DNA from: a virus
Reading direction: 5' to 3' (one strand)
Length of the DNA: 28,066 nt
Virus record (IMG/VR): IMGVR_UViG_3300025646_000249
Location: 1-28,066 of that record
Numbering within the stretch: the stretch's first letter is position 1; every line of letters begins with the position of its first letter. The notes beneath the pieces were generated by a model. It was not told the origin of the DNA. It made no database searches and saw only the letters and a program-made list of their open reading frames with translations. This document shows positions 1 to 28,066 of the stretch, piece after piece. The position numbers and the translations under genes are program-made.

Positions 1-468
1 GGCATCCATCACTCAGGCAAGGATGTTGCGCGCGGCATGCGTGGATCGACTGCCCTACTGGGTGCGGTGGATGCGTCTGTTCGGGTATCGCGTTCCGATA
101 ATGCGCTGTCTATGAAGATGGAAAAACAAAAAGATGCGGAGCCAATTGAGGACTTGGTGTTTGATATGCAAAAAATCCAAATCATAGGCGATTCTTCCAT
201 AGTTCTGGAAAAGTCGGAGAGTGCGGTGCAATTCCGCCCCAGGCTGTCGGGCGCCCAGCGGATCGCCCTGGAGGCCCTACGCCAAGCCATAATCGACGAG
301 GGCAAGCAATCCGTGACTATCAAGCAGTTCCATGATGCACACGCTAGGCTGGCGCCGGATGATTCCGCATCAAGATCGAAGGCGCGTGGCCGGCTGCAAG
401 AGATGGGTGTTATTGGCATCTCTGGCGGCATGGTGACGGAAATGCGAGAAAAAGCCCCCGACACCTGA
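1..468 (+). CDS. RepA/AAA_25-type replicative helicase, C-terminal part (5' truncated)
   Basis: The reading frame is open from base 1, so the gene starts outside the window; 155 residues are visible. The first residues carry H-H-S-G-K-D followed by R-G-M-R-G-S and A-L-L-G-A-V-D-A. In RepA-like hexameric helicases (AAA_25 family) this is the His-His sensor region and the Arg-Gly-rich loop after the Walker B strand. The rest (K-M-E-K-Q-K-D-A-E-P and a small C-terminal helical domain) also fits such proteins, where a short winged-helix-like tail follows the ATPase core. The likely role is DNA unwinding during phage replication. The initiator-like gene at the far end of the window (27728) suggests a replication module broken by the window boundary. 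The family assignment rests on the motif and not on the missing Walker A. Confidence 0.8.
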   Translation, partial: GIHHSGKDVARGMRGSTALLGAVDASVRVSRSDNALSMKMEKQKDAEPIEDLVFDMQKIQIIGDSSIVLEKSESAVQFRPRLSGAQRIALEALRQAIIDEGKQSVTIKQFHDAHARLAPDDSASRSKARGRLQEMGVIGISGGMVTEMREKAPDT

Positions 469-480
469 AGGTGCCGGGGG
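455..480 (+). terminator. Hairpin overlapping the helicase stop codon
   Basis: CCCCCGACACC (455-465) can pair with GGTGCCGGGGG (470-480) around a TGAA loop that contains the stop codon. There is one A-C mismatch. A short TTTT run follows only about 8 bases after the stem, so termination may be weak. The hairpin separates the replication gene from the late genes. Confidence 0.35.
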
Positions 481-551
481 GGGAGAGTTTTCTCAGGGAG
501 GGATGTCACAGGAAAAGAAAACATGGACCAATGACATGGATTATATAGCGC

Positions 552-1028
552 ATGATTGAGCTAGAATCAATAGTAACAAATCAAGATGTGTCGTTTATCC
601 CATTTCACTGGGCGCACCCTCATGCAATGCGTTTGCGCGAGTGGGATGCGGCGTTATTTACGGAAATCCCAAACTTTAACGAATACTTAAAGCTGTACGC
701 CCAAAACGGCTACGGCGTTACGGCGCTAGTGCGCGGCACGATGGCGTGTTGCTTTGGCGTGAATATGCTTTGGCCTGGAGTTGCGGAGGCGTGGCTTATA
801 ACGGGCTATCAGGTTGATAGCAATCCGATATCACTAAGCCGTGGTGCAATGCGGTATTTCGACTATATAGCTATCAAACTGATATTACACCGATTACAAA
901 TCACGGTTGACACACGCAATGAGGTTGCATTGAGGTGGGCAAATTTGTTAAAGTTCAAGCGCGAAGGGGTGCTTGAAAAGTATGGCCCCGCTAAATCTGA
1001 TTTTGTAATGATGTCGAGGATTTTTTAA
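552..1028 (+). CDS. Internal virion protein A-like (T7 gp13 / DUF2833, GNAT-like fold)
   Basis: A 158-residue protein. Its layout (an N-terminal H-W-A-H-P-H segment, a central A-W-L-I-T strand, then R-G-A-M-R-Y-F-D, a long helix, and a T-R-N-E-V-A-L-R-W-A-N-L-L-K-F element near residue 130) matches the phage acetyltransferase-like family that includes T7 gp13. Members often retain the GNAT shape without proven activity. In T7, gp13 is needed for virion morphogenesis. Here it opens the late cluster and its TAA overlaps the next ATG (TAATG). There is no clear Shine-Dalgarno before 552, although an AT-rich TTATATAG lies just upstream. Enzymatic function is unknown; the family call is from pattern recognition only. 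Confidence 0.65.
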   Translation: MIELESIVTNQDVSFIPFHWAHPHAMRLREWDAALFTEIPNFNEYLKLYAQNGYGVTALVRGTMACCFGVNMLWPGVAEAWLITGYQVDSNPISLSRGAMRYFDYIAIKLILHRLQITVDTRNEVALRWANLLKFKREGVLEKYGPAKSDFVMMSRIF

Positions 1029-1255
1029 TGGGTGGTCTTTTTAGCGCGAAAGCGCCCGCGCCTCCGGCGCCCGATCCCGAAATCGCTGCCGCTCAGGCGC
1101 GGCAGGAAGCTCGTCTTGCGGAGGAGGAGCGCAGCAAGAAAGCACAAATTGCGGCCCGCCAGCGGGCGCGTCAAACCGGCGGTATGCGTATGCTGCTTTC
1201 TGAAACTCGTCCAGATGCTCAGACCGGCATCCAGACTACATTGGGTGCTGGCTGA
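1028..1255 (+). CDS. Small Pro/Ala-rich virion-associated protein, paralogue 1 of 3 (C-terminal TTLG)
   Basis: A 75-residue protein. It starts M-G-G-L-F-S, continues with a proline/alanine-rich stretch, a charged helix rich in Q, A, R and E (about residues 20-48), and ends R-M-L-L-S-E-T-R-P then G-I-Q-T-T-L-G-A-G. The same start and end occur in the next two genes. Small proteins with an R-x-L-L-S and T-L-G tail sit just before or after the connector gene in many podoviruses. T7 gp6.7 and gp7.3 occupy comparable positions and are minor virion proteins, which is the basis of the suggested role. The start overlaps the preceding stop, and GAGG lies about 10 bases upstream of the ATG. Confidence 0.65.
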   Translation: MGGLFSAKAPAPPAPDPEIAAAQARQEARLAEEERSKKAQIAARQRARQTGGMRMLLSETRPDAQTGIQTTLGAG

Positions 1256-1467
1256 TGAGCGGCATTATGATCAGAAGCGGACTGATAAAAAAGGCTGAAG
1301 CGGCTGCGCCTGAGCCAAAGGTAGAGGCGCAACCGGTAGATGACACGGAAGCGCGTAGGCGCGCGGCTGGTGTAAGGGCTAGGCGCAGTGGGCGTCGTGC
1401 ATTATTGAGTCCTGGCAGGCTTGGCGCTGGCGGCGGCGAGGAGCAAACCACACTAGGAGTAGGTTAA
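1255..1467 (+). CDS. Small virion-associated protein, paralogue 2 of 3 (C-terminal TTLG)
   Basis: A 70-residue protein beginning M-S-G-I-M-I-R-S and ending R-R-A-L-L-S-P-G-R ... E-Q-T-T-L-G-V-G. Its middle (A-P-E-P-K-V-E-A-Q-P-V-D-D-T-E-A-R-R-R-A-A-G) parallels the Pro-rich spacer plus arginine-rich helix of its neighbours. ATG overlaps the TGA of paralogue 1 (TGATG), so it is probably translated by coupling; no good Shine-Dalgarno is present. It lacks the Gly-Gly N-terminus found in paralogues 1 and 3, starting Ser-Gly-Ile instead. Structural or ejection-related roles are inference from position. Confidence 0.6.
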   Translation: MSGIMIRSGLIKKAEAAAPEPKVEAQPVDDTEARRRAAGVRARRSGRRALLSPGRLGAGGGEEQTTLGVG

Positions 1468-1677
1468 ATGGGTGGTGTTTTTGGCGGCGGCGGATCAACC
1501 CCAGCACCTCCTCCTCCTCCGCCGGAACCGGAACCCGTTTCGACTGCGGCGACCGAGGAGCAAAAGCTGGCGGCAGCTAAACGCCGTGCGCGCGGCGTCC
1601 AGCAGCGTTCCCTGTTGAGTGGCGCTAGGGGCGGGACCGCAGATACCGGCGAGCAAACTACGCTTGGAGTTGGGTGA
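1468..1677 (+). CDS. Small Pro-rich virion-associated protein, paralogue 3 of 3 (C-terminal TTLG)
   Basis: A 69-residue protein. The N-terminus M-G-G-V-F-G-G-G-G is followed by seven consecutive prolines with flanking acidic residues, an A-A-T-E-E-Q-K-L-A-A-A-K-R-R-A-R-G helix, then R-S-L-L-S-G-A-R and the closing E-Q-T-T-L-G-V-G. The last eight residues are identical to those of paralogue 2. AGGAG lies about 8 bases before the ATG, and the start directly abuts the previous stop. With the two genes before it this forms a recent-looking tandem family. The function of such peptides is not established. Confidence 0.65.
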   Translation: MGGVFGGGGSTPAPPPPPPEPEPVSTAATEEQKLAAAKRRARGVQQRSLLSGARGGTADTGEQTTLGVG

Positions 1678-1829
1678 TGCCAAAGGTTGTGACGCAGGAC
1701 GGTAAAACTCGCATGTTCGCCTATACCAAATCCGGTATGGCTGCGGCGAAGGAATACGCCAAACAATATGGTGGCCGTGTTTCTGAAGTCAGCATGAAAA
1801 CCAAAATGCTTAAAAAGAAGGAAAAATGA
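1677..1829 (+). CDS. Small basic phage protein (50 aa)
   Basis: ATG overlaps the preceding TGA by one base. The product begins M-P-K-V-V-T-Q-D-G-K-T, continues F-A-Y-T-K-S-G-M-A-A-A-K-E-Y-A-K and ends K-M-L-K-K-K-E-K, so it is strongly basic at the C-terminus. GGAG sits about 8 bases before the start. The F-x-Y-T-x-x-G-x-x-x-A-K-x-Y-A pattern is seen in short conserved phage proteins encoded near the connector gene. I do not know its function. It is the first of four consecutive lysine/arginine-rich small genes leading to the portal gene. Confidence 0.6.
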   Translation: MPKVVTQDGKTRMFAYTKSGMAAAKEYAKQYGGRVSEVSMKTKMLKKKEK

Positions 1830-1830
1830 T

Positions 1831-1971
1831 ATGCCCATGAAAGAGGGTAAATCAGACAAGGCTATTGGCTCGAACATCAAGATGCTGATGAAGGAAGGTC
1901 GCCCGATGAAGCAAGCTGTGGCGATTGCTATGCGTAAGGCTGGGAAGCCGAAGCCGAAAGATGTGAAATGA
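1831..1971 (+). CDS. Small conserved phage protein (46 aa)
   Basis: The product begins M-P-M-K-E-G-K-S, then D-K-A-I-G-S-N-I-K-M-L-M-K-E-G-R-P-M-K-Q-A-V-A-I-A and A-G-K-P-K-P. The pattern G-K-S-x-K-x-I-x-x-N-I-x-x-L-x-x-x-G-x-P-x-K-Q-A-x-A-I-A is a familiar short phage/prophage protein type, although I cannot name a characterised member. The start is one base after the previous stop, with AAGGA about 9 bases upstream. It is likely translated with its neighbours as part of the virion operon. Its role is unknown. Confidence 0.65.
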   Translation: MPMKEGKSDKAIGSNIKMLMKEGRPMKQAVAIAMRKAGKPKPKDVK

Positions 1972-2123
1972 AAAAACCAGTTTGGGAAAAGAAACGGCCA
2001 AAGGATTTGGGCAAGCCCAAATCGTTGACGCCTGCCGAAAAGCGTTCGGCTATGCGCGCCGCTCAAAAGGCTGGTCGCCCGTACCCCAATCTGATTGACA
2101 ATATGAGGGCCGCCCGTGGCTAA
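1968..2123 (+). CDS. Small basic conserved phage protein (51 aa)
   Basis: The product starts M-K-K-P-V-W-E-K-K-R-P-K and ends with S-L-T-P-A-E-K-R-S-A-M-R-A-A, then A-G-R-P-Y-P-N-L-I-D-N-M-R-A-A-R. The segment from S-L-T-P to the end is a recurrent short phage protein motif. ATG overlaps the previous TGA (ATGA) and the gene overlaps the next one by 8 bases, indicating translational coupling. It is very basic. Function is unknown; its position in the portal-proximal cluster suggests a virion or packaging connection. Confidence 0.65.
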   Translation: MKKPVWEKKRPKDLGKPKSLTPAEKRSAMRAAQKAGRPYPNLIDNMRAARG

Positions 2124-2418
2124 ATCTCCAGCGTGGCAGCGCAAGGAAGGCAAGAACCCCGAGGGTGGCTTGAACGCCAAGGGGCGGGCTTCTGCGCGCA
2201 ACCAGGGCATGGACTTAAAGCCACCTGTAAAGTCAGGCGACAACCCCCGCCGTGCATCCTTCTTGGCGCGAATGGGGAACATGCCCGGCCCGGAGCGCGA
2301 CGAGAAGGGGCGCCCCACGCGCCTGCTCCTTTCCCTGCGCGCGTGGGGCGCATCCTCTAAGGCAGATGCCAAGGCTAAGGCCAAAAGCATTAGCAACCGT
2401 AATACAGCGAAGGACTAG
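2116..2418 (+). CDS. DUF6321-like small protein, GTG start
   Basis: A 100-residue protein. The N-terminus reads A-W-Q-R-K-E-G-K-N-P-E-G-G-L-N-A-K-G-R-A-S, followed by L-K-P-P-V-K-S-G-D-N-P-R-R-A-S-F-L-A-R-M and a C-terminal S-L-R-A-W-G-A. That order (W-Q-R-K-E-G-K-N-P-x-G-G-L-N-x-K-G, then R-R-x-S-F-x-A-R-M, then S-L-R-x-W) is how I recognise the DUF6321 family of phages and plasmids. The GTG lies inside the preceding gene, and no in-frame ATG precedes the conserved N-terminus. It is rich in Arg and Lys. The function of the family is not known. The portal gene follows after 3 bases. Confidence 0.7.
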   Translation: MAKSPAWQRKEGKNPEGGLNAKGRASARNQGMDLKPPVKSGDNPRRASFLARMGNMPGPERDEKGRPTRLLLSLRAWGASSKADAKAKAKSISNRNTAKD

Positions 2419-2421
2419 CTG

Positions 2422-3987
2422 ATGCTTACCGTCGAACAAATTATGAAGCGCCATGAACTGGCACAACGCCGCAAGGATAATTGGCGCCAGATTTATGAGG
2501 ATTGCTATGAGTTCGCCCTTCCGCAGAGAAACCTCTATGACGGTTACTATGAGGGCGGCGGTTCGCCGGGTCAGAACAAAATGGCTCGGGTTTTTGACTC
2601 AACTGCAATTAGCTCTACGCAACGCTTCGCTAATCGCATCCAATCTGGTCTGTTCCCTCCGCATGGCCGATTCTGCCGCCTTGAGCCGGGGCCGGAAATT
2701 CCTCCTGACCGTCGCCAGGAGGCGCAGGCCGCATTAGACTTATACGCAGAAAAGATGTTTGCGGTTCTTCGCCAAACCAATTTTGATTTGGCAATGGGCG
2801 AATTTCTTATGGACTTGGCGGTCGGCACCGCCGTTATGTTGATCCAGCCCGGCGATGATGTGACACCAATCCGCTTCACTGCCGTGCCGCAATATCTAGT
2901 CGCCATTGAAGAAGGCGCGCACGGCAAGGTTGATAATGTTTACCGTCGCATGCGCTTGAAGGCAGAGGCCATTAAGCAGCACTGGATTGATGCGGAAATA
3001 CCGACCCGCCTTGCTGCAATGATTGAGCAAAAGCCAACTGAGGAAATCGAGTTGATCGAGGCGACGGTCCTTGACCCAAACCGCGGTGATTACGAATATC
3101 ATGTCATTTGGCCGGAAGGCAAATCGCACCTTCTGACTCGGCGCATGAAGTCATCTCCCTGGATTGTCGCGCGTTATATGAAGGTCGCTGGCGAAGTCTA
3201 TGGTCGCGGCCCCCTCGTCACCGCCATCCCAGATATCAAGACTTTGAACAAAACCCTTGAGATGCTGCTGAAAAACGCATCGCTCTCTATTGCTGGCGTT
3301 TACACTGCGGCTGATGACGGTGTGCTAAATCCGCAGACCATTCGGATCGTGCCGGGCGCAATCATCCCGGTTGCGCGGAATGGTGGCCCGCAAGGCGAAA
3401 GCCTGCGTATGCTGCCGCGATCTGGCGATTTTAACGTCAGCCAGATCGTCATCAACGATCTTCGCATGAACATCAAGAAGATCATGCTGGATGACACGCT
3501 GCCGCCCGACAATATGTCAGCCCGCTCCGCGACGGAAATTGCAGAGCGCATGAAAGAACTAGCCCAAAATCTTGGTTCTGCCTTTGGGCGCCTGATTACG
3601 GAAACCATGATCCCGCTGGTTTCGCGCGTTCTGGCCGTCATGGACGAGCGCGGCATGATCGAGCTTCCCTTGAAGGTCAACGGATTGCAGATCAAGGTTA
3701 GCCCTGTTTCCCCGATTGCCCAGGCGCAAAACATGGGCGACATCGAGAAGATTACCCAATGGGTGCAGATTGCCTCCGCTCTTGGGCCGGAAGGTCAGTT
3801 GACGGTCAACACTAGCGCCATCTCTGATTACATAGCCGACAAGCTGGGTGTGCCTGCGGAACTCCGCACCTCTATGGAGGAGCGCGCCCAGGCCGTGCAG
3901 GCGGCAGCGCAGATGGCACAAATGCAGATGCAGGCGCAGCAAGGGCAGGCGCCTCAACAACCGGGCATGGAACAAGGAATGGCATAA
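2422..3987 (+). CDS. Portal protein / podovirus head-tail connector
   Basis: At 521 residues it is close to T7 gp8 (about 535). It matches the podovirus head-tail connector family: the N-terminal R-R-K-D-N-W-R-x-I-Y-E-D-C-Y-E-F-A-L-P, then V-F-D-S-T-A-I-S-S-T-Q-R-F-A-N-R-I-Q-S-G-L-F-P-P near residues 55-80, and the central I-P-D-I-K-T-L-N-K-T-L-E-M-L-L-K-N-A. The C-terminal 40 residues are rich in Gln, Ala and Met. The dodecamer would form the genome gate at the capsid vertex and bind the tail tubular A ring encoded at 6491. AAGGA is about 9 bases before the ATG. The next gene begins right after its stop codon. Confidence 0.92.
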   Translation: MLTVEQIMKRHELAQRRKDNWRQIYEDCYEFALPQRNLYDGYYEGGGSPGQNKMARVFDSTAISSTQRFANRIQSGLFPPHGRFCRLEPGPEIPPDRRQEAQAALDLYAEKMFAVLRQTNFDLAMGEFLMDLAVGTAVMLIQPGDDVTPIRFTAVPQYLVAIEEGAHGKVDNVYRRMRLKAEAIKQHWIDAEIPTRLAAMIEQKPTEEIELIEATVLDPNRGDYEYHVIWPEGKSHLLTRRMKSSPWIVARYMKVAGEVYGRGPLVTAIPDIKTLNKTLEMLLKNASLSIAGVYTAADDGVLNPQTIRIVPGAIIPVARNGGPQGESLRMLPRSGDFNVSQIVINDLRMNIKKIMLDDTLPPDNMSARSATEIAERMKELAQNLGSAFGRLITETMIPLVSRVLAVMDERGMIELPLKVNGLQIKVSPVSPIAQAQNMGDIEKITQWVQIASALGPEGQLTVNTSAISDYIADKLGVPAELRTSMEERAQAVQAAAQMAQMQMQAQQGQAPQQPGMEQGMA

Positions 3988-4260
3988 TTGATCGACGCTG
4001 AAGGTTGGAATGGGCTGCGGCACTTTGAGCCGCAATCCATAGAAGATGCACGGCAGGAACCAAACGATATTGATCTTTTGTACTTGCGTGTATTCGGCAG
4101 TGATGACGGGCAAAAACTGCTAGAGCATTTGCGATCACTGACGATTGAGCAGCCCACATGGTATCCTGGCGAAGATGCTTCGCATGGATATGCGCGTGAG
4201 GGGCAAAACTCACTTGTCCGCGATATTGAGCGGCACATTAGGAAAGCGAGAAGGGCATGA
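3988..4260 (+). CDS. Bbp19-like small structural protein, TTG start
   Basis: A 90-residue protein. The core D-L-L-Y-L-R-V-F-G-S-D-D-G-Q-K-L-L-E-H-L-R, an aromatic P-T-W-Y-P-G-E spacer, and Y-A-R-E-G-Q-N-S-L-V-R-D-I-E-R-H-I match the Bbp19 family, first named from Bordetella phage BPP-1. That family typically lies between connector and scaffold genes, exactly as here. The only frame-consistent start after the portal stop is TTG at 3988 (TAATTG), supported by AAGGA about 9 bases upstream; ATG is not available near it. It ends in an ATGA overlap with the scaffold gene. The role in the virion is presumed structural. Confidence 0.75.
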   Translation: MIDAEGWNGLRHFEPQSIEDARQEPNDIDLLYLRVFGSDDGQKLLEHLRSLTIEQPTWYPGEDASHGYAREGQNSLVRDIERHIRKARRA

Positions 4261-5063
4261 GTGACGAGGAGCAAACTGGCGGTCTGCTTGATAGCGCCGA
4301 GGCGCAGTCCCAAGAGGCGGCGCCGGAGGAGACTTCAATCCCGCATCGAGAGGAAGATACCCAGCCGTCTGTGGCACAAACCATGGTGGCTGATGCTGAT
4401 GAGGAAGTAGAGTTTGAGCGGCCCGATTGGTATCCAGAAAAATTTTGGAATGAGAACGATGGGCCTGATCTTGAGAATTTGGTCAAATCCTACAACGAAC
4501 TTCAAAAGAAGTTTTCGCGTGGCGAGCATAAAGTGCCGGAGGAATACGACACCAAGATTTTTCAAGAGGCTAATATCCCAGAGGATGATGAGCTTTTTGG
4601 CGTTTACAAAACGTGGGCCAAGCAAAACGGCGTAAGCCAAGCCGCATTCAATGAATTGGCAGAAAAGTTTATTGGGCTGGCTGGTCGAGAGGCGGAGCAG
4701 GCCCAGATTTCCTACAAGGAGGAATACAAAAAACTTGGGCCGAATGCGGATTCAACCATCAAATCCATGACGGATTGGGCGCAAGGCTTGGTGCGAAAGG
4801 GCGTTTGGGGCCAGGATGATTTTGACGAGTTCAAGATCATGGGCGGCACAGCACAGGGACTTCGCGCCTTGCAGAAAATTCGCAGCTATTATGGAGATCA
4901 GGCAGTGCCTATTGATGTTGGCCCTGTTGAGGGTATGCCATCAAAGGAGGAGCTTAATGCCATGGTTGGCAAGCCGGAATATGTAAACGACCCAGCATAT
5001 CGAGCCAAGGTCGAAAAAATGTTTGAGAAGGTTTACGGGAGCCAAGACTACTCACCTATGTAA
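4257..5063 (+). CDS. Capsid scaffolding / assembly protein
   Basis: A 268-residue protein with a very acidic, Gln/Glu-rich N-terminal third, the motif P-D-W-Y-P-E-K-F-W near residue 57-65, N-L-V-K-S-Y-N-E-L-Q-K-K, and helical remaining segments ending V-E-K-M-F-E-K-V-Y-G. This is the arrangement of T7 gp9-like capsid assembly proteins, including the conserved W-Y-P-E-K-F-x entry and the S-Y-x-E-L-Q-K helix. It lies between the connector and capsid genes, the canonical scaffold position. It would guide procapsid assembly and then leave the particle. A terminator follows 24 bases after its stop. Confidence 0.88.
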   Translation: MSDEEQTGGLLDSAEAQSQEAAPEETSIPHREEDTQPSVAQTMVADADEEVEFERPDWYPEKFWNENDGPDLENLVKSYNELQKKFSRGEHKVPEEYDTKIFQEANIPEDDELFGVYKTWAKQNGVSQAAFNELAEKFIGLAGREAEQAQISYKEEYKKLGPNADSTIKSMTDWAQGLVRKGVWGQDDFDEFKIMGGTAQGLRALQKIRSYYGDQAVPIDVGPVEGMPSKEELNAMVGKPEYVNDPAYRAKVEKMFEKVYGSQDYSPM

Positions 5064-5087
5064 CAAGGCCATTCCGAATACGAAAAG

Positions 5088-5113
5088 AGGCCCCGGTTTG
5101 TCCGGGGCCTTTT
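5088..5113 (+). terminator. Rho-independent terminator after scaffold gene
   Basis: AGGCCCCGG (5088-5096) pairs perfectly with CCGGGGCCT (5102-5110) around a TTTGT loop, followed by TTT. A run of four As before the stem would extend pairing with the T-run. It would reduce read-through so that capsid transcription can depend on the promoter island just downstream. Confidence 0.85.
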
Positions 5114-5141
5114 GTTTGTGTGTTGAATAAAAATCACACTA

Positions 5142-5170
5142 TTGCATATTTACAACAGATTATGTTTTAT
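5142..5170 (+). promoter_or_regulatory. Putative sigma70-type promoter for the capsid operon
   Basis: TTGCAT at 5142-5147 and TTTTAT at 5165-5170 are separated by 17 bases in a strikingly AT-rich stretch (5121-5180) compared with the surrounding late genes. TATATT begins 3 bases later as an alternative -10. The position, directly after a terminator and 140 bases before the capsid ATG, fits a dedicated capsid promoter. The stretch 5114-5313 holds no clear gene. Confidence 0.5.
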
Positions 5171-5197
5171 ATTATAGTTCCCCAAATGGATACCCAG

Positions 5198-5210
5198 AAA
5201 TGGCCCATTT
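5198..5210. promoter_or_regulatory. 13-bp palindrome AAATGGCCCATTT in capsid leader
   Basis: The two arms AAATGG and CCATTT are perfectly complementary around a central C. The site is about 28 bases downstream of the putative -10. Its 12-base core ATGGCCCATTTG recurs at 22943-22954 in the minus-strand region, which makes an operator or leader signal plausible, but no binding protein can be named. Confidence 0.35.
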
Positions 5211-5313
5211 GAACCGCCTTGGCATGAGGCGCAAAACCGTGCAAGCCGCAGCCCGTTATGGATACCTGTTTGGCGCTTAACCCGTAGTAACTTTTTTATG
5301 AAGGAGAACAGAA

Positions 5314-6147
5314 ATGGCCGTTGGCATTTCCAATGCCTTCGTTCAGTTGTTCGATGCGGAAGTCAAGCAGGCTTATCAGGCGTCCCGCGCGCTTGCCGGC
5401 GTGACCCGCGAACGAATGAATGTCGAAGGTTCTGTCGTTAAGTTCCCGAAAATCGGGAAAGGTGTTGCGACTGTCCGCGTTCCGCAGACTGACGTTACCC
5501 CGCTCAATGTGACCTACTCGCAGGTTTCCGCCACGATGTCCGATTACATCGCGGCTGAATACAGCGACATCTTCCATCAGGCGAAAGTCAACTTTGACGA
5601 ACGCCGCGAACTGGTGAAGGTTGTCGGTGATGCGATTGGTCGCCGTATGGACCAGCTTGTCATCGACGCCCTCAATTCGGCTTCGTCGCCCTCGACTGTC
5701 GGCACTGACATTGGTGGCGTCGGAACGAACATGAACCTTGCCAAGCTGCTTGCTGCGAAGAAGGCTCTGGACACCAAAAACGTCCCGGCTGAAGGTCGCT
5801 GCATTGTAATCCATGCGAATGGCCTGTCTTCGCTTTTGGATGAGCAGGAGCTTACTTCGAGCGATTTCGCTTCGGTGAAGGCCCTTGTTCGTGGCGAGAT
5901 CGACACGTTCCTTGGCTTTAAGTTCGTGACGCTTGGTGATCGTGACGAAGGTGGTCTGCCGCTTCCGTCCACGCGCTCCAGCTTCGCGTTCCATCGTGAC
6001 GCGGTTGGCCTGGGTGTTTCGATGGCCCAGAAAACCGAAATCAACTATGTGCCTGAGAAGACGAGCTTCCTCGTTTCTTCGATGTTCTCCGCTGGCGCGG
6101 TTAGCATTGACGACGAGGGTATCGTCAAGATCAGCAGCACCGAGTAA
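5314..6147 (+). CDS. Major capsid protein
   Basis: A 277-residue protein. The N-terminus F-V-Q-L-F-D-A-E-V-K-Q-A-Y-Q, then S-V-V-K-F-P-K-I-G-K-G, the D-Y-I-A-A-E-Y-S-D-I-F segment, and I-G-R-R-M-D-Q-L-V-I-D-A-L are typical of T7 gp10/BPP-1-type HK97-fold capsid proteins. The C-terminus K-T-S-F-L-V-S-S-M-F-S-A-G-A-V-S-I-D-D-E-G-I is also characteristic. It follows the scaffold and has a strong AAGGAG ribosome site. It is shorter than T7 gp10A (about 345), and I see no sign of a frameshifted longer form. It forms the icosahedral shell; assembly would depend on the scaffold at 4257. Confidence 0.92.
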   Translation: MAVGISNAFVQLFDAEVKQAYQASRALAGVTRERMNVEGSVVKFPKIGKGVATVRVPQTDVTPLNVTYSQVSATMSDYIAAEYSDIFHQAKVNFDERRELVKVVGDAIGRRMDQLVIDALNSASSPSTVGTDIGGVGTNMNLAKLLAAKKALDTKNVPAEGRCIVIHANGLSSLLDEQELTSSDFASVKALVRGEIDTFLGFKFVTLGDRDEGGLPLPSTRSSFAFHRDAVGLGVSMAQKTEINYVPEKTSFLVSSMFSAGAVSIDDEGIVKISSTE

Positions 6148-6160
6148 GGAGGACTGAATC

Positions 6161-6439
6161 ATGGCTTTCGCTGCTTCTGGACTCGGCGTTGTTGCGGCTT
6201 CTAAGAAGGGTAATGCTCCTAGCATCTACACCTACCAGACCGCCGACACGATTGCTGACGTTAATACCTCTGGTTACTTCAATGACATTTCGGACACCCT
6301 TGCGGTGGGCGATCTGATCTATTGCGTGACCTCGACTGGCGGTACTCGCGTCAGCACCCTTACCCAGGTTCTGTCGAACTCGGGTGGAGTTGTTGACGTT
6401 GCGGACGGCACCACGCTGGCCGCTACCGACACCGACTAA
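6161..6439 (+). CDS. Small capsid-linked structural protein (92 aa)
   Basis: A 92-residue acidic protein: M-A-F-A-A-S-G-L-G-V-V-A-A-S-K-K-G-N-A-P-S-I-Y-T-Y, then D-T-I-A-D-V-N-T-S-G-Y-F-N-D, then L-A-V-G-D-L-I-Y-C-V-T. The D-V-N-x-x-G-Y-F-N-x-x-x-x-x-L-x-x-G-D-x-I pattern is common in short proteins encoded immediately after capsid genes and is predicted to be a beta-rich fold. It could be a decoration protein or a fibre/spike-like appendage; the sequence does not decide. AAGGAGG precedes the start by about 10 bases, giving one of the stronger ribosome sites here. Confidence 0.75.
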   Translation: MAFAASGLGVVAASKKGNAPSIYTYQTADTIADVNTSGYFNDISDTLAVGDLIYCVTSTGGTRVSTLTQVLSNSGGVVDVADGTTLAATDTD

Positions 6440-6446
6440 TTAGACC

Positions 6447-6471
6447 TGGGGCGGGCATCGCGCCCGCCCCA
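6447..6471 (+). terminator. GC-rich hairpin after capsid-linked gene
   Basis: TGGGGCGGGC (6447-6456) pairs perfectly with GCCCGCCCCA (6462-6471) around ATCGC. There is no U-tract after it (CTTCTAAC), so it may act as an attenuator or as a 3'-end stabiliser of the abundant capsid mRNA. Confidence 0.5.
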
Positions 6472-6490
6472 CTTCTAACAAGGGGCGATT

Positions 6491-7105
6491 ATGTCCGCTG
6501 GTGATACAAAGCTAACTATTTGTTCTGACGCGCTAATTATGCTTGGCGCGTCTCCTCTTTCCAGCTTTAGCGATGGTACTGACGAGGCGCAGGTTGCGGA
6601 TCGTCTTTATGACGACATCCAAGACACATTGTTGATGTCGTATCCTTATAGCTGGTCGATCAAGAAGGTTGCGCTTGGGCGCCTGATTGACGCTCCAATC
6701 AATGAGTGGAAGTACAAGTACGCACTTCCTGGCGACATTCTTGGCAACCCCAAGGCCGTCTTTTACTCAAGCTCAGTGTCCGCACCGACTACCCGAGATT
6801 TTGAAATCTATAGCTTGGGGCTTTACACTAATCTTGAAAGTGTGTGGATTGATTATCAGTTCCGCCCGGAGCCGTCTTCTTTCCCGCCATACTTTGTCAA
6901 TCTTCTCAAGCATGCTCTTGCTGCATCATTTGCAGAGCCAATTACCGATCAAATAACCAAAGGCCAATATTATCATCAAATCGCTTATGGCTATCCGGCA
7001 GAAAACATGCGCGGCGGTTTGATGCGTGTTGCCATGAATATTGATGGGCGCGATCTTCCGCCGCAGAACATTCAAGACTTCCCGCTGACGGATGTGCGTG
7101 GATGA
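6491..7105 (+). CDS. Tail tubular protein A (T7 gp11-like adaptor)
   Basis: A 204-residue protein. The N-terminal L-T-I-C-S-D-A-L-I-M-L-G-A-S-P-L-S-S-F-S-D and the L-M-S-Y-P-Y-S-W-S-I-K-K-V segment are the hallmark of the gp11 family, followed by Y-A-L-P-G-D and a hydrophobic C-terminal helix. These proteins form the ring linking the connector to the nozzle. It overlaps the nozzle gene by ATGA, and the order portal-scaffold-capsid-TTA-TTB is conserved in T7-like phages. AGGGG is a few bases before the ATG. Confidence 0.9.
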   Translation: MSAGDTKLTICSDALIMLGASPLSSFSDGTDEAQVADRLYDDIQDTLLMSYPYSWSIKKVALGRLIDAPINEWKYKYALPGDILGNPKAVFYSSSVSAPTTRDFEIYSLGLYTNLESVWIDYQFRPEPSSFPPYFVNLLKHALAASFAEPITDQITKGQYYHQIAYGYPAENMRGGLMRVAMNIDGRDLPPQNIQDFPLTDVRG

Positions 7106-9309
7106 GCCGGATTATCCAAATCCAAAACGATTTTACTTCTGGCGAAATGGACCCAAAGCTACGCGCCAGGACTGACTTGGCGCAATACAAGTCTGGCCTG
7201 TCTACCGCGAGAAATGTTTCCATTCAGCCGCAGGGTGGCGCCAAGCGTCGAGATGGAACGAAGTTTCTTTATGAACTCGACGCCGGAGCCGCCAATGCGG
7301 TTCGCATGGCGCATTTTGAGTTTAGTGTGTCCGACAGCTATATGCTGGTTTTCACGCCGGGCCGCATGTACGTTTTCAAAAACCGCGTCCTCATAACCAA
7401 CATCAATGCAAGCGGTAACGATTATTTAACCGTCTCCAGTTTGACGGCTGCGATTTTGCCGGAAATGAATTGGGTCCAATCGGCAGATACCGTGATTATT
7501 GTGCATGAAGATTTGCCACCCACTAAAATCGTGCGTGGCGCCACTGATGCTGATTGGACGGCCAGTGAAATTGAATTTGATTTTGTGCCAAAGTATGCGT
7601 TTGAAATTGATACGCATGTGACCACCTACAATATTACGCCGTCAGCCGCGAGCGGGAATGTAACCCTCACCGCATCTGGCGCGACAACTGATACTGGGTC
7701 GGCGCAAGCTGGATCAATCAGCACGATTACGCTGAAAAACGCAACATCATTTACGTCTGATGACCAGCCCAATGGAATGTTTGTTACCATCACATCCGGC
7801 ACTGGCAGCGGGCAATCTAGGCACATCGAGGATTATGTCGCGTCCACCAAGGTTATCACGGTTTACCCCGATTGGGATACGGCGCCGGATGCAACGTCAA
7901 ACTATAAGGTGGAGCCATTTGCCGCCCCATTTGTTGATGAATACATCAATGTTCTGAACGGGTTTGGCCGCGCTAGAATTATTGAGTTTGTCAGTGATAC
8001 CGTAGTCAAGGCTTACGTTGAGATTCCATTTTTTGACACCAGCGCAATCAGTGCTGGCGATTACGAGACCGAGCATGGTTATGATGATGCTTGGTCGGCA
8101 GCGCGTGGCTATCCACGCAGCGTGACGTTCCATGAAGGGCGTATGTATTTCGGCGGCACAAAGGCTTTGCCCTCCACCCTTTTCGGCTCAAGGGTAGGTA
8201 ATTTTTTTGACTTCTCTCCCAATGAGAGTTTGGATGATGATGCGGTGCAGGCCACGCTGGACACGGGCACGTTCAATGCCATTGTCGATATCTACGCAGG
8301 CCGGCATCTGCAAGTCTTTACAACCGGCGGCGAGTTCTATGTGCCGCAGGCGCTGGATGAGCCGATCACGCCAACCAATTTGATTGTCAAAAAGCAAACC
8401 TCGTATGGTAGCAAGCCCGGCATCCGATTGCAAAACATTGACGGCGCCACGATCTTCGTCCAGCGCCAGGGCAAATCGCTGCAAGAGTTTTTGTACACCG
8501 ACACGCAAAATGCCTACACCGCAGCCAAGATATCATTGCTGTCCTCTCATCTTCTCAAGTCGCCTGTTGAGATGGCGGTGCGTGTTTCGACATCTACGGA
8601 TGAGGGTGACAGGCTGTTGATCATCAATGACGATGACGGATCAATTGCATGCTACACCATCTTGCGGTCGCAAAACGTCATTGCTCCGTCTGAGTGGACA
8701 ACGGACGGATCATTTATTGGAATTGGCGTTGACGTTGATGACATTTATACGGTTGTCAAGCGGACCATCAACGCCGCAAATGTTTATTACGTTGAGGTCT
8801 TTGACCCGAATGTTTTGCTCGATAGCGCCAAAACCGGCGGCGCTGCCGCATCAGTTACGATGGACCATCTTGAGGCTGAGACTGTAAAGATTATCAGGGA
8901 TGGCGTGGTTGAACCAGATCAGACCGTTCCGGCGTCTCCCTACACCGTTACCTTCGCGGAGTCGGCAGCCACCAGCTATCAGGTCGGATTAAACTTTACG
9001 CCGTCAATCATCACGCTTCCGGTGGAGCCGCGCCTTAAAAGCGGTTCGCTGCGGGGATTCAAGAAGCGCATTTTTGAGGTAAATGCCGAATTGTTTGAGA
9101 CGCAAGCTATGACGATTAATGGCAAAGAAGTGCCATTTCGTAGATTTGGCACCAATCTTCTTGATGATGATGTTGCAGAGTACACCGGCATTAAAACGCT
9201 TCACGGCATTTTGGGTTATGGGTATGATGGCCAAATTACTATTGGTCAGACAGTGCCGCTGAAAATGACGCTGTTGGGTATCGACTACAAAGTGAGCATA
9301 GGACAATAA
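7102..9309 (+). CDS. Tail tubular protein B (T7 gp12-like nozzle)
   Basis: A 735-residue protein. The start I-Q-N-D-F-T-S-G-E-M-D-P-K-L-R-A-R-T-D-L-A-Q-Y and the P-Q-G-G-A-K-R-R-D-G-T-K segment are diagnostic of the gp12 family, as is Y-P-R-S-V-T-F-H-E-G-R-M-Y-F-G-G-T near residues 336-352. The middle contains beta-rich repeats (T-T-D-T-G-S-A-Q-A-G-S-I-S-T) typical of inserted fibre-binding domains. It would form the tail nozzle that contacts the fibre base. It starts within the stop of tail tubular A and ends 1 base before the next gene. It is shorter than T7 gp12 (about 794). Confidence 0.9.
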   Translation: MSRIIQIQNDFTSGEMDPKLRARTDLAQYKSGLSTARNVSIQPQGGAKRRDGTKFLYELDAGAANAVRMAHFEFSVSDSYMLVFTPGRMYVFKNRVLITNINASGNDYLTVSSLTAAILPEMNWVQSADTVIIVHEDLPPTKIVRGATDADWTASEIEFDFVPKYAFEIDTHVTTYNITPSAASGNVTLTASGATTDTGSAQAGSISTITLKNATSFTSDDQPNGMFVTITSGTGSGQSRHIEDYVASTKVITVYPDWDTAPDATSNYKVEPFAAPFVDEYINVLNGFGRARIIEFVSDTVVKAYVEIPFFDTSAISAGDYETEHGYDDAWSAARGYPRSVTFHEGRMYFGGTKALPSTLFGSRVGNFFDFSPNESLDDDAVQATLDTGTFNAIVDIYAGRHLQVFTTGGEFYVPQALDEPITPTNLIVKKQTSYGSKPGIRLQNIDGATIFVQRQGKSLQEFLYTDTQNAYTAAKISLLSSHLLKSPVEMAVRVSTSTDEGDRLLIINDDDGSIACYTILRSQNVIAPSEWTTDGSFIGIGVDVDDIYTVVKRTINAANVYYVEVFDPNVLLDSAKTGGAAASVTMDHLEAETVKIIRDGVVEPDQTVPASPYTVTFAESAATSYQVGLNFTPSIITLPVEPRLKSGSLRGFKKRIFEVNAELFETQAMTINGKEVPFRRFGTNLLDDDVAEYTGIKTLHGILGYGYDGQITIGQTVPLKMTLLGIDYKVSIGQ

Positions 9310-9310
9310 C

Positions 9311-9940
9311 ATGGCTCAGGCCCTACCATTCGTCGCTGTTGCTCTTGGTGCCATGGGTGCGGCGGCTCAAGTCCAGGCTGGCAAAACAACTGCCGATGGA
9401 TATATGGCGCAGGCAACGCAAAGCAGAACCCAGGGCAAGAGTGAAGAATTAAAATACAAGCAGCAAGGCGTGGCTGTTTTGGACAATATTCTTAGGACGC
9501 AGGCGACTCTCACTGCTAGGGCTGGCGCTGGGGGAATTGATCCATTTTCTGGTAGCGCTGGCGCTTTGCAGCAATACGCATTGGCGCAGGGCGCCAAGGA
9601 AAATTATATGGCACGGGATAACGCCATTATTGTTTTGCGTTCTGGAGAATTGCAGGCCCAACAATATGAATCGGCAGCCAGGGCCGCAATAGCTCAAGCG
9701 CGCGGCGCCGCCTTTATGACGCTGGCATCCACCGCTGTTAGCGCTGGCATGTTGGGTCGTTTTGTGGGCGGGGCGCCAAGCGCCGCAGTTGGCGCGCCAA
9801 CGTCACTGACAACCCCATTGAATGCTCCAGCAACAGGATTGGCTGGATTGCAGCCAGTTACATTTGGTGGAGCGCTACCTAACTTAACGCCGATGGCCGG
9901 CTCTGGGCTCCCGGGACCTGGCCTTGGAGGGCTTTATTAA
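9311..9940 (+). CDS. Internal virion protein B-like (T7 gp14-like)
   Basis: A 209-residue Ala/Gly/Gln-rich protein. A hydrophobic N-terminus (F-V-A-V-A-L-G-A-M-G-A-A-A) is followed by an alpha-helical Q-A-x-Q-x-x-x-Q pattern to about residue 135, then a second hydrophobic stretch A-F-M-T-L-A-S-T-A-V-S-A-G-M-L and a Gly/Pro tail. G-S-A-G-A-L-Q-Q-Y-A lies in the middle. This helical membrane-active layout and its place just after the nozzle fit gp14, which forms a channel in the outer membrane during ejection in T7. Sequence similarity to T7 itself is low, so the assignment leans on position. Confidence 0.7.
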   Translation: MAQALPFVAVALGAMGAAAQVQAGKTTADGYMAQATQSRTQGKSEELKYKQQGVAVLDNILRTQATLTARAGAGGIDPFSGSAGALQQYALAQGAKENYMARDNAIIVLRSGELQAQQYESAARAAIAQARGAAFMTLASTAVSAGMLGRFVGGAPSAAVGAPTSLTTPLNAPATGLAGLQPVTFGGALPNLTPMAGSGLPGPGLGGLY

Positions 9941-11724
9941 TGGCTGAACGACTTCCGCGCTATCGGCCTCTTGGCGTCGGCGTTACCTCTGTGCCAGCCG
10001 TTGATTACACCACGGCTGCGCGAATGCAGGCAAGTGGCTATACAGATATGGCGGCGGCTCTAAGCAAAATGTCATCTTTTGTTTTTGAGAAAGCTGGAGA
10101 GTTCACCAAAGAAGAAGCTATTAAATTTAGGTATGACAACCCTGTGACGCCGGAGCAAATGCAGGCGGCAATGGATGGCGGGCGTGATCTTGATGAAATT
10201 ATTGGAGATCGTTTTACCATCTTTGGCCGAGCCTCTAGGGCGACTGCGGCGGTGCAACTTAAAACTCAATTAGAGGCTCAAGCTAAAAACAAATTAGCTG
10301 AGATAAATGCTGCCATGTCTGGAGGCGCAGACATTGATATTGGCAGTATGCAAAATGATCTCAACAACATGATTAATGGTCATTCCAATCTGCTCGCTCA
10401 AATTGATCCGCAGTCTGCGTATCAATACTCAGCCGCCGTCAATACCCTTGCATCGTCTACTTATAGAAACGCTCTTGAGCGCGAATACAAATTAAGGCAG
10501 GCGGGCTTCAAGGATGTCGCCGAGAGGCAGGTTGAGGTTTTGCCAAATATTTTGGAGGAAATTATACGCTCTGATACTGGCGGAAACATAAAGCTGCCTG
10601 ATGGCCGAGTTGTGCCGGAAGTAGAAGGGAAAATGGCGATTGCTTTGAGATCAACAAATGACGCCATAGTTGCGACCAATGACCCAGATTACATTGTGGC
10701 CCAGCGTGGCAAAGTTAGGGACGTTGTTTACACAGCTAAAATGAATGTTTTGGTTGATCACGCTTTGTCGAGCGACTTTAGTGGGAACATTGATCGAGGC
10801 GATTTTGGGCGCTACACTAATGTTTATGTTGGCTTAACTAACAAGCAACAAGCGGAAGTCAGAAAAAATATTAGAGAGGAGCGGAAGGCCAGGGCCGATA
10901 CCATTGCTGAAAGAAAAAAAAATAATAATGATGAAATGACCGGCACAGCCACCGAAATAATGGTGGCCATGAGAAATACTCAGTATAATGGCCCTGAGTA
11001 CCAAAAGCTAAAAAAGCAATTGGAAGCCGTCTCAATTAAAAGCGGCGGCGCAGCCATTTCTGCGGCGGCTATAGACAGTTATGACCAAAGTATGTCGGGG
11101 TGGAAAAAACGAGAAGATAACCCCGCCCGGGTCAATCACATGCAAAGTCGCATCTTGCGTGGCGAGATCATTGATGTAAATACATTTGACAAAGAAGCTG
11201 AGTTGCTGCGTTTGTCTGCAACAGAGCAAATAGGATTAAGGCCGATGATCCTAGAGCAGAACCGCGCTCGCGCCGCCGCGATTGCAAGAGCAGCCAATGC
11301 TATAGCAAAAATTGTTCCCCTCGCTGGATTTCAAGTATCATCAAAGCAGGCGGAAATTCAATTGGAGGCTCAAAGAGCAATCGAGGAAAATTATAAAAAG
11401 CAATTCGATGAATGGAGCAGGACGCCAGAAGACAAGCGCGGTCCTGTTCCGACTATTGAATTAGTTGCAAGTAAATATTTGTCTGATATTCAGTCCAGCA
11501 AAGCGCAGGCAGCTATTGATTCCGAGCTTGCGGCACTAAAAAAAGATTTTGGAGAAAAAATCGGTGAAATTACGGAATCAACTGTTCTGGAACTAGAAGA
11601 TTTTTTGAGTAAACTCAGGGGAAATGCAAAATCACTTGGGCTTACCAAAAAAGAAATAGACGATATTAAGGCAAGATTAGAACGCATCTATGCAAAAATT
11701 CAAAGCAGGCGGCCCGACAAATGA
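9940..11724 (+). CDS. Internal virion protein C-like (T7 gp15-like)
   Basis: A 594-residue, strongly helical, charged protein with few Cys or Trp. It begins L-P-R-Y-R-P-L-G-V-G-V-T-S-V-P-A-V-D-Y, a motif at the start of gp15-like proteins in several podoviruses. Long helices rich in Ala, Lys and Glu follow. It overlaps the previous stop (TAATG) and the next start (ATGA). In T7, gp15 is part of the ejectosome with gp14 and gp16. The order 14-15-16 is retained here, and the length is somewhat shorter than T7 gp15 (about 747). The role is inferred from synteny. Confidence 0.7.
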   Translation: MAERLPRYRPLGVGVTSVPAVDYTTAARMQASGYTDMAAALSKMSSFVFEKAGEFTKEEAIKFRYDNPVTPEQMQAAMDGGRDLDEIIGDRFTIFGRASRATAAVQLKTQLEAQAKNKLAEINAAMSGGADIDIGSMQNDLNNMINGHSNLLAQIDPQSAYQYSAAVNTLASSTYRNALEREYKLRQAGFKDVAERQVEVLPNILEEIIRSDTGGNIKLPDGRVVPEVEGKMAIALRSTNDAIVATNDPDYIVAQRGKVRDVVYTAKMNVLVDHALSSDFSGNIDRGDFGRYTNVYVGLTNKQQAEVRKNIREERKARADTIAERKKNNNDEMTGTATEIMVAMRNTQYNGPEYQKLKKQLEAVSIKSGGAAISAAAIDSYDQSMSGWKKREDNPARVNHMQSRILRGEIIDVNTFDKEAELLRLSATEQIGLRPMILEQNRARAAAIARAANAIAKIVPLAGFQVSSKQAEIQLEAQRAIEENYKKQFDEWSRTPEDKRGPVPTIELVASKYLSDIQSSKAQAAIDSELAALKKDFGEKIGEITESTVLELEDFLSKLRGNAKSLGLTKKEIDDIKARLERIYAKIQSRRPDK

Positions 11725-12539
11725 GTGATGATTTTGCCCTAATGTTTGAGCGGCGCGCCTTGATGGATTTAATGCCGGATTTGACGCCAATGGACGCAGA
11801 AGAAACGTCCAGCGCCGGACAAGCGATGCAGGATACGCCGTTAAGCGAGGATCAATTAAAACTTGATCCGGCTTTCGCGCAACACGCCAAGAACCTCTAC
11901 ACGCTATATGAGGGGAAGTCGTTTGTCGGGACAGATGACGAGGCAGCTATTTATGGGATTGAGACAATGGGGTCGTTTGCCCATAACTTTGCTGGCGACC
12001 AAGGTACCCTGCACCAAGCGGCGCAAATTGTTTTTAGCGGGTCCACAGATCATGCTAAATCATTTGTTTACATGGCGAAACAATACGACCGGCTTCCATT
12101 TTTTAGCTGGAAGGGTTTTGGCCGTTTTATGGAGGGAGTGCTTAAAGACCCAACAACGTGGGCCGGTTTGGGCGTGGGCGCGCTAGCCACAAAGGGCGCC
12201 ACTGTTGGCATTAGCCGATCACTTACTGAGCTGGCCAAGCAAATCGTTGCTGCACCTGCGCGATCTGCCGCTGCTGCTGGCGCGACCATGGGTGGCGGCA
12301 GCGACATTGCTCAACAAGCTATCGAGGCCCATGCCGGGGTTGAGGCGCCACTTGAGCAGCGGGCGGCACAGACGGCCCTGTCCACTGGTATCGGCGCTGC
12401 GTTTGGTGGCGGTCTAGTCAAGGGCGGGGAGGCGCTGGTTAAGGGCGGGCAAAAGGTTTATCAATCAATGCGCAAGCCAGAAGTAGATGTTATACAAGAG
12501 GTCATGGACTTATTGGCGCCCAATCAGGAGCAACCATAA
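11721..12539 (+). CDS. Virion protein of unknown role, between gp15-like and gp16-like genes
   Basis: A 272-residue protein. A Met/Asp-rich N-terminus (F-A-L-M-F-E-R-R-A-L-M-D-L-M-P-D) is followed by a soluble region with F-F-S-W-K-G-F-G-R-F-M-E-G-V-L-K near residues 125-140 and W-A-G-L-G-V-G-A-L-A-T-K-G, then Ala/Gly-rich amphipathic helices. These last segments look membrane-interacting, as in ejection proteins. It is coupled at both ends by ATGA and TAATG overlaps. One reading is that a gp16-like ejection protein is split over this gene and the next. I do not recognise a named family. Confidence 0.7.
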   Translation: MSDDFALMFERRALMDLMPDLTPMDAEETSSAGQAMQDTPLSEDQLKLDPAFAQHAKNLYTLYEGKSFVGTDDEAAIYGIETMGSFAHNFAGDQGTLHQAAQIVFSGSTDHAKSFVYMAKQYDRLPFFSWKGFGRFMEGVLKDPTTWAGLGVGALATKGATVGISRSLTELAKQIVAAPARSAAAAGATMGGGSDIAQQAIEAHAGVEAPLEQRAAQTALSTGIGAAFGGGLVKGGEALVKGGQKVYQSMRKPEVDVIQEVMDLLAPNQEQP

Positions 12540-15500
12540 TGGCTATTGATACAGAGCAAATGCCAGAAGGCGCTCCCGAAATTTTGTCTTCTGATACGGG
12601 GGCGCCTACTAATCTTGTCGCGGAGCCAGGGCAGGGCCAAGCGATTGAGGTCGCAGCCCTCAAGGCCCCATTTGGCCTGGCTAAAAAAATCATTGAACCA
12701 CTTACAACGCCTGGCGCCAAGACTGCGCCCGATTATAAAGTTAAGAAAAAGCGCGGGGCGCCGCAGCCGGCACAGCCTATTGAGCCTCCGCCGCAGGCTA
12801 CAGATGCCACTGAACCCCCGATTGAGTTGCCAACGCCGGTATCTGAGCAACAGCTTGATGAATTTACGCAAGAGCGGCTGCGTCAAGTTGGGACGCCCAG
12901 GCAGGCCCCAAGCCCAACTCAAAAACAAAAGCAAGCAGGGATTGAGCAAGGTCGCGCGAACACTCAGTTTTATGACGCGGATGAACTCGCGGCTACAGTG
13001 CAAGCTTTTTCTGCTACCGTTGGCAAAGATGTAAAAGCGCAAACTGTGCAGAGCATTTATGACCGGGCCAAGGAAAGCGGGGTGCCGGAGCGCATACTTG
13101 AGAATATGTTTCGCGGATTGCCGCTGGAGTCTAAAGTCGGGGCCAACCAACTCGCTGTTAAATTGGCTGGCTTGCAGGAGCTACACGATGCAAGCGCAGC
13201 TAGAGTTGATGAAATGATGGTGCGCGCCGCATCTGGGGCATTGAGCGATGTCGAGAAGCTGCAACTGCGCGAAGCAATTGCCCAGCATATGATTATCTTC
13301 GATCAAATGACGGGCGCAAAAACTGATGTCGCCAGAGCCATGAATGTTTTCAAGGGGGTCCGTGAGGCTGACGGAGTGTCACAAGCTCAATTGCGCGCCG
13401 CCCTGGACAACCTTGGCGGTGATGACCAATTGCGCGCTTTGGCGGAATCCTACGTTAAGGTTAATACCAGGGATGGCAGAAACAAATTGCTGGATGCTGG
13501 CATTGGCAAGAAAACACTGGACGCCATTGTCTATATGAATCAATCCGTTCTACTTACGAATTGGGACACTCACCTTTATAACTTTGCGGCGAACGCGGCC
13601 ACTTTAATTGTGGATGTGCCAGAGAGGGCATTAGCCATGCCTGTTGGCATGGTTAGGCAGGGCGTCGGGAAGGCAGTAAATTCGCTATCTCAAAAAATAG
13701 GCCGTAGTGGCATTTCAATTTCCCCAGACAGATATTACGCCCAAGATATTTATGCCCGCACATCTGCTTTTTACAATGGCATTCTTGATGGCTTGTCGCT
13801 TGCTGCGATCAGATTAAAGGAGGGTGGCGCGGCAAAAGACGCGGCTAAAAATCCCATTTCCGCAGAAGCGTTTAGCAACACTAAATTCAAAATGCTTTCC
13901 GCAATGGTGGGAAAAGAAATACGCACTGGAGATTTGAGCGGCACCCTAGCTGGCAAATCTCTTGATGCCCTTGGCTTACTGTACTCAATCGCATTTCGTG
14001 GCCTTTCCGCTGGGGACGCATTTACTGGTGGCATTGCGGCCCGCATGGAATTGCATGAACAGGCATGGCGCTATGGCGCTGGTATTTATGATGCTGCCAT
14101 TGCAAATGGCAAGACCCCGGATCAGGCACTAGCAACCGCCCAGAAGGAAGTTGGGACGTTTCTAACTGAGCGGCCTGCGGATATTGAGGCAAGCGTTGAT
14201 GCGTTCCGCAAGCAAGCAACGCTAACGGCCATGATCGACATGGAGGCCCCATTAGGTAAAACCTATTGGGCCGCCATCAAGGTGATGAACCACTGGGCCG
14301 TCAAACCAATCACGCTATTTTCAAAAACCGTTACCAACATTGGTATTGAGGGCGCAGCGCGGATTCCGATATTAAATTTTGTTTCCCCAAGATTTTATTC
14401 TGAGTTTTCAAAAGGTGGTCGCCATCGTGATTTGGCAATTAGCAGATTGGTGCTTGGCGGCACCGTTGGATTGGCGGGGTACCAATTGGCGGCGAACGGC
14501 AAGACAACCGGCGCTGGCCCCAGTGACACAGAAGACAGGAAGGCTTTGCAGTCTGCTGGCTGGCAAGAGTTCTCCCTTGTTTTTGGCGAGGATGAACTCT
14601 CCCCTTCTAATGTTTCTAAATTGCAGCAAATGCTAGGCGAGGATGCCGTTACCGTCGGGACCGGCAACCTTAAAGGCAAAGTTTATGTGTCATTAAAACG
14701 GCTTGACCCAGTAAATATGCCGTTTCTCATGGGGGCCGCACTAGCCGATGCAATGAAGTTCCAAGAGTACGATCCAGACAACACAGAAATATCCACAATG
14801 GTTGATGCCATGGCGGCATCTCTTGCTGAATACTCCACGAGTGTCCCAACGATGCAAGGGATTGCTGAGTTTGCGTCTATATTTGGTCAGCGCCAGACCG
14901 ATAAGGGCGACAGGATGGCATTAATGATTGATGCCTATCTTCGCAGAACGGCGAGCTTCTACACCACGCGCGCCATGCCGATTGCTAATTTTGCAGATAG
15001 CGCATTGTTTGGCAAGATTGAGTCAATTATAGACCCACGTTCCTCAAATGTTGCCCCGACATCTGGCCAAAAGAAATGGGCGGAAGATGTTTTGGGGATG
15101 GACGCAACGAAGCCAGGTGTCCGCGCATTTTTTGAAGCGTATAATCGTATGCTTTCAAAAGTTCCGGCATTCAATAAGGGCGTTCCTGTTAAGCTCGATC
15201 CATACGGAAATGAAGTTGGGTCCGACAGAATGTTGGTGGCAACTCCGTTGCGCGTGTCTCAGGGGCACTACAGCCCACTGCAAATGCTATTGGCACAAAT
15301 TAATCATGGCGTTAGCTACCCATCTTTTAACATTGATGGCGTCCGTTTAACTGCGGATCAGCAAAATCGCTATATTAAATTGTACGCCAAAGAAATAAAA
15401 ATAGATGGCATGAACATGGAAGCCGCAATCGTTGATCGTCTTAATCGGGCGATTGATGATTATAGCGAATCTGGCCTGACGCCGAAAATTGGCGTTCTTC

Positions 15501-15736
15501 AAAATGAAGTAAACGAAGTCGTCGACCAATATCGAGAATTGGCGCGTCTTCGCATGTTCGGCAAAATATATCGGCGGGAAGATGGCGAATATGAAATGGT
15601 GCGTAACCCTGCGACTGGCGAGCCAGAACCCATGCCGGGGGCCATGTATGGGCTAAAGGATGACAAAGTAGAGTTCCCGTCGCTCACCAGAGACATGGTG
15701 ATGAATAAAAATGTAGTTGTGCGTTATGGGAAATAA
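12539..15736 (+). CDS. Large internal virion protein (T7 gp16-like ejection protein)
   Basis: At 1065 residues this is the longest gene in the window. A Pro-rich low-complexity N-terminus to about residue 130 is followed by long helical regions, including L-L-T-N-W-D-T-H-L-Y-N-F-A-A-N-A-A (about residues 338-354) and many Ala/Gly membrane-like helices in the middle. The C-terminal 120 residues are charged (Y-R-E-L-A-R-L-R-M). Position and size fit the gp16/ejection class, although I found no lytic transglycosylase signature at its N-terminus such as T7 gp16 carries. The stop lies 35 bases before the tail fibre ATG. Confidence 0.75.
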   Translation: MAIDTEQMPEGAPEILSSDTGAPTNLVAEPGQGQAIEVAALKAPFGLAKKIIEPLTTPGAKTAPDYKVKKKRGAPQPAQPIEPPPQATDATEPPIELPTPVSEQQLDEFTQERLRQVGTPRQAPSPTQKQKQAGIEQGRANTQFYDADELAATVQAFSATVGKDVKAQTVQSIYDRAKESGVPERILENMFRGLPLESKVGANQLAVKLAGLQELHDASAARVDEMMVRAASGALSDVEKLQLREAIAQHMIIFDQMTGAKTDVARAMNVFKGVREADGVSQAQLRAALDNLGGDDQLRALAESYVKVNTRDGRNKLLDAGIGKKTLDAIVYMNQSVLLTNWDTHLYNFAANAATLIVDVPERALAMPVGMVRQGVGKAVNSLSQKIGRSGISISPDRYYAQDIYARTSAFYNGILDGLSLAAIRLKEGGAAKDAAKNPISAEAFSNTKFKMLSAMVGKEIRTGDLSGTLAGKSLDALGLLYSIAFRGLSAGDAFTGGIAARMELHEQAWRYGAGIYDAAIANGKTPDQALATAQKEVGTFLTERPADIEASVDAFRKQATLTAMIDMEAPLGKTYWAAIKVMNHWAVKPITLFSKTVTNIGIEGAARIPILNFVSPRFYSEFSKGGRHRDLAISRLVLGGTVGLAGYQLAANGKTTGAGPSDTEDRKALQSAGWQEFSLVFGEDELSPSNVSKLQQMLGEDAVTVGTGNLKGKVYVSLKRLDPVNMPFLMGAALADAMKFQEYDPDNTEISTMVDAMAASLAEYSTSVPTMQGIAEFASIFGQRQTDKGDRMALMIDAYLRRTASFYTTRAMPIANFADSALFGKIESIIDPRSSNVAPTSGQKKWAEDVLGMDATKPGVRAFFEAYNRMLSKVPAFNKGVPVKLDPYGNEVGSDRMLVATPLRVSQGHYSPLQMLLAQINHGVSYPSFNIDGVRLTADQQNRYIKLYAKEIKIDGMNMEAAIVDRLNRAIDDYSESGLTPKIGVLQNEVNEVVDQYRELARLRMFGKIYRREDGEYEMVRNPATGEPEPMPGAMYGLKDDKVEFPSLTRDMVMNKNVVVRYGK

Positions 15737-15771
15737 AATGATATATTCCCTCCATGCAATAGGATTGAAAA

Positions 15772-17457
15772 ATGGCAGACTATAATATCAACGCAGTCAC
15801 CCGTAGGGTCGTTTTCAGCGGTTCGGCAGGCACCGGGCCGTATGCCTTTACCTTTGAAATACTTGATGAAAATGACATTGCCGTTTATTTCAATGCGACC
15901 CTGCTGACGCTGACCACCGACTACACTGTGTCGATCAATGCCAACGGCACAGGCAGCGTAACCATTGTCGTCGGCACCAACGTCCCCACCACGCCTGACG
16001 GTGATGATAGCATTACGATTGTTGGCGCCAGGGATATCGAGCGGACCACCGACTTTGTGACGGCTGGCGATTTCCGCGCCTCTGCGATTAACGAGCAGCT
16101 TGACGCGCTCACGATCTTTGACCAGCAAATTAGCGAGCGTGTGGACCGCTCCATCATTGCGCCGGTAACTGATCCGACAACCATTGACATGACGCTGCCG
16201 GCCAAGGCGGATCGGCTTGGGAAGACGCTGGTTTTTAACAGCAGCACCGGCAACCCGGAAGCTGGCCCCACCGCCACTGAAGTCGCCAATGCACAAACAT
16301 ATGCCAACAACGCATCTGCCAGTGCTGACGCTGCGGCTGCTGACGCTGCCACGGTAGCGGCTGACAAGGCCACGGTAGCGGCTGACAAGGCCACGGTTGC
16401 CGCTGATAAAGCCACCACGTCCGGCTACAAAGACGCAGCAGCTACTTCTGCTTCCAATGCCGCAGCATCCGCCGCTGCCGCCGAAGTCGCAAAAATTGAA
16501 TGGCAAGGCACCTACAACGCAGGCACCGCCTACGCCCTGAACGACGCCGTCGTCTACAACGGTTCCTCCTTCATCTGCATCCAGGCTGGCACCGGCCAGA
16601 CCCCGGCCGTCGGCGGCACCGCCTACTGGGACGACTTGGCCAACAAGGGCGCGGATGGTGCGGGCAGCGGCGATGTTAATGGTCCTGCATCATCGACTGA
16701 CAACGCATTCGCGAGGTTTGATGGAACTGGCGGTAAAACACTTCAAAACTCAACAGGCGCGACACTTGATGACAGTGGAAATGCTACTTTTACTTCAGTA
16801 GCTGGAAGCGGCGCAAATCTGACAGGGCTTACTGGTCGATTGGTGTCGGTTCAAACTTTTACGACTTCCGGCGCTAATACCTGGACTAAGCCTGCTGGAA
16901 TTACGTCGGTCATTGCCATCGTGCGCGGTGGCGGCGGTGGCGGCGGTGGTGTTCCGACAACAGCCGGTGAGTTCGGTGCCGGTGGTGGAGGCGAAGGCGG
17001 TCTGGCGTTCGAGTTGATCGACGTTACCGGAACATCATCAGAAACGGCAACGGTAGGCGCAGGCGGTGCCGGTGGAACGTCAGGCGGTGACGGATCAGCC
17101 GGAAGTACAAGTTCGTTCGGTGCCTACGTTTCGGCGACGGGCGGCTCCGGTGGTGGAACGGCAGGAGCAACAGCAGGAGTGCCAGCGTCGGGTGGAGCCG
17201 GTGGCTCCGGTTCCGGTGGTTCGTTTAATTTTAAAGGTTGTCCTGGCGGAACCGGCGTGGTTCCAAGCGCATCACATTCACGGGGCGGCATTGGCGGCGG
17301 CGCGGGCGCATCCCCAGCCAACGCTAACAACAGTGCTGGCGTGGCTGCATCTGCCAATACTGGCGGCGGCGGTTCGGGCGCTCAGAACATCAACACGACG
17401 GCTTACAATGGCGGCGATGGCGGTTCCGGCTACGTAATCGTTTTGGAGTTTAAGTAA
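15772..17457 (+). CDS. Tail fibre protein with T7-type N-terminal domain and glycine-rich tip
   Basis: A 561-residue protein. Residues 1 to about 130 (R-V-V-F-S-G-S-A-G-T-G-P-Y-A-F-T-F-E-I-L, then D-F-V-T-A-G-D-F-R-A-S-A-I-N-E-Q-L-D) match the T7 tail fibre N-terminal, nozzle-binding domain. An Ala/Asp coiled coil follows (about 175-240, with a 7-residue repeat encoded by tandem DNA repeats). Then comes W-Q-G-T-Y-N-A-G-T-A-Y-A-L-N-D-A-V-V-Y (from 244), resembling chitin-binding-like modules, then a G-D-V-N-G-P linker. From about 365 there is a F-T-T-S-G-A-N-T-W-T-K-P-A-G domain running into a glycine-rich tip and closing Y-V-I-V-L-E-F-K. It likely binds the host receptor. AGGA lies 7 bases before the ATG. 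Confidence 0.9.
   Translation: MADYNINAVTRRVVFSGSAGTGPYAFTFEILDENDIAVYFNATLLTLTTDYTVSINANGTGSVTIVVGTNVPTTPDGDDSITIVGARDIERTTDFVTAGDFRASAINEQLDALTIFDQQISERVDRSIIAPVTDPTTIDMTLPAKADRLGKTLVFNSSTGNPEAGPTATEVANAQTYANNASASADAAAADAATVAADKATVAADKATVAADKATTSGYKDAAATSASNAAASAAAAEVAKIEWQGTYNAGTAYALNDAVVYNGSSFICIQAGTGQTPAVGGTAYWDDLANKGADGAGSGDVNGPASSTDNAFARFDGTGGKTLQNSTGATLDDSGNATFTSVAGSGANLTGLTGRLVSVQTFTTSGANTWTKPAGITSVIAIVRGGGGGGGGVPTTAGEFGAGGGGEGGLAFELIDVTGTSSETATVGAGGAGGTSGGDGSAGSTSSFGAYVSATGGSGGGTAGATAGVPASGGAGGSGSGGSFNFKGCPGGTGVVPSASHSRGGIGGGAGASPANANNSAGVAASANTGGGGSGAQNINTTAYNGGDGGSGYVIVLEFK
16348..16410 (+). repeat. Three 21-bp tandem repeats in the tail fibre coiled coil
   Basis: Units start at 16348, 16369 and 16390. 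Units 1 and 2 are identical (starting GCCACGGTAGCGGCTGACAA) and unit 3 carries several changes, mostly third-position. Each encodes A-T-V-A-A-D-K, one heptad. Copy-number change would lengthen or shorten the fibre shaft without a frameshift. Confidence 0.9.
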
Positions 17458-17789
17458 TGAAAAAGGCTCTTATTCAAGGCACAAGAATTTGTCAAATCGT
17501 CAATCCGGGCGATGAATTCCCGGTATCTTCCGGGCTTTCATGGGTCGATGTCGCCGACGACACCGTTGCCGACAAGGACACTTATGTTTCTGGTGACGTT
17601 GTCAAGTTTGTTCCTCCCACTCTGACAGCAATGGAAGCGTGGCTTGCCGATATGGCAGCGAGCGACAAGACCATGACGCGCATTGAGGAAGATATTATCG
17701 GGTCGATATTGGTTCTTGATGCGACTCTACCGGCTGACGTTATTGCCAAGTACAACGCCAAGAAGGCGCTGCGAGCGAGCAAGCCATAA
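17457..17789 (+). CDS. Small protein downstream of the tail fibre (possible fibre chaperone)
   Basis: A 110-residue protein starting M-K-K-A-L-I-Q-G-T-R-I-C-Q-I-V-N-P-G-D-E-F-P-V, with W-V-D-V-A-D-D and D-V-V-K-F-V-P-P near residues 30-58 and a helical C-terminal half. Proteins with this beta N-terminus (an x-I-x-x-V-V-x-P-G-x-x-F-x-V entry and a W-V-x-x-P/D step) are frequently encoded right after tail fibre genes and are annotated as assembly factors or minor tail proteins. The TAATG junction couples its translation to the fibre gene. The chaperone role is inference. Confidence 0.65.
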   Translation: MKKALIQGTRICQIVNPGDEFPVSSGLSWVDVADDTVADKDTYVSGDVVKFVPPTLTAMEAWLADMAASDKTMTRIEEDIIGSILVLDATLPADVIAKYNAKKALRASKP

Positions 17790-17899
17790 TGGCGAAGCAG
17801 CAAGCCACCGCAAAGCCGATCCGCAAGGTCGTTAAACGTCGGCACAAGTCGGGCGCGTTGCGGCACAAGAAAAAGCTCGGGCCAAAGGAGGGTCGGTGA
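17789..17899 (+). CDS. Tiny highly basic protein (36 aa)
   Basis: It begins at the ATG within TAATG after the previous gene. The product is M-A-K-Q-Q-A-T-A-K-P-I-R-K-V-V-K-R-R-H-K and continues with more Lys, Arg and His, with no acidic residue until the penultimate codons. It contains the AAAGGAGGG ribosome site of the following gene inside its last codons, so it could simply be a leader that couples translation. No recognisable family. Coding status is supported by exact stop-start overlaps on both sides. Confidence 0.5.
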   Translation: MAKQQATAKPIRKVVKRRHKSGALRHKKKLGPKEGR

Positions 17900-18210
17900 T
17901 GGCCGAGCTAGACCAACTCTCCGAAATAATCGGGACGCTTCGCGCAGAGGTTAGAGAGAACCGCCGCCAGCATGAGGCCGCGTTTAAGAAACTCGACGCC
18001 ATCGAGGACAAGCTGACGGAATTGACTGGCGCGGTGAAGCTTCTCGCGGAAAGCCACGCGGAATTAAAGCGACGAGTTGATCTGGAGATCGCACCAGCGG
18101 TTTCGGACTACAAGGCCATGAAGAATAAAGGGTTGGGGGTAATCGCGTTCATTGGACTCCTAGGCAGTGGCGTCGGTGCCGGGGCGTTCAAGTTTCTCTC
18201 CGGCCATTGA
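17899..18210 (+). CDS. Coiled-coil protein with one C-terminal membrane segment (possible holin or lysis accessory)
   Basis: A 103-residue protein. A long amphipathic helix (about residues 1-70, rich in E, L, K, A and R) is followed by a hydrophobic segment L-G-V-I-A-F-I-G-L-L-G-S-G-V-G-A-G-A-F (about 80-98), ending S-G-H. This is the plan of XhlA-type or DUF1515-like lysis-associated proteins, which precede endolysin genes in many phages and can cooperate with a true holin. A strong AAAGGAGGG is 6 bases before the ATG at 17899. An in-frame GTG at 17896 would add one residue but places the ribosome site too close. The function is a guess from topology and position. Confidence 0.65.
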   Translation: MAELDQLSEIIGTLRAEVRENRRQHEAAFKKLDAIEDKLTELTGAVKLLAESHAELKRRVDLEIAPAVSDYKAMKNKGLGVIAFIGLLGSGVGAGAFKFLSGH

Positions 18211-18220
18211 AGAAGTAGAC

Positions 18221-18562
18221 ATGCGCCCCCTATTCGCAGCAGCCCTCTTGTTCTTCGCGTCTCCCGTTCTTGCCGGGGAACCAGGTCAGATCGTCGGAAT
18301 TCGCTTTCACTGCCTCACCGAATCCGCAATAACGGAGTTGGCGGCGGCGGCGAAGAAAAGCCAACCGCTTTTTAAGTCGACAGCCGAGAACATCGTGGCG
18401 CTCGGCCAGTGCGGATTCGTTGACCCGCAGCCGGTCCAGTTGGTTCGGAAGATCGATGATTTCCTAGACTTCGACAACGATCCGACCGAGACGTGGGAAG
18501 TCCGAACGGCGAGCGGAATGCCTGCTTTCATCTTCACGGCGGGCAGCGGCAAGGGGTCGTAA
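18221..18562 (+). CDS. Secreted protein with signal peptide, unknown function
   Basis: A 113-residue protein. M-R-P-L-F-A-A-A-L-L-F-F-A-S-P-V-L-A is a clear Sec signal, with predicted cleavage after residue 18. The mature region has two cysteines (C31, C64) that could form a disulphide, L-V-R-K-I-D-D-F-L-D-F-D-N-D-P near residues 80-95, and a C-terminal S-G-K-G-S. An earlier in-frame start would destroy the signal peptide. It ends in a TAATG overlap with the phosphoesterase gene. It is in the lysis segment, so a periplasmic role is likely, but it has neither a lipobox nor the coiled coil expected of a spanin. I do not recognise it. Confidence 0.7.
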   Translation: MRPLFAAALLFFASPVLAGEPGQIVGIRFHCLTESAITELAAAAKKSQPLFKSTAENIVALGQCGFVDPQPVQLVRKIDDFLDFDNDPTETWEVRTASGMPAFIFTAGSGKGS

Positions 18563-19494
18563 TGACAGCCGCCGCATGTAGCGACGAAGAGTTTATCGGC
18601 CTGTTCACGCAGTTCGGCGCAAGCCAAACGGCGAGAGAATTAGGCACTACGGAACGGAACGTCTACAAGCGCCGGGCCAGCATCGAGGCCAAAACAGGGC
18701 GTCCGATTTTTGCGCCAACCACCGCGCCGACAGACAACCATCCAGAGCGGCAATGTATGGAAGTCGAGAACGGCACGATTCTCGTCGCGTCCGATGCGCA
18801 CTACTGGCCATGCATTGTATCGCAAGCGCATAAAGCGTTTCTGAAAGCCTGCCAAACACTCAAGCCCAAGATCGTCGTTATGAACGGCGATGTATTCGAC
18901 GGCGCGAGCGTATCACGTCATGCGCCGATTGGGTGGGAAGACCGCCCGAGTGTTTCCGAAGAAATCGAGGCTTGCCGGGAACGCCTTGAGGAAATCAGAA
19001 AGTCGGCGAAGGGTGCGCGGTTCGTCTGGACGTTAGGTAACCATGACGCCCGTTTCGAGTCCCGCCTTGCCTCCGTGGCCCCGGAATTTGCCAACGTCTC
19101 CGGGATGCACCTTAAGGACAATTTCCCTGAATGGATTCCGTGTTGGTCCCTTTGGGTCAATGACGAGGTGGTGATCAAGCACCGATTCAAGGGCGGCATT
19201 CACGCCACCCATAACAACACAGTGACATCCGGTAAGACGATGGTCACTGGGCATCTGCACAGCCTCAAAGTGACGCCGTATTCCGACTATAACGGCACGC
19301 GGTGGGGCGTCGATACCGGGACGCTCGCCGATCCTTACGGGCCGCAGTTCCGAGATTACATGGAAGATTCCCCTCGAAATTGGAGGAGCGGGTTCGCCGT
19401 TCTCACATTCCATCAAGGTCGTCTGTTGTGGCCGGAAGTCGTTCACGTCAACGAACACGGCGCGGAGTTCCGGGGAAGGGTGTTCGATGTCTGA
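18562..19494 (+). CDS. HTH-fused calcineurin-like metallophosphoesterase
   Basis: A 310-residue protein. Residues about 9-42 form a helix-turn-helix (F-G-A-S-Q-T-A-R-E-L-G-T-T-E-R-N-V-Y-K-R-R). The metallophosphoesterase core has all classic motifs: D78-A-H80, G109-D110-V-F-D113, G159-N160-H161-D162, and G230-H231-L-H233, so the two-metal site looks intact. The start is the TAATG overlap at 18562, not any earlier in-frame codon. Such proteins recur in phages of Proteobacteria, always with the N-terminal HTH, but their substrate is unknown. The placement between a secreted protein and the endolysin in the lysis region is odd for a DNA-binding enzyme. It could act on nucleic acid or be a regulatory phosphatase. 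Confidence 0.85.
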   Translation: MTAAACSDEEFIGLFTQFGASQTARELGTTERNVYKRRASIEAKTGRPIFAPTTAPTDNHPERQCMEVENGTILVASDAHYWPCIVSQAHKAFLKACQTLKPKIVVMNGDVFDGASVSRHAPIGWEDRPSVSEEIEACRERLEEIRKSAKGARFVWTLGNHDARFESRLASVAPEFANVSGMHLKDNFPEWIPCWSLWVNDEVVIKHRFKGGIHATHNNTVTSGKTMVTGHLHSLKVTPYSDYNGTRWGVDTGTLADPYGPQFRDYMEDSPRNWRSGFAVLTFHQGRLLWPEVVHVNEHGAEFRGRVFDV

Positions 19495-19669
19495 CCACCC
19501 CCAACTCGTTTACTTCCGCGACTTCGGCGGCGACGAGTCCCTGCACATCCAGGTTGTCACTGGCAAAAGACAAGTATCGGTCCCGCTGTCTGATCGTGTT
19601 GTCTGGGGATTGGTTCAAGACGGCTTGAAATACCTTGCGAGGAAGAATGCTAGATTGGTCGAAGGTTAA
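19487..19669 (+). CDS. Small unknown protein (60 aa)
   Basis: It overlaps the end of the phosphoesterase gene by 8 bases and the start of the peptidase gene by 23. The product contains V-Y-F-R-D-F-G-G-D-E-S-L-H-I-Q-V-V-T-G-K and a helical C-terminal half (R-V-V-W-G-L-V-Q-D-G-L-K-Y-L). No membrane segment or signal is visible. Its overlaps at both ends argue that it is a real gene of the lysis operon. I cannot assign a function. Confidence 0.6.
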   Translation: MSDHPQLVYFRDFGGDESLHIQVVTGKRQVSVPLSDRVVWGLVQDGLKYLARKNARLVEG

Positions 19670-20024
19670 GTATTTCAAGGAATGCGAGTTCGTCTGCTCC
19701 TGCGGCTGCGGCAAGGTGGACGTGAAGCCGGACCTTGTGTTCGCGTTGGATGAATTGCGCGAACGGCTAGGCCGTCCGTTGTCCATTACAAAGGGCGGCG
19801 GCTATCGCTGCCGAAACCACCCGGACGAAAGGGACAAGGCATTGCCCGGCGCTCATTCGCAGGGGATGGCGGTGGACATTGCCAACCCGACAGGCGAGTC
19901 CAGATACCGGCTCAAGAAACTGGCCTACGAAATGGGCTTCGTCGGGATTGGCCACGGCAAGACGTTCACGCATTTGGACGTGGGCCACGCGAACGCCTCG
20001 CGGCCAGCGGATTGGAGTTATTGA
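19647..20024 (+). CDS. M15A-family zinc peptidase endolysin
   Basis: A 125-residue protein with the start taken at ATG 19647; an in-frame TTG at 19635 is a weaker alternative. Zinc ligands H70, D77 (H-S-Q-G-M-A-V-D) and H109 (T-H-L-D-V-G) have the H-x(6)-D spacing of M15A D-Ala-D-Ala-type peptidases. T-x-G-G-G-Y-R-C-R-N-H-P precedes them as usual. An N-terminal C-S-C-G-C-G (residues 17-22) is typical of the family's short zinc-knuckle-like entry. No signal peptide is present, so export depends on a holin, which is encoded directly after it. This is the peptidoglycan-cleaving lysis enzyme of the phage. Confidence 0.85.
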   Translation: MLDWSKVKYFKECEFVCSCGCGKVDVKPDLVFALDELRERLGRPLSITKGGGYRCRNHPDERDKALPGAHSQGMAVDIANPTGESRYRLKKLAYEMGFVGIGHGKTFTHLDVGHANASRPADWSY

Positions 20025-20025
20025 C

Positions 20026-20418
20026 ATGGCTTTCGGCATAGACGACGCAATCGGCGCTGGCCTCAAGATCATCGACAAGTTCATACCGGACCCTGCCGTG
20101 AAGGCGAAGGCAGAACAGGCGCTCCGAACAGACCTCATGGCATGGGACTCGGCTCAGAACAAAGTCAACGAGGCCGAAGCAAATACGGGCTCTCTGTTCA
20201 TCGGCGGATGGCGTCCTGCTATCGGGTGGTGCTGCGCTATCGCCCTCGGGTTTCAGTACGTCATAACCCCCCTGGCGTTGTGGTTCGGTGACTTGATCGG
20301 GCATCCGCTCCCCAAGCCACCCGTTCTCGACCAGATACTTTGGGAGTTGATGTTCGGTATGCTCGGCATGGGCGGGCTGCGGACATACGAGAAGATCAAG
20401 GGCGTGGCCAAGCAGTGA
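20026..20418 (+). CDS. Holin of the 3TM / GTA-release type
   Basis: A 130-residue protein. A soluble N-terminal helix (D-P-A-V-K-A-K-A-E-Q-A-L-R) is followed by L-F-I-G-G-W-R-P-A-I-G-W-C-C-A-I-A-L-G-F-Q-Y, then P-L-A-L-W-F, and a third hydrophobic helix F-G-M-L-G-M-G-G-L-R-T-Y-E-K. The G-W-R-P-x-I-G-W and G-M-G-G-L-R-T-Y-E-K motifs are the signature of the three-TM holin family first described for gene transfer agent release. ATG lies just after the endolysin stop. It would permeabilise the inner membrane for the M15 enzyme. Confidence 0.88.
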   Translation: MAFGIDDAIGAGLKIIDKFIPDPAVKAKAEQALRTDLMAWDSAQNKVNEAEANTGSLFIGGWRPAIGWCCAIALGFQYVITPLALWFGDLIGHPLPKPPVLDQILWELMFGMLGMGGLRTYEKIKGVAKQ

Positions 20419-20663
20419 CCCGAAAGCTGTATTACGTCGAATGGATTGACGCCAGTTCTTTAACGGGATCGTGGCAGCAGGAACGCGACGTAAAAGATTT
20501 GGCCGCAACGCCGATCAAAACCGTGGGCTGGGCCGTGAAGGAAACCAAGGACGAATTGGTCCTTGTTTCGTCATGGTCGCCCGACTGCGTAGACGGGAAT
20601 ATCTGTATCCCCCGCCGCGCTATTGTCCGCACCAAGATTCTCGCCGGTCTGTCCATTCCCTAG
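20415..20663 (+). CDS. Small phage protein after holin (82 aa), GTG start
   Basis: The GTG overlaps the holin TGA (GTGA). The product begins M-T-R-K-L-Y-Y-V-E-W-I-D-A, with V-G-W-A-V-K-E-T-K-D-E-L-V-L-V-S-S-W and I-C-I-P-R-R-A-I-V, a beta-rich pattern seen in small uncharacterised phage proteins of this position. It has no membrane segment. It is the last rightward gene, and its final 44 bases overlap the converging minus-strand gene. Function unknown. Confidence 0.65.
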   Translation: MTRKLYYVEWIDASSLTGSWQQERDVKDLAATPIKTVGWAVKETKDELVLVSSWSPDCVDGNICIPRRAIVRTKILAGLSIP

Positions 20664-20901
20664 CCAACTGCTGTGCAATTAGCGCCTCCCCCACATCCCG
20701 CGCGTCCAGTGGCCCAGGCATGACGCCCCGCGAGACGGCAGACCGGAACCGCCGCTCTGTGCGATACCCCGTAAGTCTCGCCGCCTCTCTCGCGTCTACC
20801 AGCATGCTTGCGCCTAGGGCCTTTCGCCGAACAACCAAACCACCGCCGCCGCACCGAGGCCGACTCTGGTGGTGGGGCGACCGCCAGATGGCGAAGCGCA
20901 A
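20620..20901 (-). CDS. AlpA/MerR-like small HTH protein
   Basis: Up to 93 residues with a TTG start preceded by AAGGCGG 5 bases upstream; an ATG at 20805 would give 61 residues. From that inner ATG the product reads L-V-D-A-R-E-A-A-R-L-T-G-Y-R-T-E-R-R-F-R-S-A-V-S-R-G-V-M-P-G-P, the layout of an AlpA/excisionase-type HTH in which helix-turn-helix is followed by a small wing. It would bind DNA as a regulator or recombination directionality factor for the recombinase at 24188; that link is inference. It is the last gene of the leftward set and converges on the late operon with a 44-base overlap. The N-terminal 32 residues are low-complexity, so the short start is quite possible. Confidence 0.55.
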   Translation of the reverse strand: MRFAIWRSPHHQSRPRCGGGGLVVRRKALGASMLVDAREAARLTGYRTERRFRSAVSRGVMPGPLDARDVGEALIAQQLAREWTDRRESWCGQ

Positions 20902-20946
20902 ATGACCGCCTTGATCCTGTTCCTTGCCATCCTCTTAACTCCCGCG

Positions 20947-21099
20947 CTACTTCGGCGACATTGCGTTATAGGCGCGAACCACCTGCTCCAACAGCGCGGT
21001 CACTGTCATATTTTCGGTGGAGTACCCATCTGCCGCGACAGCCTTTGGAACCTCGATTTCAACCGTGCCTTTCGGGCCGGTAATTCTAACTCGCGTCAT
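20947..21099 (-). CDS. Small protein (50 aa) of unknown function
   Basis: Start ATG at 21099 with GGGAG 7 bases upstream; longer in-frame starts would run across the neighbouring gene. The product starts M-T-R-V-R-I-T-G-P-K-G-T-V-E-I-E-V-P-K-A, then a helix T-V-T-A-L-L-E-Q-V-V-R-A-Y-N. A beta-hairpin followed by a helix is likely. Not a family I can name. Confidence 0.6.
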   Translation of the reverse strand: MTRVRITGPKGTVEIEVPKAVAADGYSTENMTVTALLEQVVRAYNAMSPK

Positions 21100-21119
21100 G
21101 TCTTGTCTCCCGCTCGTTT

Positions 21120-21203
21120 CTATCCGCTGAAAATCATGGCCACGACCAGCACAACTATCGCTGCAATCGCGGCCAGACCTGTGAGGTATTGGTCGTCTCT
21201 CAT
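21120..21203 (-). CDS. 27-residue single-TM peptide
   Basis: The product is M-R-D-D-Q-Y-L-T followed by an almost continuous hydrophobic stretch (G-L-A-A-I-A-A-I-V-V-L-V-V-A-M-I-F) and S-G. Its start overlaps the stop of the upstream gene by 4 bases (ATGA), with AAGGGA about 10 bases upstream, which argues for translation. It is one of several short membrane peptides on this strand. Function unknown. Confidence 0.5.
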   Translation of the reverse strand: MRDDQYLTGLAAIAAIVVLVVAMIFSG

Positions 21204-21394
21204 GTCTTAGTTTCCCTTTCCTTGTGAGACGGGATTTCAAGACCTAGTTCACGCTCTAGCGCGTCGAGGGCGGCGGATGCGCCATAGATCGCTATCTGCC
21301 TATTGTTGAAACTCAACGAGTCGTACTTGTCTTGCCAAATAGCATCCCAAGACGCACGCGCCATCGCCTCTACCAGCTTTTCGCGCTCAGTCAT
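21200..21394 (-). CDS. Conserved small phage protein (64 aa)
   Basis: The product starts M-T-E-R-E-K-L-V-E-A-M-A-R-A-S-W-D and ends with A-S-A-A-L-D-A-L-E-R-E-L-G. The T-x-R-E-K-L-x-E-x-M-A-R-A entry plus an A-A-L-x-A-L-E helix is common in small phage proteins of many hosts. It overlaps the preceding gene by 8 bases and the next by 4. No function known. Confidence 0.65.
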   Translation of the reverse strand: MTEREKLVEAMARASWDAIWQDKYDSLSFNNRQIAIYGASAALDALERELGLEIPSHKERETKT

Positions 21395-21503
21395 TGGACA
21401 CCTGCCGGGTCTTGAGAGCGGCTAGGAGTTGTTTCCAGCCGTCCTTGCAGGGTCGATGCTCCCAATTTTCCCGCGCGTAATATTCCAGGTTCCACGTCGT
21501 CAT
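21387..21503 (-). CDS. Small protein (38 aa)
   Basis: Start ATG with AAGGAG 5 bases upstream. The product begins M-T-T-W-N-L-E-Y-Y-A-R-E-N-W-E-H-R-P-C-K-D-G-W-K and ends Q-V-S-N-D. The aromatic-rich N-terminus is distinctive, but no family is recognised. The 8-base overlap with the next gene and a good ribosome site support it as real. Confidence 0.55.
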   Translation of the reverse strand: MTTWNLEYYARENWEHRPCKDGWKQLLAALKTRQVSND

Positions 21504-21535
21504 CTTCTCTCCTTGCCCGCATCGGGCTCGTTTGT

Positions 21536-21964
21536 TTAGTGGCGGTTTTTGAGAAGGTCACCAGCATCGCCGCGCGCGTCCATTTCTGGAACGATGGATT
21601 GCGGCTTAAAGACGATTCGGCTGTGGTAGACGCTCACGTCGGCCACTTCCATCTGTTCGGCGAAGAACGTTACGTTGTCGGACAGGCCCAGGAAGTGCTT
21701 TTTAAAGGCGCTCGGCCCCGTCTTGCACGTCACCGTAATCTGGCGGCTTTTGTCATGGTTCCCGATGTCACGGTTCCCGAGCGAACAACGGCCCTCGATG
21801 GTCAGGATGTAGTCGCCGGTGATGCCGTTGTAGAACACGATCCGCCGGTTGATTTCGAACATATCGGCAGCCTTTGACAGATTGCGCGAGGCCACGTCGG
21901 CGTCACTACACGCGGCCAAGACAGGCAGCGCGGCGATAACAGAGGCAGTCAAAAATTTCTTCAT
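21536..21964 (-). CDS. Beta-sandwich-type phage lipoprotein
   Basis: A 142-residue protein with a lipoprotein signal M-K-K-F-L-T-A-S-V-I-A-A-L-P-V-L-A-A-C19, so Cys19 is the expected lipidation site. The mature part is beta-rich (I-V-F-Y-N-G-I-T-G-D-Y-I-L-T-I-E-G-R-C, then R-Q-I-T-V-T-C-K-T-G) as in the beta-sandwich lipoproteins of phages that have no proven role. AGGAG lies about 8 bases upstream of the ATG. The strand and location, with early or accessory genes, make it more likely a surface-modifying or exclusion lipoprotein than a lysis spanin, but this is inference. Confidence 0.75.
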   Translation of the reverse strand: MKKFLTASVIAALPVLAACSDADVASRNLSKAADMFEINRRIVFYNGITGDYILTIEGRCSLGNRDIGNHDKSRQITVTCKTGPSAFKKHFLGLSDNVTFFAEQMEVADVSVYHSRIVFKPQSIVPEMDARGDAGDLLKNRH

Positions 21965-22019
21965 TTCCGTTCTCCTTTCATGGGCCGATGCTCCCGGATA
22001 CCGTTAAGTGTGACGTGCA

Positions 22020-22241
22020 TCACTTATTCTCCTGTTTCTTGTCAGACTTAAGGGCCTGACCTCTATGCTGCACCCGCAGCATGTCGGAGCGGTCGGCGGT
22101 GTCAAAGCGCCGCGTCCCGATCCGGCGGGCGAAAGTCTCCATTGGTGTGCGCGAGTATTTCGGCCAGCCAGCGGCATCGTCCTGCCGCTTCTTAGAAGCG
22201 GCCTTGACGGCGGCGAGTTGTCTTTTTGACATTTTATTCAT
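22020..22241 (-). CDS. Small basic protein (73 aa)
   Basis: A lysine/arginine-rich protein with A-A-V-K-A-A-S-K-K-R-Q-D-D-A and A-R-R-I-G-T-R-R-F-D-T-A-D-R. The start overlaps the end of the XRE-like gene by 4 bases; an alternative ATG lies three codons later. GGAGG is about 11 bases upstream. No domain recognised; charged and probably nucleic-acid-interacting, which is a guess. Confidence 0.55.
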   Translation of the reverse strand: MNKMSKRQLAAVKAASKKRQDDAAGWPKYSRTPMETFARRIGTRRFDTADRSDMLRVQHRGQALKSDKKQENK

Positions 22242-22429
22242 TTCCTGACGACCTCCAATTCATAGCCGAGTACATCAAGGATTTTTTCGAGCCTAGCCCA
22301 CGGCTGTTGATGCTTCGAGTACCGATATTTATGCAGTAGCTGGCCGCTGATATTAGCAGCATCAGCGATCTGATACGCTGGCCGTCCATCCTCGATTATT
22401 AGCTGGTCGATGATCCGAGATATACTCAC
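22238..22429 (-). CDS. XRE-like small HTH protein, GTG start
   Basis: A 63-residue protein: S-I-S-R-I-I-D-Q-L-I-I-E-D-G-R-P-A-Y-Q-I-A-D-A-A-N-I-S-G-Q-L-L-H-K-Y, then W-A-R-L-E-K-I-L-D-V-L-G-Y-E-L-E-V-V-R-K. The four-helix Cro/C1 layout ends with the typical L-x-x-I-L-D-x-L-G-Y-E-L step. The GTG at 22429 is chosen because it overlaps the upstream stop (GTGA) and has AGAGGA 8 bases before it. A longer reading is in frame but would duplicate the neighbour's coding region. A likely phage regulator. Confidence 0.65.
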   Translation of the reverse strand: MSISRIIDQLIIEDGRPAYQIADAANISGQLLHKYRYSKHQQPWARLEKILDVLGYELEVVRK

Positions 22430-22578
22430 CGCACGACATCCTCTGGCTGACACCATTTGCCGCGACACTCCTGAAAGTCGATCTCCACCTGGCGAGTGAT
22501 GGCGTCGAACGCCGCGAGCCACCCTGCAACGCAGATGATGAGCGATGCAGTGAAAAGTAAAATACCTTTATTCGTCAT
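22426..22578 (-). CDS. Small membrane peptide with FQEC...C tail, paralogue of 25147-25299
   Basis: A 50-residue protein. M-T-N-K-G-I-L-L-F-T-A-S-L-I-I-C-V-A-G-W-L-A-A-F is a hydrophobic N-terminal segment, followed by D-A-I-T-R-Q-V-E-I and D-F-Q-E-C-R-G-K-W-C-Q-P-E-D. A second 50-residue gene at 25147-25299 has the same plan with D-Y-Q-E-C-G-G-G-V-Y-C-A-P-A-D. The two cysteines in a short tail after a single TM suggest a periplasmic disulphide or metal-binding hairpin. It overlaps both neighbours, the C4 gene at 22568 by 11 bases. Function unknown. Confidence 0.65.
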   Translation of the reverse strand: MTNKGILLFTASLIICVAGWLAAFDAITRQVEIDFQECRGKWCQPEDVVR

Positions 22579-22777
22579 TTTCTAATTCCTCGTTGATCCT
22601 GTCGTAGGCTAGGCACCATTTCGGGTCATGACCCGTTCTATTCCCCAGTTCACACCAGCTATCCGGCCCGGTGTCGCTCGCGTATTCGTATCCGAGAAAT
22701 TCGCACCCACGGCACTCGTCCGAACCTTCGTCAAAGGCCATCTGCACGATTTCCCAGTCCGTCATTTTACATTGCAT
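22568..22777 (-). CDS. Small C4 (zinc-ribbon-like) protein, relative of 24846-25142
   Basis: A 69-residue acidic protein. Motif D-E-C-R-G-C-E-F-L-G-Y-E-Y-A-S-D-T-G-P-D-S-W-C then P-K-W-C gives C-x2-C ... C ... C. The relative at 24846 has C-N-G-C-E-Y-Y-E-W-W-Y-A-S-G-V-G, a later C, then Q-C-P. The shared core is C-x-G-C-E-aromatic ... Y-A-S-x-x-G. It most likely binds zinc. The start may be ATG 22777 or 22765; neither has a strong ribosome site. Confidence 0.65.
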   Translation of the reverse strand: MQCKMTDWEIVQMAFDEGSDECRGCEFLGYEYASDTGPDSWCELGNRTGHDPKWCLAYDRINEELENDE

Positions 22778-22913
22778 GATGCGAGTATCCCGTTAGGAGC
22801 CTGATGGCTGTCAGTTCGTGGATGCCGCGTGCGGTCAGAAAATCGACGGCCCTCGGAAATGTGATTTCATTTTTTTCGATCTGCTTGCGCAGGGTTTCGA
22901 CGTAGATTCCCAT
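22767..22913 (-). CDS. Small protein (48 aa)
   Basis: The product begins M-G-I-Y-V-E-T-L-R-K-Q-I-E-K-N and continues R-A-V-D-F-L-T-A-R-G-I-H-E-L, then A-I-R-L-L-T-G-Y-S-H-H-A-M. The ATG is preceded by AAGGAG 7 bases upstream. It overlaps the following gene by 11 bases. A helical protein, not recognised. Confidence 0.55.
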   Translation of the reverse strand: MGIYVETLRKQIEKNEITFPRAVDFLTARGIHELTAIRLLTGYSHHAM

Positions 22914-22942
22914 GTCATGTCTCCTTGTTTAAAAGATTTAAT

Positions 22943-23025
22943 ATGGCCCATTTGCGTTGCGGGATGCAAATGCGCTCAACGCGGCATTTGTCCCATCTTT
23001 CTCAGTTTTTTGTATCGGCCCATTT
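22943..23025. promoter_or_regulatory. Gap between LexA-like gene and next gene, with two GGCCCATTT motifs
   Basis: ATGGCCCATTTG occurs at 22943-22954 and GGCCCATTT at 23017-23025, the latter overlapping the stop codon of the LexA-like gene. The first copy is identical over 12 bases to part of the capsid leader (5200-5211). The gap 22914-23023 is AT-rich near 22928-22945. It could hold an internal promoter or operator for the leftward genes. No clear -35/-10 pair is visible. Confidence 0.35.
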
Positions 23026-23230
23026 ATGGCTCCCTAACAATCCTAAGTGTTCTTGCTGCGCCGGGGATGCTGGTGATGTAACCGGCCTCCGCCAACCTCT
23101 CAATGCACCTCGTAATTGTGGAGGTGTTCAGGCCCAGCGCCTCACCGATCTCATGATGCGACGGCGAATGTCCGTACAGCATGATATAGGACGCGATCTC
23201 ATCATAGACCCTTCTCTGCGCCGGCGTCAT
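23024..23230 (-). CDS. LexA-like winged-helix DNA-binding protein (DNA-binding domain only)
   Basis: A 68-residue protein: L-Y-G-H-S-P-S-H-H-E-I-G-E-A-L-G-L-N-T-S-T-I-T-R-C-I-E-R-L-A-E-A-G-Y-I. That is the LexA N-terminal winged helix with the S-P-S-x-x-E-I-G-x-A-L-G-L recognition pattern. The protease half is absent, so cleavage in response to DNA damage is not expected. It starts with an ATGA overlap from the YqaJ gene and lies beside motif copies at 22943 and 23017, which it could read. Regulator role inferred. Confidence 0.8.
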   Translation of the reverse strand: MTPAQRRVYDEIASYIMLYGHSPSHHEIGEALGLNTSTITRCIERLAEAGYITSIPGAARTLRIVREP

Positions 23231-24186
23231 GGCAGCTCCTTAATCGCAAGCGTTTTGCTGCGGACGCTGTAAGCCGCCTTGGGCGGCGTAATCTTTTCGG
23301 GAGCGGCCTTGTAATGTCGCATTCCCCAGCCAACCTGATACTTCATATTGCCAACCGTTGCGATTGCCGCGTCATGGTTGCCCATTATTTCCTTAATGGC
23401 AGTCTGCGCTGCGTCGATTCTGTCTTCAGCGTCAACCTTGTCGGCGCGCGCTTTCAACAAATCAGACACTAACAGAGAAGCATTGAGCGCGTCAAAGTCC
23501 AGCGGTGGAGCGCCTTGATCGACGTTTGAAAACGCAACATCTGCATCGTCGCTGCTAATGACGGGATACCAATCCATGTCTCTTTTGCGCCGCTCGAAAT
23601 CATCAACGGCTTCCGCGATCCTGCGCTGCATCATTTCGTCCTTGCCGTAAATAAATAGGCGCAATTCAATGCCTCGGTAGAGCGTGGCGATACAGCCCCA
23701 TGCGGCCCCTGTGCACATCATCTGGGCTTGCAATTGAAGCGGCCCTCGATGCGACGGCGGCGAATTTTCTGGGAAAGCGCTCGTGACCTTCGCCTCTAAT
23801 ACGCCAGGGCCGGCGATGTCGATCTGCGGCGCATTCACGCAATAGATCAGGCTAGATACGTCAGTCTTGACGGTGCCTGCGCCGTCGCCCGTCCCGTCCA
23901 GGGAACATGCAAGCTCAAGCGTGGGGTGGAAGAACGGCTCGCCGTGGTCGAGCTTGACATTCTTCAGGTTGAGGCGCCGCGCAGCTTCCGCCAGCACGAT
24001 TGGCTCCAAGCGATTGCCCCACTCAGTGGCCTCGTTCCCGGCCCAGGCGGGTGGCTTGATGCCATTGTGAACCAGATCGACCATCTCCTTCAGCAACTCG
24101 TTTTGCGTCGCGTAGGGCGACAACCCCATCAACGCGGGGATGCGGGAAGCTGACAACATATAATCAGGCGTTAGTTTGCCAACCAT
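23227..24186 (-). CDS. YqaJ-family phage recombination nuclease
   Basis: A 319-residue protein. The nuclease core is visible: G57-N-R-L-E61, S-L-D97-G, L-E131-A-K133, and L-Q-L-Q153-A-Q, the set expected of the YqaJ/lambda-exonuclease-like fold. A helical C-terminal region follows, with A-R-A-D-K-V-D-A-E-D-R-I-D-A-A-Q. It would resect DNA ends for recombination or replication. It is coupled to the LexA-like gene by ATGA, and AAAGGAG lies about 10 bases upstream of its ATG. No partner annealing protein (RecT/Bet) gene is visible in the window. Confidence 0.85.
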   Translation of the reverse strand: MVGKLTPDYMLSASRIPALMGLSPYATQNELLKEMVDLVHNGIKPPAWAGNEATEWGNRLEPIVLAEAARRLNLKNVKLDHGEPFFHPTLELACSLDGTGDGAGTVKTDVSSLIYCVNAPQIDIAGPGVLEAKVTSAFPENSPPSHRGPLQLQAQMMCTGAAWGCIATLYRGIELRLFIYGKDEMMQRRIAEAVDDFERRKRDMDWYPVISSDDADVAFSNVDQGAPPLDFDALNASLLVSDLLKARADKVDAEDRIDAAQTAIKEIMGNHDAAIATVGNMKYQVGWGMRHYKAAPEKITPPKAAYSVRSKTLAIKELP

Positions 24187-24187
24187 T

Positions 24188-24838
24188 TCAAATTGCTCCT
24201 TTTTTCAAAAGTAAATTGCGAACGGTGGAGGCATGCCACCTCCCGCCGCGCGCGGTTTGGGCTTCGTCTTCATTTAAGTAATCTGCGATGCGGCGCAGAC
24301 TCGCGCCGTTGTCATGCAGCGCCTTGACGGCGCTCCAGGCGCCATCCTCGCAAGCCCTGACACGCGCGGCCCCTGCCTTGGCGCGAGCGCGGCCACCGGC
24401 CGCCGGGTTGGGGGAGCCGAGCTTGACGCCACGCGCTTTCGCAGCAGCCAGCGCGGCCTTGGTCCGGCGGGAAATTTCCTCGCGTTCATGCTGCGCGAAC
24501 ACAGCGCGGATACCCCACTCAAGCGTCCCCATGTGCGGCGCGTCGGCGGCAAGGATATCGACGCCAGAGTTTTTGATCTTGAATAGGAATTCGACATCGC
24601 GCGATAGCCGATCAACCTTAGCGATTAACAGACAAGCGCCCTCGCGCTTGCAATGATCCAGGGCGCGGGCAAGGTTCGGCCTGTCAGCGCGCTTGCCGCT
24701 TTCGACATCCTGATATGCGGCAATAATATGGCGCTCGTATGGCGCCACTAGGGCGCGTTGAGCCTCAAGGCCCAATCCGCTGGCGCCCTGGCGCGCGGTG
24801 CTGACGCGCAAGTAAAGCACAAATTGTCTATCCGTCAT
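24188..24838 (-). CDS. Small serine recombinase (resolvase/invertase family)
   Basis: A 216-residue protein. N-terminal Y-L-R11-V-S13-T with the nucleophile Ser13, L-G-L-E-A-Q-R, then K-V-D76-R77-L-S-R80-D, and the E-helix H-E-R-E-E-I-S-R-R-T-K-A-A-L. The C-terminus carries a HTH (S-L-R-R-I-A-D-Y-L-N-E-D near residue 178). The ATG at 24838 is preferred over earlier in-frame starts, which would read into the upstream gene. It lacks the long zinc/coiled-coil region of large integrases, so it fits a resolvase or invertase. A role in integration is possible but unsupported, as no attachment site is seen. Confidence 0.85.
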   Translation of the reverse strand: MTDRQFVLYLRVSTARQGASGLGLEAQRALVAPYERHIIAAYQDVESGKRADRPNLARALDHCKREGACLLIAKVDRLSRDVEFLFKIKNSGVDILAADAPHMGTLEWGIRAVFAQHEREEISRRTKAALAAAKARGVKLGSPNPAAGGRARAKAGAARVRACEDGAWSAVKALHDNGASLRRIADYLNEDEAQTARGGRWHASTVRNLLLKKGAI

Positions 24839-24845
24839 TCCAATT

Positions 24846-25142
24846 TTACTCCTGCCCGTCTTCATTCGGGCCGTTGTCATGCTGCGGGCATTGCCACGGC
24901 TGGGCGCCCGTCGTTGATAAAAGTAGGCATTCGGCGTCAAAGCCTACGCCGCTGGCGTACCACCATTCATAATATTCGCACCCGTTACAGGCCGCGCCGC
25001 GCTCGAATACGTCGGCGACGGCCTGCCAGTCGCGCCGCGTCAATTCCGCTCGCAGCGCCGCCTTGTCGGCGTCCCGGACGTGCTGGCTTTCGAGCGCCGC
25101 GTCGATGTCGCGGCGGGTATAATTTCGCGGATCATGGCGCAT
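24846..25142 (-). CDS. C4 (zinc-ribbon-like) protein, relative of 22568-22777
   Basis: A 98-residue protein with the start at ATG 25142, 4 bases after the previous stop. An N-terminal helical region (R-D-I-D-A-A-L-E-S, then R-R-D-W-Q-A-V-A-D-V-F) is followed by C-N-G-C-E-Y-Y-E-W-W-Y-A-S-G-V-G-F-D-A-E-C, then Q-P-W-Q-C-P-Q-H-D. The core resembles that of 22568-22777, where D-W also lies about 15 residues before the first Cys. It ends just before the recombinase gene, whose GGAG lies in its stop region. Zinc binding is inferred. Confidence 0.65.
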   Translation of the reverse strand: MRHDPRNYTRRDIDAALESQHVRDADKAALRAELTRRDWQAVADVFERGAACNGCEYYEWWYASGVGFDAECLLLSTTGAQPWQCPQHDNGPNEDGQE

Positions 25143-25146
25143 GATG

Positions 25147-25299
25147 TTAGCGCCGCATGGGCGGATCAGCGGGCGCGCAATAGACGCCGCCACCACACTC
25201 TTGATAATCGAGCGCGCGCGCGGTTTCCGCCAGGTCGGCGAAATAGAGCGCCATGGCCGCGCCAAGCGCGATGATGGCGGCGGTATAGATTGGTTTCAT
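25147..25299 (-). CDS. Small membrane peptide with YQEC...C tail, paralogue of 22426-22578
   Basis: A 50-residue protein. M-K-P-I-Y-T-A-A-I-I-A-L-G-A-A-M-A-L-Y-F-A-D-L is a single membrane segment or uncleaved signal, followed by A-L-D-Y-Q-E-C-G-G-G-V-Y-C-A-P-A-D. The start is chosen at the ATG that follows an AAAGGGAAAACC site; upstream in frame lies the 9-bp repeat array, whose translation (Y/H-K-L repeats) looks non-genic. The partner C4 gene follows immediately, as in the other copy but in reversed order. Confidence 0.65.
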   Translation of the reverse strand: MKPIYTAAIIALGAAMALYFADLAETARALDYQECGGGVYCAPADPPMRR

Positions 25300-25314
25300 G
25301 GTTTTCCCTTTCCT

Positions 25315-25368
25315 CAACTTGTGCAACTTGTGCAACTTGTACAACTTGTACAACTTGTGCAACTTGTA
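25315..25368 (-). repeat. Six tandem 9-bp palindromic repeats (ACAAGTTGT type)
   Basis: Six contiguous units starting at 25315, 25324, 25333, 25342, 25351 and 25360, each CAACTTGT(G/A) on the plus strand. ACAACTTGT reads the same on both strands except for its central base, so each unit is a potential binding site. The array lies on the leader side of the small membrane-peptide gene at 25147-25299 (minus strand), between a possible promoter and that gene's ribosome site. A seventh, degenerate GGTTGTACC follows. Confidence 0.9.
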
Positions 25369-25381
25369 GGGGTTGTACCTA

Positions 25382-25411
25382 GTTATAGCGGATCGCGCTG
25401 TAAGGCCTAAA
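25382..25411 (-). promoter_or_regulatory. Possible minus-strand promoter before the repeat array
   Basis: On the minus strand TATAAC (25382-25387) is a good -10, with TTTAGG (25406-25411) 18 bases upstream as a weak -35. It lies between the terminator (25409-25446) and the repeat array, so transcripts would begin just before the repeats. This is a suggestion from spacing and composition. Confidence 0.4.
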
Positions 25412-25446
25412 AAAGCGCCCCACAATCGATTGAGGATTGTGGGGCG
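25409..25446 (-). terminator. Rho-independent terminator (minus strand) after 25466-25765
   Basis: On the plus strand CGCCCCACAATC (25416-25427) pairs perfectly with GATTGTGGGGCG (25435-25446) around GATTGAG. Read on the minus strand the stem is followed by C then TTTTTT (25409-25414). It begins 20 bases after the stop codon of the upstream gene. Confidence 0.9.
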
Positions 25447-25465
25447 AAGGTTGGCGCGGATTAGT

Positions 25466-25765
25466 TTACCATACGCCCAAGCTTTCCAGCGCGATACGGT
25501 CGCGGTCCAGCCCACGCACGTCATGGCCCGCCAATGCGTCATCGATGGCGCGGTAGATTGCCCGTTGTCGATCGTTGAAAAACATAATTTGGCCGATCGA
25601 CATTTTATAGGGATTGGCATAGCCCATCAAAGCTTGCCATGCGGCCGCCGCATCGGTCCCCATTGGTGGACATGTTGCTTTTAACATGCCTTTCTTTTTC
25701 CCGCGCGATACCTTGGCCGCATCAATGGCGGCGATGCAAACGTCGCGCAATTCCGAGCTTTCCAT
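25466..25765 (-). CDS. Small phage protein of unknown function (99 aa)
   Basis: The product contains A-A-K-V-S-R-G-K-K-K-G-M-L-K-A-T-C-P-P-M-G-T-D-A-A-A-A-W-Q-A-L-M-G-Y-A-N-P and D-R-Q-R-A-I-Y-R-A-I-D-D-A-L-A-G. It has a clear AAAGGA ribosome site in the common CAGGAAAGG leader. A terminator follows. Not recognised beyond its phage-accessory location. Confidence 0.7.
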   Translation of the reverse strand: MESSELRDVCIAAIDAAKVSRGKKKGMLKATCPPMGTDAAAAWQALMGYANPYKMSIGQIMFFNDRQRAIYRAIDDALAGHDVRGLDRDRIALESLGVW

Positions 25766-25782
25766 GGTTTCATCCTTTCCTG

Positions 25783-26463
25783 TTAAGCGTTGCGCGCCGC
25801 AATGGTGGCGCGCTTTTTACGAATGCCATGCGCCGGAAAACCGACAATGGCGCGGTTAATTTGACGTTGGCACAATTGACAGGTCTCGCACGTCACGTCG
25901 TCGCGATACGTCGCCGGGCATTGCGCAACCGTGCGCCCTGCCGGCGTTGTAGTTTTCCGTGCGTCAAAATCGTGCGGCAGCACGGTCGTGACCGGCGCGA
26001 TGCTAAGCGCCGCCAATTTGTCCGCGTGTTCCAAATTGTTGCCCGACAAATTGACAGTGAAACCTTGCGCGTTCGCGGTAGCAATGGCGGCGCGGTTGGT
26101 TTTGTTTTCCAGAACGTCATAGTGCGTGTATGTAAAGCCGCGCCGGCCTTTGTTGGCGCCGACAATGGCCAGCAAGCCGCCGCGATCAACGGTTTCACCG
26201 TCGCCGGGCAAATCACCGGCTTGGTTATGGCGCCAGAATGTCCCAGCCGGTAGTGCGGCGATCCGCGCAACAAAGTCGGATAATTTCCCGCCACGCTCGC
26301 CGCGCGTTACTTCGTCCCAACGGCCCTTGAGCGGATATCCCTCCGCGTAACAACCGTTATTCCTTAGCGGACACGCCGCCGGGCAGGTCTCCGCGCTTGT
26401 TGTGGAAACCGGAATAGCCCCAGTCTTGGCGTTCCTGCTCTTAAGCGTAAGTGAAATATGCAT
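25783..26463 (-). CDS. Cys-rich phage protein (possibly DUF7227-like), unknown function
   Basis: A 226-residue protein. N-terminal S-R-N-A-K-T-G-A-I-P-V-S-T-T-S-A-E-T-C27-P-A-A-C31-P-L-R-N-N-G-C38-Y-A-E-G is a three-Cys entry, and the C-terminal A-Q-C-P-A-T-Y-R-D-D-V-T-C-E-T-C-Q-L-C gives four more. The middle has F-W-R-H-N-Q-A-G-D-L-P-G-D-G and T-Y-T-H-Y-D-V-L, plus a Rossmann/TIM-like alternation (F-T-V-N-L-S-G-N-N). The C-x3-C-x6-C entry recalls iron-sulphur or radical-SAM-like phage proteins (Gp37/Gp68 group), but the spacing differs from classic CX3CX2C. I would call it a metal-binding phage protein of unknown role. Confidence 0.7.
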   Translation of the reverse strand: MHISLTLKSRNAKTGAIPVSTTSAETCPAACPLRNNGCYAEGYPLKGRWDEVTRGERGGKLSDFVARIAALPAGTFWRHNQAGDLPGDGETVDRGGLLAIVGANKGRRGFTYTHYDVLENKTNRAAIATANAQGFTVNLSGNNLEHADKLAALSIAPVTTVLPHDFDARKTTTPAGRTVAQCPATYRDDVTCETCQLCQRQINRAIVGFPAHGIRKKRATIAARNA

Positions 26464-26505
26464 GTTGCGATCCCTTTCCTGTTTCGGGCAGACCGCCCGC
26501 CATTA

Positions 26506-26529
26506 CCCCGTGCCATACGCGGCACGGGG
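26506..26529 (-). terminator. Hairpin between 26544-26837 and the Cys-rich gene
   Basis: CCCCGTGCC (26506-26514) and GGCACGGGG (26521-26529) pair perfectly around ATACGC. No T-run follows on the minus strand, so it may be an attenuator or mRNA-stability element. Confidence 0.45.
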
Positions 26530-26543
26530 CAAGGCGCGGATGG

Positions 26544-26837
26544 TCAGGCCGCGTCGTCGCAAGGGTAAACAAAAAGAACCGTGTTTGAGTGGTGCGGGCG
26601 GAATTCAAGGCAATCCGGAAGCTCGCAACGCTGGCCGCGAACGCCCGTTAAGCCGACGGCGGCTTTAGCGCGGCGCATCAATTCGCGGTCATAGGCTTTG
26701 TTCGCTTGGACATATCCGTGCCCGCCATCAAAGCCATAGTGCGTTAGCTCCGGCATGGTGATGGTCTCGCGGCGCGCCCACGAATAATTGGCTTGCCCGC
26801 CGAACGTGTCGGTATATTCCACGATATGCTTGTTCAC
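26544..26837 (-). CDS. Small protein, GTG start (97 aa)
   Basis: The GTG at 26837 overlaps the preceding stop (GTGA) and has GGAAG about 6 bases upstream. The product begins M-N-K-H-I-V-E-Y-T-D-T-F-G-G-Q-A-N-Y-S-W-A-R-R-E, continues Y-D-R-E-L-M-R-R-A-K-A-A-V-G-L-T-G and ends P-C-D-D-A-A. F-G-G-Q-x-N-Y-S-W-x-R is a striking conserved-looking entry that I associate with small phage proteins of unknown role. No longer start is needed. Confidence 0.7.
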   Translation of the reverse strand: MNKHIVEYTDTFGGQANYSWARRETITMPELTHYGFDGGHGYVQANKAYDRELMRRAKAAVGLTGVRGQRCELPDCLEFRPHHSNTVLFVYPCDDAA

Positions 26838-27091
26838 GCTACTTCCTCCAAATTGTGAGTTTCGTTGATGTTGCGCGCGATCTCGCACCAATTAACGGCG
26901 GCAAGAAACGCCATCGCGTAATCAAACGCTAAAGAGTGCGCTTCCGCCTGGCTCTCGATGATATCTTCGGCGTAATCTTGAAGCTCGTCCGGGCCGACAA
27001 AGCCACCGTCGGGATCGTAGCCGTCGAAGATTTCGAGGTTTACGCGCCAGGTCTCGTAATTAGTCCAGCCGTTGTATTTTTGATCTGTCAT
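26834..27091 (-). CDS. DUF7249-like protein, copy 1 (85 aa)
   Basis: It starts M-T-D-Q-K-Y-N-G-W-T-N-Y-E-T-W-R-V-N-L, followed by E-I-F-D-G-Y-D, and then V-N-W-C-E-I-A-R-N-I-N-E. The N-G-W-T-N-Y-E-T-W-x-V-x-L entry and the final N-W-x-E-I-A helix mark the family. A second copy lies at 27325-27591. The family is common in phages and plasmids; its function has not been shown. AAGGAA lies upstream of the ATG and the gene ends in a GTGA overlap. Confidence 0.75.
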   Translation of the reverse strand: MTDQKYNGWTNYETWRVNLEIFDGYDPDGGFVGPDELQDYAEDIIESQAEAHSLAFDYAMAFLAAVNWCEIARNINETHNLEEVA

Positions 27092-27104
27092 TTTTCAGGT
27101 TTCC

Positions 27105-27260
27105 TTATTTGCAAGAATTGTAAGCTTGGCACATTTGACCGAACGGAAAACCGTTTTCGCGTTCGAATGTGTCGATTGCGGGAATAGTGAATGCAAACAT
27201 GACATAACCGAATGCCGCGATTGCTACCATTGAAAGCGCGCTGTTTAGAATGTGTCGCAT
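27105..27260 (-). CDS. Small membrane peptide with C-terminal Cys pair (51 aa)
   Basis: The product is M-R-H-I-L-N-S-A-L-S-M-V-A-I-A-A-F-G-Y-V-M-F-A-F-T-I-P followed by a soluble tail ending M-C-Q-A-Y-N-S-C-K. The ATG at 27260 is chosen because AAAGGAA is about 10 bases upstream and earlier in-frame codons would read through a hairpin. Plan (one TM, then a Cys-x(5)-Cys tail) resembles the two QEC peptides, although the motif itself is absent. Confidence 0.6.
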   Translation of the reverse strand: MRHILNSALSMVAIAAFGYVMFAFTIPAIDTFERENGFPFGQMCQAYNSCK

Positions 27261-27280
27261 TGTTTTGGGTTCCTTTCGTT

Positions 27281-27331
27281 TGATTAAACCATTGTGCGCA
27301 CGGTTTCCCATGCGCACCCTTGCTTTAATCA
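27281..27331 (-). other. Nested inverted repeat between the DUF7249-like and membrane-peptide genes
   Basis: TGATTAAA (27281-27288) and TTTAATCA (27324-27331) form an outer 8-bp arm; GTGCGCA (27294-27300) and TGCGCAC (27311-27317) form an inner 7-bp arm. It includes the stop of the DUF7249-like gene. Such a structure can serve as a weak terminator, processing site or stabiliser. Confidence 0.5.
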
Positions 27332-27591
27332 GTTTTGGTCAATTCGTAATCTTCGTTTATGCGTTTCGCGATTTCGTACCAGTTGACGGCGGAAACAAAC
27401 GCCCGCGCATAATCTAACGCGAGACAAGGTCCGTTACTGGTATCGACGCCGAACGAAAGATAATCTTCGACGATGTCTTCTAGTTCGTCCGCCGTTACCG
27501 GAACGCCGTCTGTATCGTACCCGTCGAAAATTTCCAGGTTAACGCGCCACGTTTCGTAATTTGTCCAACCATTGTGTGTCGTGGCAGTCAT
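27325..27591 (-). CDS. DUF7249-like protein, copy 2 (88 aa)
   Basis: It starts M-T-A-T-T-H-N-G-W-T-N-Y-E-T-W, then R-V-N-L-E-I-F-D-G-Y-D and ends with V-N-W-Y-E-I-A-K-R-I-N-E. The first conserved 20-residue block is identical to that of 26834-27091, whereas the middle (D-E-L-E-D-I-V-E-D-Y-L-S-F-G-V-D) differs. It is the first gene of the leftward operon, directly after the divergent control region, with CAGGAAAGGAC upstream of the ATG. Function unknown. Confidence 0.75.
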   Translation of the reverse strand: MTATTHNGWTNYETWRVNLEIFDGYDTDGVPVTADELEDIVEDYLSFGVDTSNGPCLALDYARAFVSAVNWYEIAKRINEDYELTKTD

Positions 27592-27631
27592 TGGCTTGTC
27601 CTTTCCTGATATGCGCCGTTGTGGCGTCTAG

Positions 27632-27647
27632 TGCACTGAATAGTGCA
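27632..27647. promoter_or_regulatory. Dyad TGCACTGAATAGTGCA in the divergent control region
   Basis: TGCACT and AGTGCA are exact inverted repeats around GAAT. The dyad overlaps the -10 of the leftward promoter described next, the usual place for a repressor operator. The binding protein could be one of the HTH proteins encoded on the minus strand, but nothing in the sequence identifies which. Confidence 0.6.
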
Positions 27648-27666
27648 TTGTGACGGGCGCGGTCAA
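27637..27666 (-). promoter_or_regulatory. Leftward sigma70-type promoter of the accessory operon
   Basis: On the minus strand TTGACC (27661-27666) and TATTCA (27637-27642) are 18 bases apart; shifting the -10 one base to CTATTC gives 17. It is the only good promoter-like pair in front of the leftward genes at 27591, and it overlaps the rightward promoter. Confidence 0.6.
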
Positions 27667-27676
27667 CAATTATTTT
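27648..27676 (+). promoter_or_regulatory. Rightward sigma70-type promoter of the replication gene
   Basis: TTGTGA (27648-27653) and TATTTT (27671-27676) are separated by 17 bases. It faces the replication gene at 27728. The -35/-10 region overlaps the leftward promoter and borders the GATATC repeats, so the two directions could be mutually exclusive. Confidence 0.55.
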
Positions 27677-27682
27677 ATCGGT

Positions 27683-27712
27683 CCGATATCGGGGCGATAT
27701 CGGGGCGATATC
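27683..27712 (+). repeat. 11-bp direct repeats CGATATCGGGG with palindrome CCGATATCGG
   Basis: Two exact 11-bp units at 27684-27694 and 27695-27705 and a partial third from 27706. CCGATATCGG (27683-27692) is a 10-bp perfect palindrome. They sit in the leader of the replication gene, downstream of the -10, where a repressor, an iteron-binding initiator or both could act. Confidence 0.8.
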
Positions 27713-27727
27713 AAGAGGGGCGAGGGC

Positions 27728-28066
27728 ATGGCGGAGGATTTAAGCGACATTGGAAAATGGCCGTGGTCAATTGTGCCGAGCCGCGCGTTTGCGGATAAGC
27801 GGCTAAAAGACGCCGACCGGCGGGTGCTGGGCGCGCTTTGCGCTTTCGTGAACCGCGTCGGCGTATGTTGGCCGGCGATGGAAACCATCGCGTCGATCAG
27901 CGGGCATGCAACTAACAAGTCGATTTTCGACGCGATCCAGCGGTTGAAAAAAACTGGGTACGTCCGGCAATTGCGGGCAAAGGATTATCAAGAGACCGCA
28001 AGCGGCTGGAAAAGCAACCGCTACCAAGTGTTGTGGGTGGGCGATGAACCGCTGCCGACGTGGGAA
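27728..28066 (+). CDS. Winged-helix replication initiator-like protein (3' truncated)
   Basis: 113 residues are visible with no stop. M-A-E-D-L-S-D-I-G-K-W-P-W-S-I-V-P-S-R-A-F-A-D-K-R-L leads into a D-R-R-V-L-G-A-L-C-A-F-V-N helix, then W-P-A-M-E-T-I-A-S-I-S-G-H-A-T-N-K-S-I-F-D-A-I-Q-R-L-K-K-T-G-Y-V-R. That is a helix-turn-helix typical of phage/plasmid replication starters (HTH_36 type): W-P-x-x-x-T-I-A ... S-x-x-x-x-I-x-x-L-x-x-x-G-Y. A purine-rich GGGGCGAGGG precedes the ATG. With the helicase fragment at the window start it suggests a replication module, although the intervening sequence is not seen. Confidence 0.8.
   Translation, partial: MAEDLSDIGKWPWSIVPSRAFADKRLKDADRRVLGALCAFVNRVGVCWPAMETIASISGHATNKSIFDAIQRLKKTGYVRQLRAKDYQETASGWKSNRYQVLWVGDEPLPTWE

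Follow-up and report, generated by a model that had tools for sequence, protein, structure and literature searches.

A phage family of predicted one-span membrane micro-proteins with a conserved two-cysteine tail, and its local C4 companion

The window, meaning the whole stretch of DNA analysed here, spans 28,066 bases and is a complete virus record of IMG/VR. It belongs to a marine-type phage; by portal protein, its closest cultured relative is Methylophilales phage MEP301, at 69% identity. The genes of interest lie in two copies, A and B, all on the minus strand. In copy A, pepA (22426-22578) encodes a QEC peptide of 50 aa with one membrane span (residues ~6-24) and the tail DFQECRGKWCQPED. 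It overlaps by 11 nt the gene C4A (22568-22777), whose 69-aa product carries four invariant cysteines. C4A in turn shares 11 nt with the upstream gene HP (22767-22913), which encodes a 48-aa predicted helical peptide. The small protein encoded at 22238-22429, which matched only HTH entries and those weakly, starts at a GTG at 22429 that overlaps the pepA stop, so that HP, C4A, pepA and this gene form one series of overlapping reading frames; similar small proteins were found in loci L009, L010 and L104. Copy B runs in series with gaps of 4 and 7 nt. Its pepB (25147-25299) encodes a QEC peptide of 50 aa with an Ala-rich membrane span and the tail DYQECGGGVYCAPADPP, and is followed by C4B (24846-25142; 98 aa, an N-terminal extension plus the four-Cys domain) and by a serine recombinase gene (24188-24838; PF00239 and PF07508), the start codon of which lies 7 nt past the C4B stop. 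Beyond the recombinase come a YqaJ/RecE-like recombination exonuclease (23227-24186; PF09588, phrog_434) and a protein with a LexA-like DNA-binding domain (23024-23230; PF01726).

Just upstream of the pepB start, at 25315-25367, a 9-bp unit (CAACTTGTG/CAACTTGTA) is repeated in tandem (5.9 copies, 95% match). Judged from translated upstream frames only, this array is missing in L005-L007. Elsewhere in the window, three consecutive small ORFs (1028-1255, 1255-1467 and 1468-1677) are built alike: each starts Ala/Pro-rich, turns basic and R-rich in the middle and finishes with ...TTLG(A/V)G.

The pepA, C4A, C4B and pepB frames all lie where the sequence-only reading had placed them, and the likeness between the copies that it had described is well above chance. 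The local alignment score of pepA and pepB was 50, where shuffled sequences averaged 19.0 (sd 3.9; 0/2000 shuffles reached 50), and that of C4A and C4B was 99, compared with a shuffled mean of 26.9 (sd 5.0; 0/2000 shuffles). The gene order is indeed swapped, the C4 gene preceding the peptide gene in copy A but following it in copy B, and the two copies do flank the LexA-like, nuclease and recombinase genes. Since homologues in other contigs are under purifying selection, with a pooled dN/dS of 0.17-0.28 for the QEC peptides and 0.03-0.24 for C4, the peptide and C4 genes are real. The description of the locus as a duplicated module holds insofar as two similar peptide/C4 pairs are present, but it is worded too strongly: in a tree of only six short sequences, C4A falls together with the L013 protein (support 97/99), apart from C4B. 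Thus, copies A and B did not arise by a recent duplication. Copy A is missing in the relatives L006 and L007, the nuclease of which is 97% identical.

Both pepA and pepB have a short N-terminus, one hydrophobic span, the motif [DE][YF]QEC-x(3-5)-C and a Y or W before the second cysteine. They are members of a family, missing from Pfam and PHROGs, in which a membrane span is followed by [DE][YF]QEC-G-G-x-[YW]-C. Scans with degenerate DNA patterns located this family in three phage groups with few other proteins in common. The pattern [DE]-[FY or similar]-Q-E-C-x-G-x-x-C-x-P matched 16 stretches in IMG/VR, all 16 of which encode small one-span peptides. The same pattern had two matches in 257 Gb of GTDB bacterial and archaeal genomes, neither with a membrane span, and both were dismissed as a motif outside any membrane-peptide ORF. 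A second viral pattern, [DE]YQECGG, from which the second cysteine was omitted, added seven one-span peptides, in each of which [YW]C comes four residues later; matches lacking a span were dismissed as chance, as none of them has an aromatic-preceded second cysteine. The L104 peptide is likewise a member. Across 17 peptides five residues are invariant (Q, E, C, G and C), all in the tail, the conservation of Q, E, C and G being partly built into the search patterns; the Y/W before the second cysteine was in neither pattern, and the second cysteine was not in the last one. Such motif-based scans find sequences that keep the motif, and divergent relatives of either family, or distant pairs, may be missed. 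A relative of known function was found neither in 50,697 phage records, where tblastn finds short peptides poorly, nor in PHROGs or Pfam, and the matches in PHROGs and Pfam were limited to weak ones to families of unknown function, none to a described superinfection-exclusion family.

A third small membrane peptide is encoded at 27105-27260 on the minus strand of the window, with a C-x5-C tail (...FGQMCQAYNSCK). It was rejected as a QEC member, its alignment not scoring significantly above shuffles. A span resembling its own, without the Cys tail, occurs in L013 at 2478-2576.

The C4 proteins are a second small family. Their four cysteines are invariant across six aligned proteins, and C4A and C4B both fit the pattern DW..V...F..G...C..C ... 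Y ... G ... C.L ... G..P..C. Neither a signal peptide nor a membrane span was seen in C4. The AlphaFold2 model has a mean pLDDT of 59.7, with the cysteine region mostly under 50, and a PDB sequence match below E 0.35 was not found. From the spacing of the cysteines, zinc binding by C4 is plausible. Collection scans located C4 solely in the window's own phage group, with zero relatives in GTDB genomes. C4 may be pictured as a separate small cytoplasmic protein of the zinc-knuckle type, particular to this group and probably expressed from the same operons as the QEC peptide, yet not needed by it. An apparent fusion of a membrane span to C4 in L011 was rejected: the frame of the span there runs across a gene of 193 aa, and C4 begins at a start of its own, preceded by GGAGG.

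The claim that the 50-residue peptide is a membrane protein agrees with the one span predicted for it. In a script count, the flank N-terminal to the span is positive in 13 of the 17 peptides; the tail up to the second cysteine has a net negative charge in 15 and is neutral in the other two. Because of the charge of the N-terminal flank, the positive-inside rule would put the tail in the periplasm. Were the topology N-out, the tail would lie in the reducing cytoplasm, and the reading of the cysteines as a metal site would return. A loop of variable length, 3-5 residues, would suit a disulphide better than it would metal binding or a redox motif of the CxxC kind. Since YQECGGxYC recurs in otherwise unrelated phages, the two-Cys tail is probably the working part of the peptide. 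The family would then consist of phage micro-proteins of about 43-53 residues, with a very short, usually positive N-terminus inside the cell, one helix across the inner membrane and a periplasmic C-terminal tail, [DE][YF]QEC-(G)G-x-[YW]-C, in which a disulphide between the two cysteines closes a loop of 3-5 residues. This loop would be what binds an envelope target. An envelope-facing disulphide loop on a membrane tether, with C4 as a separate protein that is not required, is our best explanation overall, although we offer it tentatively, at somewhat less than an even chance. The likeliest use would be to protect the infected cell, as in superinfection exclusion, or to tune an envelope protein early in infection.

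Carrier phages were compared by proteins of at least 90 aa from the fetched stretches, so that some common genes may be missed. By this comparison, group I (that of the window) has one short protein match with group IV and one with group V, the latter being also its single match with group III; groups II and IV have several proteins in common, and groups III and V a whole replication module. From this protein sharing, the carriers appear to form three broadly separate groups: I, II+IV and III+V. The setting of the QEC gene is an early region with recombination and replication genes. In group I it lies in the operon of the YqaJ nuclease, in group II it follows NinB and HP, in group IV (L128) it stands between HP and a GWP protein, and in most group III records it comes after a helicase and a small gene and directly before a RecE/Cas4-like nuclease. 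The group V order is HP, helicase, QEC and nuclease; in L133 of that group a longer ORF, DNA methyltransferase-like by eye, lies between QEC and nuclease. Between groups III and V, whose neighbouring genes are in common, the membrane span has diverged whereas the tail is kept.

HP, a predicted helical peptide of ~45 residues, recurs by QEC or C4 in L106, L113, L128, L132, L133, L136 and L011; its relatives adjoin QEC in L106, L113 and L128 and lie near C4 in L011. Among the loci examined, the HP profile matched only those bearing QEC or C4, which is a lead only, as the profile was built from those loci. HP may be a more consistent companion than C4 across phage groups. In L106 (2031-2243), L113 (918-1130) and L114 (14614-14826; all locus coordinates), an ORF made almost entirely of LRGVLRVL-like repeats lies within the gene after QEC, and the underlying DNA must itself be highly repetitive.

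Across L104, L106, L128, L011 and the window, the same small genes turn up in varying order and with varying neighbours, and close relatives lack copy A. HP, C4, QEC, GWP and HTH could accordingly be unlinked accessory micro-genes swapped within one early island, their adjacency functionally meaningless. This would explain the arrangement, but it does not explain why the tail is conserved across groups with little else in common, and we consider it rather unlikely as a full account. In groups III and V the reading frame of the peptide overlaps that of a nuclease or directly adjoins it, a contact that could instead point to a role in replication, the peptide tethering the nuclease or other replication proteins to the inner membrane. 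Such a tether would fit the placement of the peptide gene: immediately ahead of the RecE/Cas4-like nuclease in most members of groups III and V, behind NinB and HP in group II, and, in group I, within the operon that also holds YqaJ. However, the cytoplasmic side offers only 0-5 predicted residues, the conserved part is at the opposite end, and small early-region genes adjoin such genes anyway; we regard a replication tether as distinctly unlikely.

The sequence-only reading had proposed that the peptide and C4 act together, for instance with the peptide as membrane anchor and C4 as the partner bearing a metal or a disulphide. That both are real gene families standing side by side in the window's own group is borne out. 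Scans with the C4 and peptide alignments recovered the pair in the same-group contigs L003, L008, L005 (the contig of L086/L088), L006, L007, L009, L051 and L085/L108, where the order is peptide then C4, followed by recombinase and nuclease wherever the contig extends far enough, as in copy B. QEC and C4 adjoin in all 9 window-group records holding both, they stand in two opposite orders in the window, and their reading frames overlap or nearly touch, all of which would suit a two-part unit. Against this, the neighbours of the QEC gene were counted by hand in 25 records (L104, whose contig is cut off too close, was left out), and these counts of records are not counts of independent events: a C4 neighbour was present in 9, window included, and absent in 16, which come from two other phage groups. 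Conversely, the gene that precedes C4 in L011, L013 and L102 is one of 193 aa. In L011 and L013 this arrangement lies downstream of the nuclease, and the two of these three records that were searched whole yielded no QEC peptide. Peptide and C4 are thus not adjacent wherever either occurs, as an obligate two-gene module would be, and they are apart in most records (16/25), the outcome that had been named beforehand as telling against the proposal. Furthermore, should the charge rule hold, the conserved tail would be periplasmic and C4, with neither signal peptide nor span, cytoplasmic, which would place the two on opposite sides of the membrane. A working pair is consequently improbable, and C4 is a local companion of the QEC peptide rather than an obligatory partner. 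The peptide by itself may yet have an exclusion role.

Known phage systems offer analogies to an envelope-facing loop. T4 Spackle (gp61.3) is an exclusion protein that is made early, acts in the periplasm and carries a disulphide (PMC7677548), and with which the QEC peptide would have in common an early phage origin, periplasmic action and a single disulphide. This is analogy, not membership: Spackle is a soluble 75-residue helical bundle after signal cleavage, whereas the QEC peptide has one span and a short loop. Imm is named alongside Spackle as an exclusion product (PMC7677548). Like the QEC peptide it is an early phage product, and it gives exclusion. T4 Imm and other small exclusion proteins have a small membrane-protein setting. 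A sequence link between them and the QEC peptide was not found, and we know of no QEC tail in any of them. By such analogies, superinfection exclusion is a conceivable function of the peptide, though an unlikely one when taken by itself. T4 antiholin RI, like the QEC peptide as predicted here, is a small exported phage protein that would act at the periplasmic face of the inner membrane (PMC8385771). RI, however, regulates lysis and has a signal peptide that can be cleaved off. A lysis-timing or membrane-disrupting peptide (antiholin-like, holin-like or toxic) would fit the size and single span and has in RI a precedent for an exported lysis regulator, but the QEC genes sit with recombination and replication genes and conservation is in the tail rather than the span, making this highly improbable. 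Methylophilales phage MEP301 has the recombinase followed by the YqaJ nuclease in the same order as the window, but neither a QEC peptide nor C4 at the profile threshold used.

The YQECGGxYC tail may be a transferable envelope-acting module borne by micro-proteins in three or more phage groups that are otherwise unrelated, the spans being mere tethers and the target one conserved host envelope component; we consider this possible, if somewhat doubtful. Within one genome, adjacency and repetition can hint at a partnership that broader sampling contradicts. Phage early regions are rich in tiny unannotated membrane genes, and the short signature described here singles out those of this family among millions of contigs while rarely matching falsely. 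Thus, the family can be tracked across uncultured phages.
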